The position numbers were made by a program, and so were the translations under genes. A DNA stretch of 64,000 nucleotides from an uncultured Ruminococcus sp. GTDB taxonomy: Bacteria > Bacillota > Clostridia > Oscillospirales > Ruminococcaceae. The stretch lies in assembly GCA_947169885.1 (NCBI GenBank), contig CAMVRM010000013.1, forward strand, positions 1 to 64,000, in the 5' to 3' direction. This document shows positions 1 through 64,000 of this stretch, one piece after another. A model generated the notes under the pieces. The model worked only from the letters and a program-made list of their open reading frames with translations. It made no database searches and was not told where the DNA came from. Positions within the stretch are counted from its first letter, which is position 1; every line of letters starts with the position of its first letter.

Positions 1-3000
1 TAGTCTTCCACTCGGAAACGCTCAGATCGTCACTTGTGATAGTCAGAACCGCATTGTTCACTTCTTCCTGACCTGTTACGTCAGTTTTGTCAACTTTGAG
101 CGTTACAGCTTCATCAATAACCTCGATGTTGGACTGGGAGATACTTCCGTCCTCATCAACCGTGAACTCGAACACGCTTACATTAATAATGTAGCCGTCA
201 GGAGCAACAGTCTCGGTCAGCGTATACTCGCCCTCGTCCAGACCGGTTATCTTTGTAGCAGTTTCGCCTGTGATAAAGGTTATCACATTCTTCTCGCCGT
301 CAGTTTCAACGGTGTAGTCCCTGCCCTCAACGAGAACAACAGTTCCACGTGTGAGAACAACATCGGTCACGTCAGCGGTAGTTTCGATTTTGAGTTCAGC
401 ACCCTCGACCTCATCGCCGCCTGTCATCTCGACCTTGCTTACGGAAACAGTGCCGTACTTTCTCTGCGCATCACAAACCGTCAGCACATCGCCGTCAAAT
501 ACGGTGTAACCATTTGTTGCGGATTCGTCAAAGTCAGCCTTTGCGCCCTCAACCGTGATTACGTCTGCCTTAGTGTTGTCAACCGTGAATGTCACAGCCG
601 AACCAAGAACTTCGTACTTGTTGCCCTCAGAATCGACAATTGCCTTGTCGCCTGCGGTCTCGGTCAGCGTGTAAGTGCCGTTGAGCAGATACTTGATGTC
701 AACAGTCTTGCCGTTCGATACCCAAGTTACGCCGTTGCCGTCCTCGGTCAGCTTCACGTCAGCGTTAGCTTCCGCAATAGTCTTCCACTCGGAAACGCTC
801 AGATCGTCACTTGTGATAGTCAGAACCGCATTGTTCACTTCTTCCTGACCTGTTACGTCAGTTTTGTTAACTTTAAGCGTTACAGCTTCATCAATAACCT
901 CGATGTTGGACTGAGAAACAGAACCGTCCTCGTCGACCGTGAACTCGAACGTGCTTACATTAATAATGTAGCCGTCAGGAGCAACAGTCTCGGTCAGCGT
1001 GTACTCGCCCTCGTCCAGTCCGGTTATCTTTGTAGCAGTTTCGCCCGTTACGAACGTGATAACGTTCTTTTCGCCGTCAGTAGTTACGGTGTAGTCCTTG
1101 CCCTCAACGAGAACAACCGTTCCCCTTGTGAGCTGAACGTCCGAAACGTCAGCGGTAGTCTCGATCTTAAGCTCTGCGCCCTCGACCTCATCGCCGCCGG
1201 TCATCTCGACCTTGCTTACGGAAACCGTGCCGTACTTGCGCATTGCATCGCAAACTGTCAGCACATCGCCATCAAATACGGTGTAACCATTTGTTGCGGA
1301 TTCTTCAAAGTCAGCCTTTGCGCCCTCAACTGTGATTACCTCAGCGCTTGTGTTGTCAACCGTAAATACTACGGAAGAACCAAGAACCTCGTACTTGTTG
1401 CCGTCAGCATCAACAATCGCCTTGTCGCCTGCGGTCTCGGTCAGCGTGTAAGTACCGTTGAGCAGATACTTGATGTCGACCGTCTTGCCGTTCGATACCC
1501 AAGTTATGCCGTTGCCGTCAGCGGTGAGTTCTACGTCAGCGTTAGCTTCCGCAATAGTCTTCCACTCGGAAACGCTCAGATCGTCACTTGTGATAGTCAG
1601 AACCGCATTATTCACTTCTTCCTGACCTGTTACGTCAGTTTTGTTAACTTTAAGCGTTACAGCTTCATCAATAACCTCGATGTTAGACTGAGAAATCGAA
1701 CCGTCCTCGTCAACCGTGAACTCGAACGTGCTTACATTAATAATGTAGCCGTCAGGAGCGACAGTCTCGGTCAGCGTGTACTCACCCTCGTCCAGACCGG
1801 TTATCTTTGTAGCGGTTTCGCCTGTGATAAAGGTTATCACATTCTTCTCGCCGTCAGTTTCAACGGTGTAGTCCTTGCCCTCAACGAGAACAACAGTTCC
1901 CCTTGTGAGCTGAACGTCCGAAACGTCAGCGGTAGTTTCGATCTTGAGTTCAGCACCCTCGACCTCATCGCCGCCAGTCATTTCGACCTTGCTTACCGAT
2001 ACAGTGCCATACTTTCTCTGTGCATCACAGATTGTGAGTACATCGCCGTCAAATACAGTGTAACCGTTGGTTGCGGATTCGTCAAAGTCAGCCTTTGCGC
2101 CTTCAACTGTGATTACGTCCTTGCTCGTATTGTCAACCGTAAAGATTACAGCCGAACCAAGAACTTCGTACTTGTTGCCGTCAGCGTCAACAATCGCCTT
2201 GTCGCCTGCGGTCTCGGTCAGCGTGTAAGTACCATTTAATAAGTACTTGATGTCAACCGTCTTGCCGTTCGATACCCAAGTGATTCCCTTGCCGTCCTCG
2301 GTCAGCTTCACGTCAGCGTTAGCTTCCGCAATAGTCTTCCACTCGGAAACGCTCAGATCGTCACTTGTGATAGTCAGAACCGCATTGTTCACTTCTTCCT
2401 GACCAGTTACGTCAGTTTTGTTAACTTTGAGCGTTACAGCTTCATCGACAACCTCGATGTTAGACTGAGAGATCAAGCCGTCCTCGTCGACCGTGAACTC
2501 GAACACGCTTACATTAATAATGTAGCCGTCAGGAGCGACAGTCTCGGTGAGCGTATACTCGCCCTCGTCTAAACCTGTTATCTTTGTAGCGGTTTCGCCC
2601 GTGATGAACGTGATAACGTTCTTTTCGCCGTCTGTGGTGACGGTGTAGTCCTTGCCCTCGACCAGCGTAGTTGTGCCACGAGTGAGAACAACATCGGTCA
2701 CGTCAGCAGTAGTTTCGATTTTAAGCTCTGCGCCCTCGACCTCATCGCCGCCGGTCATTTCAACCTTGCTTACCGATACAGTACCGTACTTGCGCATTGC
2801 ATCGCAAATCGTCAGCACGTCGCCGTCAAATACGGTGTAACCATTTGTTGCAGATTCGTCAAAGTCAGCCTTTGCGCCCTCAACTGTGATTACGTCCTCG
2901 CTTGTGTTGTCAACCGTGAATACAACGGAAGAACCAAGAACTTCGTACTTGTTGCCGTCAGCGTCAACAATCGCCTTGTCGCCTGCGGTCTCGGTCAGTG

Positions 3001-3890
3001 TGTAAGTACCATTCAAGAGATACTTGATGTCAACAGTCTTACCGTTCGATACCCAAGTTACGCCGTTGCCGTCAGCGGTGAGAGTTACATCGGTGTTAGC
3101 CTCTGAAATAGCCTTCCACTCGTCAGCAGTCAGATCGTCGCTTGTGATAGTCAGAACCGCATTGTTCACTTCTTCCTGACCTGTTACGTCAGTTTTGTTA
3201 ACCAACAGAGTTACATATTCATCTTCGATCGTGACGAGAGAATTGTCCTTGACAGAACCGTCCTCGAGGATCTCAAATGTGAACTCGGTGGTATTCAGCA
3301 GGAATCCGTCAGGAGCGATAGTCTCGGTAACGGTGTAGACCGCAGCCGAAAGTCCGCTTATCTCTGTCGGAGCTGTGCCCGAAGTGAATGTGAATACCTG
3401 TCCGCCCTTTCCGTTTAAAGCGGAGGTGTAATCTTCGTCAGCCACAAGAGTTTTTCTGCCCTGCTTGAACTTAACAGTTCTGCTGTCGATCGGGCGGTCG
3501 CTCTCAATAGTAATGAGCGCACCGGGGACTTCATCGCTCGAAGCAACAAGCTTCTTGCTGATAGTCGCATTTCCTAAGCCCTTGACCGCATCGCATACCG
3601 TGATAGTAGAAGTCTTGCTGTCAAACTCGTAGTAGCCTTTTTCTGCCTTGTCATTGAACTCAGTCTCAGCACCTCTGACCGTCAGGAACTCCGCTTTGGA
3701 GTTGTCGATCACAAAAGTCACCTGAGAATCTATCACGCTGTAAACATTGCCTGCTTCATCGGTGATAAGCTTGTCGCCCTGAGTTTCTTTGAGTGTGTAA
3801 GTTCCGTTGGGCAGTCCAACGAAATCAACTTCATTGCCGTCAGATTCCCAAACAACGCCGTTGCCCTCGCTGTTGACACGAACGCCTGCT
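1..3890 (-). repeat. Tandem 777-bp coding repeat of the giant surface protein
   Basis: The anchor ttccactc recurs at 6, 783, 1560, 2337 and 3114, exactly 777 bp (259 codons) apart, then at 3906 (792 bp) in a clearly diverged unit. The KTD codons confirm the spacing (75, 852, 1629, 2406, 3183, 3975, 4728). Units between 6 and 3114 are nearly identical in DNA, including synonymous sites, which indicates recent duplication or gene conversion. The array continues beyond position 1. Confidence 0.95.
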
Positions 3891-6800
3891 GCATCTGCTA
3901 TGTCGTTCCACTCAGCTTTTGTCAGCTCGTCATTTGTTATCGAAAGAACTGCGTTTTCAACCTCAGTACCGCCTGTGATGTCGGTCTTGTTGATAGAAAC
4001 TACCAGCAGTTCATCAATAAATGTGAATCTGGTCTTGTCAGTATCTTTAAGTGTTCCGTTTGCATCAACTTCAAAGGTATACTTTGTGGGGTCAATGCTG
4101 AATCCCTTGGGTGCTTTCGACTCAGTAACGGTGTACTTGCCCTCGGGAATGCCGCTCAGAACGATCGCCGCATCTGCTGTTTCAACTGTGATAACAGTCT
4201 TTCCGTCAGCTGTCTTGGTTTCAAGAGCAACTTCCTTGTCAGCACCTGCAAGCTTCGCCGAAAGCGACTCTGTGTCGATCTCTCTGTCTGCTTCGATCTT
4301 TAATACTGCGCCTGCAACTGTCTTGCCGTCGCCGTCGACCTTGGCAAGCTCAACAGATGCAAAGCTCTTCTCTGCATCGCAGACAGTAAATTTTGCGTTA
4401 ACGGTGTCAGAACCCTCTGTAAATGTAACAAATCCGCTTTCCTTGTCAGATGCAGTCGGTCTTTCTACTGTTCCTGCAACATCCTTTACTGCACCGTCTT
4501 TAATGGTGAAGTGTACAGCCGAATTTATTACCTTGTAAACAGAAGCATCGCCCTCAACGCCTGTTTCGATAAGAACATATTCGCCCTCATCAAGAACTGC
4601 CGCATGAGTTGTGCCGTCAGATACCCAGCTCTCAACGGCTTCTGCGCCCTCAGTAGGCTTGCCGTTTGCGCTGACATCTTCCGACTTGTAAATTGCAAGC
4701 TGTGCGCCTGCGACCTCATTCTCACCTGTTATGTCTGTCTTGTTTACCTCAACAGTAACTTCGGTGATCTTTACGGTGTCGTCCTTAGTGTTTAAAAGCG
4801 AGTAGTTGAATACTGCGCCCTTGCCCTCTTTGTCCTGCTGATCGGTGGTGGTCAGACCGTCAGGCTCGTCCTCGGAAACGCCGGTGCTGCTGACGTTCTT
4901 TTTCCACGAATTGACCTTGTAGCCCGAAAGCTGGTTCTCATCGATCGCATATTCATACTTGTTGTAAGTTCCGTCCTCGTTCTGTTCGAGAGTCGGGAAT
5001 TTGAGCGTTACCATCCATCTGCCGTCTTCAAGCTCGATAGCATTTTCGTGAAGCTTAACAAGCTGTGTAAACGAAGTAACGTCATCGGTGGGTTCGCCGT
5101 TTCTGTCAAGCTTTGTCTTAACAACATCAAGAGTGAACGAATCAGGTCTGATAGACTTATCGTCGCCGTTCCAGTCCTTCTCGATGTTTATGATGATATA
5201 GCCCGACTTTGTTCCTGCCTGGATCGTAGCTTCAACGCTGTAATCCTTGCTTTCTACCTGTGTGCCCGAGGACTGCGAGTTGTTTCCTGCACCTCTGATA
5301 ACAGCGGTGTTGGAGTATCTTGCAGTTTCTTCCTGCGGACTGAGTTTTGTGTGGATGCTCGTTGTCTCGATAAGACAGGTGTAGGTGATAGTATAAGCTG
5401 TCTCGTCATCGAGCTTGAAAGTCATTCTCTTTCCGGGACCGTTTCTTGTGATGTCCCAGCCTGCGATCTTCTTGCCGTCCTTGTAGAAATAAGCCGCAAC
5501 AGTTCCGTCCTCGGTATCGTCTGTGTCGGTCTTTACTACATCGTAAACAGTGCCGTTGATCGTAACTGTTTCGGGTATCTCATAGTTACCGCCCAGCCAG
5601 TCATCAACATAGATCGTGCCGTTCTCAGAAAGCTTCTGAGCCTTCGGGTTGATAGAGAGCGTGAAAGGTGCGGAAGCGTAGATGCCGTTTTCGGTAACTA
5701 CCTTTTCATACTTGCCGTCAGACTTCTTGATAAGGTCTCCGCCCTCATACTTGATGTTCTGATCGGAAGTTATGTTGTTAGCCTGAGATCTGCCGTTGTA
5801 GCTGAGGTCAGCCTTGTTTACCAAAGTCAGCTGCTTGTCAAATGCAAGCTTAGACAGACCGTCATCGGTAAGCTGTAAAGCATAACCGATAGCAAGTGCG
5901 TTTCCGTTTGCCTTGTAGGACTCTATCAGCTCGTCATTAAGAGTGACAGTAAAGGTAACAGTTCTTCCGTTGACATCAGCAGAAACAGCATCATTAAAGA
6001 AGTGGTTGCTTCCGTCAGGAGACCATGTCACCCATGAATAATCGTTGACAGCGCTTATAAAGCTGCTGTTTGTCTGGAGATATACCGCTCCGTCAACAAG
6101 CTCAGTACCCTCGGGGATAGTATCGATAACTGTGAGCTTGTCGCCGCTCTTGAAGTTTGCATCTCCATAGATGTCAAGCTCCCAGAAAGTGGTGTGTCTC
6201 TTGTCAGAACTGCTGTCAAAGCCTGCGATAGTAGGCTGAACAGGAGTTCTCTTGTTCATCTGAAGATCCGACTTCTTTGTAGCTTCATCAGTCAGGGTCT
6301 TCTGAGTTTCACCGTCTATCGAATAAGTTGCATATACCTTGTTGGTATAAGTATCGGTAGCCTGACCCATAAGGTCGGTGGTATAGGTGATAGTCAGAGT
6401 TTTGCCTGCATAGTCCTTGATGAAAGCTTCATTGAGCGTGAAGCCGAACTCTCTTGCCTTTGAAAGCGCCTCAGCATCAACTGTGTCGCCGCTTATCCAG
6501 CCTGTGTCCACGTAGTAAACGCCGGTAAGATAACTTTTCAGCTGTGCTTCGGTAAGTCTTGTGCCGCCTACTTCAAAGTCGAAAGCATCGGAATAAAGCG
6601 AGCCTTCGATAGCGGGAGCAGCCTCGGGGTGATCGTATTCGTAGCCGACAGTCGCATTGAATCCAACATCCTTTATCTGAATGGAGGTCGCTTCGCTGTC
6701 CTCGTCGGGAACGTCGATGTCGAGTTTCCATGTGATAGTTTCATCATCAAATTTCTCGATAGTTTTTCCGATGCCGCCGATCGTACCGGTGTCAGACTTT

Positions 6801-8173
6801 TTAAAGAGGGTAGTCGTCGTGCCGGTAAAATGCTTGTCGCCGTAAGTTAAGTCGGCATTGTTAGTTACCTTGACATTCTGTTCCTGATCTACCCAGTTTT
6901 CCTCATCAATAGGAACGGAGTACTGAACAGTGTAGCATTTCTCAGCCTCGCTGTAAGTCATGGTAGTATCTGCCACCTTGCTCACGTCAAAGCTGTCGAT
7001 TGTCTCTGTTCCCTTTGTGACTGTGATAAAGTCGGAAACAGGGAGCGGATCATGCTCGGTTATGCCGAGGAACTTGTCCATGTCATTCGGGTAATATTTC
7101 AGCGTGTATACGATCTTGTCTCCCTCAGTCGAGGAAGTTTTCCGGAAGTAAGCAGCCGTTACGGGAACACCTGCCATAGCAGTTGCTGATTGCAGTCCCA
7201 TTTCGTCATATGCCGTCACAAAGTTGTTCTGACCTGCATACTTCTCACCTGATGCGCAGTCTTCGAGATAATCCTTGTTGAGCTTCACCCTGTAAACAAG
7301 GTAAGCGCCCTCAGCAGGGACTTCTGCGATAGTCATTTCGATCTGACCCACCTCGTCAGCAGCACCTGTGCAGTTTATCTGAGAAGGATCAGGCGTTATG
7401 TCTGCGCCGTTTTCTGCGAGCACCTTGATGCTCGATACATCGAACGACTTATACAGTTCATCTCTCGAACCGTCAAGTCTGTCGATAAGCTTCACATCCT
7501 TAAGCGGAACGTCATTCTTAGGGTCAAGCTTTACAGTAAAGGTCTGATAAATGTCATCGCCCTCTGTCACAAGCTCGCCCGCACTTTTTTCCATATCAAG
7601 CCCCTGAGGTGCAAGCTTAAAGGTGTAAGTCTCGCCGAGATACTCAAACTCAAAGTTTCCGTATTCGTCAAGGTCGTCCTTGTCGACATTTATTTCAACA
7701 TAAGCGCCGTATGTACCCGAGAAGTTCTCACGGTGTCCGTCCTTAGGTCTTGCATTTACCGTTACAACGCCGTCAACTATCGTATATTCGCCGTCGCAGG
7801 TCGAACCGGGAACGGTAGGTTCTGCTCTGTCGACAAAGTTGATAACGCTTGTGTCAACGCCTAAGTCAAAAACAAGCTCGAACGGATTTTCGTTCTCATA
7901 AGCGCCCGAATGCCACTCAAAGCCTAAGTTCAGCACCTGACCGTTTTCCAGCGTTGAGCCGCTGGTTATGGGCTGGTGAGTTTCAGCATCAAGTATACCC
8001 ATTGAGTCGACTGAGAAATACTCTGTGATGTCTTCACCGTCAGCCTGTGCGGGCCAATTGCTCTCAGCGCCTGCTCTTATACCGAACATACTCGACGGAA
8101 GTGTTGACAGTGCCAGCATCGCCGAAGTGACCACACTCAGAACTCTGCTTGATAAATTTTTTTTCTTACTCAA
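1..8173 (-). CDS. Giant secreted repeat protein with tandem SpaA-like domains (C-terminus outside window)
   Basis: An uninterrupted minus-strand frame of 2,724 codons runs off the left edge. The TTG start at 8171-8173 is chosen because a GGGGG ribosome-binding site lies 7 nt upstream and a signal peptide follows: basic SKKKN, a hydrophobic stretch, then AGA before residue 37. Residues about 37-980 are beta-rich adhesin-type sequence. Residues about 985-1100 resemble a Cna_B domain. From about 1140 onward come seven tandem units, each holding two SpaA-like prealbumin-fold domains (motifs KTDVTGQEEVNNA, then YTLTET; and SKVEMTGGDEVEGA, then YTLTETVAPDGY). The Lys in the first strand and Glu in the TLTE strand are the kind of residues that form intramolecular isopeptide bonds in Gram-positive pilins. 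Likely an adhesin or surface fibre. No sortase signal or dockerin is visible because the C-terminus is missing. Family assignment rests on motif recognition only. Confidence 0.85.
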   Translation of the reverse strand, partial: MSKKKNLSSRVLSVVTSAMLALSTLPSSMFGIRAGAESNWPAQADGEDITEYFSVDSMGILDAETHQPITSGSTLENGQVLNLGFEWHSGAYENENPFELVFDLGVDTSVINFVDRAEPTVPGSTCDGEYTIVDGVVTVNARPKDGHRENFSGTYGAYVEINVDKDDLDEYGNFEFEYLGETYTFKLAPQGLDMEKSAGELVTEGDDIYQTFTVKLDPKNDVPLKDVKLIDRLDGSRDELYKSFDVSSIKVLAENGADITPDPSQINCTGAADEVGQIEMTIAEVPAEGAYLVYRVKLNKDYLEDCASGEKYAGQNNFVTAYDEMGLQSATAMAGVPVTAAYFRKTSSTEGDKIVYTLKYYPNDMDKFLGITEHDPLPVSDFITVTKGTETIDSFDVSKVADTTMTYSEAEKCYTVQYSVPIDEENWVDQEQNVKVTNNADLTYGDKHFTGTTTTLFKKSDTGTIGGIGKTIEKFDDETITWKLDIDVPDEDSEATSIQIKDVGFNATVGYEYDHPEAAPAIEGSLYSDAFDFEVGGTRLTEAQLKSYLTGVYYVDTGWISGDTVDAEALSKAREFGFTLNEAFIKDYAGKTLTITYTTDLMGQATDTYTNKVYATYSIDGETQKTLTDEATKKSDLQMNKRTPVQPTIAGFDSSSDKRHTTFWELDIYGDANFKSGDKLTVIDTIPEGTELVDGAVYLQTNSSFISAVNDYSWVTWSPDGSNHFFNDAVSADVNGRTVTFTVTLNDELIESYKANGNALAIGYALQLTDDGLSKLAFDKQLTLVNKADLSYNGRSQANNITSDQNIKYEGGDLIKKSDGKYEKVVTENGIYASAPFTLSINPKAQKLSENGTIYVDDWLGGNYEIPETVTINGTVYDVVKTDTDDTEDGTVAAYFYKDGKKIAGWDITRNGPGKRMTFKLDDETAYTITYTCLIETTSIHTKLSPQEETARYSNTAVIRGAGNNSQSSGTQVESKDYSVEATIQAGTKSGYIIINIEKDWNGDDKSIRPDSFTLDVVKTKLDRNGEPTDDVTSFTQLVKLHENAIELEDGRWMVTLKFPTLEQNEDGTYNKYEYAIDENQLSGYKVNSWKKNVSSTGVSEDEPDGLTTTDQQDKEGKGAVFNYSLLNTKDDTVKITEVTVEVNKTDITGENEVAGAQLAIYKSEDVSANGKPTEGAEAVESWVSDGTTHAAVLDEGEYVLIETGVEGDASVYKVINSAVHFTIKDGAVKDVAGTVERPTASDKESGFVTFTEGSDTVNAKFTVCDAEKSFASVELAKVDGDGKTVAGAVLKIEADREIDTESLSAKLAGADKEVALETKTADGKTVITVETADAAIVLSGIPEGKYTVTESKAPKGFSIDPTKYTFEVDANGTLKDTDKTRFTFIDELLVVSINKTDITGGTEVENAVLSITNDELTKAEWNDIADAAGVRVNSEGNGVVWESDGNEVDFVGLPNGTYTLKETQGDKLITDEAGNVYSVIDSQVTFVIDNSKAEFLTVRGAETEFNDKAEKGYYEFDSKTSTITVCDAVKGLGNATISKKLVASSDEVPGALITIESDRPIDSRTVKFKQGRKTLVADEDYTSALNGKGGQVFTFTSGTAPTEISGLSAAVYTVTETIAPDGFLLNTTEFTFEILEDGSVKDNSLVTIEDEYVTLLVNKTDVTGQEEVNNAVLTITSDDLTADEWKAISEANTDVTLTADGNGVTWVSNGKTVDIKYLLNGTYTLTETAGDKAIVDADGNKYEVLGSSVVFTVDNTSEDVITVEGAKADFDESATNGYTVFDGDVLTICDAMRKYGTVSVSKVEMTGGDEVEGAELKIETTADVTDVVLTRGTTTLVEGKDYTVTTDGEKNVITFITGETATKITGLDEGEYTLTETVAPDGYIINVSVFEFTVDEDGLISQSNIEVVDEAVTLKVNKTDVTGQEEVNNAVLTITSDDLSVSEWKTIAEANADVKLTEDGKGITWVSNGKTVDIKYLLNGTYTLTETAGDKAIVDADGNKYEVLGSAVIFTVDNTSKDVITVEGAKADFDESATNGYTVFDGDVLTICDAQRKYGTVSVSKVEMTGGDEVEGAELKIETTADVSDVQLTRGTVVLVEGKDYTVETDGEKNVITFITGETATKITGLDEGEYTLTETVAPDGYIINVSTFEFTVDEDGSISQSNIEVIDEAVTLKVNKTDVTGQEEVNNAVLTITSDDLSVSEWKTIAEANADVELTADGNGITWVSNGKTVDIKYLLNGTYTLTETAGDKAIVDADGNKYEVLGSSVVFTVDNTSAEVITVEGAKADFEESATNGYTVFDGDVLTVCDAMRKYGTVSVSKVEMTGGDEVEGAELKIETTADVSDVQLTRGTVVLVEGKDYTVTTDGEKNVITFVTGETATKITGLDEGEYTLTETVAPDGYIINVSTFEFTVDEDGSVSQSNIEVIDEAVTLKVNKTDVTGQEEVNNAVLTITSDDLSVSEWKTIAEANADVKLTEDGNGVTWVSNGKTVDIKYLLNGTYTLTETAGDKAIVDSEGNKYEVLGSAVTFTVDNTKADVITVEGAKADFDESATNGYTVFDGDVLTVCDAQRKYGTVSVSKVEMTGGDEVEGAELKIETTADVTDVVLTRGTVVLVEGRDYTVETDGEKNVITFITGETATKITGLDEGEYTLTETVAPDGYIINVSVFEFTVDEDGSISQSNIEVIDEAVTLKVDKTDVTGQEEVNNAVLTITSDDLSVSEWKT

Positions 8174-8252
8174 GAATGATCCCCCTTTCTTTGTATAAAT
8201 AATATAGAAGCTTGTCCTGCCGCATAAGTTCTCAAAAAAGAACAGCTACACG

Positions 8253-8393
8253 CTAAACCGTGTTTTTTTGCGAACGCAGGCGGTCGGACAGAACAGAGCA
8301 AGCGGCAGTCTCGCCGAAACAAGCCGTATGCTCAGACAGGATGTCGAACATTTGTTCCCTCGTAACAACCGACATCAACTCATACTGAGTCAT
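8253..8393 (-). other. Possible 46-codon leader ORF upstream of the giant surface gene
   Basis: The transcribed leader between the promoter at 8399-8427 and the TTG start at 8173 contains an ATG ORF of 46 codons ending in TAG. It begins MTQYELMSVV and ends RSQKNTV. The ATG lies only about 5 nt beyond the -10 box, so it would be leaderless, with no room for a ribosome-binding site. No family is recognised. It may be chance, or a regulatory leader for an expensive protein. Confidence 0.2.
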
Positions 8394-8398
8394 GTTAT

Positions 8399-8427
8399 AT
8401 TATACCATAGATTTTTCAAAAAGTCAA
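8399..8427 (-). promoter_or_regulatory. Sigma-A promoter of the giant surface protein gene
   Basis: Minus-strand TTGACT (8422-8427) and TATAAT (8399-8404) are separated by 17 bp. This implies a 5' leader of roughly 215 nt before the TTG start at 8173. Confidence 0.75.
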
Positions 8428-8622
8428 TAGTAATATCAAAAAAACGTAACATTTTTTTCAGACTTTTTCGTTGGCTTTTCGTTGATTTTCCCTTACTTTT
8501 TATTAAATGTATAATTGTTTAAGTATACATTTTCGTTCATTTATCAAATATAACAAAAGTAACATTAAATTTAATCGAAAATCTTACCAAAATATCCATT
8601 AGTTTTGACTGACAACAAAAAC
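8428..8622. other. AT-rich spacer with no recognised feature
   Basis: Between the giant gene promoter and the tRNA-Pro terminator the DNA is AT-rich with runs of A and T. No gene, repeat or convincing promoter was seen. Confidence 0.5.
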
Positions 8623-8665
8623 AAAACGCTCGGTGAGCATTATTCTGATACTCACCGAGCGTTTT
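8623..8665 (-). terminator. Rho-independent terminator of tRNA-Pro
   Basis: A perfect 15-bp stem (arms 8623-8637 and 8651-8665, core CGCTCGGTGAG) encloses a 13-nt loop. On the minus strand it is followed by a T-rich tract. It lies directly downstream of the tRNA. Confidence 0.85.
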
Positions 8666-8677
8666 ATTATGTTATAT

Positions 8678-8750
8678 CGGGACGACAGGACTTGAACCTG
8701 CGGCATCGTGCTCCCAAAGCACGCACTCTACCAAACTGAGCTACGTCCCG
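8678..8750 (-). tRNA. tRNA-Pro (anticodon TGG)
   Basis: The reverse complement folds as a cloverleaf. The 7-bp acceptor is CGGGACG/CGTCCCG, the anticodon stem CGTGC/GCACG encloses loop TTTGGGA giving anticodon TGG, and the T arm is GCAGG-TTCAAGT-CCTGT. CCA is not encoded. A consensus promoter lies upstream and a strong terminator downstream, so it is a monocistronic tRNA unit. Confidence 0.95.
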
Positions 8751-8760
8751 TAACTAATTT

Positions 8761-8789
8761 ATTATAACACATATATTCGGATAAGTCAA
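8761..8789 (-). promoter_or_regulatory. Promoter of tRNA-Pro
   Basis: Minus-strand TTGACT (8784-8789), a 17-bp spacer and TATAAT (8761-8766) sit about 10 bp before the mature tRNA 5' end. Confidence 0.85.
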
Positions 8790-8834
8790 TATAAAAATAT
8801 GAAACTATAGCAATACAAGAAAATAGCAGCATAA

Positions 8835-8940
8835 AGATTTCGAGAGAAAATTTCACAGTGCAAGGAAAACGACCGCAGTTGGGCTGTCGCCCTGCAAGGG
8901 AGTTTGACGCAGCAATGTGGAATTTTATCCGAAAGATTTG
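8835..8940. repeat. MITE-like imperfect hairpin, related to the element at 16775-16935
   Basis: The core CCGCAGTTG-N-GCTGTCGC-N-CTGCAAGG and the following TTTGACGCAG match the centre of the 161-bp hairpin at 16775-16935. The flanks form imperfect inverted repeats (AGATTTCG... against ...CCGAAAGATTT). It contains no gene. It sits between the divergent tRNA-Pro and phosphorylase promoters. Confidence 0.6.
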
Positions 8941-9040
8941 TGTTGGTATTTTCTTGGATTGCTATATACTGTTTTGCTCAAACAGTTGTCCGCCATGCGA
9001 AAAAAATTCTGTATCTTCAAAAATTTTTTCGTCAGACCCC

Positions 9041-9069
9041 TTGAAAGTTGTGCCTATTTATGTTATTAT
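9041..9069 (+). promoter_or_regulatory. Likely promoter of the GH94 phosphorylase
   Basis: TTGAAA (9041-9046) and TATTAT (9064-9069) are separated by 17 bp, leaving a leader of about 100 nt before the ATG. A second AT-rich TATAAT follows at about 9073. Confidence 0.6.
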
Positions 9070-9174
9070 AGATATAATATTTCAAGGCGAGTATAGGACG
9101 CCGGAGCAAAGAGCCGTCACAGCTTACAGCTCAATATCCATACAAGCAATAAAACGCAAAGGAGTTTTACATCT

Positions 9175-11592
9175 ATGAAGTACGGTTATTTTGACCTGAA
9201 AAACAAAGAGTATGTCATCACCCGTCCCGACACGCCTGCACCTTGGGCTAACTATCTCGGCTCGCCCGAATATGGTGCTATCATCTCAAACAACGCAGGC
9301 GGTTACAGCTTCGTAAAGAGCGGCGCTAACGGACGTATCGCACGCTACCGCTTCAATTCCACCATCGGTCTGCCGGGCAGATACATCTATATCCGTGACA
9401 ACGATGCTAACGACTACTGGTCTGCTTCGTGGCAGCCCGTAGGCAAGCCCCTTGACAAGTTCAAGAGCGTTTGCCGCCACGGTACTGCTTACACCACCAT
9501 GACCGCTGATTACGCTGACGTTTCCTCCGAGGTAACTTACTATGTTCCCCTGAACAAGACCTATGAGGTTTGGCGTGCAAAGGTAACGAACAACTCTGAC
9601 AGAGTAAGAGACCTTTCAATGTTCGGCTTCATCGAGTTCACCAACGAGAACAACTACGAGCAGGATCAGGTAAACTTACAGTACACACTGTTCATCACCC
9701 GCACTTCTTTCGAGAACGGCAACATGATCGTTCAGCACATCAACGAGAACTCGGGCAAGGACGCTAACGGCAGTAACTGGAGAGAGCGTTTCTTTGGTGC
9801 AGTCGGCGCTCCCGTTGCAAACTACAACGGCTCGCTTGACGCTTTCGTAGGTCCTTACAGAGACTACGGCAACCCTATCGCAGTTGAAAGAGGAAAGTGC
9901 GACAACGTGCTCAACTACAACTCCAACGCCTGCGGTGCGCTCCAGTCCAACATGATCGTTGACCCCGGTGAGACTGTGGAGATCATCTACGTTCTCGGTC
10001 AGAAGAACCCCACCGAGGCTGCCGCTATCCTTAAATCTTACGAGGAAAAGGGCAAGTGCGATGCCGAGATCAAGGAACTTATCGACTACTGGCACGGCGA
10101 ACTTGACAACTTCCAGGTGGAGACTCCCTCTGATGAGTTCAACAACATGGTATCGGTATGGAACGCTTATCAGTGCTTCATCACCTTTATCTGGTCAAGA
10201 GCCGCTTCCTTCATCTACTGCGGTCTGAGAAACGGCTACGGCTACCGTGACACCGTTCAGGACATTCAGGGCATTATCCACATCAACCCTGAGCTTGCAG
10301 CCGAGAAGATACGCTTCATGCTCTCCGCTCAGGTATCCAACGGCGGCGGTCTGCCCCTCGTTAAGTTCGACCACAACGCAGGCAACGAGACTTGCCCCGA
10401 CGAAAATGACGAAAACAGCGTTTACGCTAAGGAAACAGGACACCCCAGCTATCGTGCAGACGATGCTCTCTGGCTGTTCCCCACTATCGTCAAGTATATC
10501 GGTGAGACAGGCAACAAGGGCTTCCTTGATGAGGTCATCGTTTACGCTGAGAAGAACGGCGGCGAGGCTACCGTTTACGAGCATTTAAAGAACGCTATCC
10601 GCTTCTCACAGGAAAGACTTGGCGCTCACAAGATGCCCGCAGGTCTCCACGCTGACTGGAACGACTGCCTGAGAATGGGCAAGCAGGGCGAGTCCACATT
10701 CGTTGCATTCCAGCTCTACTACGCTATGAGCGTTATCAAGGGCTATGCTGAGGAGCGCAGCGACACCGAGTATGTTGACTACATCACAAAGGCACAGGCA
10801 GAGCTGGGCAAGAGCCTTTCCGACTGCTGGGACGAGGACAGATTTATCCGCGGTATCCGTGAGGACGGCGTGATCGTAGGCGCTAAGAAAGACCCCGAAG
10901 CTAATATGTGGCTCAATCCTCAGAGCTGGTCTGTAATTTCGGGCTTCGCTTCAAAGGAGCAGGCTGAGACCGCTATGAACAGCGTTCACGAGATACTCAA
11001 CACCCCCTACGGCGTAAAGCTTCTTGAGCCGCCTTACGTTGACCACTACTTTGACGGTGCGCTCATGCACATCTTCAACCCCGACACCAAGGAAAACGGC
11101 GGTATCTTCTCGCAGACACAGGGCTGGGCTATCCTTGCAGAATCCCTGCTGGGTCACGGCGACAGAGCATTCGAGTACTTCATGGAGTCCTCGCCTGCTA
11201 ACATGAACGACAAGGCTGAGATACGCATTCTCGAACCGTATGTTCACGGTCAGTTCACCGAGTCCACACGTTCGCCCTACGCAGGCAGAAGCCACGTTCA
11301 CTGGCTGACAGGCACAGGCTCTACCGTAATGGTAGGCTGTGTTGAGGGTATCTGCGGTATGCGCCCCAACGCCGAGGGACTTGTTATCTCCCCGTCTATC
11401 CCCCACACATGGGACGGTTTCAAGATCGAAAAGACCTTCCGTGGAAAGCGTCTGCACATCGACATCCAGAACCCCGACCACGTTGAAAGCGGCGTAAAGA
11501 GCGTCACAGTCAACGGCGAAAAGGTGGAAGGCAACTTCGTTTGTGAGTGCAAGATGACCGACAGCACCGACATCGTTGTTGTAATGGGCTGA
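9175..11592 (+). CDS. GH94 cellobiose-type phosphorylase
   Basis: An 805-residue cytoplasmic protein without a signal peptide. The opening MKYGYFDLKNKEYVITRPDT and the segment NYLGSPEYGAIISNNAGGYS are typical of glycoside hydrolase family 94 phosphorylases, which cleave beta-glucosides with phosphate and conserve the bond energy as a sugar 1-phosphate. The ADWNDCL motif (about residues 493-499) carries the catalytic acid Asp region, and GRSHVHWLTGTGST near residue 700 belongs to the phosphate/substrate site. Length is normal for cellobiose phosphorylase (about 800-820). The ATG is preceded by AAGGAG. The gene is alone, with its own promoter and a terminator hairpin at 11621-11660. Cellobiose (to glucose 1-phosphate plus glucose) is the likeliest substrate in a cellulolytic Ruminococcus-type host; chitobiose or another disaccharide specificity cannot be excluded from sequence alone. 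Confidence 0.9.
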   Translation: MKYGYFDLKNKEYVITRPDTPAPWANYLGSPEYGAIISNNAGGYSFVKSGANGRIARYRFNSTIGLPGRYIYIRDNDANDYWSASWQPVGKPLDKFKSVCRHGTAYTTMTADYADVSSEVTYYVPLNKTYEVWRAKVTNNSDRVRDLSMFGFIEFTNENNYEQDQVNLQYTLFITRTSFENGNMIVQHINENSGKDANGSNWRERFFGAVGAPVANYNGSLDAFVGPYRDYGNPIAVERGKCDNVLNYNSNACGALQSNMIVDPGETVEIIYVLGQKNPTEAAAILKSYEEKGKCDAEIKELIDYWHGELDNFQVETPSDEFNNMVSVWNAYQCFITFIWSRAASFIYCGLRNGYGYRDTVQDIQGIIHINPELAAEKIRFMLSAQVSNGGGLPLVKFDHNAGNETCPDENDENSVYAKETGHPSYRADDALWLFPTIVKYIGETGNKGFLDEVIVYAEKNGGEATVYEHLKNAIRFSQERLGAHKMPAGLHADWNDCLRMGKQGESTFVAFQLYYAMSVIKGYAEERSDTEYVDYITKAQAELGKSLSDCWDEDRFIRGIREDGVIVGAKKDPEANMWLNPQSWSVISGFASKEQAETAMNSVHEILNTPYGVKLLEPPYVDHYFDGALMHIFNPDTKENGGIFSQTQGWAILAESLLGHGDRAFEYFMESSPANMNDKAEIRILEPYVHGQFTESTRSPYAGRSHVHWLTGTGSTVMVGCVEGICGMRPNAEGLVISPSIPHTWDGFKIEKTFRGKRLHIDIQNPDHVESGVKSVTVNGEKVEGNFVCECKMTDSTDIVVVMG

Positions 11593-11611
11593 AACCTATA
11601 AAAGAATATTA

Positions 11612-11670
11612 AACAAAACACCGCCCGACAGTGAGTAAAAAAATACTCGCTGTCGGGCGGTTTGGTGTTG
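11612..11670. terminator. Bidirectional terminator hairpin, first copy of a direct repeat
   Basis: The arms 11621-11636 and 11645-11660 (CCGCCCGACAG...CTGTCGGGCGG) pair over 16 bp around an A-rich loop, with T-rich flanks on both strands. It separates the convergent phosphorylase and DUF4160-like genes. The same hairpin recurs almost unchanged at 12494-12554. Confidence 0.8.
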
Positions 11671-11672
11671 TC

Positions 11673-11951
11673 TTAATTGTTGTAAAAACCATTATCGCTA
11701 TACTCAGCCCATGTGAGATACATTTCCTTATAGTTTTCTTTTATGAATGCTTGTATCTTTCGTAATTCACGCTCATTCAAGTTTCCCTGTTCTATTACGG
11801 TCGTATCTCCGTCACTCTTTACAAAAAACTTTGCCGAACCGCCCTCCGTAAGTCGTTTATCACTAGCATGAACGTGCATAGCTTCAACGATACAATGTGA
11901 GGTAAAATAAAGATAATAGCCGTAAATCTTGTAATTATAGTATTTCGGCAT
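11673..11951 (-). CDS. DUF4160-like small protein
   Basis: A 92-residue protein with the pattern CIVEAMHVHASDK...GGSAKFFVKSDGD, which resembles the DUF4160 family. Those proteins are often found in toxin-antitoxin-like gene pairs but have no firmly known activity. It ends with a helical segment resembling the family C-terminus (LRKIQAFIKENY). The ATG follows GGAGG with an 8-nt spacing. It is the last gene of a three-gene minus-strand operon: only 3 nt separate it from the gene at 11955-12176. No signal peptide or membrane segment is seen. The assignment is from motif memory and moderately sure; the biological role is unknown. Confidence 0.65.
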   Translation of the reverse strand: MPKYYNYKIYGYYLYFTSHCIVEAMHVHASDKRLTEGGSAKFFVKSDGDTTVIEQGNLNERELRKIQAFIKENYKEMYLTWAEYSDNGFYNN

Positions 11952-11954
11952 GAT

Positions 11955-12176
11955 CTAATCCTCCAGAAAAGCCTTGTTTCTTTTAAAATAGTCTTTAACT
12001 ATATCAAGTTCAATATCGTTCATGCTTGTTTCAATAACATCACCCAAAGGACTCAGCACAGCGGCAGAAGCTTTTGAGTTAAGATTAAGTACACGGATAA
12101 ACTCTCCGCTTTTCGTAAAAGCATATCCGCCGACTATCATATCTGCATTATCTGCAACTGTTTTAATATCAGTCAT
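11955..12176 (-). CDS. Small hypothetical protein of the DUF4160 cassette
   Basis: A 73-residue acidic soluble protein, opening MTDIKTVADNADMIVGGY and ending in a charged helix. I do not recognise the family. AAGGTG lies about 10 nt upstream of the ATG. Its start overlaps the end of the 88-residue gene by 8 nt and it stops 3 nt before the DUF4160-like start, so the three are almost certainly co-transcribed and translationally coupled. That coupling suggests the products work together. Confidence 0.7.
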   Translation of the reverse strand: MTDIKTVADNADMIVGGYAFTKSGEFIRVLNLNSKASAAVLSPLGDVIETSMNDIELDIVKDYFKRNKAFLED

Positions 12177-12435
12177 ACTTTATCAGCACCTTTCTGATAG
12201 GTCTCAAAAATTCATCAGGATCAATATACAGATTCTTCAAGATCGGAACAAGGTCAATGTATTCTTCGACTTCACTGTGAGTGTATTCTGCGGTTGTCAC
12301 GATGTAGCCGTTATCCCATTCGAGAATTTTTTTATATCTGACAAGTGTTTCAGGCGTTCTGAACCGTATGCAAACACCGCCGTATGTAAACGAAGTAAGC
12401 ACCCCTTTGCTCGAAAGCACAGCCGTATCTTCCAT
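12169..12435 (-). CDS. Small hypothetical protein, first gene of the DUF4160 cassette
   Basis: An 88-residue protein beginning MEDTAVLSSKGVLTSF. It is predicted soluble, with a beta-rich first half and a helical acidic segment (SEVEEYIDLVPILKNL). I do not recognise a family. The gene has its own consensus promoter (12462-12490) and an AGGTGG ribosome-binding site 10 nt upstream. It heads a tightly packed three-gene operon ending in the DUF4160-like gene. A partner role such as immunity or antitoxin in a two-component cassette is possible but unproven. Confidence 0.7.
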   Translation of the reverse strand: MEDTAVLSSKGVLTSFTYGGVCIRFRTPETLVRYKKILEWDNGYIVTTAEYTHSEVEEYIDLVPILKNLYIDPDEFLRPIRKVLIKYD

Positions 12436-12461
12436 TTCAGCAACACCACCTTTGTACCTTG

Positions 12462-12490
12462 ATTATAGCATATCAGGGTGCAAAAGTCAA
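12462..12490 (-). promoter_or_regulatory. Promoter of the DUF4160 cassette
   Basis: Minus-strand TTGACT (12485-12490), a 17-bp spacer and TATAAT (12462-12467) lie about 25 bp before the first gene of the cassette. Confidence 0.8.
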
Positions 12491-12493
12491 GTA

Positions 12494-12554
12494 ACACAAA
12501 ACACCGCCCGACAGTGAGTTAAAAAATGCTCGCTGTCGGGCGGTTTGGTGTGTG
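12494..12554. terminator. Terminator hairpin, second copy of the direct repeat
   Basis: The same CCGCCCGACAG...CTGTCGGGCGG stem (12504-12543) as at 11612-11670, with the same flanking ACAAAACA and GGTTTGGTGT. It lies downstream of the zinc-ribbon gene and upstream of the cassette promoter. Confidence 0.8.
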
Positions 12555-12590
12555 AAAATGATTTTACTGCGTTCTCTGGCAGGTGTCTCC

Positions 12591-12797
12591 TTAATATTCG
12601 TGTGAAAAGCCGCAGTTTCCACAGCAATAGGTCTTCTTCTTTTTACCGAGTGCCCCTCCGACAAGTCCGACAGGACCAAGCAATATTCCGCCAACAGCTG
12701 CTTTTCCGACACTAAAGCCTTTCTTTGACGTATCTACTAATTTCCATTTGTCACTTTTTCCACACATTGGACATTTGTTAGGCGCATTAGACATCAT
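12591..12797 (-). CDS. Small double zinc-ribbon protein with glycine-rich segment
   Basis: A 68-residue protein. The ATG at 12795-12797 is preferred over an upstream in-frame ATG at 12833 because AGGAG lies 5 nt before it. Cys pairs at both ends (CPMCGKSDKW near the N-terminus, CCGNCG near the C-terminus) probably bind one zinc. Between them is a glycine-rich hydrophobic stretch with GxxxG spacing (GGILLGPVGLVGGALG) followed by four lysines, which could associate with a membrane. The family is not recognised beyond a zinc-ribbon label. It is transcribed divergently from the XRE regulator at 12941, and palindromes in the shared promoter region suggest that regulator controls it. Confidence 0.7.
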   Translation of the reverse strand: MMSNAPNKCPMCGKSDKWKLVDTSKKGFSVGKAAVGGILLGPVGLVGGALGKKKKTYCCGNCGFSHEY

Positions 12798-12825
12798 CTC
12801 AACTCCTCTGTATAAATAGCATAAA

Positions 12826-12897
12826 GCATTCATTCAAATGCAGTAATATTATTATAGCATTCAAATGAATGCTTGTCAAGTGCATTCGTTTGAATGT
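12826..12897. promoter_or_regulatory. Palindromic operator sites between the zinc-ribbon and XRE genes
   Basis: Three related inverted repeats: GCATT-N6-AATGC (12826-12841), GCATTC-N4-GAATGC (12857-12872) and GCATTC-N4-GAATG (12882-12896). The second fills the spacer of the minus-strand promoter and the third fills the spacer of the plus-strand promoter. The layout is that of a repressor blocking both promoters. Confidence 0.75.
12851..12879 (-). promoter_or_regulatory. Promoter of the zinc-ribbon gene
   Basis: Minus-strand TTGACA (12874-12879), 17 bp and TATAAT (12851-12856): a perfect consensus whose spacer is a GCATTC/GAATGC palindrome. The -35 overlaps the -35 of the divergent promoter by 5 bp. 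Confidence 0.85.
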
Positions 12898-12902
12898 ATG
12901 AT
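12873..12902 (+). promoter_or_regulatory. Promoter of the XRE regulator gene
   Basis: TTGTCA (12873-12878), an 18-bp spacer and TATGAT (12897-12902). The spacer contains GCATTC-N4-GAATG, consistent with autoregulation. Confidence 0.7.
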
Positions 12903-12940
12903 AAAATATACATAATATACAAATGAAAGGGTTTGATATT

Positions 12941-13153
12941 ATGTATTTTTATCAGAGAATTAGAGATATTCGGGAAGATTCAGACCTGTCGCAACAGCAG
13001 ATAGCCGAACATTTGAACATCACTCGTCAACAATACCAACTCTACGAATCAGGCAAGCGTGAGATGCCAATGCACCTGTTCATCGAGCTGGCGAAGTTCT
13101 ATGACGTTTCCTTAGACTACCTCGCAGGTCTGCAAAAATACCGCACAAAATAA
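12941..13153 (+). CDS. XRE-family helix-turn-helix regulator
   Basis: A 70-residue protein consisting of one Cro/C1-type DNA-binding domain. The segment SDLSQQQIAEHLNITRQQY is the helix-turn-helix, and YESGKREMPMHLFIELAKFY is the usual continuation. The start at 12941 is chosen because GAAAGGG lies 9 nt upstream; an upstream in-frame ATG at 12923 overlaps that site. It is divergently transcribed from the zinc-ribbon gene across a region with three related palindromes, so it probably represses both genes. There is no sensor domain; the inducing signal is unknown. Confidence 0.9.
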   Translation: MYFYQRIRDIREDSDLSQQQIAEHLNITRQQYQLYESGKREMPMHLFIELAKFYDVSLDYLAGLQKYRTK

Positions 13154-13185
13154 AAAAACGGACAGCCGCACAAATCAGCTGTCCG
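13152..13185 (-). terminator. Terminator of pflA
   Basis: Arms CGGACAGC (13159-13166) and GCTGTCCG (13178-13185) form a stem. On the minus strand it is followed by a run of seven T residues, so it ends transcription from pflA. It overlaps the stop region of the convergent XRE gene. Confidence 0.8.
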
Positions 13186-13191
13186 CAGGTC

Positions 13192-13950
13192 TTAACCGCC
13201 GTTCTTTATCTTTTCTTTCAGCCGTTCTTTAAGTCCGCCGAAAATTATGTCACGGGCTTTTGCGGCTTGCGATTTGTCCGCCGCAGGCACGCCCTCCAGC
13301 CGATAGGGCAGACCCAGCTCACGGTACTTGCTCACGCCCATGGTGTGATATGGCAGGACATCTATCGCCCGAAGCGTTGGTATTTCCGCAATGAAACGCC
13401 CCAGCGCCCTGAGTGACGGCTCGTCATCGGTCACGCCCGGCACAAGCACATGACGTATCCACACATCTATGCCACGCTCACCTAAGTGCAGTGCGAACGC
13501 CTTTATTGCGGCGTTGTCCTGCCCTGTGAGACTGCGGTGCTTTTCGGGGTCAATGTGCTTTATGTCCAGCATAACAAGGTCGGTCACGTCAAGCAGGCGG
13601 TCGATCGCCTCACGGGTGTCCTCGCCCCAGCATATGCCCGAAGTGTCAAGGCAGGTGTGTACGCCCTTTTTCTTCGCCATGGTGAACAGTTCGGTGACGA
13701 ACTCCGTCTGCATAAGCGGTTCTCCCCCTGTACAGGTGATACCGCCGCCACGCAGGAACTCCTTCACGCTGTCGAACTGCTTCATTATCTCCTCGGGCGT
13801 TGTGGGCGTGCCTTTTTTCATATCCCATGTATCTGGATTGTGGCAGTAAGCGCACCGCATGGGACAACCCGACAGAAACACCACGAACCTCAGCCCGGGA
13901 CCGTCCACCGTTCCAAGGCTCTCCGTTGAATGAATAAAACCTACTGACAT
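13192..13950 (-). CDS. pflA: Pyruvate formate-lyase-activating enzyme
   Basis: A 252-residue radical-SAM protein. Cys29, Cys33 and Cys36 in CPMRCAYC form the CX3CX2C site for the 4Fe-4S cluster that binds S-adenosylmethionine. TVDGPGLR before it and the GGGITCTGGEPLMQ segment after it are typical of the PflA family, which installs the glycyl radical on pyruvate formate-lyase during anaerobic growth. Length matches the family (about 245-250). The ATG is preceded by GGAGGG. The partner pflB is not in this window; the gene instead follows a sensor kinase by 16 nt, so the two are probably co-transcribed. Other glycyl-radical enzyme activators are similar, but the lack of an extra ferredoxin insert favours PflA. 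Confidence 0.92.
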   Translation of the reverse strand: MSVGFIHSTESLGTVDGPGLRFVVFLSGCPMRCAYCHNPDTWDMKKGTPTTPEEIMKQFDSVKEFLRGGGITCTGGEPLMQTEFVTELFTMAKKKGVHTCLDTSGICWGEDTREAIDRLLDVTDLVMLDIKHIDPEKHRSLTGQDNAAIKAFALHLGERGIDVWIRHVLVPGVTDDEPSLRALGRFIAEIPTLRAIDVLPYHTMGVSKYRELGLPYRLEGVPAADKSQAAKARDIIFGGLKERLKEKIKNGG

Positions 13951-13966
13951 TTATATCACCCTCCAA

Positions 13967-15028
13967 TTATTTCGGAACAGACACGAAAACACGAAAACCC
14001 TTTTCGGTAGGTTCAGCGGTAAAACTGCCGCCGAGTTTTCTCGCCCGTTCCTGCATATTTTCCAGACCTATACCATGGCTGTCGAGGTTCACCGCCGCCG
14101 TTCCGTTGTCCATAACAGTGAGCCTGCAAAAACCCGGGTATTCCTGCACCGAGACACGCAGTTTATCGCCGTTTGAGTACTTGACCGCATTATTCACGGC
14201 TTCTTTGAGTATGCCGATAAATGCAAGCTTTATTTCACCGCTGACCGTTTCGGAAATATCATAGTCAAGTGACACTCTGAAACGTTCCTTTGCGCCGTTC
14301 ACGATGTCAGCGACCGATGTTTTCAGGTCTATCGACTCATCGTGCAGGTCATGGACGCTCCTGCGAATGCTTGTCATTGCGCTGTCAAGAGTCTGCTGAA
14401 TGTCTTTCAGCTTTTCACGGGTAAGTTCATCTTTGGTAATGACCGACAGCGCCCCGACTTGCAGGAGACAGCGTGTGAGCATATGCCCGACGTTATCGTG
14501 TATCTCACGAGCGATGCGGTTGCGTTCTCTTAGCGTTGCGGAGTAGACCTCGCTGTCTCTCAGCTTGATAAGGCTTGCATTTTTATCACGCAGAAGCAGA
14601 TTAAGTTCCTCGGAATTATCCCTGACCTCATGCAGAAGTTTTTCAGAACGTTCACGTTTTTCGGCGCAAATTTCAAGATAAACTGCAATAGCCGTCCCGA
14701 CTGCGCACATTATGCCTGTTTCAGTCTCACCGCAAGTGAACACCGACACCAAAGCCGCCGCATATAGAACAGCAAGTTCTTTCGAGCGGTTCTTAACAAT
14801 ATCGTAAGCGGTTATCGGCAAAGCTATACATATCCGAGGGACAAAAAAGCACGCCGCCGCCGCTCCCACGCTGACTGCCGCCGCAAATTTCCTGTTCGGG
14901 AGCATCTCGGTAAGCATAGCCGCAATAAGTGCCGCAAGCGACAGCACCACGGGCATGATCGTTCCGTCAAGCGTTGTTGTGCAGGCGGTTATTATTAATA
15001 GTATCGCAAGCTTATCGTACAGTCTCAT
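13967..15028 (-). CDS. NarL-type sensor histidine kinase (orphan)
   Basis: A 353-residue membrane kinase. Residues 1-125 contain several hydrophobic segments (about four to five membrane spans) with no large external domain. A coiled linker follows, then the HisKA_3 dimerisation box with ERNRIAREIHDNVGHMLT (phospho-acceptor His177), and an HATPase domain with LKEAVNNAVKYS (N box), DNG and GIGLENMQERA (G boxes). This is the LiaS/DesK/NarX class, which normally pairs with a LuxR-type response regulator. No regulator gene is adjacent: pflA follows 16 nt downstream and a composite repeat lies upstream. The partner must be elsewhere, or was separated by rearrangement at the repeat. The signal is unknown. 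AAGGA precedes the ATG by about 11 nt. Confidence 0.9.
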   Translation of the reverse strand: MRLYDKLAILLIITACTTTLDGTIMPVVLSLAALIAAMLTEMLPNRKFAAAVSVGAAAACFFVPRICIALPITAYDIVKNRSKELAVLYAAALVSVFTCGETETGIMCAVGTAIAVYLEICAEKRERSEKLLHEVRDNSEELNLLLRDKNASLIKLRDSEVYSATLRERNRIAREIHDNVGHMLTRCLLQVGALSVITKDELTREKLKDIQQTLDSAMTSIRRSVHDLHDESIDLKTSVADIVNGAKERFRVSLDYDISETVSGEIKLAFIGILKEAVNNAVKYSNGDKLRVSVQEYPGFCRLTVMDNGTAAVNLDSHGIGLENMQERARKLGGSFTAEPTEKGFRVFVSVPK

Positions 15029-15053
15029 TTTTTATGGTATCCTTTTTGTTGTG

Positions 15054-15490
15054 TGGAGTGTTGGAATGTCCTGTTCGGACATTTTGGGATATGGTCTTGC
15101 GACCATTGGGGTTCTTTTTCGGGAATCGCTTTCGCTGTCCCGAAAAAATAAAATCGGCATTATTGGCGCTTCTACCCGATATGGAAATATTCTTTCATTT
15201 CGTGTACTTTTGATAGTGTGATTTGGGTATGCCGATTTTTAAGACGTGGTTTTTAAGTTTGTACGCTTTATCTTTACTTTGTTTTGACTTTAGTCGCACC
15301 CTTGGTGCGAATGAGGACTTTGCCCTCAAACTCCCACCAAAGAGGAAACCCTTTTGAAAAAGGGTTATCCTCTCTGGACTCTCTTTCCTAAAACTTTTAA
15401 TTCTCTGGCGAACCCGTTTCATTTGTTTGGGTTTATTGGGTCAACGTCAGTTCTTTCTTATTTCTTATCTCTTATCTCTTATTTCTTATT
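15054..15490 (+). repeat. Composite hairpin-rich intergenic repeat, copy A
   Basis: About 440 bp with the same order of blocks as copies at 55567-56040 and (inverted) 57437-57905. The blocks are small GGACATT-type stems, a TTCGGGA/TCCCGAA hairpin, a 91-bp core bounded by AAAATCGGCAT and ATGCCGATTTT (15150-15240), the tract GAATGAGGACTTTGCCCTCA, an AACCCTTTT/AAAAGGGTT hairpin, and a heptamer tail (CTTATTT/CTTATCT). The tail runs into the 3' end of cbiA and supplies its stop codon. No coding capacity was seen. Confidence 0.85.
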
Positions 15491-16756
15491 TATTATCTGA
15501 TATAGGTAGAGGTGTGGGAAGCCTGCGTACAGCGTTTTTGTCATGTGTCCGCATTTCCAGCTCCTGCTGTCACGCTTTACCGCTGTGAATGCCTCACCGC
15601 AGTTCGTGCTGTCATAATAGTGGAACTCATGCGCTCTTAACTCTGCGCCTTTTTCACATAACATTCCGCCGCTCTCAGCCGTCATCGTGATATACCCGAA
15701 CCGCCGCAGTTTCCCCGTCGGATACGCTTCGCCGCTTATCACTCCTGCCATTTCATAACAGCCGCCCTCCGTCCTTAATCGGTCATGCAGATACATAAAA
15801 CCTCCGCACTCGGCAATAGTCGGCAGACCGTTTCTTATCTTCTCACGAATGTCCCTCAGCATCGGAGTGTTGCGGCTCAGTTCTTCCGCATATAACTCGG
15901 GATAGCCGCCGCTCAACAAAAGCAAGTCTGCATCGGGAATGCGCTTGTCCGTGAGCGGTGAGAACTTCACTATCCTGTAACCCATTTCTTCAAGCAGTGA
16001 AACAGTCTCGGGATAGGTGAAACAAAACGCCCTGTCCTCTGCGATCGCCGCTGTCGGCTCGCCCGAAACGTGCGGTATCACAGGCGGCGTGTACTTCGGC
16101 AGTTCGCCGCCCAGCGTCATCAGCCTGTCAAGTTCAAGGTGCTTCTCCGCAAGTTCCCCCAGCATTGTCAGCTTTCGTGCGATGTCCTCGGTCTCGTCCG
16201 CCGTCACAAGCCCTAAATGTCTGCTTTTAAAAGTGAAGTCAGTTTTCGGTATGTAACCAAAGTATGACGTTCCCAACTCGTCACAAAGCCCCCTTGCAAG
16301 CGCTTCAAGACTGGGTGCGAGCCGTGAAAAAATAAAGCCTGCTATGCGGTTGGGCTTGTAGTTCAGAAATCCGCTCATTACTGCGCCTATCGAATCGCTC
16401 ATTCCTGCGCAGTCGATAACGATGACCGCAGGCGTTTCAGTCAGCTCCGAGATAGCCTGTGCGGAAGTCTCGCCGCCGTCATAAAAACCCATTACCCCCT
16501 CGATCACCGAAACTTCGCACCCCTCCGAAGTCTTGCAGAGCAGATGAAGCAGAATGTCATCTCCGCAAAGAAACCTGTCGAGATTGCAGGTCTGCGCTCC
16601 TGCCGTTTTTCGGTGGAACATGGGGTCAATGTAGTCAGGTCCGCACTTGAATGCCGCAGTTTTTATCCCTCTTGCTTTGAGCGCCGCAAGCACAGCACAG
16701 GTAACAGTCGTTTTTCCGCAGCCGCTTTTCTCACCTGCGATCATAAATCGGGTCAT
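15479..16756 (-). CDS. cbiA: Cobyrinate a,c-diamide synthase
   Basis: A 425-residue enzyme that amidates the a and c side chains of cobyrinic acid using glutamine and ATP in the anaerobic cobalamin pathway. The P-loop GEKSGCGKTT is at residues 8-17 and KCGPDYIDPMFH follows. The C-terminal half is a class I glutamine amidotransferase with the nucleophile Cys in IAECGGFMYLHD and the catalytic His in RAHEFHYYDS. Length is near the family norm (about 450). The ATG follows GGAGG by 5 nt. The last codons and stop lie in the heptamer tail of repeat copy A, so the native C-terminus may have been slightly altered. A 161-bp hairpin element sits upstream, and no cobalamin riboswitch was seen there. Confidence 0.93.
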   Translation of the reverse strand: MTRFMIAGEKSGCGKTTVTCAVLAALKARGIKTAAFKCGPDYIDPMFHRKTAGAQTCNLDRFLCGDDILLHLLCKTSEGCEVSVIEGVMGFYDGGETSAQAISELTETPAVIVIDCAGMSDSIGAVMSGFLNYKPNRIAGFIFSRLAPSLEALARGLCDELGTSYFGYIPKTDFTFKSRHLGLVTADETEDIARKLTMLGELAEKHLELDRLMTLGGELPKYTPPVIPHVSGEPTAAIAEDRAFCFTYPETVSLLEEMGYRIVKFSPLTDKRIPDADLLLLSGGYPELYAEELSRNTPMLRDIREKIRNGLPTIAECGGFMYLHDRLRTEGGCYEMAGVISGEAYPTGKLRRFGYITMTAESGGMLCEKGAELRAHEFHYYDSTNCGEAFTAVKRDSRSWKCGHMTKTLYAGFPHLYLYQIINKK

Positions 16757-16774
16757 ATGAACCTCCGTATTTCA

Positions 16775-16935
16775 GAACCTGTCTTCACAAGAAATGTGCG
16801 TGGATTTTCAGCGAGATCAAGTCGATTTCAAGGCGAAAAACCGCAGTTGTGCTGTCGCACTGCAAGGTTTTTCAACGCAGAAAGCGACTGAATATCGTTG
16901 AAAAGACACGTACAGAGTCTTGTGAAGACAGGTTC
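16775..16935. repeat. MITE-like 161-bp hairpin element with perfect 18-bp terminal inverted repeats
   Basis: GAACCTGTCTTCACAAGA (16775-16792) is exactly complementary to 16918-16935. The interior continues as an imperfect hairpin around CCGCAGTTG...CTGCAAGG. It has no open frame of note. It lies between the Nudix gene and cbiA. A diverged relative is at 8835-8940, and an end-like fragment is near 29550-29580. Confidence 0.85.
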
Positions 16936-17009
16936 TCAGTATAACAGAACTCCCAACCCTTATTCATATCAGCTATCAGCACTACAAATCAGAGTCGGGA
17001 GTATGTCAT

Positions 17010-17549
17010 TTATCTTTTATCCAGTAAAATTTTAGCTTTGAGTATAGCCGTCTGTGTCTTTGCATCGGGAAGTTCGCCGTTCATCGCCATTTCAAACGCC
17101 TTTTCAAAGGGCATTTTCACAACGTCAAGGAACTCGCCCTCGTCCAGCTTCTGTTCGCCGAAGTGCAGACCTCTCGCAAGGTACATATGAATGATCTCGG
17201 TGTCATAAGCCACAGTGGGATAGATACAGCCCATATACTCGATCTCGTCCGCTTCTGCGCCTGTTTCTTCTTTGAGTTCCCTTATGCCGCAGGTGCGGTG
17301 ATCCTCGCCGAACTCCAGCTTGCCCGCAGGCAGTTCATAAAGCGCCGTCATAAACGGATAGCGGAACTGCCTGACCATATAGATGTCGCCGTTTTCGTCT
17401 ATCGGCAGAACGCACACACCGCCCGGGTGCTTGATAAGTTCACGGTAAGCCTTAGTGCCGTTGTCAAGTTCAGCTTCATCAACATAGAGCTTTACAACTT
17501 TGCCGTCAAACACAAGTTCACTTTTAACAGTCTTTTCCTCGCTGTACAT
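17010..17549 (-). CDS. Nudix hydrolase, ADP-ribose pyrophosphatase type
   Basis: A protein of about 179 residues with a complete Nudix box: a Gly followed by E, then RELKEETGA (GKLEFGEDHRTCGIREL). The segment GGVCVLPIDENGDIYMVRQF before it and VAYDTEIIHMYLARGL after it resemble the NudF branch, which hydrolyses ADP-ribose to AMP and ribose 5-phosphate. Two starts are possible: ATG at 17547-17549 (GGAGG 10 nt upstream) or GTG at 17553-17555 overlapping the YfhO stop. The ATG is used here. It follows the YfhO gene directly and is probably translated from the same message. Substrate specificity is inferred. Confidence 0.85.
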   Translation of the reverse strand: MYSEEKTVKSELVFDGKVVKLYVDEAELDNGTKAYRELIKHPGGVCVLPIDENGDIYMVRQFRYPFMTALYELPAGKLEFGEDHRTCGIRELKEETGAEADEIEYMGCIYPTVAYDTEIIHMYLARGLHFGEQKLDEGEFLDVVKMPFEKAFEMAMNGELPDAKTQTAILKAKILLDKR

Positions 17550-17551
17550 CG

Positions 17552-20089
17552 TCACTCAGCCTCCGTATCGTCAGTTTCCCGATCTTCCTGTTCGGGTTCG
17601 GTATCCTCGGTGTTGTCGTCAGTTTCGGCAGTCTCGGTGCTTTCAGCGTCCTCAAAGCCTTCTTCCTGTTCAGCTTCGCCGCCAACGGGAACAGGCTGTT
17701 TTTTGCCCTTGTTGATAACATAGAAAGCCGCAATATAGATAAGCAGTATAGCCGTGCCGCTTATAGTCATAACCGTACCGAGTTTAGAACCTGCTGTCTT
17801 GTAGCTGAACACAACTTCGTTGTCGCCTGCCGGAACGACTACCGCCATAAAACCGTAATTGACCTTTTCGATCTTGGCTTCCTCGCCGTTGACCGTTGCA
17901 GTCCAGCCGTCAGCATAAGGCACTGAGAAGAACAGCAGTTTTGAGCTGTCGCAGTTTATCTTAGCCTTAAAGCCATGAGTGTCGTTCTCAAAGCTGTAAC
18001 AGCTGTTTTCACGCTTTTCTGCGCACACTTCTTTAAAGTGATCGGCAGTCATGTCCGCTGCGGAATACTCATATTTGGTAAGAATATCCTTGTACTTGCT
18101 TATCTGATCTTTGTCAAGAACTACCGCCTCCATAAGAACGTTGGGACGATTGTTCTTCTGAGTGTCCTGTATCACTTTATCCTCGGTGTACATATCATAG
18201 GTAAAGCCCATAGGCACCCAGTTGGTGTTTTCGTAGATGTCAAAATCATTCTGAGTGTCAACATATTCAAAGCCCGTAAGGTTAGCAACTGTCGGAGTGT
18301 GAGTATCACTGCCCTTTGCACGCTTGAAGTAGTATCTTACCGAGAACAGACTGCGGAATCCGTAGACCTCGGGTTCCATACGTGAAGCAACATCTCTGGT
18401 CTGACCCAGTGTGCTGTAAAAGTCCATGATAGTCGGCGGAACAACGCTGTGGAAAGTTCTCATGGAGGAAAGACCCCAGAACATACACCAGTTGTCCACG
18501 CTCTCGGAAGTGTCTATTCGGAAGAATGTATTGTCAGGTGAAAGGTGGTTGTAATCGTTAAGGCTGTCAAGCTTTTCCATATCAAGATTTTCTCTGCCGT
18601 TTATGGCATACTTGATATACTCATCGTGACCGCCGTCCTGAACTGCGCCGAAGTTCACTCCTGCGAACATGGTGATGATGCAGGCAGCAGCTGTAACTCC
18701 CGAAACTATCTCGTTGAAATACTTAGTTCCCGGGAGGTAATAGATGATAAGTCCCATGATGACCGCAAGAACAACTGTCACAAGGAACTGCATATAATAC
18801 ATTTCCTTATACTGGAAGTTCTGCACATACTGCACCTTGCCGTCTATCATCTTGGGGAGCATTCCGATAGCAAGGAAAGCCGCACCCACAAAAGTCGAGA
18901 TCTTGAAGCCCGACTTGAAGCCGTCTATGCCGCCCTCATAGACCTTTGCGGTCATAAGGCACATGAGCAGTATCGGCATATAGAACCAGCGTGCATAGTA
19001 ACTGCTGTTGAACAGAACGTATGCGGAGTTGAGGACAGGTATGCACATCATGATGCCGCAGACTGCCACCATTTTCGTGAGCCAGCTCTTTTTCTTTGTC
19101 CTCATGTATGCGATAACGCCGCACATCGAGAACATCGGCAGATAACCTGCAATAGATGCCCAGCGTGCGTTGTCCGACTTCAGGATGTTCGTCCTTGCAG
19201 GCATATCGCTCATCATGAAGAATCCCTGAATTATTCTCGGGATACGAACGCTCTCGTTATAGAAGATCATGTCAGTGCCGTAGAGCCTGCTTGAAACTCT
19301 CGGGTTGTTGATAACGTCATAGACCGCAGGCAGAAGTATTATGCCCGAGATCATAACTCCGATAACTGCTTCGGCAAGGATTGAACCGAATATCTTGAAG
19401 TCCATTCTGAAATCCTTGTCGGTGCAGCGTACAAAGAAATAGATAACAACGAAAACTACCTCGCACACAAAGAAGAAGTAGCTTATTGCCGCACACAGCG
19501 CTACGCACAGTGCGAACACACCTCTGCGCTTGTCCTGCGTCAGCTGTTCAAAACTCAGCAGGAGCAGGGGGAAGAACGCCGTTACGTCATGGAAGTGGTT
19601 GAAGAACACGTTATAGAGCTGGAAGCCCGAGAACGCATAGAGCAAGCCGCCGATAAAGCAAGCATCTTTATTCTGCACGAAACGCCTTATATAAGCATAA
19701 GCCGCAACAGCCGCTACCGATGTTTTAAGTGCAAGAAGCCACGGCATGAGATACTTAACGGCATCTATCGGGAATATCGTTGACAGCCAGAAGAACGGAC
19801 TGCCCAGCAGATAGAAGGAATACGAGCCGACAAAGTTCGAGCCTAAGTCAGTTCCCCAGTCCCACGCCATATTGCCATTCCTTACCATTTCGTTTGCATG
19901 GTAATAGAACATCATCTGCTGTGAGTTAAAGTCTCCGTAGTAAAGAAAAATACCGTGATTTTTCAGCATAGTCGGCAAAAATGCCAGCATCATACCGACA
20001 AAAGACACCCCGAACAGCATGAGATACATCGAAAGGTCTTTTCGCTGTGTCCCGGGTTCGGTGCTTCTGTCAAGCACTCCCTTTTTCAT
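17552..20089 (-). CDS. YfhO-family multi-pass membrane protein
   Basis: An 845-residue protein with about a dozen hydrophobic segments. The opening membrane region (GVSFVGMMLAFLPTML) and the extracellular motif DFNSQQMMFYYH followed by WDWGTDLGSN are typical of the YfhO family. In Bacillus this family is linked to glycosylation of lipoteichoic acid, and it has the architecture of GT-C glycosyltransferases using lipid-linked sugars. A large extracytoplasmic domain lies around residues 490-780 (ending with YADGWTATVNGEEAKIE), followed by one last span. The final 40 residues are a very acidic Glu/Asp/Thr tail that is probably cytoplasmic and disordered. AGGTGG lies 10 nt before the ATG. It heads an operon with the Nudix gene. 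Confidence 0.85.
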   Translation of the reverse strand: MKKGVLDRSTEPGTQRKDLSMYLMLFGVSFVGMMLAFLPTMLKNHGIFLYYGDFNSQQMMFYYHANEMVRNGNMAWDWGTDLGSNFVGSYSFYLLGSPFFWLSTIFPIDAVKYLMPWLLALKTSVAAVAAYAYIRRFVQNKDACFIGGLLYAFSGFQLYNVFFNHFHDVTAFFPLLLLSFEQLTQDKRRGVFALCVALCAAISYFFFVCEVVFVVIYFFVRCTDKDFRMDFKIFGSILAEAVIGVMISGIILLPAVYDVINNPRVSSRLYGTDMIFYNESVRIPRIIQGFFMMSDMPARTNILKSDNARWASIAGYLPMFSMCGVIAYMRTKKKSWLTKMVAVCGIMMCIPVLNSAYVLFNSSYYARWFYMPILLMCLMTAKVYEGGIDGFKSGFKISTFVGAAFLAIGMLPKMIDGKVQYVQNFQYKEMYYMQFLVTVVLAVIMGLIIYYLPGTKYFNEIVSGVTAAACIITMFAGVNFGAVQDGGHDEYIKYAINGRENLDMEKLDSLNDYNHLSPDNTFFRIDTSESVDNWCMFWGLSSMRTFHSVVPPTIMDFYSTLGQTRDVASRMEPEVYGFRSLFSVRYYFKRAKGSDTHTPTVANLTGFEYVDTQNDFDIYENTNWVPMGFTYDMYTEDKVIQDTQKNNRPNVLMEAVVLDKDQISKYKDILTKYEYSAADMTADHFKEVCAEKRENSCYSFENDTHGFKAKINCDSSKLLFFSVPYADGWTATVNGEEAKIEKVNYGFMAVVVPAGDNEVVFSYKTAGSKLGTVMTISGTAILLIYIAAFYVINKGKKQPVPVGGEAEQEEGFEDAESTETAETDDNTEDTEPEQEDRETDDTEAE

Positions 20090-20142
20090 TTCAGATTTAC
20101 CACCTTTTCAAGTTTATAGGTCGTATATAAACATACTTTTTT

Positions 20143-20171
20143 ATTATAGCACACCCCTGTTGCAAAATCAA
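20143..20171 (-). promoter_or_regulatory. Promoter of the YfhO-Nudix operon
   Basis: Minus-strand TTGATT (20166-20171), a 17-bp spacer and TATAAT (20143-20148), about 53 bp before the YfhO start. Confidence 0.75.
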
Positions 20172-20252
20172 GCCTATTTTTTTAATAAACGCTCAAATCC
20201 ACGGTGCAAATATGCGGTAACATAGCCGCCTATCTTTATTAAAAATATACAC

Positions 20253-20281
20253 TTGACAAACAGGCGGCATTGAAGTATAAT
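20253..20281 (+). promoter_or_regulatory. Promoter of greA-atpD-atpC
   Basis: TTGACA (20253-20258), a 17-bp spacer and TATAAT (20276-20281): perfect consensus. The leader before the greA ATG is about 70 nt. It probably serves all three downstream genes. Confidence 0.9.
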
Positions 20282-20356
20282 ATTAAGTGTATCGCTTTTC
20301 GGCAGACAGCCGCAAAGCCCTCGAATATGTATTAATAAAAGGAGTGCATTTCAAAA

Positions 20357-22493
<2,137 letters not shown>

Positions 22494-22538
22494 AGAATAC
22501 CCGTATCGCAGTAACAGGCATACCAAAACACAATAACA

Positions 22539-22640
22539 AAATCAAACGGCATTATGGCACACCTCAAATGAGGGTCAAAGCACCATAATGCCGATTTTTA
22601 TTTTTCGGGACAGCGAAAGCGTTTCCCGAAAAAGACGTTG
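22539..22640 (-). repeat. Composite repeat, partial copy D
   Basis: Contains the core boundary ATGCCGATTTTT and the adjacent TTCGGGA/TCCCGAA hairpin in inverted orientation, but lacks the long downstream blocks. It lies between the convergent atpC and cbiB genes and may serve as their terminator. Confidence 0.7.
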
Positions 22641-22641
22641 C

Positions 22642-23610
22642 TCAGCCGAAAACCGACCCGAAAACAACAACCCTGAAAACGACCGAAGCAAGCAGTATCA
22701 GCACCGAAGCGGAATACATAAGCCTGTTCGCACGGCGAATGTCGGAAGCCTCGATCGGGCGGTCATCGTTGCCGATATAGGGCTTTTTGTGCAGTTCCCC
22801 GAAATAGACCGCATTGCCTGCGAGCCGCACACGGAGCGCACCTGCACAGGCACTTTCTGTCTGTGCCGAGTTCGGGCTTGCGTGTTTGAGCCTGTCACGC
22901 CGCCATATCCTGAAAGCGTTCGCACCGTCAAGCCCAACCAACGGCGCAGTTAAACACATGACCACAGCCGTCAGACGTGAGGGGATAAAATTCAAAATAT
23001 CGTCCAGTTTCGCCGCAAACCGCCCTATATCGCCGTATTTCTCGTTGTTATAGCCTATCATGGAATCCATGGTGTTCACCGACTTATAGAAGAAACCGCC
23101 GACAGCACCGCCAAGCGCCATGAACATTATCGGCGCAGTCACGCCGTCAGAACAGTTCTCGGCAACCGTCTCCACCGCCGCCCGAACTATCCCGTCACGG
23201 TCAAGCACGCTCGTGTCACGCCCGACTATCATCGAAACGGCTTTACGTGCGGCTTCCGTGTCACCGCTTTCGGCGGCTTTGCAGACTTTCATGCTCTCAC
23301 TGCAAAGACACCTCGCCGCCGTCATGTAACAGCATAGCACCGTTTCAACAGCTATCCCGAGGAATATATTCACCTTGTAGCAGACAAACAACAGCACCGC
23401 AGGCGTGAAAGTGCTGACGGCAATGACCGCAAGCGCAAGCAAAGTTCCGCCACATCTCAGGTCGGTGAAGTGTGCCCTTACTTTTCTTTCGAGAAATGCG
23501 ATAAAACTGCCTATCCACCTTATCGGATGAGGGAACGAGTAAGGGTCGCCCACGATGCAGTCGAGTATGAACCCCAACAGCAGCGGCAGCCCTGCAAACA
23601 GGCGGCTCAA
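22642..23610 (-). CDS. cbiB: Adenosylcobinamide-phosphate synthase
   Basis: A 322-residue integral membrane protein that attaches aminopropanol (or its phosphate) to adenosylcobyric acid in cobalamin synthesis. The opening LLGFILDCIVGDPYSFPHPI and RWIGSFIAFLER are hallmark CbiB sequence, as is VAENCSDGVTAPIMFMALGG in the middle, followed by NTMDSMIGYNNEKYGDIGRF. Length matches the family (about 310-320). The start overlaps the stop of the upstream phosphatase gene by 4 nt (ATGA), so the two are translationally coupled. Confidence 0.95.
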   Translation of the reverse strand: MSRLFAGLPLLLGFILDCIVGDPYSFPHPIRWIGSFIAFLERKVRAHFTDLRCGGTLLALAVIAVSTFTPAVLLFVCYKVNIFLGIAVETVLCCYMTAARCLCSESMKVCKAAESGDTEAARKAVSMIVGRDTSVLDRDGIVRAAVETVAENCSDGVTAPIMFMALGGAVGGFFYKSVNTMDSMIGYNNEKYGDIGRFAAKLDDILNFIPSRLTAVVMCLTAPLVGLDGANAFRIWRRDRLKHASPNSAQTESACAGALRVRLAGNAVYFGELHKKPYIGNDDRPIEASDIRRANRLMYSASVLILLASVVFRVVVFGSVFG

Positions 23611-24167
23611 AGCTTCTCAGCGCCCGTCAGAGCGCATCCGTCCCATTCAGCCGCCCAGCCGCAGCCGTTGTCGGTCATGCAGTCATAATAATCGACTTTC
23701 GGAAGTGCAAAACGTTCCAGCACCGACATTATCGTGCCGCCGTGGACAACAAATGCAACAGCTTTGCAGTCTTTCAGCTGTTCGGTCATCTCGGTGAAGC
23801 CCTCAGCACAGCGGCGCTTGAAGTCCTCGGGTGCTTCGCCGTCGGGAAAGGGGAGCGCACCGCCCGAATCTATCCACACCTGATAATCGGGGTCGCCGTT
23901 GAGTTCGTTATAGTTGTGACCCTCGAACCGCCCGAAATCGCATTCTCTGAGTTTGTCACAAATGAGCATCTTATCACAGCCGAACAGCAGTTTTGCAGTC
24001 TCGGTACAGCGTTTCATAGGGCTTGACACCACCGCATCACACGCAGGATAACGCTTATGCGAAAGTTCCGCAATACCCTCGGCGCAAAGCGGCTGGTCTG
24101 TTCGCCCGATATAGCGTTTTTCAAGATTGCCGGCAGTTTTGCCGTGTCTTATAAGGTATACCTTCAT
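23607..24167 (-). CDS. cobC: Histidine phosphatase, probable alpha-ribazole phosphatase
   Basis: A 186-residue member of the phosphoglycerate-mutase-like histidine phosphatases. The RHG motif with the phospho-acceptor His is in YLIRHGKTAGN, the second catalytic His is in FVVHGGTIMSVLE, and CDFGRFEGHNYNEL matches the alpha-ribazole 5'-phosphate phosphatase branch. The ATG at 24167 (MKVYLIRHG) is preferred over a GTG ten codons upstream because the family begins there; GGAGG lies 11 nt before it. Direct coupling with cbiB supports a role in lower-ligand assembly of cobalamin, though general phosphatase activity cannot be excluded. Confidence 0.82.
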   Translation of the reverse strand: MKVYLIRHGKTAGNLEKRYIGRTDQPLCAEGIAELSHKRYPACDAVVSSPMKRCTETAKLLFGCDKMLICDKLRECDFGRFEGHNYNELNGDPDYQVWIDSGGALPFPDGEAPEDFKRRCAEGFTEMTEQLKDCKAVAFVVHGGTIMSVLERFALPKVDYYDCMTDNGCGWAAEWDGCALTGAEKL

Positions 24168-24207
24168 TGTTTCCCGAACCTCCGTACTCTTTTGCACAAG
24201 CCAACCC

Positions 24208-24786
24208 TTATCTGTTAAATATCAGGTGCATTATCATCATCACGATAAGCGCAACAGCCGCCGAACCCAGCGCTAACAGCACTTTCTGATAGGGGCGCTT
24301 TGCTTTCTCACGTATCTGCTCTATCTCGTCAAGCGTCCGACCCTCGGTGAACGCAACTATTTCTTTGTACGTCTGTATGTCATTCTCTTTTTTCAGCTTT
24401 TCGACCTTGAACGCCACGGCGATAGTTGCCGCCATTAGTATCGCCCATATGACCGCACCCGTCACTCTCAGAAGCACCAACAGCGGATACGCCGAAACAA
24501 GCGCCGCTATGAACATAACGCTGAAAATGTTCGCCCAGCGGTCATACTCTCTTATGCTCTCCTGCTTTATCTCTTTTTTCATTACCTCAACATCTCCTTT
24601 TATAAGTTCGTCAAGGCTGACACCGAACAGCTCGGCAAGTATAAGAAGGCTGTGAACATCGGGATAGCTTTTCTCGTTCTCCCAGTTCGATACTGTCTGC
24701 CTGCTCACATACGCTTTTTCCGCAAGCTGTTCCTGATTCCAGCCCTGCGCTTTTCTGAGCTGCTTAATCTGCGTGCTAAGCTCCAT
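24208..24786 (-). CDS. XRE-family regulator with C-terminal membrane segments
   Basis: A 192-residue protein. Residues 1-65 form a Cro/C1-type helix-turn-helix (WNQEQLAEKAYVSRQTVSNW, then YPDVHSLLILAELFGVSLDEL). After a charged linker, two adjacent hydrophobic segments (about residues 88-125) and a final one (about 170-188) suggest a membrane-anchored regulator, a type common in Clostridia. The ATG follows GGAG by 8 nt. A sigma-A promoter lies inside the 3' end of the next gene upstream. It may be co-transcribed with the cobC-like and cbiB genes that begin 40 nt downstream, but no cobalamin link is evident. Target genes are unknown. Confidence 0.85.
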   Translation of the reverse strand: MELSTQIKQLRKAQGWNQEQLAEKAYVSRQTVSNWENEKSYPDVHSLLILAELFGVSLDELIKGDVEVMKKEIKQESIREYDRWANIFSVMFIAALVSAYPLLVLLRVTGAVIWAILMAATIAVAFKVEKLKKENDIQTYKEIVAFTEGRTLDEIEQIREKAKRPYQKVLLALGSAAVALIVMMIMHLIFNR

Positions 24787-24822
24787 GACAAATTCTCCTT
24801 AAAGAAAAGATGTGATACTAAA

Positions 24823-24851
24823 ATTATATCACACTTCATCTTCTTTTTCAA
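24823..24851 (-). promoter_or_regulatory. Promoter of the XRE/cobC/cbiB unit
   Basis: Minus-strand TTGAAA (24846-24851), a 17-bp spacer and TATAAT (24823-24828). It overlaps the last codons of the small membrane protein gene. Confidence 0.7.
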
Positions 24852-25041
24852 GCCCCATGAGTTCACGCATCTTCGCTTCCTCGGCGGTCTGCTTGCCCGT
24901 TATGTCCGAATACGCCTCTTTAATAGCGTTCTTCACCGCCCACTTTATGATAAAGTAGGAAAGTATCATCACGATGATGATAGTCCCGTGAGTAACGCCC
25001 AAGTCCTTTGTCAGCCTGCTGAATATTGCAAGTTCAGTCAT
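24829..25041 (-). CDS. Small single-span membrane protein
   Basis: A 70-residue protein beginning MTELAIFSRLTKDLG. The start is set by GGAGGGA 8 nt upstream of the ATG at 25039-25041; longer in-frame starts lie upstream but overlap this site. One hydrophobic segment (THGTIIIVMILSYFIIKWAV) is followed by a charged C-terminal helix ending in an acidic EKEDEV tail. I do not recognise the family. It precedes the membrane-anchored XRE regulator and could be functionally tied to it. Confidence 0.6.
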   Translation of the reverse strand: MTELAIFSRLTKDLGVTHGTIIIVMILSYFIIKWAVKNAIKEAYSDITGKQTAEEAKMRELMGLEKEDEV

Positions 25042-25351
25042 TTTCATTCCCTCCTGTGTTGTTTTTTCGGAAGTTGTTTTCCGTGATCTTATCATAGCAT
25101 TTTTTCGGCTGAAAGTCCACCAAAGCTTCTTTACAAAAGCCGTTTTTTGCGTGTCAAATGTCTTTTACATGGCGTAAATACAGCGTTTTTGCGCATAATT
25201 GCCTTTTGTTAACAATAATTCTTTGCGGCGCTTTCACGCAAATCAATTTTTAAAAATCATATGATAATATTTGTTGATTTTGTAGGGGCGCACCTGCGTG
25301 TGCGCTCGCAGGTAACTTATGAAATAGCGTATAAAAATACGCCATAAACAG

Positions 25352-25470
25352 ATAAGAGATAAGAGATAAAGTTCTGTACAGGCGTATTTTTACACGCCAT
25401 TTTTGCGCTCATACGCCTGACCTATACGCCAAAAACCACGTATTTACGCCACTTATACGCCTATACGCCG
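25352..25470 (+). repeat. Inner inverted repeat, left arm, with ATACGCC iteron-like motifs
   Basis: The 119-bp arm is complementary to 25978-26096 with about four mismatches. It contains at least five (A/T)TACGCC motifs in direct orientation at irregular spacing. Confidence 0.85.
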
Positions 25471-25490
25471 TTTTTGACGGTCAGTGTATA

Positions 25491-25649
25491 TTATGAATGA
25501 TAGCTGAACGTCAGCGATATACCTTTGAAGCCCCTGACGTTGCTTGCGATATTCGTGGAATAATGCACTTTCAGTTTATCTTCATTGCCGTAATGACGGG
25601 CGGCGGCAGGCACGTCCACAAGTTCTTTTACCATATGGAATATCGACAT
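25491..25649 (-). pseudogene. Short ORF resembling the N-terminus of a CHC2-type DNA primase
   Basis: A 52-codon ATG ORF with AGAGGCG just upstream. The first 20 residues (MSIFHMVKELVDVPAAARHY) resemble the opening of DNA-primase-like proteins of plasmids and conjugative elements, in which a short helix ending in AAxxYG precedes the CHC2 zinc finger. The zinc-finger cysteines are absent and the remainder (KVHYSTNIASNVRGFKG) is not recognised. It is probably a decayed remnant carried by the inverted-repeat element; a small functional protein remains possible. The similarity is from memory and needs a profile search. Confidence 0.4.
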
Positions 25650-25881
25650 ATTATCGCCTCTATTTCAAGTAATATCATACTCAAAAAAGTAAAAAGTAAA
25701 TAGGTGATTTTTCATGAATTTTAAATATATGAATATTCATACTTTCAACCGTTTTATATCAAAAATAGTAATTTAGACCTATTTGAAGTTAATATTGATA
25801 TGTTTCGAGCAAAAAAAGCCGCATATATAAGAAAATGCCCCCCGTCAAAACAACGAACAGTTTAAAATATTTATATAAATT

Positions 25882-25972
25882 CTTATCTCTTATTTCTTAT
25901 TTATTATCTCTTATCTCTCATCTCTTATCGCTTATTTATTGTCTCTTATCTGTTATTTATTATCTAATATCT
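25882..25972 (+). repeat. Heptamer tandem array (CTTATTT/CTTATCT)
   Basis: About thirteen 7-bp units in phase, mostly CTTATCT, CTTATTT and ATTATCT variants. Shorter tracts of the same heptamer occur in many other spacers of this window (for example near 15460, 46060, 47050, 51180 and 63030). Confidence 0.85.
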
Positions 25973-25977
25973 GTTTA

Positions 25978-26096
25978 CGGCGTATAGGCGTATAAGTGGC
26001 GTAAATACGTGGTTTTTGGCGTATGGGTCAGGCGTATGGGCGCAAAAACGGCGTATAAAAATACGCCTGTACAGAACTTTATCTCTTATCTCTTAT
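25978..26096 (-). repeat. Inner inverted repeat, right arm
   Basis: Reverse complement of the arm at 25352-25470. Both arms carry the GGCGTAT motif series and extend into GAGATAA heptamer sequence on the outer side. Confidence 0.85.
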
Positions 26097-26192
26097 TTTA
26101 AATAACGCCGAAGGCGCACATTATTTCTTCATTCTTCATTCTTATTTCTTATTTTTAAAAATTGATTTGCGTGACGGCGCTTTTCAAAAAGA

Positions 26193-26221
26193 TTGAAATA
26201 CCCGTCAGAATGTGCTATAAT
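26193..26221 (+). promoter_or_regulatory. Promoter of the HAD-cobJ-cbiJ-cbiET operon
   Basis: TTGAAA (26193-26198), 17 bp and TATAAT (26216-26221), just outside the right terminal repeat of the 941-bp element. The leader is about 25 nt, too short for a cobalamin riboswitch. Confidence 0.8.
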
Positions 26222-26251
26222 AATAGAAGCAACAAGAAAGGCAGTGATAAC

Positions 26252-26908
26252 TTGATAAACCTACCCGAAAACATCAGAGCCGTGATATTCGACCTTGACG
26301 GCACACTCATTATCTCGTCACACGTCTGGGGGGATATTGACAGGAAATTTCTGTCAAAGCGTGGTCTTGAAGTCCCCGAGGATTACTTCAAGCGCATCTC
26401 CTGCATGAATTTCAACGAGGGTGCAGTCTATACGATCGAACGTTTCGGGCTTGACGAACGCCCCGAAGATATTATCGAAGAATGGTTCAGCATGGCACGG
26501 TTCGAGTATGAACACAACATCAAAATGAAAGACGGCGCTGCCGACTATCTGCGGCGGCTCAAAAGCCGTGGGATAAAGCTGGGTCTCGCAACTGCGTCAA
26601 GTCCTCAGCTTTACATACCTGTCCTAAAAAACAATGGCGTTTATGACCTGTTCGATGCGTTCGCTTCGACCGAGGAAGTCTCACGGAGCAAACTCCATGC
26701 GGACGTTTATCTCTACACGGCAGGAAAACTCGGCACGGCTGTACGTGACTGCGCCGTTTTCGAGGACGTTATCGAGGGCATAAAGAGCGCATCACAGGCA
26801 GGTTTCTTCACCTGCGCCTGCCTTGACGATTATTACAGCTGTGACCACGAACAGATGAAACAGCTTGCGGATATAAGCTTTACACGCTACGGAGGTGACG
26901 GCGAATGA
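26252..26908 (+). CDS. HAD-superfamily phosphatase
   Basis: A 218-residue hydrolase. Motif I is FDLDGTLI with the nucleophilic Asp near residue 15, motif II is the GLATASSPQL segment, and motif III/IV is CAVFEDVIEGIKSA. The order fits beta-phosphoglucomutase-like HAD phosphatases. TTG at 26252 is chosen as start: it sits 10 nt after AAAGG, immediately before the conserved core, and downstream of the promoter, whereas an in-frame upstream start at 26162 lies before the promoter. It overlaps cobJ by 4 nt and so heads a cobalamin operon. A phosphatase step in cobalamin or sugar-phosphate metabolism is possible; the substrate is not predictable. Confidence 0.85.
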   Translation: MINLPENIRAVIFDLDGTLIISSHVWGDIDRKFLSKRGLEVPEDYFKRISCMNFNEGAVYTIERFGLDERPEDIIEEWFSMARFEYEHNIKMKDGAADYLRRLKSRGIKLGLATASSPQLYIPVLKNNGVYDLFDAFASTEEVSRSKLHADVYLYTAGKLGTAVRDCAVFEDVIEGIKSASQAGFFTCACLDDYYSCDHEQMKQLADISFTRYGGDGE

Positions 26909-27627
26909 CATTATATATTGTGGGCTTCGGCTGCGGAAGTGAACTCGGAATGACCGCCGAGGCAAGACAAGTGCTGGAAAAAGTGGATACAGTTATCGGA
27001 TACACGACTTATGTCAAACTTATGAAAGGTATCTTCCCCGAAAAGGAATACCTTACCACGGGTATGCGGCAGGAGATAGAGCGTGTGCGCCTTGCGCTTG
27101 AGACTGCCAAAGAGCGTGACTGCGCCCTTGTTTGCAGTGGTGATGCTCAGGTCTACGGAATGGCTTCACCTGCGCTTGCACTGTGCGGAGAATATGAGGG
27201 CGTTGAAGTGAGGGTAGTCGCAGGCGTGACGGCGGCACTCAGCGGAGGTGCGCTCCTAGGTTCGCCGCTGACGAATGACTATGCCGTGATAAGCCTGTCA
27301 GACCTGCTTACTCCGTGGGAACAGATCGAGCGCCGTCTTAGGTGCGCCGCCGAGGGCGGATTCGTGATAGCGCTCTACAACCCTGCTTCAAAGACACGCC
27401 CCGACAGCCTTGCAAGAGCTTGCAAGATACTTCTCGAAGTGCTTGACGGGCAGACTGTCTGCGGCTGGGCGAAAAATATCGGCAGAGAAGGGGAGTGCGG
27501 AGGCGTGCTGACACTGAGCGAACTTGTGAACTTCAAAGCTGATATGTTCACGACTGTGTTTATCGGCAGTCATCAGACCACCATCATAAACGGCAGAATG
27601 GTAACACCGAGAGGGTATCATGTTTAA
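26905..27627 (+). CDS. cobJ: Precorrin-3B C17-methyltransferase
   Basis: A 240-residue SAM-dependent methyltransferase of the corrin ring pathway (CobJ/CbiH family), which contracts the ring while methylating C17. VGFGCGSELGMTAEA at the start is the conserved GPG-like entry, DTVIGYTTYVKLM is characteristic of this branch, and ALVCSGDAQVYGMASPA and IALYNPASKTRPDSLA are typical internal signatures. Length matches (about 240-250). It overlaps the HAD gene by 4 nt and cbiJ by 8 nt, so translation is coupled. The order HAD-cobJ-cbiJ-cbiET puts three successive ring-modifying steps in one operon. Confidence 0.94.
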   Translation: MTLYIVGFGCGSELGMTAEARQVLEKVDTVIGYTTYVKLMKGIFPEKEYLTTGMRQEIERVRLALETAKERDCALVCSGDAQVYGMASPALALCGEYEGVEVRVVAGVTAALSGGALLGSPLTNDYAVISLSDLLTPWEQIERRLRCAAEGGFVIALYNPASKTRPDSLARACKILLEVLDGQTVCGWAKNIGREGECGGVLTLSELVNFKADMFTTVFIGSHQTTIINGRMVTPRGYHV

Positions 27628-28360
27628 GCTTGCGATATTCGCAGGGACGACCGAGGGACGGCGGCTTGCAGAGGAATGTGCGAAGTGCGGAACAAATGTT
27701 CTTGTGTTTACCGCTACCGAATACGGCGGAGAACTTCTCCCCGACGGCGTGACAGTGCATACAGGACGACTCGATACTGCGCAAATGGCGGCGGCGCTGT
27801 CGGACGTGAGATTGGCGGTAGACGCTACTCACCCCTATGCGTCAGAAGCGACACGCAACATCAGGACGGCTTGCAGGCAGACAGGCACGGAATACGTTCG
27901 GCTTTTGCGTGAGACTTGCGAGGTCATCGGCGAAAGCGTTCCCGACATGGACGGACTTATCGCAAAACTCAACGCCTGCGGTGACACGGTGCTTTCGGTG
28001 CTGGGGAGCAAGTCGCTCGAACGGCTCTCTGCGGTGAACGGCGCTTTTGACAGGATATGGCTCAGACTTCTGCCCGTGGACGGCATTGCGGACAAGTGCG
28101 CCGCCTTAGGTTTCGACAGGAACAAACTTATTCTTGAAAAGCCGCCTTTTTCTGCCGAACAGAACATCGCTCACATAAGACAAAGCAATGCAAAAATTTT
28201 AGTCACAAAGGAAAGCGGCAAAGTCGGCGGTTATCCCGAAAAGGTCAGCGCCGCAAAAGAATGTAATATCCGCATGATAACGCTCACTCACCCTGTCGAG
28301 GAAGGCTTGGGTTACGAACAGGTAATGCGGCTTATTTCGGAAAGAGGTGCAAATATATGA
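27620..28360 (+). CDS. cbiJ: Precorrin-6A/cobalt-precorrin-6A reductase
   Basis: A 246-residue NAD(P)H-dependent reductase. The opening LAIFAGTTEGRRLAEE is the nucleotide-binding signature of the CobK/CbiJ family, VDATHPYASEATRNI is its second hallmark, and ILVTKESGKVGGYPEKVSAA is the third. Length fits (about 245-260). It overlaps cobJ upstream by 8 nt and cbiET downstream by 4 nt. It acts between the C1/C11 methylations and the CbiET step. Confidence 0.94.
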   Translation: MFKLAIFAGTTEGRRLAEECAKCGTNVLVFTATEYGGELLPDGVTVHTGRLDTAQMAAALSDVRLAVDATHPYASEATRNIRTACRQTGTEYVRLLRETCEVIGESVPDMDGLIAKLNACGDTVLSVLGSKSLERLSAVNGAFDRIWLRLLPVDGIADKCAALGFDRNKLILEKPPFSAEQNIAHIRQSNAKILVTKESGKVGGYPEKVSAAKECNIRMITLTHPVEEGLGYEQVMRLISERGANI

Positions 28361-29535
28361 AAGTAGCGATAGTCGGTGTCGGAATGGAAACGGACAAGAC
28401 CCTCACCGCCGAAGCACGCAAAGCGATAGACGATGCCGAACTTCTCATAGGCGCGGGACGGCTCACAGGCGGCTTTTCGGGCGTAAAGCCCTGCATTTCG
28501 GCATGGTCGCCCGATGATGTTACAAAAGTCCTTGCAGATGCTGAATGTGAACGTGCGGCAGTTCTCATGTCGGGGGACGTTGGTTTTTACAGCGGCACAA
28601 AAAAACTGCTCCCACTTGTCAGAAGCTTGCCGAACGTCAGCGAATGCAGGCTCATCTGCGGTATCTCCTCGCCCGTTTACTTGGCGGCGGCGGCAGGCGT
28701 GCCGTGGGAGCGCATGAAACTCGTCAGCCTGCACGGTCTTGACGGCAACATCGCTGTGAATGTCAAGCTCAATGAGTTCACATTCTTTCTGCTGGGCGGC
28801 AGTGTCACTCCCTCAGTGCTGTGCGAACGGCTGTGCGAGTGCGGCTTGTCCGAAACTCTCGTGACGGTCGGCGCACGGCTGGGCTACCCTGACGAGCGCA
28901 TTATTTCGGGCAGAGCGCACGAAATAGTCGGACAGGAGTTCGACAAGCTTTGTTCGGCTATCGTTGAAAACAGCGGACATCTTGCATACGTCCCCTCGGG
29001 CATTCCCGATGAACGATTTGAGCGAAGTACTGTCCCCATGACGAAATCAGAGGTCAGAGCGGCGGCGGTCAGCAAGCTGAACATTTGTTCGGGTTCGGTG
29101 TGCTGGGATATTGGGAGCGGAAGCGGTTCTGTTTCGGTGGAAATGGCTTACAAATGCCCCGACGGTTCGGTGTATGCGGTCGAACACAAGCCCGAAGCCG
29201 CAAAGCTCACCGCCGTAAACGCCCGAAAATTCGCCTGCGACAATATCCATGTTGCCGAGGGTCCTGCGCCGGAAACGCTTGCCGACCTGCCTGCACCCGA
29301 CAAGGTTTTCATAGGAGGCAGTTCGGGCAGACTGAAAGAGATAGTCGGCATAATAAGGGATAAAAACCCGAATGCTGACATCATCGTTACAGCAGTCTCG
29401 CTCGAAACTCTCACCGAAGCGGCTGAGATCCTTGGCGGAACTATCACTCAGATAGCCGTCACACGCACGAAAAAGATCGGCACTCACACGATGCTCTCGG
29501 CTCTTAATCCCGTTTTTATCATATCCGACAAATAA
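28357..29535 (+). CDS. cbiET: Fused precorrin-6Y C5,15-methyltransferase/decarboxylase
   Basis: A 392-residue bifunctional protein (CobL type). Residues about 1-195 form the CbiE methyltransferase (VAIVGVGMETDKTLTAEA, then VLMSGDVGFYSGTKKLLPL). Residues about 200-392 form the CbiT methyltransferase/decarboxylase with the SAM motif VCWDIGSGSGSVSVEMA and DKVFIGGSSGRLKEIV. In many Firmicutes these are two genes; here they are fused, as in CobL. It overlaps cbiJ by 4 nt and ends the operon. A fragment resembling an end of the MITE-like hairpin follows near 29550. Confidence 0.93.
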   Translation: MKVAIVGVGMETDKTLTAEARKAIDDAELLIGAGRLTGGFSGVKPCISAWSPDDVTKVLADAECERAAVLMSGDVGFYSGTKKLLPLVRSLPNVSECRLICGISSPVYLAAAAGVPWERMKLVSLHGLDGNIAVNVKLNEFTFFLLGGSVTPSVLCERLCECGLSETLVTVGARLGYPDERIISGRAHEIVGQEFDKLCSAIVENSGHLAYVPSGIPDERFERSTVPMTKSEVRAAAVSKLNICSGSVCWDIGSGSGSVSVEMAYKCPDGSVYAVEHKPEAAKLTAVNARKFACDNIHVAEGPAPETLADLPAPDKVFIGGSSGRLKEIVGIIRDKNPNADIIVTAVSLETLTEAAEILGGTITQIAVTRTKKIGTHTMLSALNPVFIISDK

Positions 29536-29591
29536 CAGACTTCCAATTTTCTCCGATCCAAAAGATTTGCGTGGATTTGTACAAAAAGCTA

Positions 29592-29620
29592 TTGACAAAC
29601 CACTTGAAATATGGTAAAAT
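29592..29620 (+). promoter_or_regulatory. Promoter of the EAL-domain protein gene
   Basis: TTGACA (29592-29597), 17 bp and TAAAAT (29615-29620), leaving about a 58-nt leader before the ATG at 29685. Confidence 0.8.
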
Positions 29621-29684
29621 TATTACATAGAATAATATTTTTTGTTAAAAAGCATAACTAATAATAAGGGATATTGGATAAAAA

Positions 29685-31970
29685 ATGGACATAAGAATTG
29701 GTTTTTCTGCTGTGTTTACGCTGGTAGTAATAGCGCTTATCTACTGCGCCTTAAAATGCCTGCGTTCACACAGAGCGATCGGTAAGGCGGTCGGTATGCT
29801 CGACCTTGCACTTATCCCTCCGCTCATCGGCAACCTCATGATAATCGGAACAAGCATCAAACCTCTCGCAATAATAGGTTACTACATCTATCTTCTAGGC
29901 ATGAATGTGGGTATGCTCTTTCTCGTCAATTTTACCGACAGATACTGTCAGGGCATCGGTAACGGTCAGCAAAAGCCCACAGTCGTGTATGTTGCTCTTG
30001 CGCTTGACACTGTTCAGATGTTCCTCAATCCGTTTTTCGGACACGCTTTCAGTGTTGAACCTGTTGACGTTCAGGGCAAGGACTATTATCGGCTTGTGCC
30101 GCACTTTGGTCAGATAATACACCGCATAGTCGATTATGGAGTGTTTGTTGCAGTTCTGCTCATATTCATTCTGGCTTCAGTCAAGACCGCAAAGCTTTAC
30201 CGTGAACGCTTTCTTGTGGTGCTTGCCGCAATGCTGCTTATCGGCTTGTGGCAGACTTTCTACATCTTCTCACGCACCCCCGTTGACCGCTCCATGATAG
30301 GCTACGGCATTTTTGGTCTGCTCATAACCTATTTTTCCATTTATTACCGTCCGCTCAGACTGCTGGACAATATGCTCTCTAACATCGCTTCTAACATAAC
30401 TGACGGTCTGCTGGTTTTCGACCAGCTCGGCAAATGTATCTGGGCGAACAAGCGTGCTTTCGAGATACTGGATGTTGAGGAATCCGACCTCGACAGCATT
30501 CCCGATGCGCTGACAAAGCTTTTCGGCAAACGTGATTTCAAGACCTCTGACTGGTCTTACAGCGCCGTTATCGGCACGGGCGAAAATGCACGCTATTTCA
30601 CGATCGAGAACCGCTCTATAAACGATCACAGCCGCAAAGTTGCAGGCGCTTACCTCAATATCCGTGACAACACCGAACAACAGCGCCGTGTAAGACAGGA
30701 ACTTTACACCTCGACGCACGATATTCTCACAGGGCTTTACACAAAGCAGTACTTCTTTGAGTGCGTGAGAAAAACGCTCGTCCAGAACCCCAACATTCAG
30801 TATACCGCTATTTTCGTTGATGTCAAGAACTTCAAGATAGTCAACGATATTTTCAGCACTGCATTCGGCGACAAGGCTCTCCAACATATCGCCGAATGGA
30901 TAAAGAACGACATGACCGAAAAATGCGTCTACGGCAGGCTCGCAGGCGACACCTTCGGCGTGTTTATCCCGAAAGATGAGTTCGCCGTTCAGCGTGAACA
31001 CGTTGAAAAGGACCTCGAAAGCTTCATCGTCACTGACGGCAAGGCTGAACATCAGCTTCTCATACACCTAGGCATTTATGATGTCAAGAACACTTCACTT
31101 GACGTTTCAGTCATGTTCGACAGAGCGCACCTTGCACTTTCGCAGATAAAGGGCGACTACAAAAACCACATCGCCTATTATGATGACACTCTCCGTGAGA
31201 TAGTCCTCTGGGATCAGCGCATAACCGCCGAACTCCACGATGCACTTAAAGAAAATCAGATACGCCCGTTCTTACAGCCGATAACCGACAACAGCGGAAA
31301 AGTCATCGGCGCAGAAGCGCTCGCACGCTGGATACACCCCGAACTCGGCTTCTTGCCGCCATACAAATTCATACCCGTCTTTGAGCGCAACGGCATGATC
31401 GTTGAAGTCGACCGCCATATGTGGCGCAGTGCCTGTGAGTACCTTTCGCAGTGGAAGACCGACCGCCCCGACTTGTTTATCTCAGTGAACATCTCCCCGA
31501 AGGATTTTTACTTCATTGATGTTGCGGCTGAGATAAAGTCGCTTGTTGCGGAATACGGCATCGACCCGTCAAAACTCAGGATCGAGATAACCGAGACTGT
31601 CATGATGAACGATTCGGAGGAAAAGTTCACTATCCTCAAAACGCTCAGAAAGGCAGGCTTCATCGTGGAAATGGACGATTTCGGAAGCGGTTACTCCTCG
31701 CTGAACCTCTTGAAGAATATGCCTGTTGACGTGCTGAAAATCGACATGAAGTTCCTTGCAGGCACGGGTGAGGACGAACAGCGTGCGCAAACGATAATCA
31801 AGAACATCATCAGACTGTCTGACGAACTGGGTATCGCTTCGCTGACCGAGGGCGTTGAGACCGAACAGCAGTTCAGTGAACTTGCGCATATGGGCTGTGT
31901 TATGTTTCAGGGCTATTACTTCGCAAAGCCTATGCCCGTGGAAGAATTCATCGCATTTGCTGACAGATAA
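29685..31970 (+). CDS. Membrane-bound c-di-GMP phosphodiesterase with degenerate GGDEF and intact EAL domain
   Basis: A 761-residue protein. Residues 1 to about 225 hold seven hydrophobic spans like the 7TM sensor region of histidine-kinase-type receptors. A PAS-like domain (about 235-340, VFDQLGKCIWANKRAFEIL) follows. The GGDEF domain (about 345-500) begins DILTGLYTKQYF but has AGDTF at 420-424 instead of GGDEF, so cyclase activity is unlikely; it may bind GTP. The EAL domain (about 515-755) keeps its key residues: EAL at 544-546, the Asn in SVNISPKDF, EITET, DDFGSGYSSL, the Lys in VLKIDMKF and TEGVETE. It should hydrolyse c-di-GMP at the membrane in response to an unknown signal. The gene has its own promoter and terminator. 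Confidence 0.92.
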   Translation: MDIRIGFSAVFTLVVIALIYCALKCLRSHRAIGKAVGMLDLALIPPLIGNLMIIGTSIKPLAIIGYYIYLLGMNVGMLFLVNFTDRYCQGIGNGQQKPTVVYVALALDTVQMFLNPFFGHAFSVEPVDVQGKDYYRLVPHFGQIIHRIVDYGVFVAVLLIFILASVKTAKLYRERFLVVLAAMLLIGLWQTFYIFSRTPVDRSMIGYGIFGLLITYFSIYYRPLRLLDNMLSNIASNITDGLLVFDQLGKCIWANKRAFEILDVEESDLDSIPDALTKLFGKRDFKTSDWSYSAVIGTGENARYFTIENRSINDHSRKVAGAYLNIRDNTEQQRRVRQELYTSTHDILTGLYTKQYFFECVRKTLVQNPNIQYTAIFVDVKNFKIVNDIFSTAFGDKALQHIAEWIKNDMTEKCVYGRLAGDTFGVFIPKDEFAVQREHVEKDLESFIVTDGKAEHQLLIHLGIYDVKNTSLDVSVMFDRAHLALSQIKGDYKNHIAYYDDTLREIVLWDQRITAELHDALKENQIRPFLQPITDNSGKVIGAEALARWIHPELGFLPPYKFIPVFERNGMIVEVDRHMWRSACEYLSQWKTDRPDLFISVNISPKDFYFIDVAAEIKSLVAEYGIDPSKLRIEITETVMMNDSEEKFTILKTLRKAGFIVEMDDFGSGYSSLNLLKNMPVDVLKIDMKFLAGTGEDEQRAQTIIKNIIRLSDELGIASLTEGVETEQQFSELAHMGCVMFQGYYFAKPMPVEEFIAFADR

Positions 31971-31974
31971 TAAC

Positions 31975-32009
31975 GGCATCGGGGTCGAAAAAAACTCCGA
32001 TGCTTTTTT
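31975..32009 (+). terminator. Terminator of the EAL-domain gene
   Basis: GCATCGGGGT and ACTCCGATGC pair across an A-rich loop and are followed by TTTTTT, 5 nt after the stop codon. Confidence 0.9.
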
Positions 32010-32066
32010 GTGTCAATAAGTATTCTGCGGCATATAATGTAGTATTCCGAGAATGGAGGGAACAAA

Positions 32067-32921
32067 ATGAACGACAGACCCATTGCACTTGTGACGGGAC
32101 TTGACCCGAGAATGGCTTACGCCGCAAAAGCGCTCTGTTCCTTTGCAGAAGTTTATTCCTGCGGCTTGAACGGTTCGCCCGAGGGTGTAACTCCGCTGGA
32201 TTCCCCCGAGGAACTTCACGGCAGTGCTGACCTTATACTTCTTCCGATGATGAACAACTGCGGAAATTCCGTGCCGACTGAGTTCGGAAAACTGCCCGTA
32301 AAGCTTGTCACTCAGGCGGCAAAGAGCGGTGCTGTTGCCGCAGGTGGACTTTTGACGAACGCACTTCTTGAAGAACTTGACACATTAGGTTTGCGTGCTT
32401 TCGACTACTTCAAGAATGAAACGCTCCAAATAAAGAACGCACTGCTCACTGCCGAGGGTGCGCTTTCGGTGGCGGCATCTCAGCGTGAAGAAGCGCTGTT
32501 CGGAATGCCTGTGCTGATAACAGGCTGGGGACGGGTCGCAAAAGCCTGCGCAAAGGTGTTCGGGTCGGTCGGCGCAGAAGTCAGCATAGCCGCACGTTCA
32601 CAAACAGCACTCGCCGAAGCACACTGTTTCGGCTGTAAGACCCTGCCGCTTTGTGAACTCAGCGAGCACGCCGAAAAATACAGTCTGCTGATAAACACCG
32701 TCCCTGCCCTTGTGGTGACTGACGAGATCATACGCCGCACACAGCGGAACTGCCTTATCGTTGATCTTGCGTCAAAGCCCGGGGGTGTGGATTCCTCAGC
32801 CTGTGCGCTTTGCGGCAGAGCGTTCATTCACGCCCTCGCACTTCCCGGAAAGTATGCCCCTAAGACCGCAGGCGAGATCATCGCAGAAACGGTCAAAGGA
32901 TATTTTCGCTCCGCAGACTGA
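32067..32921 (+). CDS. dpaA: Dipicolinate synthase subunit A
   Basis: A 284-residue protein of the SpoVFA/DpaA family. With DpaB it makes dipicolinic acid from dihydroxytetrahydrodipicolinate in the mother cell during sporulation; the product is loaded into the spore core with calcium. The sequence shows a Rossmann-type region (MPVLITGWGRVAKACAKVF) and the paired motifs ILLPMMNNCGNSVPTEFG and LIVDLASKPGGVD. Length fits (about 290-297). GGAGGG precedes the ATG. dpaB follows 44 nt downstream. A CATATAAT box about 33 nt before the start could be a mother-cell sigma promoter, but the -35 is not convincing. Confidence 0.92.
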   Translation: MNDRPIALVTGLDPRMAYAAKALCSFAEVYSCGLNGSPEGVTPLDSPEELHGSADLILLPMMNNCGNSVPTEFGKLPVKLVTQAAKSGAVAAGGLLTNALLEELDTLGLRAFDYFKNETLQIKNALLTAEGALSVAASQREEALFGMPVLITGWGRVAKACAKVFGSVGAEVSIAARSQTALAEAHCFGCKTLPLCELSEHAEKYSLLINTVPALVVTDEIIRRTQRNCLIVDLASKPGGVDSSACALCGRAFIHALALPGKYAPKTAGEIIAETVKGYFRSAD

Positions 32922-32965
32922 CATCACGCTGCTTGCGGAGCAGAACCTTGAAAGGAGCGGCAGAA

Positions 32966-33553
32966 ATGTCACTAAAAGGGAAAAAGCTCGGCTTCGCAAT
33001 GACAGGCTCATTCTGCACTTTCAACAAGGCATTCGCCGAAGCCGAAAAACTTGCAGCCGCAGGCGCAGAACTCACGCCTGTGCTGTCATTCAACGCTGCT
33101 GCTGCCGACACACGCTTCGGAACAGCGGAGGAAAACCTCAGACGCATCGAGGGCATCTGCGGCAGAAAGGCAATAGTCACCCTCCCCGATGCCGAACCGA
33201 TAGGACCAAAACAGCTGTTCGACTTGTTCATCATATGCCCATGCACTGCTACCTGTATTGGCAAGCTTGTCCACGGCATATACGACAACCCCGTAACGCT
33301 GGGCGCAAAAAGTCACCTGAGAAGCGGCAAGCCCGTGCTTATCTCACTTTCGACAAACGATGCGCTCTCGGGCAGCGCTCAGAACATCGGCGCACTTTTG
33401 CAGCGCAAGCATTTTTACTTCGTCCCGTTCGGTCAGGACGATGCGTTCAAAAAGCCCTACTCGCTGACAGCTGACCTGAAAAACCTGCCGCAGGCTGCCG
33501 AAGCCGCCTTGCAGGGCAGTCAGCTCCAGCCGCTGCTGGTAACTTACTCATAA
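32966..33553 (+). CDS. dpaB: Dipicolinate synthase subunit B
   Basis: A 195-residue flavoprotein-like subunit (SpoVFB/DpaB). It begins MSLKGKKLGFAMTGSFCTFN, the family hallmark, and contains CPCTATCIGKLVHGIYDNPV, the flavin-binding-type loop, then PVLISLSTNDALSGSAQNIG. The ATG at 32966 is chosen because GGAG lies 8 nt upstream; an in-frame start 11 codons earlier lacks a ribosome-binding site. It is co-transcribed with dpaA and followed by a bidirectional terminator shared with rpoC. Together the pair is good evidence for endospore-forming capacity. Confidence 0.93.
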   Translation: MSLKGKKLGFAMTGSFCTFNKAFAEAEKLAAAGAELTPVLSFNAAAADTRFGTAEENLRRIEGICGRKAIVTLPDAEPIGPKQLFDLFIICPCTATCIGKLVHGIYDNPVTLGAKSHLRSGKPVLISLSTNDALSGSAQNIGALLQRKHFYFVPFGQDDAFKKPYSLTADLKNLPQAAEAALQGSQLQPLLVTYS

Positions 33554-33601
33554 AAAAACAGAGGTCGAGCCGTCATGACTTGACCTCTGATGTATTTTTT
33601 T
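33551..33601. terminator. Bidirectional terminator between dpaB and rpoC
   Basis: CAGAGGTC (33559-33566) pairs with GACCTCTG (33582-33589). A run of A precedes it and a run of T follows, so it can end transcription from both convergent genes. Confidence 0.85.
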
Positions 33602-36600
33602 TAGAGAATTGACGAGAAGCTGTCAGAAACTCCCATGTTGTGAGTCTCGTTCTTGACTACCTCTACGCTGTTGTAAACGTCCATACCTGTTCCGGCAGGG
33701 ATAAGTTTACCGATGATAACGTTCTCTTTAAGACCAACAAGGTGGTCGGTCTTGCCCTTGATAGCAGCGTCTGTAAGAGCCTTTGTGGTCTCCTGGAACG
33801 AAGCCGCAGACAGGAACGAATCGGAGTAGCTCGAAGCCTTTGTGATACCCTGAATAACAGGAACGGTGGTGATAAGACGAGCGTTGATGTCGCCTGCGTC
33901 TATCTGCTTCTGTATCTCCTCGTTTATCGAGTTTATCTCGGTCTTTTCGACTAAGCTGCCGGGGAGCAGATAGCTCGAACCGCTGTCGTCGATCTTGACC
34001 TTCTTCATCATCTGACGAACGATAACTTCGATGTGCTTATCGTTGATATCAACACCCTGAGAACGGTAAACCTTCTGAACTTCGGTGATGATATAGTTCT
34101 GAACAGCCTCAACGCCGTTAACTGCGAGTATATCCGCAGGGTTGATCGAGCCTTCGGTAAGCGGCTGACCCTTTACTACGAATGCACCGTCAACAACATT
34201 CGGTTTGATCTTTAAGCCGTAAGGGATAGGATAGCTTTCCTGTGCGGGATCGTCGAGATCCTCGCTGGTGACGATGATGTGGCGCATCTTCTTTTCTTCG
34301 GTGATGCGAACAGTACCGTCGATCCTTGTGATGATAGCAGCACCCTTGGGTCGTCTGCTCTCAAAAAGTTCCTCGACACGGGGAAGACCCTGTGTGATGT
34401 CCTCTGCCGATGCGATACCGCCCGTATGGAATGTACGCATCGTAAGCTGTGTACCAGGCTCACCGATCGACTGTGCGGAGATAACGCCGACTGCCTCACC
34501 GACTCTTACTACCTTGCCGTTTGCAAGGTTAGCGCCGTAGCACTTAGCGCAAACGCCGTTCTTAGCGTTGCAGGCGAGAACGGAGCGTATCTTGATAGTC
34601 TCCTTGCCTGTTGCGTTCATGATCGAAACAACTCTCTCAGCCTCATGCTCGGTCATAAGTCTGTTTCTCGAAACAGCAACTTCGCCGCTCTTGGGGTCTT
34701 TGAGGTCTTCAACAAGGTATCTGCCGACAAGTCTCTCAGACAGCGGCTCGATAACTTCCTTGTCTGCCTTTATCTCGAATATGTCTATGCCGTTTGTTGT
34801 GCCGCAGTCCTCCTGACGAATGATAACGTCCTGTGAAACGTCAACAAGTCGTCTTGTCAGATAACCCGAGTCAGCGGTACGCAGCGCCGTATCAGCCAGA
34901 CCTTTACGTGCGCCTCGGGAGGAGATGAAGTATTCCAGAATGGTAAGACCCTCACGATAGTTAGCTCTGATAGGCAGCTCGATAGTCGAACCCGATGTGT
35001 TTGCGATAAGTCCACGCATACCTGCAAGCTGTCTTATCTGGTTGATAGAACCACGAGCTCCCGAGTCCGCCATCATGTTGATAGGGTTATAGGGGTCAAG
35101 ACCCTTTTTCAGAGCCTCGGTAACTTCGTTGGTAGCCTTGTTCCATATCTCGATGAACTGCTTGGAACGCTCCTCACGGTTTATCTTGCCTCGCTTGTAC
35201 CATGTGTCGATCTTCGCGATCTCGCCGTCAGCTCTTGCAAGAATGTCTTTCTTAGCTTCAGGGATAGTTGCATCGCATACCGCAACTGTGATAGCCGCCT
35301 TTGTGGAGTACTTATATCCGAGAGCCTTGATGTTGTCCAGCACCTCAGAAGTCTGAGTTGTGCCGTGCTGCTGTATGCAGCGCTCAACGATCGTCGAGAG
35401 CTGTCCTTTCTTAACAAGGAAGCTTATTTCAAGATCGAACTGCTTGTCAGAATTGGTCCTGTCAACAAATCCGAGATCCTGAGGGATAATGCTGTTGAAG
35501 ATAAGTCTGCCGACAGTTGCATCAACGATCTTTGATACCTGTCTGTCGCCCAGCTGCTTTGTGATACGAACTCTGATAGCTGCGTGCAGCGAAACATCGC
35601 CGTTGTTATAAGCCATAAGAGCCTCGTTCACATCTCTGAACACCTTGCCTTCGCCCAGTTCGCCGTCTTTCTGGAGAGTGAGGTAATAAGAACCCAGCAC
35701 CATATCCTGTGTAGGAACAGCAACAGGTCGACCGTCAGAAGGTTTGAGCAGGTTGTTAGCCGCAAGCATGAGGAAGCGTGCCTCAGCCTGAGCCTCGGGA
35801 GAGATAGGCAGATGCACCGCCATCTGGTCGCCGTCAAAGTCAGCGTTGTATGCCGTACAAACCAGCGGGTGAAGCTTGATAGCTCTGCCCTCAACGAGTA
35901 TCGGCTCGAATGCCTGGATACCCAGTCTGTGGAGTGTAGGCGCACGGTTTAGAAGAACGGGGTGTCCCTGAATAACATTTTCAAGAGCGTCCCATACGAT
36001 AGGCTCAACTCTTTCGATAGCGTTCTTAGCGCCGTTGATGTTGAGCTGCTGACCGTTGCCTGCGTTCTTGGTAATATCTACCAGTCTTTTTATTACGAAC
36101 GGCTTGAACAGTTCGAGTGCCATTTCCTTCGGCAGACCGCACTGATACATTTTCAGCTCAGGACCTACGACGATAACCGAACGTCCCGAATAGTCAACAC
36201 GCTTACCGAGCAGGTTCTGACGGAAACGTCCCTGCTTACCTTTCAGCATATCCGAAAGGGACTTGAACGCTCTGTTGTTGGGACCTGTTACGGGTCTGCC
36301 GTGTCTGCCGTTGTCTATAAGTGCATCAACAGCTTCCTGAAGCATTCTCTTTTCATTTCTCACGATGATCTCGGGAGCTTTGAGTTCGAGCATTCTTTTC
36401 AGTCTGTTGTTTCTGTTGATAACACGTCTGTAAAGATCGTTCAAGTCGGAAGTTGCATATCTGCCGCCGTCCAGCATGACCATAGGTCTGAGGTCGGGGG
36501 GGATAACGGGCAGAGCTTCAAGTATCATCCATGAAGGCTCCTGACCCGACTTGATGAAAGCTTCAACAACTTCAAGTCTCTTTAACAGTTTGATGCGCTT

Positions 36601-37236
36601 CTGACCGGGAGCAAGTCCGTCAAGATCGTTCTTTAAGGACTCAGAGAGTTTGTAAAGGTTCTCCTCCTTAGTCTCGTCAAGGCTTGCTTCGTTTTCGAGA
36701 AGCTTTTTGATAGCCTCAGCGCCCATTCCTACCTCAAAATCGCCCTCCTCGTATTTAACGAGCAGTTCCTGATACTGCGATTCGGTGATAAGATCTTTCT
36801 TTATAAGATTTGTTTTGCCTGCGTCGATAACGATGTATTTTGTGAAGTACAGCACTTCTTCCAGTCTTTTCTGGCTGATGTCGAGTATCTGACCGATCCT
36901 CGAAGGTGTGCCCTTGAAGTACCAGATGTGTGAAACAGGTGCAGCAAGTTCGATGTGACCCATTCTTTCACGTCTTACGTCCTTCTTGGCGATAACAACG
37001 CCGCAGCGCTCACACACTCTGCCCTTCTGATACTTCTGCTGCTTGTACTTGCCGCAGTGACAGGTCCAGTCCTTAGTCGGTCCGAAGATGCGTTCGCAGT
37101 AAAGACCGTCCTTTTCAGGCTTCTGTGTACGGTAGTTTATCGTCTCAGGGCGGGTGACCTCGCCGAACGACCATTCTCTGATCTTATCGGGCGAAGCAAG
37201 CGAGATCTTTATTGATTCAAAAACGTTAGATTCCAA
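33601..37236 (-). CDS. rpoC: RNA polymerase beta' subunit
   Basis: A 1,211-residue catalytic subunit. The N-terminal zinc-binding cysteines are in CHCGKYK...CERCGVV, the active-site magnesium loop is [12 protein letters not shown], and the second zinc site includes [30 protein letters not shown] bridge/trigger sequence follows in the middle. Length matches Firmicutes RpoC (about 1,200). The start is TTG at 37234-37236 with AAGGG 8 nt upstream and the expected N-terminus. It follows rpoB by 91 nt in the same operon. Confidence 0.97.
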
Positions 37237-37327
37237 ATTCGTAACCCTTCTTCCTCAGTTGTTTCCAATACAACCCCCACGCAGCCTTTGTGACTGCGTG
37301 AGTGCTGCACCTGCGGTCAAATGCTTA

Positions 37328-40300
37328 TCAATAGTCCTCGTCGCTGTCAAAAGCGCTGGGACCTCCTGTGTATTCGTCGTTTATGAGGTTGTCCTCATCG
37401 TCTTCGGTGCTGTAAACGACCTCAGTTTCCTCATCGGGAGAACCAACTTCGTGCAGACCAAGACCATCCATTTCGTCCTCATCGAACTTGTTGAAGTCAA
37501 GCGCACTGGTCATATCAGGACCTCTGTAATCCTGATCGTCGTCAGCAGCGGTCTGCATAAGTTCGAGCATCTTGCCGTCCTTGTCGGAAATATCAAGATT
37601 AAGACCCAATGACTGGAGTTCCTTGACAAGAACCTTGAATGCTTCGGGGATACCCGGCTTAGGTATATTCTGACCGTCGCTGATAGCGTGGTAAGTCTTG
37701 TCACGTCCGTCCTTATCGTCAGACTTAACGGTAAGTATCTCCTGCAAGGTGTAAGCAGCGCCGTAAGCTTCGAGCGCCCAAACTTCCATCTCACCGAAAC
37801 GCTGTCCGCCGAACTGTGCCTTACCGCCGAGAGGCTGCTGGGTAACAAGTGCATACGGACCTGTGGATCTTGCGTGTATCTTATCGTCAACAAGGTGGTG
37901 GAGCTTTAAGTAGTACATATAGCCTACCGTTACCTTGTTGTCGAACTTTTCACCCGTGCGTCCGTCATACAGCGTGAACTTGCCGTCCTCGTGCATACTG
38001 ATAGCGTTGGGGTTGATAACATCGCTCATGGGGTTTATCTCGAACTCATCGGTCTTGCCCTTGTTCTCGAGATACTTTTCCTGAGCGGCTCTGAAGCAGG
38101 CTCTGATGTCCTCCTCGTGAGCGCCGTCGAATACAGGTGTCATTACCTTCCAGCCAAGCGCCTTTGCAGCCATACCAAGGTGAACTTCAAGCACCTGACC
38201 GATGTTCATACGTGAAGGAACGCCCAGAGGGTTCAGCACGATGTCAAGCGGTGTGCCGTCCTCGAGGAAAGGCATATCCTCGGGAGGAAGTATTCTCGAA
38301 ACAACACCCTTGTTTCCGTGACGGCCCGCCATTTTATCGCCGACCGAGATCTTTCTCTTCTGTGCGATGTAGCAGCGTACCAGCATATTAACGCCGGGCG
38401 ACAGCTCCTCGCAGTTTTCCTTTGTGAACACCTTAACGTCAATGATAGTTCCGCTTTCACCGTGAGGTACTTTCAGCGAATTGTCACGAACGTCTCTTTC
38501 CTTGTCGCCGAAGATCGCTCTCAGCAGTCTCTGCTCGGGGCAAACTTCCGTCTCGCCCTTAGGCGTTACCTTGCCGACAAGAATATCTCCGGGGCGAACG
38601 TCAGCGCCGATGCGGATTATGCCGTTCTCGTCAAGGTTTGCAAGATACTCCTCCTTGACCTGCGGAATATCTCTTGTGATCTCCTCGGGTCCGAGTTTGG
38701 TGTCTCTTGCTTCTATCTCATACTCCTCGATGTGGATAGAGGTGTATTTATCCTGTCTTACAAGGTTCTCGTTCAGCAGAACAGCGTCCTCGTAGTTATA
38801 GCCTTCCCATGTCATGAAGCCGATGAGGGCGTTCTTGCCGAGAGAAAGCTCGCCGTTTGAAGTTGCAGGACCGTCACCGATGATCTGGTGAGCCTCGATG
38901 CGCTCGCCCTTGTCAACGATAGGTCTCTGGTTGGTGCAGGTGCCTGCGTTCGAGCGCTGGAACTTGATGAGTTCATAGGTGCGCAGGTTTCCGTCATCCT
39001 CACGAACAACGATCTTATCTGCGTCAACGCTCTCAACAACGCCTGCCTTTTCGGATACCACCGCAACACCCGAGTCGAGACAGGTCTTGTATTCCATACC
39101 TGTACCAACGATAGGCGATTCGGTCTTGAGCAGCGGCACAGCCTGCCTCTGCATATTCGCTCCCATGAGCGCACGGTTTGCGTCATCGTTCTCGAGGAAC
39201 GGGATACAAGCCGTTGCGACAGAAACGACCATTTTAGGTGAAATATCCATGAAGTCGATATGCTCCGAGTCTATTTCAAGGATCTGGTCTCTGTATCTGC
39301 CGTTAACTTTCTTTCTTGCGAACTTGTTGTCCTCGGTAAGGGGTTCGTTCGCCTGAGCGACCATGTAGTTGTCCTCAACGTCAGCAGTCATGTAAACTAC
39401 TTCGTCAGTAACAACGCCCGTTTCCTTGTCAACACGTCTGTAAGGTGCTTCGATGAAGCCGTATTCATTTATTCTTGCGAAAGATGCAAGGTAGGAGATA
39501 AGTCCGATGTTAGGACCTTCAGGAGTCTCGATAGGACACATTCTGCCGTAGTGAGTGTAGTGAACGTCACGAACCTCGAATCCTGCACGGTCTCTTGACA
39601 GACCGCCGGGTCCTAATGCGGAAAGTCTTCTCTTGTGAGTAAGCTCTGCAAGAGGGTTGTTCTGATCCATGAACTGCGACAGAGGCGAGCTTCCGAAGAA
39701 CTCCTTGATAGCCGCAGCGATAGGTCTGATGTTTATAAGGTCTCTCGGGGTGAGTATCTCGGAGTCCTGAGACTGAACGTTCATTCTCTCACGGATAACT
39801 CTCTCCATTCTTGTAAAGCCGATGCGGAACTGGTTCTGGAGCAGTTCTCCCACCGAACGGATACGTCTGTTTCCTAAGTGGTCGATGTCATCGATCGTGC
39901 CCACACCCTCGCAGAGGTTCAGGAAATAAGATATAGAAGCGATTATATCGTCAAGGATAATGTGCTTGGGAACAAGTTCGTTCGCTCTTTCCTTGATCTT
40001 CTCGATTATCTCAGATTCTTCACCGCTCTCGCAGGTGTCGAATATCTCTTTCAGAGTGGGGTAGTGTACCTTTTCGTTGATGCCGATAGACTTGGGGTCA
40101 ACGCTGATATACTCCGAAAGGTCTACCATACCGTTGCCGATGATCTTGACTTCACGCTCGACCATTCTCGAAAGAGTCTCGCCCGTTTCCTCAGAAACGT
40201 AATACTCCTTTGCCTCGGTAGTAACGAACGCTTCCATAACGCCTGCGTTCTCTATCTCGTAAGCCTGTTCGTAGCGAAGTGTCTGACCCGGTTCAGCCAT

Positions 40301-41218
40301 AAGCTCGCCCGTAACGGGGCTTATGATAGGTCTTGAAACGGTGTGACCTGCAAGTCTTGAAGCGATACCCAGCTTTTTGTTATACTTGTATCTTCCGAAA
40401 CGGCAAAGGTCATATCTCTTGTCATCATAGAACAGATTGTGGAGCAGTGTCTGGGCGCTCTCAACTGTGGGAGGCTCGCCGGGACGAAGCTTTTTGTATA
40501 CTTCCAGCAGAGCCTCTTCCTTGTTGTCGGTGTTCTCTTTCTGGAGGATAGTCTGATTAAGTCTTTCGTCAACGCCGAATCTGTCGGTGATCTCCTCGTT
40601 AGTGCCGATGCCTAATGCACGGATAAATGTGGTTATCGGTATCTTTCTGTTCTTATCTATACGAACATAAACAACGTCGTTCGAGTCCATTTCATACTCG
40701 AGCCATGCACCACGGTTAGGTATGATAGTGGCGTTGAACAGGTCTTTACCGGTCTTATCCTTATCAAAGTTGTAGTAAACACCGGGGGAACGAACCAGCT
40801 GTGAAACGATAGCACGCTCAGCGCCATTGATAACGAAAGTTCCGCTGTCGGTCATCTTAGGCAGGTCGCCCATGTAAACTTCGGATTCCTTGACCTCGCC
40901 TGTCTCGTTGTTCCTGAGCCTTGCCTTTACATGAAGGCGTGAGGAATAAGTAGCATCACGTTCCTTGCACTGCGAGATAGTGTATTTAGGAACAGGGTCA
41001 ATACGGTAATCGACAAAGGTCAGTTCAAAATGCCCGTTATAGTCGGTAATCGCCGAGACTTCTTCAAAGACCTCTTTAAGACCTTCATCAATGAACCACT
41101 GATACGAGTTCTTCTGCACCTCGATGAGGTTAGGCATTTCCTGTACCTCACGGATCTTGGCAAAGCTCTTTCGGGTATTTTTACCCAGCTTGACGTCTTT
41201 CACATTGACATTCACCAT
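37328..41218 (-). CDS. rpoB: RNA polymerase beta subunit
   Basis: A 1,296-residue subunit, somewhat longer than Bacillus RpoB (about 1,190). The rifampicin-binding cluster is typical ([20 protein letters not shown], then [16 protein letters not shown]), and [15 protein letters not shown] and the C-terminal [14 protein letters not shown] are conserved. The extra length includes an internal stretch and a very acidic C-terminal tail (about 50 residues rich in Asp and Glu). The usual rplJ-rplL genes are not upstream; a perfect-consensus promoter lies about 110 bp before the ATG, so rpoBC is an independent operon here. Confidence 0.97.
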
Positions 41219-41324
41219 GTGCGCTGATCACTCCTTAACTTGTTGATACATAGCTTTCTTCGGCATTTTTGCCCATTTCAACCAGTATAAAAGGGCGTAA
41301 AAACCGATTATGATACATTATATT

Positions 41325-41353
41325 ATTATATAACTTATTTCCGCCTTTGTCAA
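41325..41353 (-). promoter_or_regulatory. Promoter of rpoBC
   Basis: Minus-strand TTGACA (41348-41353), 17 bp and TATAAT (41325-41330), giving a leader of roughly 100 nt. Between here and the next gene's terminator (41354-41498) nothing else was seen. Confidence 0.9.
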
Positions 41354-41498
41354 GTGTCTGTACAAAAAAATTCCCCACACGATAAATTTTCAGAGTTTTG
41401 CACAACCAAAGCCGCATATCAAGGCATTATTTTCTATATTTGCGAATTCATTACTATTTTGTAAATTTTTCGTTCTTATAAAACGACCTCAGACAGAC

Positions 41499-41535
41499 AA
41501 AAAAGGCGCTCTCCTCGTTGTGAAGAAAGCGCCTT
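41499..41535 (-). terminator. Terminator of the sugar-ABC ATPase gene
   Basis: AAGGCGCT (41503-41510) pairs with AGCGCCTT (41528-41535), and on the minus strand a run of T residues follows. Confidence 0.9.
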
Positions 41536-41563
41536 GATAGCTTGTATTAAAAATTTAGTCCGA

Positions 41564-42706
41564 TCAGTTGATAACCGACTTCTCGGTCTCCTTGTCGAAG
41601 ATGTGGATCCTGTTGGGATCAAGAGCGACCTGAATAACGTCCTGAGGTCTTGCAGTAGATCTGGGCGATACTCTTGCAGTCAGCGGGATACCCTCGCAGG
41701 TGAGGTACAGATAAGTTTCAGCACCCATAAGCTCGGTAACTTCAACGGTAGCGTTGATAACGCCTGTTGTTGCGTTCGAGATGAACATTTCTTCATCGTG
41801 GATGCACTCAGGACGGATACCGAGAACGATCTCGTGATTTACCAGCGGCTCGAGAGCTTCGGGGTCAGCCTTAGACTCGGGAACCTGAACGGTGTACTTA
41901 ACGCCTCTGGAAGTCTTGGTATCCTCAGAGCCGAACTCAACGAGGTACTTGTTGCCTTCTTTCAGGAGCTTAGCGTCAACGAAGTTCATCTGAGGTGAAC
42001 CGATGAAGCCTGCAACGAACTGGTTAACAGGATAGTTGTAGAGGTTCTGAGGGCTGTCGATCTGCTGGATGTAACCGTCTTTCATAACAACGATACGGTC
42101 GCCCATCGTCATAGCCTCAGTCTGGTCATGAGTTACGTAGATGAATGTTGTACCCAGTCTCTTGTGGAGCTTGGAGATCTCGGTTCTCATCTGAGCACGG
42201 AGCTTTGCATCGAGGTTCGACAGAGGCTCGTCAAGTAAGAATACCTTAGGCTCACGAACGATAGCACGTCCCAGAGCAACACGCTGTCTCTGACCACCTG
42301 AAAGAGCCTTAGGCTTTCTGTCGAGCAGGTGAGCGATGTCAAGAGCCTTAGCAGCTTCTTCTACCTTCTTTGCGATCTCGTCCTTGGGGACTTTGCGGAG
42401 TTTCAGACCGAATGCCATGTTCTCGAATACGGTCATGTGAGGATACAGAGCGTAGTTCTGGAAAACCATTGCAATATCTCTGTCCTTAGGAGCGATGTCG
42501 TTTACAAGACGGTCGCCGATGTAAAGTTCGCCTTCAGAAATTTCTTCCAGACCTGCGATCATACGAAGGGTCGTAGATTTGCCGCAGCCCGAAGGGCCAA
42601 CGAGGATTATGAACTCCTTGTCCTTGATCTCGATGTTGAAGTCGGATACAGCGATAACGCCGCCGGGGTACTTCTTATAGATCTCTCTTAATGATACACT
42701 TGCCAT
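41564..42706 (-). CDS. Sugar ABC transporter ATP-binding protein (MsmK/UgpC type)
   Basis: A 380-residue ATPase of the CUT1 class that powers import of oligosaccharides. Walker A is GPSGCGKST, the Q-loop is [13 protein letters not shown], the ABC signature [14 protein letters not shown], Walker [14 protein letters not shown], and the H-loop [12 protein letters not shown]. The C-terminal regulatory OB-fold (about 240-380) includes GIRPECIHD. No permease or binding-protein gene is adjacent, so it probably serves several transporters encoded elsewhere, as MsmK does in streptococci. GGGAGG lies upstream of the ATG. It has its own promoter and terminator. Confidence 0.93.
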
Positions 42707-42804
42707 TTAAATAGGACCTCCCTGATTAAGTATTTCATTTTTAGTACATAACAGCCGAGGATACTTAAATGCCAGATTATCCACGCCGTTTTCCGTATAG
42801 TAAT

Positions 42805-42833
42805 ATCATAGCAAATTTTTCATATACTTACAA
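42805..42833 (-). promoter_or_regulatory. Promoter of the sugar-ABC ATPase gene
   Basis: Minus-strand TTGTAA (42828-42833), 17 bp and TATGAT (42805-42810), with a leader of about 95 nt. Confidence 0.75.
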
Positions 42834-42920
42834 GAGTTTTTTTTACTAAACTTTTTATGGCTGCTTTATAAGATTTGACGAAAATTTCGATACAAAAAAT
42901 TCAAAAAAGTGAAATTGACT

Positions 42921-43628
42921 TTATCTGCCCAGTATCTTTTCAACATCTTTGTGCATAATCTCCAAACACTCTCCAAGGGCTAATTTTGGGTCTAAAACAA
43001 GCCCGCCTATCTGCACACGCCTGAGATAAACCACCTTATTTTCCACGGCTTCAAACATTCTTTTGACCTGATGGAACTTCCCCTCATGGATAACAAGGGT
43101 GCAGGCAAAAGGGTCGTCAGGGTCGGGTCTGACCTCAGCAGGACGGCACTTCTCACCTCCGTCTATCGTGACCCCCCGAGCAAAAACGATTTCGCAATTT
43201 GGGTCATATTTTGACGCAAGTCTGACGTAATAAGTCTTTGGAACGTGCTTGACGGGCGAGAGCATTTCGTGAGCAAGCGCCCCGTCATCGGTTATCAGCA
43301 CAAAGCCCTCGGTGTCCTTATCCAGCCTGCCTGCTGGGAAAAGCCCCCTGCGCCTGAGTTCTTCGGGAACAAGTTCAAGCACGGTCGGGGTCTTGCCGTC
43401 TCTTGTGGAACACACGTATCCCTGCGGTTTGTTGAGCATTATGTAGATATTTTTCCGAAATGCCACCTGTTCGCCGTCAATGCAGACGTTTGTGTTTTCG
43501 TCCACTTTTGTGTCAGCCGTGGTGACAGTTATGCCGTCAGCCGTGACACGCTTCTGCTTTATCAAACGTTTAACATCGGAGCGTGAAAGTTCATTTTTTT
43601 GCGATGATATGTACTTATCTATGCGCAT
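42921..43628 (-). CDS. rsuA: 16S rRNA pseudouridine-516 synthase
   Basis: A 235-residue RsuA-family enzyme. An N-terminal S4 RNA-binding domain (MRIDKYISSQKNELSRSDVK) is followed by the catalytic domain, with the nucleophilic Asp in AGRLDKDTEGFVLITDDG and the conserved KTYYVRL and EGKFHQVKRMFEAV motifs. Length fits RsuA (about 230-240) and is shorter than RluB, which has an extended C-terminus. It stands alone on the minus strand, downstream of the P-type-ATPase-like gene. A 10-bp stem (CGGCTGT...ACAGCCG) lies in its upstream spacer without a T run. Confidence 0.9.
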   Translation of the reverse strand: MRIDKYISSQKNELSRSDVKRLIKQKRVTADGITVTTADTKVDENTNVCIDGEQVAFRKNIYIMLNKPQGYVCSTRDGKTPTVLELVPEELRRRGLFPAGRLDKDTEGFVLITDDGALAHEMLSPVKHVPKTYYVRLASKYDPNCEIVFARGVTIDGGEKCRPAEVRPDPDDPFACTLVIHEGKFHQVKRMFEAVENKVVYLRRVQIGGLVLDPKLALGECLEIMHKDVEKILGR

Positions 43629-43735
43629 AATAACCGTCCTTATTCATTATTATTCATCAAATATCGGCTGTCCGTCTGTCAGCTTAAAAAGCATAAACAA
43701 ACGAACAGCCGTTAAGCGTACCTATTTGAACGTTC

Positions 43736-45859
43736 TCAGACTTTCTTAAAACTCTGTAAAAACTTCATTATCAGCATGAAAATAATATCATATGCAAGCA
43801 CCACTGTCGGAGTTATCTGTGCAAAACTGTTCATGAACATGAGTATCACGCTTATCACGATACCCAGTATCATTGCGCCGTACTGCACCGCAACGCCGAT
43901 ATTCGCCGCATATCTGATCCGCTTTGCCGCAATAAGGAGCATAGCGAACGCCCCTGCATCACGCTCGCAGAACATCGAAGCAGGCAGACTGTCCGCAGGC
44001 TCGGTCATAACGTCATATTCGTCCTCACAGCTGACAGGCAGTATCGCCGCCGTCTCGGGCTTGATGTCGAACAGCACCGCAAGATCGTCCTGCTTGATAA
44101 AGCTGTCACAGCTTCGTATATTTATGCTCACACGTTCGTCTTCCAGCGCCTGTATCTGCCTGCGCCTTCTGCGGTCAATGTTTATCGCCGCCGAGAACAT
44201 CATCACAGCTTTGCCTGAAACAGCAAGATATACCACGCCGTTTTTCTTCGCAAATCTTGATTCGGCAGGCGCAGTCGGCAAGCCTATAACGTTGTATTTT
44301 TCAAGCAAAGCCCTGCCGCCAAGTATCATGCGCTTGCTGTCTATCCAGCCTATAACGCCCATTGATGCTTCGGTTATACAGCCGTTGACAGGCTTTGGCG
44401 CACAGCCCGTCATTGCGGTCAATGCCCCTGCCGTAACGCTGTTTCCAGCCGCCGCCAGATCTGCCGCATACAAAAGCGCTTCTTCCTCGGTGATGCCTGC
44501 CGAGAGCATTTTTGTTTCCTCAATGCTCACACAGCCGCCCGTAAACAGCTGAGCCGCATCTATCACCACCGTGTCAACGTCTGCGTGTTCTTCCACCGAG
44601 GAATAACCCAGCATGACAGCGCCGCACCTGAGAAGTTTCTTGCAGGCGGCAGAAAGCGGACTGCTCGAGATCATCAGGAAAGATGCCGCCGACGCTATCG
44701 AGAATGTTCCCGATACAGCCGACAAAAGCACGAACACTTTCTCCTGCGTGTCAGCGGCGTGCTTGTCGAATATCCACGACATACCGCCCACCGCAAGCGC
44801 CGCTATGAATATGAGCGGAACGGTCTTTTCTGCAAACAGATCCGAAAGGTCGGACGAATAGCCATTCTTTATCATGTCACGCACAAAGTCGGTTTGTCTG
44901 AGGTAAGCGATGTTCATGTTCTTCTTTGTGCGAAGTTCGCTCAGTTCTTCTTCATCCGCACGCTGAACAGCCGCAAGTCCGCCGTCCTCGGTCATGAACT
45001 CAAAGCCCCTCAGCGTTCGCCGCACCGTCCCCAGTTTTATGAGCGTACTCAGGAACAAAAGCATTATCGCTGACGATGTGTAGATATGAAAATAGCCCAT
45101 TTTGAGCGATTCGGGGTCAAAAAGCGTTACCAGTCCTGCGATTATCGCCGAGACTAAGTTCAGCGAAATGAGCGTGTCGCTGTCGGGCGAGAAACGGAAC
45201 AGGCTTTTCAGACCGTTGATTATTGTTGAATAAGAAAAACCCACGGCGGTTATACCAAGTATCGTATTGGTGAAGATATAAGCCGAGGGGTTTATCGTTC
45301 GGTCAAAGACTGCCGCCATTGGCTGTTCAAGGTCGTTCGCAATGCTTATGAACAGGCTGAAAACCGTTGCAAACAGCAGTACGGCGGCTCTGACGGTAAG
45401 CGAAGTGCGAAGCTGTAAGATGCTCTCACGAATGTCCGAAACGTCCTCAGCTGTCTCCAACTCGTCCTGTCTGCTCCTGACTTTTTTAGGGTCTTTATCG
45501 TCGCTTGTCCTGAGCGTGAAGCCTGCGCCGTTGTTGTCAGTGCGGCTCTTATACTCGATATGCTGACGTTTTTTAGGCTGTTCGGGAGTTTTTTCAGGTT
45601 CTTCAAGCGGTTCATGATCTATTGTATGCTGTTTAATATCCTCATATTCTTTCCGAACATCATTTTCATCATCATATATTTCTTCCTGAACAACAGGCTT
45701 ATCCGAGCGGCGGCGCTTATGGCGGTGTTCCTCAATATCCTCATGATATTCAGCACTTTCTTCCTTGCCGTCATCATCATCTATCTCAGTGAACCATTTT
45801 TCCCCCGGCGGAGGAATTATCCCGTCACCGTCAAATCTCCTGCTTTCATTTTCTCTCAT
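43736..45859 (-). CDS. P-type-ATPase-like membrane protein lacking the catalytic signature
   Basis: A 707-residue protein. Residues 1 to about 145 are highly charged and probably disordered. Membrane spans occur around 150-275 and 345-400, with a final pair near 645-700, a layout like P1B heavy-metal ATPases. At residue 434 VDTVVIDAAQLFTGG aligns with VDTVVFDKTGTLTEG: the Asp remains but the Lys-Thr-Gly-Thr that make it a phosphorylation site are gone. The segment MGVIGWIDSKRMILGG resembles the nucleotide-domain entry. The hinge GDGxND is not found (SCEDEYDVMTEPAD lies near that place), nor is the TGE actuator motif. I infer a pseudo-ATPase with a possible structural or regulatory role. It could also be an undescribed family sharing only the fold. 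Confidence 0.6.
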   Translation of the reverse strand: MRENESRRFDGDGIIPPPGEKWFTEIDDDDGKEESAEYHEDIEEHRHKRRRSDKPVVQEEIYDDENDVRKEYEDIKQHTIDHEPLEEPEKTPEQPKKRQHIEYKSRTDNNGAGFTLRTSDDKDPKKVRSRQDELETAEDVSDIRESILQLRTSLTVRAAVLLFATVFSLFISIANDLEQPMAAVFDRTINPSAYIFTNTILGITAVGFSYSTIINGLKSLFRFSPDSDTLISLNLVSAIIAGLVTLFDPESLKMGYFHIYTSSAIMLLFLSTLIKLGTVRRTLRGFEFMTEDGGLAAVQRADEEELSELRTKKNMNIAYLRQTDFVRDMIKNGYSSDLSDLFAEKTVPLIFIAALAVGGMSWIFDKHAADTQEKVFVLLSAVSGTFSIASAASFLMISSSPLSAACKKLLRCGAVMLGYSSVEEHADVDTVVIDAAQLFTGGCVSIEETKMLSAGITEEEALLYAADLAAAGNSVTAGALTAMTGCAPKPVNGCITEASMGVIGWIDSKRMILGGRALLEKYNVIGLPTAPAESRFAKKNGVVYLAVSGKAVMMFSAAINIDRRRRRQIQALEDERVSINIRSCDSFIKQDDLAVLFDIKPETAAILPVSCEDEYDVMTEPADSLPASMFCERDAGAFAMLLIAAKRIRYAANIGVAVQYGAMILGIVISVILMFMNSFAQITPTVVLAYDIIFMLIMKFLQSFKKV

Positions 45860-46067
45860 ACAACCACCTTTAAAAAATAAGAAATAAGAATGAAGAAATA
45901 AGAAATATTATTTGTTTGTGATATATTTTTATTTTGCACATTTACCCAATGCAGCCGCACGGACGAGCAATGCTCGCCCCTACAAATATTTTCTCTTATT
46001 TCTTATCTTTTTTCAAGATCCGTCCGCAAAGCGGACACCTTATTTCTTCTTTCTTATTTCTAATTTC
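45860..46067. repeat. 3'-end spacer repeat, copy 1
   Basis: A heptamer tract, then TTTTGCACATTTACCCAA, a GACGAGC/GCTCG hairpin with GCCCCTACAAATATTTT, then GTCCGCAAAGCGGAC and a second heptamer tract running into the rlmB stop codon. The same block order occurs at 46850-47075, 49035-49177 and 51030-51208. Confidence 0.85.
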
Positions 46068-46820
46068 TTATTTATTTCGTCTTTGTCTGACCGCTTCGTA
46101 CATACAGATCCCTGCGGCTACGGAAGCGTTGAGGGAGTTTACTTGTCCGAACATCGGCAGGCTGACAAGAAAATCACAGTTTTCTTTCATAAGTCTGCTC
46201 ATGCCAAAGCCCTCTGAGCCGATGACGAAAGCAGCTGCGCCTGTCAGATCGGTGGAATAAATGTCCTCACCTTTCATGTCAGTGCCGTATATCCACACGC
46301 CCTGTTGTTTGAGTTCCTTGACGGCGGCGGCAAGGTTCGGCACTCTTGCGACTTTCACCCAGCTTGCCGCACCTGCGGAGGTCTTATGCACGGTGTAGTT
46401 GAGCGAAGCACTGCGGCGCTTGGGTATGATTATGCCGTGAGCGCCCGAAGCCTCGGCAGTCCTTATTATTGCGCCTAAGTTGTGGGGGTCTTCTATCTCA
46501 TCACAGATTATGATAAACGGGTCTTCGCCCTTTTCACGGGCAGTTTCCAGTATCTCGGCTATCGTGGAATACTCAGCGCACCCCAGCATTGCGGCGCAAC
46601 CCTGATGCACAGCCCCTGCGCACATATGGTCAAGCTTTTTGTCGTCCACCTGTTTCACGGGTATGCCCTTTTCGGAAGCAAGCGAACATATGCGGTTTAT
46701 TGAGCCGCCTGCGTTCCTGTTCACATAAAGCGTGTCGATATTCCTTCCCGACTTTATCGCCTCGGTAACGGCATTTCTTCCGCATATAAGTGTCTGTTCT
46801 TCATCATTCATTTTCTTCAT
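46068..46820 (-). CDS. rlmB: 23S rRNA 2'-O-methyltransferase of the SpoU/TrmH family (RlmB-like)
   Basis: A 250-residue RNA methyltransferase. An N-terminal substrate-binding domain (ICGRNAVTEAIKSGRNI) precedes the SPOUT knot: CDEIEDPHNLGAIIRTAEA (motif 1), VIGSEGFGMSRL (motif 2) and SLPMFGQVNSLNASVAAGI (motif 3). These match RlmB/TrmH-type enzymes that methylate G2251 of 23S rRNA. The ATG at 46818-46820 is chosen because GGAG lies 7 nt upstream; a longer in-frame extension reads through repeat DNA. Its stop codon is in the heptamer tail of spacer repeat copy 1. Confidence 0.92.
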   Translation of the reverse strand: MKKMNDEEQTLICGRNAVTEAIKSGRNIDTLYVNRNAGGSINRICSLASEKGIPVKQVDDKKLDHMCAGAVHQGCAAMLGCAEYSTIAEILETAREKGEDPFIIICDEIEDPHNLGAIIRTAEASGAHGIIIPKRRSASLNYTVHKTSAGAASWVKVARVPNLAAAVKELKQQGVWIYGTDMKGEDIYSTDLTGAAAFVIGSEGFGMSRLMKENCDFLVSLPMFGQVNSLNASVAAGICMYEAVRQRRNK

Positions 46821-46849
46821 ACTCAAACTCCAACCAACTTTTTTAAATA

Positions 46850-47075
46850 AGAAATTAGAAATAAGAGATAAGAGATAAGAAATATTTTTTGTTTGCGATA
46901 TATTTTCGTCAGGCTCACTGACCCGAGACAGGCGCATTTTTTGTAGGGACAAGCAATGCTCGCCCCTACAAATATTTTTTCTTATTTCTTATTTATTATC
47001 TTTTTTCTAATAACGTCCGCAAAGCGGACACCTTATTTCTTCTTTCTTATTTCTAATTTCTTATTTGATTTAAGT
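46850..47075. repeat. 3'-end spacer repeat, copy 2
   Basis: Same organisation as copy 1: heptamers, GCAATGCTCGCCCCTACAAA, a GTCCGCAAAGCGGAC hairpin and terminal heptamers. It lies between rlmB and the PHP gene. Confidence 0.85.
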
Positions 47076-47078
47076 TTC

Positions 47079-47762
47079 TTATCTGGTTTTAAGGCTTTCA
47101 ATTTCTCCGTATTTGACTGCTTTTACGTAGTCTTGGATCGTTTCTATTTTGGTTGCGGTGTAAACTCCTGCAAATCTGCCGGGAGCATCGGGGACTGCAT
47201 GGTGACAGTCGCTTCCTGCGGTCTTTACAAAGCCGAACTGGTCTGCATACCACTCCGCTCTCTCGTTCCAGATCGGGTCACGGTTGCCTGCATTGTATAC
47301 CTCAACTCCGTCAGTGTATAATGGCAGGAACTTCATGTCACGTATGTAATTTGCTTCACGGAAAGGGTGCGCATGGACAACTATACCGCCTGCTTTATGC
47401 ACCCTGTCGCAAAACTCATGAACATCTATCTCAGCACAGTCGGGATTGTCAAGAAGCCACTGCTTGTCTATGCCGTAGATAAGCAGATCACAGCCGCTCC
47501 ACGCATACTCTATCCCGAACAGAACTGTTATGCCTATCTCGTCACCCTGCTTCTTCGCATTCTCATAACCACGGCAGAACAGCTCCACCTGCTTTTCCCA
47601 CGGAAGTGACCTGTCAACTGTCGTATTGCCGTTCAGGAAGTGGTCTGTTATGATAATAGTGTCATACCCCAGCTCCTTATACTGGCAAGACTGATAAGCC
47701 CCCGTTGCCGATGCACAGGCAGATGTTTCGGAAGTGTGCATATGCGTTTCGGTAAGAAACAT
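47079..47762 (-). CDS. PHP-domain metal-dependent phosphoesterase
   Basis: A 227-residue single-domain PHP protein. Metal-binding motifs appear in order: TETHMHTSE near the N-terminus, IIITDHF, LFGIEYAW, GGIVVHAHPFRE, and TAGSDCHH near the C-terminus. Such proteins hydrolyse phosphate esters (for example histidinol phosphate or small nucleotides) using a trinuclear metal site. The start overlaps the cellobiose 2-epimerase stop by one base, so the two genes form an operon. The link with a sugar epimerase hints at a sugar phosphate as substrate, but that is inference. Confidence 0.87.
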   Translation of the reverse strand: MFLTETHMHTSETSACASATGAYQSCQYKELGYDTIIITDHFLNGNTTVDRSLPWEKQVELFCRGYENAKKQGDEIGITVLFGIEYAWSGCDLLIYGIDKQWLLDNPDCAEIDVHEFCDRVHKAGGIVVHAHPFREANYIRDMKFLPLYTDGVEVYNAGNRDPIWNERAEWYADQFGFVKTAGSDCHHAVPDAPGRFAGVYTATKIETIQDYVKAVKYGEIESLKTR

Positions 47763-48931
47763 CAGAATTCTACCCCTCTCCTTAACATTTCAAGGCACAT
47801 TCTTCCGTTGTGATAAGGGCATTTCCACGGTCCTGTTTCTTCTTTCCAGTCGTGGGGCTTGCCCTCAAAGCTTACTTCGGAATACCATTCGCCGCCCTCA
47901 CGCTTGTCTATAACGTCAGACTTGATGTATTCCCATATCGACTTTGCCGCTTCAAGATACTTGCTGTCGCCGCTGTGCTGGAAAGCATTCACGAAACCCA
48001 CAACGCCCTCAGCCTGCACCCACCATATCCTGGTGCGGTCTATCTTGTCATTCTCACGTTCGTTGTTCAGTGCGCCGTCCTCTATCGCAATATTATAGAT
48101 GTTCTCGGCAAGTCTGAGGTCAAGAGCGTTGAACTTTTCGATAAGCTCCCTGTCGCCCAGCGTTTCCACCGCAAGATCGGTGAGCCAGCTCGCTTCAATA
48201 TCATGACCGAACGAATGAATATCCCCGATAACATCGAACTTTTCATCAAAGAACACTTTAAGAGCGTTCCTGTCATAGTCATATATCTTGTTCTCAACTA
48301 TCGAGAGCTGTTTTCTGAGAGCCTGAGCGACCCTTTCCGACTTGTCAGCCTTGTAAAGCTCGGTATAAGCTTCGATAAGGTGCAAAACGCTGTTCATGGT
48401 CTTTTCAGCGTGCAGACCGTTTTCCGAAAGCGCTTCGTTGTCGGCAAGTTTCCAGTCACGGGTGAAAGCTTCACGGCAGCCGTAACTGTCGGGAGTTTTA
48501 GTCTCAATATCGTCAAAGAGCCTTTCAGCAAGTTCCAGCGCTTCCTTAACGCCTGTTGCGTTGTAATAACAGCTCAGAGCATACACCGCAAAAGCGATGT
48601 TATAAGTATGTTTCATATCGTCCGAGGGCTTGCCGTCAAAAGCCGTCATCCAGTAAACTCCGCCCATTTCATAGTCTATGCAGTATTTTTTCACATAGTC
48701 AAAAGCATGGTCAGCAAGCGCTCTGTACTTCTCACCGCCCAGTATTTTAACGCAGGCAGAGAAAAACCACAGAATACGTGAATGCAGTATAACGCCCTTG
48801 TCAGCCTTTTTATCGGTCACAAGTTCAAAGCTCTTGAACCCATAAAAACCGCCGAACTCATCATCTTTCAGTTCTTCCCAATATGGAACGATATGATCTT
48901 CCAACTCATTCCTGATCTCATCTAAAAACAT
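47762..48931 (-). CDS. ce: Cellobiose 2-epimerase
   Basis: A 389-residue (alpha/alpha)6-barrel enzyme of the N-acylglucosamine 2-epimerase superfamily that converts cellobiose to glucosyl-mannose in the cytoplasm. The length equals that of Ruminococcus albus cellobiose 2-epimerase, and the catalytic set falls at the same numbers: His243 and Glu246 in GHDIEASWL, Glu308 in WWVQAEGVVGF, His374 in PYHNGRM. The opening DHIVPYWEELKDDEFGGFYG and ADKGVILHSRILWFFS are typical. The product would feed a mannosylglucose phosphorylase (GH130), not seen here, while the GH94 enzyme at 9175 competes for cellobiose. GAGG lies 8 nt before the ATG. Confidence 0.94.
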   Translation of the reverse strand: MFLDEIRNELEDHIVPYWEELKDDEFGGFYGFKSFELVTDKKADKGVILHSRILWFFSACVKILGGEKYRALADHAFDYVKKYCIDYEMGGVYWMTAFDGKPSDDMKHTYNIAFAVYALSCYYNATGVKEALELAERLFDDIETKTPDSYGCREAFTRDWKLADNEALSENGLHAEKTMNSVLHLIEAYTELYKADKSERVAQALRKQLSIVENKIYDYDRNALKVFFDEKFDVIGDIHSFGHDIEASWLTDLAVETLGDRELIEKFNALDLRLAENIYNIAIEDGALNNERENDKIDRTRIWWVQAEGVVGFVNAFQHSGDSKYLEAAKSIWEYIKSDVIDKREGGEWYSEVSFEGKPHDWKEETGPWKCPYHNGRMCLEMLRRGVEF

Positions 48932-49034
48932 AACTATTTCCTCTTCTGTATAGATTGTCCCTTAATTGATTTCGGTAATTAAAATATTGCGTCAGAGCAA
49001 CCCGACCATGCACAAATGACGTGTAAAACATACG

Positions 49035-49177
49035 TTTTTATCTCACTTTACCCCAGATAGACGCACGGACGGGCAATGCCCGCCCCTACATTTCTTAACT
49101 CTTATCTTTTTTTCAAGATCCGTCCGCAAAGCGGACACCTTATTTCTTCTTTCTTATTTCTAATTTCTTATTTAATT
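49035..49177. repeat. 3'-end spacer repeat, copy 3
   Basis: CGCACGGACGGGCAATGCC, CCCCTACATTTCTT, GTCCGCAAAGCGGAC and a heptamer tail ending at the stop codon of the 2H phosphoesterase gene. The left part is slightly diverged. Confidence 0.8.
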
Positions 49178-49711
49178 TTAGTTTCTTATCTCGCTGACTT
49201 TTTCCGTCACCGCACCTATTTTGTAGACTTCGAGGTGGTCTGAGGTCAGTTCGATAGGGAATACGCCCTGCGCTTTGATACGCTTGTAGAATTTGTGTAT
49301 CTCGTCATGGTCTTTACTTACTGCAAGGGTTATGTGAGGATGCTCGCCGACCTTGTGCTTTAAACGCTCGCCCAGCTTTTCGGTAAGTTCGCTGAATCGG
49401 CTGTCCGTCTTGACCTTTAAGCACAGCAAAAGACTGTCATCATGCCCGTGCGTCAGATACAGCTTCTCGGCAGTCACCTTGAACTCGCCCGTGAAACTGA
49501 ATCCTTCCAGCCTGCTGAACATCTCCGCATCTTTTTCGCTCGACCAGTTGAACAGCGTGATGTGATACCCGATAACACTGTTCGCCTGCTCCCTGTCAAG
49601 CCCGTGCCGAAACGGCAGTTTTATCGCATTCTCTGCCGCCGCCTTCTTCATAAGATATTTAAGTTCTATGCGGCTCTCGTCCGAAAATGCCGCCGCTATC
49701 ATGTGTCCCAC
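49178..49711 (-). CDS. 2H phosphoesterase (2'-5' RNA ligase-like)
   Basis: A 177-residue protein with the two HxT motifs that define the 2H superfamily: YHITLF around residue 50 and HPHITLAV around residue 124. Family members open or make 2',3'-cyclic or 2'-5' phosphodiester bonds in RNA or nucleotides. The start is GTG at 49709-49711, with GGGAG 9 nt upstream; an ATG three codons later is the alternative. It follows the DUF1015 gene by about 24 nt and is probably co-transcribed with it. The specific substrate is unknown. Confidence 0.82.
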   Translation of the reverse strand: MGHMIAAAFSDESRIELKYLMKKAAAENAIKLPFRHGLDREQANSVIGYHITLFNWSSEKDAEMFSRLEGFSFTGEFKVTAEKLYLTHGHDDSLLLCLKVKTDSRFSELTEKLGERLKHKVGEHPHITLAVSKDHDEIHKFYKRIKAQGVFPIELTSDHLEVYKIGAVTEKVSEIRN

Positions 49712-49735
49712 TTAATATTTCTCCCTGCAAAAAAT

Positions 49736-51007
49736 TTATTCCTCGGTTATCTTTCTTGCTTCAACGTAATAACGCTTGTCACGGGCATGACCCATACTGA
49801 AAGTCTTTCTGGGCAAAGCGCCGTCTGCGATAACAGTCGGGAAAAGCTCCTGCTTGCCCATGTCGGGAAGCACAAAACCCACTGCTCCCTGCGCCCTGCT
49901 CAGACGTTCCACAACGTCAGTTCCGTGGATATAGTCTATCTCAGCGCCGTTCTCTTTCACCCACTTGTCAAGGAAGTTCTGAACAGTTCCCACCGTCAGC
50001 TTTGAACTTTCCCTGCCGATAGTGTACCACTTTGTTTCGCCGTTATTCACGACAGCAAACGACTGCCTGCCATCAGTCTTGCCCTCGGCAAGTTCAAGCG
50101 CCGCCGCCATGTCGGAAATGAGCCTGCTCTCGTCAACGCCCGTCACGATGCGGTGTATCGCTTCAAAATCCAGTGCAGGTGAGTGCAGATTGACTATCTC
50201 AGCCAGCGCATATCTTGCAGGGTGGTTGGACAAGTCCTTGTCGGGGTTGTCGGCTTTGAGCTGTTCGTAAAAAGCCTTTGCAGTCGCAAGCGAGTGGTTG
50301 CCGTCACCCATAGCATAAACAAGCGGCTCAGCATCGGTCAGCCCGTACTTGCGGTTGAAAGCGTTCCTGTCAGCAAGCTTGTCCAGCTCTGCGAATACCG
50401 CTTCCTGCGCAAGACTGTCAAGAAGCCAGCCGTCAATGTGACCGCCCCCCTGCATAAGGTCAAAGCCGTAAAGCTTTTTCAGGCTGTCTTTCATGCCTGC
50501 TATCGGCTCGATGACCTGCTTTTTCTCATCGTCAATAAGTATCATGATGTGGGGAAGTTCAATGGGAGCGGACTTTCTGACCTTAACACGGGGAGGTATA
50601 CGCTCAACAACAGTCGCTTCGGTAGCCCTTACCTGCGAATCCGAACCCTTTGTGTAATCATACTGTTCAAGGTCTATCGCCCCCACTATGCCTGCTCTGA
50701 TTATGCCGTCAGTCTGAGTTCTTTCAACATAGATAAGAGCGTTTTTATATTCCTCGAACACTTCGGCATCAAGATAGCCGAACATATTGCTGTGTATCTT
50801 CCCGATGCGTTCGTCAACGTCAGGGTCATTCAGATAAACTTCGGGCAGGATAAGGTCAAGAGCGGTAACTGCGCCCTCGGTAAGCTGTTTTGTCTCAGCC
50901 CAGTATTCAGGCTCGGCTGTGAACTGATCGCAGGCGATGACCGCCCATTTTTCCATATCTACGTCCTTTGGCAGAAGAATATCCGCCGAGTGAAAAGCTG
51001 TTGACAT
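49736..51007 (-). CDS. DUF1015-family protein (SerK-like)
   Basis: A 423-residue soluble protein. WAVIACDQFTAEPEYW, LPEVYLNDPDVDERIGKIH, RATEATVVERIPPRVKVR and YAMGDGNHSLATAKA match the DUF1015 family, whose archaeal member SerK is an ADP-dependent free-serine kinase related to ParB folds. In Firmicutes these genes often sit near serine biosynthesis genes, but none is here. The GDGNHS motif is the most conserved and probably part of the active site. GGAGAGGG precedes the ATG. It forms a unit with the 2H phosphoesterase gene; serine kinase activity is only suggested by family. Confidence 0.82.
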   Translation of the reverse strand: MSTAFHSADILLPKDVDMEKWAVIACDQFTAEPEYWAETKQLTEGAVTALDLILPEVYLNDPDVDERIGKIHSNMFGYLDAEVFEEYKNALIYVERTQTDGIIRAGIVGAIDLEQYDYTKGSDSQVRATEATVVERIPPRVKVRKSAPIELPHIMILIDDEKKQVIEPIAGMKDSLKKLYGFDLMQGGGHIDGWLLDSLAQEAVFAELDKLADRNAFNRKYGLTDAEPLVYAMGDGNHSLATAKAFYEQLKADNPDKDLSNHPARYALAEIVNLHSPALDFEAIHRIVTGVDESRLISDMAAALELAEGKTDGRQSFAVVNNGETKWYTIGRESSKLTVGTVQNFLDKWVKENGAEIDYIHGTDVVERLSRAQGAVGFVLPDMGKQELFPTVIADGALPRKTFSMGHARDKRYYVEARKITEE

Positions 51008-51029
51008 ATTTTCCCTCTCCTTAAAATAA

Positions 51030-51208
51030 ATCAGAAATAAGAAATAAGAGATAAGAAATATTTATTTTGCACATTTACCCAATATAGGCGCACAGACGAG
51101 CAAAACTCGCCCCTACAAATATTTTTTCTTATTTCTTATCTTTTTTAATATCGTCCGCAAAGCGGACACCTTATTTCTTATTTCTTCATTCTTATTTCTT
51201 ATTTTAAA
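51030..51208. repeat. 3'-end spacer repeat, copy 4
   Basis: Heptamers, TTTTGCACATTTACCCAATA, GACGAGC...GCCCCTACAAATATTTT, GTCCGCAAAGCGGAC, heptamers; ends next to the secA stop. The first half recurs inverted at 62958-63040 with almost the same sequence. Confidence 0.85.
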
Positions 51209-51211
51209 AGG

Positions 51212-53959
51212 TTATTCGTCTCCTGCTGCGTTGGCGTTGGCTGCCGAAGCGCCGCAGCACTTCTTGTATTTCTTGCCGCTTCCGCAGGGACAGGGGTCAT
51301 TGGGTCCTATCTTCTTGCGGCGGTTGCGTGCGGTATAGCCCTTGTTCGAGCGAGTCTCGTTGCCTGCTATCTGACGCTTGGGAACTTGCTGACGTATCTG
51401 AATGGTGAACAGCATTCTAACAGTGTCCTCACGAATGGAATCTACCATTGCATCGAACATCTCAAAGCCTTCCATACGATACTCAACAACAGGGTTCTTC
51501 TGACCGTAGGAACGCAGAGTTATACCACGCTTTAACTGATCCATGTCGTCAATGTGATCCATCCACTTCTGGTCAACTATTTTCAAAAGAACGTATCTCT
51601 CAACTTCTCTCAGTCTTTCAGTGCCGAGTTCCTGCTCACGCTTTTCGTATATCTTGTCGGCTCTTTCCTGTAACTCCTTGATGATGTCAGCCTTTGAAAC
51701 GGCTTCGAGCTGTTCGGGAGTGTAGTCAAAGTCAGTCTCGGTGGTGATAAGGTTCATGAGGTGTTCCTTCAGACCCTCTAAGTTCCAGTCATCGTGAATC
51801 TCATCGTCAAGCAGATACATATTGACACTGCTCTCGATAAACTGGTTTATCATGTTCACGATGCTGTCGTGAATGTCCTCACCGTCAAGCACCTGCTGTC
51901 TCTGACCATAGATTATCTCACGCTGAGTATTCATAACATCGTCATAGTTGAGGACGTTCTTTCTGATGTTGAAGTTTCTGCCCTCTAACTTCTTCTGCGA
52001 TGATTCGATGATGCCTGTCAGCATTCTTGACTGTATAGGCATATCTTCCTCAACTTTGAGGGTGTCCATCATGGCAGTCACCTTGTCACCGCCGAACAGT
52101 CTCATAAGGTCATCTTCCAGCGACAGATAGAACTTGCTCTCGCCGGGGTCGCCCTGACGACCTGCACGGCCTCTCAGCTGGTTGTCGATACGTCTTGATT
52201 CGTGGCGCTCAGTACCGATTATGTAAAGTCCACCCGCTTCACGTACCTTTTCAGCCTTTTCGGCAACTTCCTTGTCATACTTGCTCTTGAACTCTCTGTA
52301 CTTCTTTCTTGCTTCGAGTATCTCCTTGTCCTCAGTCTCAGCAAAGCCGATAGCTTCGTTGATTATCTCCTCGGGTATCTCGAGCTTTCTCAGTTCCTCG
52401 GTAGCAAGATATTCGGCGTTACCGCCCAGCAGTATATCCGTACCACGTCCTGCCATGTTCGTAGCGATAGTAACAGCGCCGTATTTGCCTGCCTGCGCTA
52501 CTATCTTAGCTTCCTTTTCGTGATACTTTGCGTTCAGCACCTGATGCTTAACGCCCTTGTTTTTCAGCAGTCTTGAAAGATACTCCGACTTCTCTACCGA
52601 AACAGTGCCGACAAGAACAGGCTGACCCTTCTTGTTGCACTCGATTATCTGGTCGATAACTGCATTGTACTTAGCCTTTTCGGTCTTGTAGATAACGTCT
52701 GCATGGTCTTTTCTGATAACAGGTCTGTTGGTGGGTATCTCGATAACGTCAAGCTTGTATATCTCTCTGAACTCGTCCTCCTCGGTGAGCGCAGTACCCG
52801 TCATACCCGACAGCTTCTTGTAAAGTCTGAAATAGTTCTGGAAAGTAATGGTAGCGATAGTCTTGCTCTCCTTAGCCACCTTAACGCCTTCCTTAGCTTC
52901 GATAGCCTGATGCAGACCGTCATTATAGCGTCTGCCCACCATGATACGTCCCGTGAACTCGTCAACGATAAGAACTTCGCCGTCCTTAACAACATAGTCG
53001 GTGTCACGCTTCATAGTGCCGTTAGCCTTGATAGCCTGATTTATGTGGTGGAGCAGAGTGAGGTTTTCAGCGTCCATAAGGTTGATAACGCCGAAAGCCT
53101 TTTCCGCTTTCTTAACGCCGCTCTTGGTGAGCGTTGCGGTCTTTGCCTTTTCGTCAATGATATAGTCGCCGTCTAACAGGTCATTATCAGCCTTGTCGTC
53201 CATTTCAACAACGGTGATAGGTTTGAGCGTTTTAGCGAATCTGTCAGCCGCCTGATAAAGCTCGCTGGATTCCTCGCCCTGACCTGAAATAATAAGCGGA
53301 GTTCTTGCCTCGTCAATAAGGATAGAGTCCACCTCATCGACTATCGCAAAAGCGTGAGGTCTCTGGACCTGACCCGACTTCTCGACTTCTCTGTTGTCAC
53401 GCAGATAGTCAAAGCCGAACTCGTTGTTCGTGCCGTATGTGATGTCAGCGTTATAAGCTTCGTGCTTTTCTTCCTTGCTCATGCCCTGAAGAACACAGCC
53501 GATAGTCAGTCCTAAGAATCTGAACACCTTGCCCATTTCTTCCGACTGGAATTTTGCAAGATAGTCATTGACCGTTACAACGTGAACGCCCTTGCCGTTG
53601 AGTGCGTTGGAATAAGCCGCAAGGCAGGCTACCAGCGTTTTACCTTCACCTGTTCTCATTTCAGCGATACGTCCCTGATGAAGAACGATAGCGCCGATTA
53701 TCTGAACGGGATATGCTTTTTTGCCGAGAACTCTCCATGCGCCCTCTCTGCAAACTGCGAGTGCATCGGGCAGAGTATCGTCAAGAGTTGCTGTTCCGTC
53801 AGCAAGCTTTTTCTGCATGATCTTTGTCTGCTCACGAAGTTCATGATCGCTCATCTCTGCGTATTTCGATTCCAGAGAAAGCACCTTGTCTTTGATAGGC
53901 TCTATTCTTTTAAGCTCTTTTTTTGAATAGTTGCCGAATAATGCGTCCATTAAACCCAT
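51212..53959 (-). CDS. secA: Preprotein translocase ATPase SecA
   Basis: A 915-residue motor that drives proteins through SecYEG. Walker A is MRTGEGKT, the DEAD-like box is VDEVDSILIDEARTPL, NMAGRGTDI and RRIDNQLRGRAGRQGDPG form the second motor domain, and QKWMDHIDDMDQLKRGI belongs to the helical scaffold. The C-terminus carries the zinc-binding SEC-C motif NDPCPCGSGKKYKKCCG used for SecB or lipid contacts. Length fits (about 840-930). GAGGTG precedes the ATG by 10 nt. It has its own perfect-consensus promoter. Confidence 0.97.
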   Translation of the reverse strand: MGLMDALFGNYSKKELKRIEPIKDKVLSLESKYAEMSDHELREQTKIMQKKLADGTATLDDTLPDALAVCREGAWRVLGKKAYPVQIIGAIVLHQGRIAEMRTGEGKTLVACLAAYSNALNGKGVHVVTVNDYLAKFQSEEMGKVFRFLGLTIGCVLQGMSKEEKHEAYNADITYGTNNEFGFDYLRDNREVEKSGQVQRPHAFAIVDEVDSILIDEARTPLIISGQGEESSELYQAADRFAKTLKPITVVEMDDKADNDLLDGDYIIDEKAKTATLTKSGVKKAEKAFGVINLMDAENLTLLHHINQAIKANGTMKRDTDYVVKDGEVLIVDEFTGRIMVGRRYNDGLHQAIEAKEGVKVAKESKTIATITFQNYFRLYKKLSGMTGTALTEEDEFREIYKLDVIEIPTNRPVIRKDHADVIYKTEKAKYNAVIDQIIECNKKGQPVLVGTVSVEKSEYLSRLLKNKGVKHQVLNAKYHEKEAKIVAQAGKYGAVTIATNMAGRGTDILLGGNAEYLATEELRKLEIPEEIINEAIGFAETEDKEILEARKKYREFKSKYDKEVAEKAEKVREAGGLYIIGTERHESRRIDNQLRGRAGRQGDPGESKFYLSLEDDLMRLFGGDKVTAMMDTLKVEEDMPIQSRMLTGIIESSQKKLEGRNFNIRKNVLNYDDVMNTQREIIYGQRQQVLDGEDIHDSIVNMINQFIESSVNMYLLDDEIHDDWNLEGLKEHLMNLITTETDFDYTPEQLEAVSKADIIKELQERADKIYEKREQELGTERLREVERYVLLKIVDQKWMDHIDDMDQLKRGITLRSYGQKNPVVEYRMEGFEMFDAMVDSIREDTVRMLFTIQIRQQVPKRQIAGNETRSNKGYTARNRRKKIGPNDPCPCGSGKKYKKCCGASAANANAAGDE

Positions 53960-54024
53960 TTTGTCAATTCACCTCATTAAAATTCTTGCCTTTATAAAAG
54001 CGAGGATATAAAGATACATTATAT

Positions 54025-54053
54025 ATTATAACAAATAACTTTCCCTATGTCAA
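54025..54053 (-). promoter_or_regulatory. Promoter of secA
   Basis: Minus-strand TTGACA (54048-54053), 17 bp and TATAAT (54025-54030). Confidence 0.88.
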
Positions 54054-54158
54054 GTATAAAAATCCAACTCTGCAAAACTTCTGTCTGACAAAGTGCCTAA
54101 ATTGTTCATTACAATATTGGATAAGCCTACAAAAAATGTAACAATTTAGTTATTTTTA

Positions 54159-54187
54159 TTGAGAAAATTTAAAATAAATGGTATAAT
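54159..54187 (+). promoter_or_regulatory. Promoter of the secreted beta-helix gene
   Basis: TTGAGA (54159-54164), 17 bp and TATAAT (54182-54187), about 60 bp before the ATG. Confidence 0.8.
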
Positions 54188-54247
54188 TTATTTATTGTGA
54201 ATATTTTTGGCATTAGTTAACAATCAGGATCATGTGGAGGCAGATAA

Positions 54248-55426
54248 ATGAATTTCAAAAAGATCGCAGCCGTTATTCTTTCAACAGCAGTCATGGCATT
54301 CACACAGCTTGCAGGAGGTCTGACCGCAAGTGCGGATGACTTCACCTATATGTATCTCGGCGGTGTGAAGATAGCCAAAGTCTCGCAGGACGGCACGATT
54401 TACATGATAAATCAGAACGATGCCCACCAGAACGGCAGAGCATTCAACTGCCTGCTTAACAATGACAAGAAATATAAGATAGTTCTTCCTGCCCAGCGCA
54501 TAGAGACTGACAGAGGCATGACGATAGGGAGCAACAAAACGATAGTCGCCACGGGCGCAACTATTTATCAGGTAAATCCGCAGAAACAGCTCATAAACAA
54601 CAACTGCACAAAACTGAACTACGCTTCGATACAAAATGTTTCGATAACAGGCGGCAAGTGGGAGATAGCCAACAATTCGCAGATGCTCCGTGACACATCG
54701 ACTATTCGTTTCAACCACGGTCAGTACATCTCGCTGAATAACATGACTATCATGACCAACTATCGCAGTCACGGCATAGAGATAATCGCCTGCCGCAACA
54801 TGACTGTTTCGGGCTGCCGTGTGATAGCAGAGGGGACTCCCTCGCCTACTTCTCTTGAAGAAGCGATACAGATAGACCTTGCGTCTCCTGCCACCGCCCC
54901 CACAGTTGCGGCGTTCGGCGAGCAATATGTTCAGGGTCAGACCTGCTCAAACATAACCGTCAAGAACTGCACGATAAAGGGCGCAAGAGGTCTTTGCTGC
55001 AACAAGACCGCCACCGAGAACAAGCGTTTCTACAACTGCTATCACAAAAACATAATAGTCAAGGACAACAACATAACAGGCGTTACTTCCGAAGCGCTGT
55101 GTATGCACAACACTTACGGCGTTGACATTGAGAACAACAAGATAGTCTCGGAAGGCAGCCGTGTGAACACCACCTATTCGATAGGCATAAACGTTGCGTC
55201 ATTCGGCAATGTCAACTGCACCTCGATGCGCAACATCATCGCAGGCAACACCGTTTACGGCGGACTTTACGGCATATGTGTAAGAGCGCAGGAAGGCTCA
55301 ACAAAGTTTGGTGCGACCTATGTCCGCAACAACAAGATATACTGCAAAAAAGGCACGAAAAACTGCAAGTACGTCAAAAACTGCACTTCATACACCGCAA
55401 CGGGCAACAAAGTTTACAAGTGGTAA
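54248..55426 (+). CDS. Secreted right-handed beta-helix protein (pectate-lyase-like fold)
   Basis: A 392-residue exported protein. The signal peptide has FKKIA, a hydrophobic core and TASA before residue 31. The rest is made of short strands with regular asparagine-rich turns (NNMTIMTNYRSHGIEI, CRNMTVSGCRVIAEG, NITVKNCTIKGARG, NIIVKDNNITGVTS, VDIENNKIVSEG), the pattern of parallel beta-helix (PbH1) repeats found in polysaccharide lyases, polygalacturonases and some adhesins. No dockerin, carbohydrate-binding module or sortase signal is seen, so it would be freely secreted. Catalytic residues cannot be assigned; a role in plant polysaccharide breakdown fits the host but is inferred. Several Cys residues near the C-terminus may form disulfides. 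GGAGG lies 9 nt upstream of the ATG. Confidence 0.8.
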   Translation: MNFKKIAAVILSTAVMAFTQLAGGLTASADDFTYMYLGGVKIAKVSQDGTIYMINQNDAHQNGRAFNCLLNNDKKYKIVLPAQRIETDRGMTIGSNKTIVATGATIYQVNPQKQLINNNCTKLNYASIQNVSITGGKWEIANNSQMLRDTSTIRFNHGQYISLNNMTIMTNYRSHGIEIIACRNMTVSGCRVIAEGTPSPTSLEEAIQIDLASPATAPTVAAFGEQYVQGQTCSNITVKNCTIKGARGLCCNKTATENKRFYNCYHKNIIVKDNNITGVTSEALCMHNTYGVDIENNKIVSEGSRVNTTYSIGINVASFGNVNCTSMRNIIAGNTVYGGLYGICVRAQEGSTKFGATYVRNNKIYCKKGTKNCKYVKNCTSYTATGNKVYKW

Positions 55427-55450
55427 GCCATTTTCTCCTTAATATTTGAT

Positions 55451-55499
55451 AAAAAACAAAGCACAGGAACTGTTCGGTTCTTTTGTGCTTTGTTTTTTC
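55451..55499 (+). terminator. Terminator of the beta-helix gene
   Basis: AACAAAGCACAGGAAC pairs with GTTCTTTTGTGCTTTG around TGTTCG and is followed by TTTTTT. Confidence 0.9.
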
Positions 55500-55566
55500 G
55501 TTGATAACGGTCATGTTTGATTCTTTGTAATCTTGTGTTTAACTTTTGATGATATTTATTTGGTAT

Positions 55567-56040
55567 AATCTGTTTGTGGTAATGTCCTTTGGACATTTGA
55601 GGTAACGGACTTTGCGTCCGTTTGGGGTTAATGTCCTTGCGGACATTTTGGGTTCTTTTTCGGAATACGCTTGCGCTGTTCCGAAAAATAAAAATCGGCA
55701 TATTGGTGCTTCTACGTACTTTTGAAATGTTCTTTCATTTTGTGTACTTTTGGAAATTGGTTTTTGGGAATGCCGATTTTTAAGGCTTGGGCTTTACGTT
55801 TGTACGCTTTGGACTGCTTTTGTTTTGACTGTTCTTTCTATCGCCCCAGAGGGGCGAATGAGGACTTTGCCCTCAAACTCCCACCAAAGGGAAAACCCTT
55901 TTGAAAAAGGGTTATTCCCTCTGGACTTCCTTTCCTAAAACTTTTTATTCTCTGGCGCTCACGGTTTATTTGTTTTGACTTTGTTGGGTTTAACGTCAGT
56001 TCTTTCTTATCTCTTATTTCTAATTTCTTATTTCGTATTA
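55567..56040 (+). repeat. Composite hairpin-rich intergenic repeat, copy B
   Basis: Same block order and orientation as copy A: AATGTCC/GGACATT and AACGGAC/GTCCGTT stems, a TTCGGAA/TTCCGAA hairpin, an AAAAATCGGCAT...ATGCCGATTTTT core (55690-55781), GAATGAGGACTTTGCCCTCA, an AACCCTTTTG/AAAAGGGTT hairpin, then AACGTCAGTTCTTTCTTAT and heptamers. It ends just before the mnmE ribosome-binding site. Confidence 0.88.
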
Positions 56041-56071
56041 TTTCTTATCTATTTTCTTTGGAGGTTTTTCT

Positions 56072-57436
56072 ATGGACGCTATCTGCGCAGCCGCTACCCC
56101 TCTCGGCGAGGGCGCTGTATCAATTATTCGTTTGAGCGGTGCTGATGCTCTTACTATCGCCGCTCTTATCTTTATCCCATATAATAATACCCCCGTTGCC
56201 GAAATGAAAGGCTATACCTGCGCTTACGGTAAAGTCGTTGACGGCGGCGAACGTATCGACGATGCAGTTCTCACTGTCTTTAAAGCTCCTCACTCCTACA
56301 CAGGTGAGGACGTTGCCGAAATAAGCTGTCACGGCGGCGTTTACGTCACAAAACGTATACTTCGCCTATGCGCTGAAAAAGGCGCTCGCCCTGCTGAACG
56401 TGGTGAATTTACCCGAACCGCTTTCGTTAACGGCAAACTCGATCTCGCTCAGGCTGAATCGGTCATGGAACTTATCTCCGCTCAGGGCGAACTAACTCTC
56501 CGCTCCGCAAACCTCACCCGAACAGGCGAACTCTCACAGCGTATCGGCGAAATACGTGCCCGTCTTACAAAGCTTCTCGGCGAACTTGCGGCATGGGCTG
56601 ATTACCCCGATGAAGACCTCCCCGAAGTTAATACGGACACCATGACTGCGACCGTCAGCGAGTGCATGAAAGCCGCCGACAAGCTGATAAAGACCTATGA
56701 CAACGGTATGCTTTTCAAGAGCGGCATCCCTGCGGCGATAGTCGGCAAACCGAACGTCGGCAAGTCGACCCTCATGAACCTGCTTCTCGGTTACGAACGT
56801 GCGATAGTGACGGACATTGCAGGCACGACCCGTGACCTGCTGGAAGAAACAGTCCGTCTTGGGGATATAACTTTGCGGCTGACCGACACGGCAGGCTTGC
56901 GTGAGACTGACGATGCAGTGGAAAAAATTGGCGTTGAGCTTGCGAGAAAGCGGCTTGGAGAAAGTGCGCTTGTCATTGCGGTGTTTGACGGTTCGACCGT
57001 TCCCGATGACGAGGACAGACAGCTTATCTCACAGCTGAGGGAGTGCGGCGGAAGTGTCATTGCGCTGATAAACAAGAGCGACATCAGTGACGGCGGCGAG
57101 TATGCGGAGTTACTGAGCGGTCTGCCGTATGTGATAGGCATATCTGCAAAGACGGGTGCAGGCAGGGGAGAGCTTGAAGCGGCGTGTGCGGAGATATTCG
57201 GCGGTATAGATGCTGATGCAGGCATGATATTTGTGAATGAGCGGCAGAAGTTTTGTCTGGAACGTGCGAAAAGCAATTTAGAGAGGGCGTTAAGTGCGAT
57301 AGAAGCAGGAATATCGCCCGATATGATAACGATAGACATAACGGAAGCCGCAGGAGCGCTTGCAGAGATAACAGGCGAAAGAATAACGGACGAAATAGTA
57401 AGTGAAGTATTCAGTCATTTCTGCGTAGGAAAGTAA
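56072..57436 (+). CDS. mnmE: tRNA uridine-5-carboxymethylaminomethyl modification GTPase
   Basis: A 454-residue GTPase that, with MnmG, modifies the wobble uridine of certain tRNAs. The N-terminal tetrahydrofolate-binding domain begins AAATPLGEGAVSIIRLSG and includes AERGEFTRTAFVNGKLDLAQ. The G domain has GKPNVGKST, DIAGTTRD, DTAGLRETDD and NKSD. The C-terminus ends CVGK, the variant of the conserved C(I/L)GK active site. Length matches (about 455). GGAGG lies 7 nt before the ATG. In most Firmicutes mnmE follows jag in the same direction; here it is reversed and framed by inverted copies of a long repeat. Confidence 0.97.
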   Translation: MDAICAAATPLGEGAVSIIRLSGADALTIAALIFIPYNNTPVAEMKGYTCAYGKVVDGGERIDDAVLTVFKAPHSYTGEDVAEISCHGGVYVTKRILRLCAEKGARPAERGEFTRTAFVNGKLDLAQAESVMELISAQGELTLRSANLTRTGELSQRIGEIRARLTKLLGELAAWADYPDEDLPEVNTDTMTATVSECMKAADKLIKTYDNGMLFKSGIPAAIVGKPNVGKSTLMNLLLGYERAIVTDIAGTTRDLLEETVRLGDITLRLTDTAGLRETDDAVEKIGVELARKRLGESALVIAVFDGSTVPDDEDRQLISQLRECGGSVIALINKSDISDGGEYAELLSGLPYVIGISAKTGAGRGELEAACAEIFGGIDADAGMIFVNERQKFCLERAKSNLERALSAIEAGISPDMITIDITEAAGALAEITGERITDEIVSEVFSHFCVGK

Positions 57437-57905
57437 ATTTAAATAAGAAATAAGAGATAAGAAATAAGAAAGAACTGACGTTAACCCCAACAAAGTCAAA
57501 ACAAATGAGGTGTGAGCGCCAGAGATCCAAAAGTTTTAGGAAAGAGAGTCCAGAGAGGATAACCCTTTTTCAAAAGGGTTTCCTCTTTGGTGGGAGTTTC
57601 GCCTTAGCTGCGCACGGCAAGGCAAAGTCCTCATTCGCCCCTATGGGGCGATAGAAAGAAGGGCGCAAAACAAAATAAAGATAAAGCGCTCAAACGTCCC
57701 CCACAAGCAAAAATCGGCATTCCAAAAACACACTAACAAAAACAATCGGCATTAAGGTACAGCACCCACTAGGGCAGAAGCACCAAAATGCCGATTTTAT
57801 TTTTTCGGAACAGCGTAAGCGCATTCCGAAAAAGAACCTCAAATGTCCGAACAGGACATTAACCCAAACGGACGATAAGTCCGTTACCCAAAATGTCCAA
57901 AGGAC
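57437..57905 (-). repeat. Composite hairpin-rich intergenic repeat, copy C (inverted)
   Basis: Reverse-complement counterpart of copies A and B, running from the heptamer/AACTGACGTTAA end next to the mnmE stop, through AACCCTTTTT/AAAAGGGTT and the AAAAATCGGCAT...ATGCCGATTTTA core (57709-57799), to GGACATT-type stems. It contains a small extra segment near 57600 (CTTAGCTGCGCACGGCAAGG) absent from A and B. Confidence 0.88.
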
Positions 57906-57986
57906 ATTCTCCCACCCACCGCACACAAAAACAAAAAAGAGCCATAGAACGCCCTAAAAAAAACGTCCTATGGCTCAATTTATTTG

Positions 57987-58913
57987 TCAGAAATCAATTT
58001 TTCCGTAAACACCCGAACCGAGATCCATATCGTCCTCGGGCTTTGGCTTCTTGTAGTTCTTCTCAAAGCTTGTGGTGATGTCGTAATGAGGCTTTGGTCT
58101 GCCGCCGCCACGTCTGCCGCCGTTACCGCCACGCTTGCCGCCTTTACCCTTGTAGCCGCCGTAAGGTCTTTTTTCAGTCGAACTGATGATGACTTTTCTG
58201 AACGGGTCTTCGCCGACAGACTTCGAGGTAACACCCTCTATCTCAGAAACAGCCGCATGGATAATGCGCCTTTCATACGGATTCATAGGTTCAAGAGCAT
58301 GGCTTCTGCCACTCTTCTTAACGTTGTTCGCAAGCTTCTTCGCAAGCCTTTCAAGCTGAGCCTTTCTCTTAGCCCTGAAACCGCCGCAGTCGGTGGTTAT
58401 CCTGAAATATTCCCTGTCGATCTTGTTGCAAACGAGCGAGGAAAGATACTGCAAGGCATCAAGCAGCTCGCCCTTTTTGCCGATCTGCTCGTAAAAACCT
58501 GTGCCGCTTATCTCGATGTTTATGCCGCTTTCAGCCGCCGATGCTTCAACTTCCGCATCTTCAATGCCCATTTGTAAAAGGATAGACTTGATGTAGTTCA
58601 CCGCAGCGTCAGCCTTTGCTTTGTCCTGCTCACTCATCTCAGCAGCTTGAACAGCTCCTTCTGCCTGAACTTCTTCAACAGCTTCGGTCTTTACCTCAGC
58701 CTGCTCTGCTTCCTTAACTTCACCAGCGCCCTCAGCATAAGTGTCGGGCGTGAACTCTGCTTCAACTTTAGCTTCTCCCTTTAACTTTCCGAAAAGACTT
58801 TTTTTCGGTTCTTCAAGAACGTTGAATGTGATCTTATCTTCGCTCACTCCGAAACTCTCAACAGCCTGAGCCTTAGCTTCTTCAACAGTTGCGGCAGTAA
58901 AGATCTCTTTCAT
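57987..58913 (-). CDS. jag: RNA-binding protein Jag/KhpB
   Basis: A 308-residue protein. It starts with a Jag-N domain (TVEEAKAQAVESFGVSEDKI, then KKSLFGKLKGEAKV), followed by an acidic Glu/Ala-rich linker (about 60-100), a KH domain (about 120-190, GELLDALQYLSSLV) and an R3H domain (MNPYERRIIHAAVSEIEG, then SVGEDPFRKVIIS). A glycine- and arginine-rich stretch (about 250-285) is an unusual addition that could enhance RNA binding. In Firmicutes KhpB with KhpA binds many RNAs and influences cell division and sporulation. It follows yidC by 30 nt in the rpmH operon. Confidence 0.94.
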   Translation of the reverse strand: MKEIFTAATVEEAKAQAVESFGVSEDKITFNVLEEPKKSLFGKLKGEAKVEAEFTPDTYAEGAGEVKEAEQAEVKTEAVEEVQAEGAVQAAEMSEQDKAKADAAVNYIKSILLQMGIEDAEVEASAAESGINIEISGTGFYEQIGKKGELLDALQYLSSLVCNKIDREYFRITTDCGGFRAKRKAQLERLAKKLANNVKKSGRSHALEPMNPYERRIIHAAVSEIEGVTSKSVGEDPFRKVIISSTEKRPYGGYKGKGGKRGGNGGRRGGGRPKPHYDITTSFEKNYKKPKPEDDMDLGSGVYGKIDF

Positions 58914-58943
58914 AATATCATCTTCCTTTCGGGACTGAACTCG

Positions 58944-60296
58944 TCAATCCTCGTTATATTCGTCGCCGTATTTCTCGGCGTAGCGTTTTCTTGCTTCATT
59001 CAGCTTCTGACGGTCTCTGTCACGGCGCTGGCTCTTTGAAAGCTTCTTGTCCTCGCCGTCATCGTCATCATCATCATCAAACTCACTGTATTTTTTCTTA
59101 GCTTGTTCAACAGTCGGAGGAGTGCTGCCCTGTTCGTTGCGCACTTCAAGCGCACGCTCCATGAATGACGGACCTTTCTTCTTGCGCTTCTCTTTTGCCT
59201 TTTCAGCATCCTTAGCCGCAAGCTCCTTTATCTTGTCAGGCGTGTAGACAAGGTTCAGGAATATTACCTGTATAACCGCCCAGCCCGAACTGTATATCCA
59301 GTAAACACCAAGTCCGCAGGGGAACTTAAAGCCTATCCACAGCGAAAGCAGCGGCATCATGAGCAGCATTATCAGCATATTGCCCTGCATCTTGTTTTCG
59401 GGATTGTTTCTTCTCTGGAAAATCTGTGAAATGATCGTTGTCGCAAGCTGCAATACGAACGAAACGATCGGAATAAACACGGTAGCGTCCTTTTTGGTGG
59501 GTATCTTTCCGAGATCAAGCCCGAACGCCGTGTAGTCAAAATCTTCAACGGCAGTCTGAACATCACCATGCAGCACGCCCAGATACTTTCCGTCAGCTTT
59601 AGTTTTGAAATTGAATATAAGAGCCTCGGGACCGTAAGTCGATCTCATAAGGTTCGGAGTGAAATTGTCGGGGTCAACGATAAACGTGTCAAGCCCCTCA
59701 TAATTTGCTAAGTCATTCAGAATGCGGTTCTTTTCGTCCTCAGTCATAGAACTGAGAGCCTTTGCGGATTTCTTGTATTTCTTTTCGTCCGAAAGTATCT
59801 CGCCCAGCTTTTCAGCACGGTCTTCGTCTTCCGTAACATCTTTGAGCAGCTTGTCTATCGTCTTTGCCGAATCGTCAAGTTCTGCACAGATAGTATAAAG
59901 GTTCTTGACATAAGCCGAGTCAGACTTGACATTGTTCTTGTCAGCATCGGTAACATATGTCAGCGGCTGATAAACAACAGGTATCATCGCATAAAGCAGT
60001 ATCAGCGGCACAAGCATAGGCAGACAGCTCGCCATAGGATTGACATTGTGCTCGGAATAAAGCTTCATCGTTTCTTCGTTGACTTTTTCCTGATTTTTGC
60101 CGTATTTCTTTTTTATCTTCTCCAGCTCAGGCTGTAACATAGCCATGCGCTGTGTGCTTTTCTGCTGCTTGATGTTGACAGGCAGCGTGATAAGTCTTGT
60201 TATAACGGTAAAAAGCAGCAGGGCGATGCCGTAATTCTTTACGAGCATATACAAGCCCTTCATGAGCCAGCCCAGAGGCGTAGCTAATAGACCCAT
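58944..60296 (-). CDS. yidC: Membrane protein insertase YidC/OxaA
   Basis: A 450-residue insertase. The first segment (GWLMKGLYMLVKNYGIALLLFTVITRLITLP) and the cytoplasmic hairpin QQKSTQRMAMLQPELEKIKK are canonical, and later spans include FIPIVSFVLQLATTI and LLMMPLLSLWIGFKFP. It is longer than usual Gram-positive YidC (about 260-280). An extracytoplasmic insert of about 130 charged residues lies between the second and third spans, and a 100-residue highly charged cytoplasmic tail follows. No lipoprotein signal is seen. It is part of the rpmH-rnpA-yidD-yidC-jag operon. AGGGA precedes the ATG. Confidence 0.93.
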   Translation of the reverse strand: MGLLATPLGWLMKGLYMLVKNYGIALLLFTVITRLITLPVNIKQQKSTQRMAMLQPELEKIKKKYGKNQEKVNEETMKLYSEHNVNPMASCLPMLVPLILLYAMIPVVYQPLTYVTDADKNNVKSDSAYVKNLYTICAELDDSAKTIDKLLKDVTEDEDRAEKLGEILSDEKKYKKSAKALSSMTEDEKNRILNDLANYEGLDTFIVDPDNFTPNLMRSTYGPEALIFNFKTKADGKYLGVLHGDVQTAVEDFDYTAFGLDLGKIPTKKDATVFIPIVSFVLQLATTIISQIFQRRNNPENKMQGNMLIMLLMMPLLSLWIGFKFPCGLGVYWIYSSGWAVIQVIFLNLVYTPDKIKELAAKDAEKAKEKRKKKGPSFMERALEVRNEQGSTPPTVEQAKKKYSEFDDDDDDDGEDKKLSKSQRRDRDRQKLNEARKRYAEKYGDEYNED

Positions 60297-60350
60297 CGTG
60301 TATCCCTTTTCCTTCCCGAATGACCCTTGCGGTCTTTTCCTTTTCTTACT

Positions 60351-60647
60351 TTACTTTTCTTTTTTCCTTAGATTCTTTGGTATGAAATACTGCGGAGTTA
60401 TCACATCGGGCACAGGGTCTATCCCCCCTAAGCTCCACGGGTTGCAGCGCAGCAGTCTCCATACTGTCAGCAGCGTCCCTAAAAAAACTCCGTGTTTTTT
60501 ATAAGCGCTCACCGCATAGCTCGAACAGCTCGGATGATACTTGCAGACAGCAGGCAGCAAAGGGCTTATAAGCTTTTGATAAACTATTATCGGCAGCGTG
60601 AAAACGTTTCCCAGTGCAAGAGAAAGCTTGTGAAAAAGTCCAGACAT
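60351..60647 (-). CDS. yidD: Membrane protein insertion efficiency factor YidD
   Basis: A 98-residue protein with the family hallmark YQKLISPLLPAVCKYHPSCSSYAVSAYKKHG, where the cysteine pair and YPSCS-like motif are conserved, followed by RLLRCNPWSLGGIDPVP. Length is typical (70-100). The opening amphipathic helix (FHKLSLALGNVFTLP) associates with the membrane. It begins 6 nt after the rnpA stop and precedes yidC in the operon, the standard order. Confidence 0.95.
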   Translation of the reverse strand: MSGLFHKLSLALGNVFTLPIIVYQKLISPLLPAVCKYHPSCSSYAVSAYKKHGVFLGTLLTVWRLLRCNPWSLGGIDPVPDVITPQYFIPKNLRKKEK

Positions 60648-60653
60648 ATTATA

Positions 60654-61034
60654 TCACTTGCCTTTTTTCGGCTTTCTGATAAATTCGCCGTTCTCACCGA
60701 CCGAAGCCGCCATATCAGCTGTGAGCCTTTCAGTGATAAAACCCTCGATGTCCTGAGTTTTCAGACCGTTTATCGCAGGTCTTGCGGCAAACACGATGTC
60801 ATATCCTATGGGCATGATGTTTTCGTTCAGTCTGTAAGCCGCCCTGATTATGCGTTTTGCACGGTTTCGCTCAACTGCTCCGCCAATCTTTTTTGAAACG
60901 CTTATACCGACAGAATTTTCGCCGCTGCCGTTCGGCAGATAATATGCAGTAACAAAGCCGCACGCACAAAATCTTCCTTTGCGAAAGCAAGCTGTGAACT
61001 GCTTGTTATCTTTCATGATATGCGTAAAAAGCAT
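60654..61034 (-). CDS. rnpA: Ribonuclease P protein component
   Basis: A 126-residue basic protein that assists the RNase P RNA in maturing tRNA 5' ends. FRKGRFCACGFVTAYYLPN and the RNR signature AVERNRAKRIIRAAYR are diagnostic. It ends with a basic tail (IRKPKKGK). The ATG at 61032-61034 follows GGAG by 9 nt; a second in-frame ATG six codons later is possible. It lies between rpmH and yidD as expected. Confidence 0.95.
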   Translation of the reverse strand: MLFTHIMKDNKQFTACFRKGRFCACGFVTAYYLPNGSGENSVGISVSKKIGGAVERNRAKRIIRAAYRLNENIMPIGYDIVFAARPAINGLKTQDIEGFITERLTADMAASVGENGEFIRKPKKGK

Positions 61035-61165
61035 TGCGTGCTGCTCCTTTTCTTACGTGAATAAAGAGAAAGACCGAATACCGAGGCAGTATTATAAAAG
61101 CATACTGACCGAGCTTTTGTCCGATCGTGTGCTTCTCCCCGATATTGCGGTCACGTTTTACGAGA

Positions 61166-61306
61166 TCAGTAGGTAAGTCTTGCTCTGCCCTTAGCTCTTC
61201 TTCTTGCAAGAACCTTTCTTCCGTTCTTGGTGGACATTCTCTTCATGAAGCCGTGAACCTTCTTTCTCTGAAGCTTCTTAGGCTGATAAGTTCTCTTCAT
61301 TGCCAT
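61166..61306 (-). CDS. rpmH: 50S ribosomal protein L34
   Basis: A 46-codon gene read directly from the minus strand. It begins [20 protein letters not shown] and ends GRARLTY, the invariant L34 sequence with [15 protein letters not shown] in the middle. The ATG at 61304-61306 follows GGAGGG by 8 nt; the alternative ATG two codons later would give the usual 44 residues. It heads the rpmH-rnpA-yidD-yidC-jag operon, which in many Firmicutes lies next to dnaA and the replication origin, but dnaA is not seen in the visible flank. Confidence 0.97.
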
Positions 61307-61445
61307 TGCAAATTCCCTCCTCTTTCCTTTTATGGTCTTGGATTTTGTGTTATATCAATACTTTCTTAGTTGGAAAGCACCTGATAATCGTTATTCTGAC
61401 GGGGGAATAGTCCGAAAATAGAGACAATACGCCCCGTACTTATTT

Positions 61446-61475
61446 ATTATACAATATTATACAGTGCCTTGTCAA
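61446..61475 (-). promoter_or_regulatory. Promoter of the rpmH operon
   Basis: Minus-strand TTGACA (61470-61475), an 18-bp spacer and TATAAT (61446-61451). The spacer itself contains another TATAAT. The leader is about 140 nt and contains nothing else recognisable. Confidence 0.8.
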
Positions 61476-61555
61476 CCATGTTAACATTTTTTTTACATTT
61501 TCTGTATATATTGCCAATATCACAAGACTGTCACACTTTTTTCGTGTCCGCTTTA

Positions 61556-61584
61556 TTGACATACCCTATTAAAAATAGTATAAT
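61556..61584 (+). promoter_or_regulatory. Promoter of the membrane-protein/YjbR gene pair
   Basis: TTGACA (61556-61561), 17 bp and TATAAT (61579-61584), divergent from the rpmH promoter. Confidence 0.88.
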
Positions 61585-61647
61585 AATATTTGGCAGCATT
61601 TTCAGATAAGAGATAAATTGTGCCATGGTCTGGAGATTTCTTTACAT

Positions 61648-62256
61648 ATGAATTTTTTTACGATAGGTTTTATTTTCTGCTCTCTCAATTTCAATATCGG
61701 ACACCCGATAAATTATATCACAAGGCTGATCGGCGTTTTCTTCATGCTGGGCGGCATAAAAGAAACGCTCGTTTCTGAGGATTCCTTCGGTTTCGAGTCT
61801 TTCCGCACCGATGTTCTTATAACGCTTGTCTGCGCACTGCTCGGAACGGCAGCTTCTCTGCTCATGGGCTTTGGATTCATACCGCAGAAAGTCGGCTTTT
61901 TGCTCACCACAACTCTTGGTGTGCTGACATTCCTTTCCGTTATCTCCCACCAGTTCAGGATAGTCCGCAAGATGCGCCCTATGAAAGCGCTCGTCAATGA
62001 CCCCTCACTGCTTGAACGCTTGTGGAAAGCATGGCGCAATTATGCCGCCGCCGCTTCCGTTACCATGTTCTGTCAGCTGGTCATGCGCCTTTCGACTTCG
62101 GGCAAGGCTCTGCATACCGCCGCAGGAGCGCTCTTTTTTATAACGATCATCATTCAGTATGTCCTGCTCGTCCATATGGGCGGCGCTTTCAACGATGTCC
62201 GCACAGACTATAACGTTATGCACCCAATAGAACCGTTTGAACAGAAAAAGAAGTGA
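61648..62256 (+). CDS. Hypothetical multi-pass membrane protein
   Basis: A 202-residue protein with about five hydrophobic segments. The first is near the N-terminus (NFFTIGFIFCSLNF), then a pair around 65-110 (LITLVCALLGTAASLLMGF, VGFLLTTTLGVLTFLSVI), then a pair around 135-185 (AAAASVTMFCQLVM, AALFFITIIIQYVLLVHM). I do not recognise the family. The ATG at 61648 is chosen: GGAG lies 12 nt upstream, and an in-frame TTG ten codons earlier lacks a site. The following YjbR-like gene starts 7 nt after its stop, so the two are co-transcribed. Confidence 0.75.
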   Translation: MNFFTIGFIFCSLNFNIGHPINYITRLIGVFFMLGGIKETLVSEDSFGFESFRTDVLITLVCALLGTAASLLMGFGFIPQKVGFLLTTTLGVLTFLSVISHQFRIVRKMRPMKALVNDPSLLERLWKAWRNYAAAASVTMFCQLVMRLSTSGKALHTAAGALFFITIIIQYVLLVHMGGAFNDVRTDYNVMHPIEPFEQKKK

Positions 62257-62263
62257 CAATAAT

Positions 62264-62941
62264 ATGACTATCGAAGAAAAAGTTTTCAGCCGCAAGCGCT
62301 TTGTTCCCGAACTGCTCACAGCTTACGGCTTCACACATGACAACGCCTGCTATCGGCTGACACTTGATATAATGTCGGGCGATTTCACCGCACATCTCAC
62401 CGTTGCCCTTCCCGACAGCATAACAGGCAGTCTCACCGACAACATGAACGGCGAAGAATACACCCGCCTGAGAAACGAGAACTTCAACGGCGCATATGTC
62501 TGCTCGGTGCGTGCCGCATACGAACAGCTGCTGGAGCGCATCGCAGTCAACTGCTGTAACGATGTGCTTTTCGTGTCCGATCAGGCTAACCGCATAGCGG
62601 CGCTCATAGCCGAACGCTTAGGAGTTTACCCCGATTTTCCGTGGGAGAACAGCAAGCATGACCGCTCGGGCGTTTTCCGCCACACCGACACGAAAAAGTG
62701 GTTCGGGCTTGTCATGAACATAACAAAAGGCGCACTGCTCAAAACTTCCGAAAAAGAACCGCTTGACGTGATAAACCTTAAAGCCGCTCCCGACGCTTTC
62801 GGCAAAAAAGGCGTTTACCCCGCCTATCACATGAACCACAAACTCTGGATCTCCGTCCCTCTTGACGACACTCTGACAGACGAAGAAATAATGTCTCTCA
62901 TAACCGAAAGCCACAGCCTGACAGTAAAAAATAAGAAATAA
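62264..62941 (+). CDS. MmcQ/YjbR-family protein
   Basis: A 225-residue protein. The C-terminal 115 residues (about 110-225) match the MmcQ/YjbR fold: YPDFPWENSKHDRSGVFRH, KKWFGLVMNI, LDVINLKAAPDAF, YPAYHMNHKLWISVPLDDTL. The N-terminal half is an additional domain (YRLTLDIMSGDFTAHLTVAL) also seen in some longer Firmicutes relatives. Function is uncertain; the family has a CyaY-like fold and some members are annotated as DNA-binding. The ATG at 62264 is preferred to an upstream in-frame TTG that overlaps the previous gene. Its last codons and stop lie in an AAATAAGAAATAAG heptamer-like tract of the adjoining repeat. Confidence 0.8.
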   Translation: MTIEEKVFSRKRFVPELLTAYGFTHDNACYRLTLDIMSGDFTAHLTVALPDSITGSLTDNMNGEEYTRLRNENFNGAYVCSVRAAYEQLLERIAVNCCNDVLFVSDQANRIAALIAERLGVYPDFPWENSKHDRSGVFRHTDTKKWFGLVMNITKGALLKTSEKEPLDVINLKAAPDAFGKKGVYPAYHMNHKLWISVPLDDTLTDEEIMSLITESHSLTVKNKK

Positions 62942-63065
62942 GAATTAAGAAATAAGAAAAAATATTTGTAGGGGCGAGCTTTGCTCGTCTGTGCGCCTAT
63001 ATTGGGTAAATGTGCAAAATAAATATTTCTTATCTCTTATTTCTTATTTATTATCTATTATCTAA
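62942..63065 (-). repeat. 3'-end spacer repeat, copy 5 (inverted, first half only)
   Basis: The reverse complement of the left half of the copy at 51030-51208: AAATATTTGTAGGGGCGAGC, a TTTGCTCGTCTGTGCGCC hairpin, TTGGGTAAATGTGCAAAAT, then heptamers. The GTCCGC/GCGGAC hairpin is missing. Confidence 0.8.
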
Positions 63066-63087
63066 AAAAAGGTTTGGGGGTTTTGAT

Positions 63088-64000
63088 TTGCTTTCCGTGA
63101 TAATTCCTGCACATAATGAACAGGACAATGCGCCTGCCTGCGCTTCGGCGGTGAGCAGACTGCTTGATTCCTATAATATTGATTATGAACTGATATTTGT
63201 TGATGACGGCTCAGAGGACCGCACATGGCTCAGGCTCACACAGCTTGCACGAAGCGATGAACGCATAAAGGCTATATCCCTCAGCCGCAATTTCGGCAAG
63301 GAAAGCGCTATTTTCGCAGGGCTTGAAAACGCCTCGGGAGATGCCTGCGTTGTTATGGACTGCGACTTGCAGCACCCTCCCGAAACTCTTATCGAAATGT
63401 ATAAGATATGGAAGAACAGTGACGGCGTTGACATCGTTGAGGCAAAAAAACGCTCCCGTGGAAAGGAAAAAACCATCTACCGCTTTTTTGCGAACCTGTT
63501 CTATAAGATAATGAACAAAGTCTCGGGACTGGATATGAGCGATGCTTCCGACTTCAAACTCCTTGACCGCCGTGCTGTTGATGCTCTGCTCAGAATGCCC
63601 GAACGTCTTACTTTTTTCAGGGCAATGTCAAGCTGGGTGGGATTTAATACCGAAACAGTCTATTTTGACGTTGCGGAACGCCGCTCGGGAAAAAGCGACT
63701 TCGGTGCAGAAGCATCTGTAAAATACGCCATAAGCTCCATTACTTCGTTCACCTCCGCACCCATGCAGATAGTGACGGTATTGGGGGCTATCACGTTCCT
63801 TATCGCTATGATATTCGGCGCAAACACGCTCTATAACAAGCTTTCGGGCAACTCCGCCGAGGGTTTCCCGACTGTTATATTATTACAGCTCATCACCTCA
63901 TCTATAATCATGATGAGCTTAGGACTTATCGGCTATTATCTCGCAAAGATATACGAGGAGATAAAACAGCGCCCGAGATACGTCATAAGCGAAAAACTCA
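63088..64000 (+). CDS. Family 2 glycosyltransferase, GtrB/DPM1-like (C-terminus outside window)
   Basis: The visible 304 codons start at TTG 63088-63090, 7 nt after GGGGG. LSVIIPAHNEQDN and LIFVDDGSEDRTW are the GT2 nucleotide-sugar site, VVMDCDLQHPPET holds the DxD-like metal motif, and SRNFGKESAIFAGLENA and ERRSGKSDFG are typical of bactoprenol or dolichol phosphate sugar transferases. Two membrane spans near the end (IVTVLGAITFLIAMIFGA and VILLQLITSSIIMMSLGLIG) fit the GtrB class, which loads glucose or a similar sugar onto undecaprenyl phosphate. Such a donor could supply a GT-C enzyme like the YfhO protein at 17552, but that link is speculative. Confidence 0.9.
   Translation, partial: MLSVIIPAHNEQDNAPACASAVSRLLDSYNIDYELIFVDDGSEDRTWLRLTQLARSDERIKAISLSRNFGKESAIFAGLENASGDACVVMDCDLQHPPETLIEMYKIWKNSDGVDIVEAKKRSRGKEKTIYRFFANLFYKIMNKVSGLDMSDASDFKLLDRRAVDALLRMPERLTFFRAMSSWVGFNTETVYFDVAERRSGKSDFGAEASVKYAISSITSFTSAPMQIVTVLGAITFLIAMIFGANTLYNKLSGNSAEGFPTVILLQLITSSIIMMSLGLIGYYLAKIYEEIKQRPRYVISEKL

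What the first reader, a model, noticed from the sequence alone, without database searches (positions are those of the whole stretch)
25234..26174. 941-bp element with nested inverted repeats, iteron-like motifs and a primase-like fragment
Perfect 24-bp outer repeats enclose a 119-bp inner inverted repeat (about 97 percent identical arms) packed with ATACGCC/GGCGTAT motifs. The centre encodes a 52-codon peptide whose start resembles CHC2 primases of plasmids. Iteron-like repeats plus a primase remnant recall a replication origin, while the ends recall a transposon. No transposase or Rep gene is present, so this may be a non-autonomous element or a satellite depending on another element. It is the least explained structure in the window.
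Basis: partly seen in the sequence, partly recalled or inferred. Interest (0 to 1): 0.78.

Follow-up and report, generated by a model that had tools for sequence, protein, structure and literature searches.

The report
Jumping element carrying a gutted origin
This 939-base piece of bacterial DNA has the ends and the 9-base target duplication of an ISAs1-type jumping gene, and inside it lies a stripped replication module (two blocks of repeated 7-base motifs around the joined start of a primase gene and end of a helicase gene); it is likely moved by ISAs1 copies in the same genome, and whether the module can still start DNA copying is untested.

Summary
Its 24-bp ends are those of an ISAs1-family insertion sequence: a complete 1178-bp IS with such ends encodes an ISAs1 transposase, and in this genome four pairs of contig ends carry the two IS ends with matching 9-bp duplications. 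The window element has its own 9-bp duplication, and one related genome has the locus without it. The inside is a gutted replication module. The 52-codon ORF joins the first 21 residues of a CHC2 primase to part of the C-terminus of the neighbouring DUF5906 helicase; both are intact in a related mobilizable element, where a similar array sits directly downstream of the helicase. The layout resembles PICI/SaPI and SCCmec origins. In 40 of 40 arrays the variable base of A-N-ACGCC agrees at the three sites compared, and three dialects coexist in this genome, as expected if an initiator once read them. Seven of 12 sibling loci show no ISAs1 end, so ISAs1 may not explain all the spread. The near-identical arms are peculiar to this copy. 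Origin activity is untested.

The parts
   Evidence: row L032; sequence
25235..25257 (+). left terminal inverted repeat, CACGCAAATCAATTTTTAAAAAT, ISAs1-family end
25258..25351 (+). subterminal segment with the hairpin TAGGGGCGCACCTGCGTGTGCGC; its outer part is shared with short ISAs1-ended elements of related genomes (query bases 8-83 match G010 and G011, parts of them G009)
25352..25471 (+). left iteron arm (ATACGCC units), on the side of the helicase remnant; in this copy of the primase-side (R) type
25491..25649 (-). 52-codon fusion ORF: residues 1-21 = start of a CHC2 primase, residues 22-46 align with the C-terminus of a DUF5906 helicase; not conserved as an ORF in the seven sibling copies that could be read
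25650..25976 (-). AT-rich centre (24% G+C): upstream region of the former primase gene plus a TCTTATC heptad tract (25881-25965)
25977..26096 (-). right iteron arm, on the side of the primase start (R type)
26151..26173 (-). right terminal inverted repeat, exact complement of the left
26175..26183 (.). right copy of the target-site duplication, CGGCGCTTT; one extra A (26174) lies between it and the repeat
   Evidence: row L032; sequence
26193..26221 (+). promoter-like site TTGAAA-17-TATAAT with TG, outside the element, before the HAD-hydrolase gene; 11 of 12 matches, but the region has no excess of such sites over shuffles (6 found, mean 5.1)

Best explanation
This is a non-autonomous ISAs1-family transposon, likely moved in trans by the transposase of ISAs1 copies in the same genome, and its cargo is the gutted remnant of a primase-helicase replication module whose two iteron arrays are predicted to be a former origin of replication. 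Shown: the ends, the 9-bp target duplication, contig-end pairs that carry both IS ends with matching duplications, one related genome with the locus unoccupied, the primase-helicase fusion, and a homologous array directly downstream of an intact helicase in a related mobilizable element. Inferred: that the transposase acts on these ends in trans; that the arrays were bound by the helicase C-terminal domain, as reported for SCCmec Cch2 and SaPI Rep; and that a deletion of about 1.9 kb (measured against the G001 element) removed most of both genes before the unit was copied around the genome. Untested: any present origin activity.
For: ISAs1 ends: L181:1250-2427 has CACGCAAATCAATTTTCA ends, an exact 9-bp duplication and one 373-aa ORF that matches ISAs1 transposase NF033564 at E 8e-83, plus DDE_Tnp_1 and DDE_Tnp_1_assoc. 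Among 43 elements bounded by such ends in fetched loci, 19 have a 9-bp duplication, 1 has 10, 1 has 8, 2 have 7 and 20 have none (an offset of one base allowed on either side); shuffled flanks give 0.47 with 9. In the own genome five contigs stop inside an IS left end and four inside a right end; of the 20 left-right pairs compared four share the same 9 bases, and the fifth left end has no mate. Locus without the element: G001:C16 keeps the HTH, DUF6019, HAD and TP_methylase-type genes in order, with 464 bp between the aligned ends of DUF6019 and HAD where the window has 1219, and no end or motif in it. Cargo: primase profile E 2.2e-9; helicase C-terminus profile E 5.3e-9, or 4.5e-5 with own-genome rows left out; intact parent at G001:C42; array directly downstream of that helicase. 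Motif dialects concordant in 40 of 40 arrays. Heptamer arrays downstream of the helicase in 5 of 28 non-own helicase loci, against arrays in 1 of 140 shuffled loci. Origin design as published: PMC6092414 and PMC7581432 (passages).
Against: Of 12 own-genome loci with T-dialect arrays, 5 keep a recognisable ISAs1 end (both ends at C13 and C4; one clear end at C40 and C56; a 2-mismatch end at C11) and 7 show none (C1, C2 twice, C6, C12, C25, C54; my reading); in four of the seven (C1, C2 near 146.8 kb, C12, C54) the contig ends in the unit, so only one border is visible. Another route of spread or loss of ends is needed. The transposase gene itself is not in the assembly (0 matches in G000). No intact cognate helicase or CHC2 primase of this kind was found in the genome: the 7 helicase matches cover only residues 388-486 (8 of 12 first-look candidates were scored), and the one CHC2 hit lies in a 614-aa frame that I take to be DnaG. 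20 of 43 end-bounded elements show no duplication. In the window one extra base separates the right duplication from the repeat. No T-dialect array was found next to an intact helicase; only a C-dialect one was (G001). The dialects may reflect few ancestral switches, so 40 of 40 is not 40 independent observations. 23 of 28 non-own helicase loci show no heptamer array by the same rule, though some are cut by contig ends.
Confidence: 0.85

Rival explanations
1. The element is still a working, trans-activated origin: a helicase-primase brought by an incoming mobilizable element of matching dialect binds the arms and starts replication, and the element persists as a parasite of that initiator.
For: Two iteron sets in opposite orientation flank a centre of 31% G+C, 24% in its primase-upstream part, the published PICI origin layout (PMC6092414). 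The motif is kept within each array while its variable base shifts in concert.
Against: No intact initiator found in the genome. The 505-bp spacing is far wider than in the compact array pair of G001 (about 165 bp in all). Sibling copies have lost or shortened arms (C25, C6). Arms within sibling copies are mostly less alike (69-74%) than the between-copy mean of 84%.
Confidence: 0.1
2. The inner arm-centre-arm unit is itself a mobile element with the 120-bp arms as its ends, and the ISAs1 ends are a later, incidental wrapping.
For: 7 of 12 T-dialect loci show no recognisable ISAs1 end. By reading, the units sit in different flanks.
Against: Arms of sibling copies are of two unlike types (R and L, 69-74% identical), so they do not behave as terminal repeats. 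By eye I saw no common boundary or duplication at the borders of the copies without ISAs1 ends; no program was run on this. The arrays lie next to the gene remnants, as in the intact parent.
Confidence: 0.08
3. A repeat-rich regulatory or structural DNA (for example an array for a nucleoid or transcription factor) that only looks like an origin.
For: The window copy lies between genes and a promoter-like site starts 20 bp after its right repeat.
Against: Primase and helicase remnants inside the unit and the array beside an intact helicase tie it to a replication module. The strict array pattern was found in 1 of 297 family genomes, not as a host feature.
Confidence: 0.04
4. A chance cluster or assembly artefact.
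For: Several contigs of this draft end in these repeats.
Against: The window copy lies well inside a 68-kb contig with its own duplication and gene context. 30 array sites against 0 in the reversed-pattern control.
Confidence: 0.01

Closest known systems
ISAs1-family insertion sequences and their non-autonomous derivatives (MITE-like elements)
   Same: Same terminal repeats as a complete ISAs1-family IS, 9-bp duplications, no transposase, several copies; short relatives (about 100-280 bp) with such ends occur in related genomes.
   Different: At 939 bp it is larger than those relatives and carries a foreign replication module instead of being a simple deletion derivative of the IS.
PICI/SaPI replication modules (pri-rep-ori)
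   Same: Primase and initiator-helicase genes followed by an origin of two iteron sets around an AT-rich region (PMC6092414, passages read).
   Different: Genes deleted to a 52-codon scar; the iteron sets lie on both sides of the scar, 505 bp apart; [quoted passage not shown] its primase is of CHC2 type, whereas SaPIbov1 and SaPI5 primases are of the AEP family (PMC7581432).
SCCmec Cch2 helicase and its downstream iterons
   Same: A helicase whose C-terminal domain binds direct repeats just downstream of its own gene (PMC7581432, passages read); here helicase C-terminus remnants also lie beside iterons.
   Different: Cch2 is described there with a Primase_Cterm domain; the relative here matches DUF5906. 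Binding is not shown here.
Phage P4 alpha protein with ori and crr
   Same: Initiator helicase with primase (fused in P4, stated in PMC7145576). That it acts on short repeats, and that crr holds 120-bp repeats, is recalled and not looked up.
   Different: Direct, not inverted, repeats in P4 (recalled); no sequence relationship was tested.

Membership tests
ISAs1-family non-autonomous element | terminal inverted repeats of an ISAs1-family IS | tested here: met
ISAs1-family non-autonomous element | target duplication of the same length as that of the IS | tested here: met
   9 bp at the window, at L181 and at four resident IS contig-end pairs; one extra base at the window's right side
ISAs1-family non-autonomous element | no transposase gene inside | tested here: met
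   the longest ORF between the ends has 68 codons; no transposase match in G000
ISAs1-family non-autonomous element | moved in trans by the transposase | not testable with these tools
   needs a transposition assay
ISAs1-family non-autonomous element | all dispersed copies bounded by the ends | tested here: not met
   5 of 12 T-dialect loci keep an ISAs1 end; the claim is therefore limited to copies that have the ends, the window's included
PICI/SaPI-type origin | two iteron sets flanking an AT-rich region | tested here: met
   definition from PMC6092414
PICI/SaPI-type origin | directly 3' of the initiator gene | tested here: inconclusive
   met in the G001 parent; in the window the gene is reduced to its last ~31 codons
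PICI/SaPI-type origin | cognate initiator present | tested here: not met
   only C-terminal helicase fragments found in G000
PICI/SaPI-type origin | supports replication | not testable with these tools
   needs a plasmid assay
PICI | phage-inducible island with PICI genes | tested here: inconclusive
   13 kb around the G001 parent read: integrase-like gene (by eye), HTH_17 gene, helicase, CHC2 primase, relaxase; no phage gene recognised by eye, but only four of its proteins were run against profiles
CHC2 primase | zinc-ribbon CHC2 domain | tested here: not met
   primase similarity ends at about residue 21; no Pfam hit at E<=10
iteron plasmid replicon | Rep gene beside the iterons | tested here: not met
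   no such ORF in the element; no DNA match in 72,556 plasmid records
structured RNA family | match to a curated Rfam model | tested here: not met
   only tRNA-Pro in the window at gathering scores

The most novel reading that the evidence does not exclude
A transposable origin of replication: a transposon that has turned the iteron origin of a mobilizable element into its own cargo, spreads it round the chromosome in several binding dialects, and is fired or used as an initiator decoy when an element of the matching dialect enters the cell.
Probability: 0.1. Interest if true: 0.82.

Novelty: new variant of a known kind. Interest (0 to 1): 0.5.

Why it matters
Bacterial MITEs are usually short deletion products of an IS (general knowledge). 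Here an ISAs1-ended element carries a reduced replication module, and the genome keeps relatives in three motif dialects (ATACGCC, ACACGCC, AGACGCC), several of them beside remnants of the helicase C-terminus, the part that in SCCmec Cch2 and SaPI Rep binds the iterons. That gives a natural set of array and C-terminus pairs with which to ask how an initiator helicase and its iterons change specificity together. It also suggests a way for origin-like DNA to be scattered through a chromosome by an unrelated transposase.

Tried and rejected
Peptide against Pfam and PHROGs: no hit at E<=10; solved by finding the intact parents and building small profiles. Rfam: only a tRNA. Array pattern in viral contigs (exact): 0. 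Whole element in plasmids and phages, distant mode: no match. An intact parent in the own genome: none found. An intact parent carrying T-dialect arrays: not found among the 30 helicase loci and 3 longer, overlapping stretches scanned. Arms as transposon ends: rejected, siblings have two unlike arm types. A coding role for the 52-codon ORF: rejected; of eight siblings scanned seven give peptides of 23-34 residues that differ after the primase start, and the eighth (C54) gave none, its contig ending there. Papers: ISAs1 with MITE and non-autonomous gave 5 listed papers (passages of one read, which gave no ISAs1 duplication length); iterons with MITE, transposase and origin of replication gave 0; MITE with Ruminococcus gave 1 unrelated. 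In these three searches of the open-access library I saw no description of an ISAs1 element carrying iterons; subscription papers are mostly not in it. The origin of the TCTTATC heptad tracts was not worked out.

Full report
WHAT IS THERE. The window lies in contig C13 of a 3.1-Mb draft genome of 98 contigs. The element sits between a DUF6019 gene (24829-25095, minus) and a HAD-hydrolase gene followed by cobalamin-type genes (TP_methylase, CbiJ). Exact ends CACGCAAATCAATTTTTAAAAAT lie at 25235-25257 and 26151-26173, flanked by CGGCGCTTT on both sides, with one extra A on the right.

MANY COPIES, ONE UNOCCUPIED LOCUS. The whole element as a query gives 33 matches in its own genome, part-matches included. 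Of the other 60 genomes nine match, five of them in the same genus: G009, G010 and G011 mainly through the outer ~80 bp, which carry the end and a GGGGCGC hairpin, the others through short pieces. An array-specific 44-nt pattern at up to 3 mismatches is found in 1 of 297 genomes of the family, this one, at 30 sites. Several contigs of the draft end in these repeats. For the locus itself I looked at 12 loci of relatives that encode a HAD relative. In one of them, G001:C16, the HTH, DUF6019, HAD and TP_methylase-type genes are in the same order, with 464 bp between the aligned ends of DUF6019 and HAD where the window has 1219, and with no ISAs1 end and no A-N-ACGCC motif there. The other 11 did not show the DUF6019 neighbour and say nothing about the site.

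THE ENDS ARE ISAs1 ENDS. The end sequence at up to 3 mismatches occurs in 7 of 61 genomes: 23 ends in the own genome, 18 in G010, 17 in G017 (another genus), 9 in G007, 7 in G011, 4 in G009, and one 3-mismatch site in G038 that may be chance. Some ends in the own genome continue into TTGACA...TATAAT...ATGAAA at contig edges. A scan of genome contigs for the end plus TTGACA gave 33 stretches, all from MAGs titled Ruminococcus, Clostridia or Eubacteriaceae. One of them, L181:1250-2427, is a complete 1178-bp IS with the duplication GATATACAG and one ORF of 373 aa that matches the ISAs1 transposase model (E 8e-83) and DDE_Tnp_1 plus DDE_Tnp_1_assoc. In the own genome five contigs end in an IS left end (C5, C7, C14, C37, C57) and four in a right end (C3, C36, C50, C74), whose translation LIDPHSILRVVGEN resembles the transposase C-terminus LIDSNSILRVIGEN. 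Of all 20 left-right pairs four are identical over 9 bases (C5-C74, C7-C50, C14-C3, C37-C36); C57 has no partner. So at least four IS insertions with 9-bp duplications very likely exist here, although the interior is missing from the assembly (0 transposase matches in G000; 8 of 61 genomes match). Of 43 end-bounded elements in the fetched loci, 19 have 9-bp duplications, 1 has 10, 1 has 8, 2 have 7 and 20 have none, with an offset of one base allowed on either side; flank shuffling gives 0.47 with 9, much of it probably from elements dealt their own flank. The 43 include the IS itself and two entries that share a right flank.

THE CARGO IS A GUTTED REPLICATION MODULE. A second array-bearing unit in the same genome (C4:78060-78690) encodes a peptide whose end resembles the second half of the window's ORF. 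Searched in 100 genomes, it matched 4, the own one included, with long open frames in relatives (490 aa in G001, 464 in G016) and, among the weaker hits, the window itself at E 6.4e-4. In G001:C42 the order is integrase-like gene, HTH_17 gene, helicase (DUF5906, 488 aa), CHC2 primase, a gene on the other strand, and a relaxase (the integrase was recognised by eye only). The primase starts MTIFDDIKELVDVPTAARSYG, the window ORF MSIFHMVKELVDVPAAARHYG; the helicase ends in NEAAYHIKYDLNIPSGSSHVRGFKGIALKFKSSGY, the window ORF has NEDKLKVHYSTNIASNVRGFKGISLTF. Small profiles find the window ORF as the best of the six-frame segments of the window: primase starts (5 sequences) E 2.2e-9 on residues 1-22, next hit E 3.1; helicase ends (5 sequences, two of them from the own genome) E 5.3e-9 on residues 22-46, or E 4.5e-5 with only the three from other genomes, next hits E 0.021 and 0.0044 at 36636-36728. 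The ORF is thus a deletion scar that joins the first codons of one gene to the last of the next; against G001 the lost stretch is about 1.9 kb (my arithmetic). In 198 genomes the G001 helicase matches 26, and the 7 matches in the own genome are C-terminal pieces, residues 388-486. The only CHC2 domain found in the own genome lies in a 614-aa frame, which I take to be DnaG. Of eight siblings scanned, seven encode 23-34-residue remnants that differ after the primase start, so the ORF is not conserved.

THE ARRAYS. Directly downstream of the intact G001 helicase lies an array pair of ACACGCC units, homologous to the remnant at G000:C4:78507-78671. From 21 stretches chosen because they held arrays or helicase pieces, 40 arrays fit one gapless 49-base layout, 38 in the own genome and 2 in G001. 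At the three motif sites compared, the variable base of A-N-ACGCC is the same within each array in 40 of 40: T 18, C 13, G 9. At C20 and C43 some units read AGACACC instead. This concerted change fits sites read by one protein, with the reserve that the arrays are related and the number of independent switches may be as low as two. Of 28 helicase loci outside the own genome, 5 have a heptamer at least five times within 300 bp, each time downstream of the helicase match and each with a different heptamer (ACACGCC, ATGCACC, AGTGACA, TGCAACA, AGAATTA); 1 of 140 shuffled loci has one. The loci reach at most 1500 bp beyond the match, some are cut by contig ends, some come from the same genome, and the helicase matches of L219, L222, L223 and L229 are distant (E 5e-20 to 1e-4). 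In three of the five (L219, L222, L223) the sets lie mostly in opposite orientation around a stretch that looks AT-rich by eye. PICI origins are described as two iteron sets flanking an AT-rich region immediately 3' of the initiator gene (PMC6092414, passages), and SCCmec Cch2 binds repeats downstream of its own gene through its C-terminal domain (PMC7581432, passages). The G001 helicase resembles one solved structure by sequence, 7ola, named DNA primase (E 6.6e-5). In the window the arms have 43-44% G+C, the centre 31% and its primase-upstream part 24%.

TWO ARM TYPES. Arms fall into a primase-side type (R) and a helicase-side type (L); the single arm seen at C54 looks like a hybrid. Six arm pairs of sibling copies were compared (three of them at C40, which has three arrays): five are R with L at 69-74% identity and one is R with R at 91%; the window pair is R with R at 96%; the mean between copies is 84%. 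The near-perfect 119-bp inverted repeat is thus probably a late rearrangement of this copy, perhaps through exchange between arms, and not a transposon end.

WHAT DOES NOT FIT. Seven of 12 T-dialect loci show no ISAs1 end at their visible borders, and in four of the seven only one border is visible (my reading). Most of these borders run out in TTATCTC-type heptad tracts; slippage or recombination there may have removed ends, but this was not tested. No intact initiator of any dialect was found in this genome, so present-day origin function has no support beyond anatomy.

HOW IT LIKELY WORKS. A mobilizable element like that of G001 once entered an ancestor; its primase-helicase operon, with arrays on both sides, lost most of its coding DNA; the scar became bounded by ISAs1-type ends; ISAs1 transposase likely copied or moved it, leaving 9-bp duplications. 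The first and last steps rest on sequence comparison; the order of the middle steps is inferred.

PAPERS. PMC7581432, PMC6092414, PMC7145576 and PMC3281130 were seen as passages found by term; all others as search listings with abstract starts only. The P4 crr layout is recalled.

Noticed in passing
G000:C10:31722-32394 (L082): A second ISAs1-ended element, 673 bp, with AGACGCC arrays in place of ATACGCC and a 10-base duplication AAAATATCGC.
   Followed up: partly
L222:2597-2880, L223:2597-2805, L219:1088-1329: Heptamer sets, mostly inverted, around AT-rich-looking DNA directly downstream of distant helicase relatives: candidate origins of uncharacterised elements.
   Followed up: partly
L005:1350-1650 (G031:C36): Inverted ATACGCC-type arrays in another genus of the family, outside the strict array pattern, with no helicase noticed in the piece read.
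   Followed up: no
G007, G009, G010, G011, G017 (loci): Families of about 100-280-bp elements with ISAs1-type ends, several with a GTAGGGGCGC hairpin; those of G009-G011 share the window element's outer 80 bp.
   Followed up: partly
window 25881-25965, 26079-26096, 26121-26158: TCTTATC/TTATTTC heptad tracts in and around the element, also at the borders of many siblings; their origin and role are unexplained.
   Followed up: no
G021:C215, C264, C365; G140:C17, C26, C28: Helicase matches at several contig edges of one genome, suggesting multicopy relatives of the module.
   Followed up: no
window 36636-36728, minus strand: Weak second hit of the helicase C-terminus profile (E 0.0044-0.021); probably chance.
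   Followed up: no
G000:C4:78060-78690 (L090): C-dialect unit with three arrays and a 66-codon open frame of the helicase C-terminus; the closest remnant seen in this genome to the G001 layout.
   Followed up: partly
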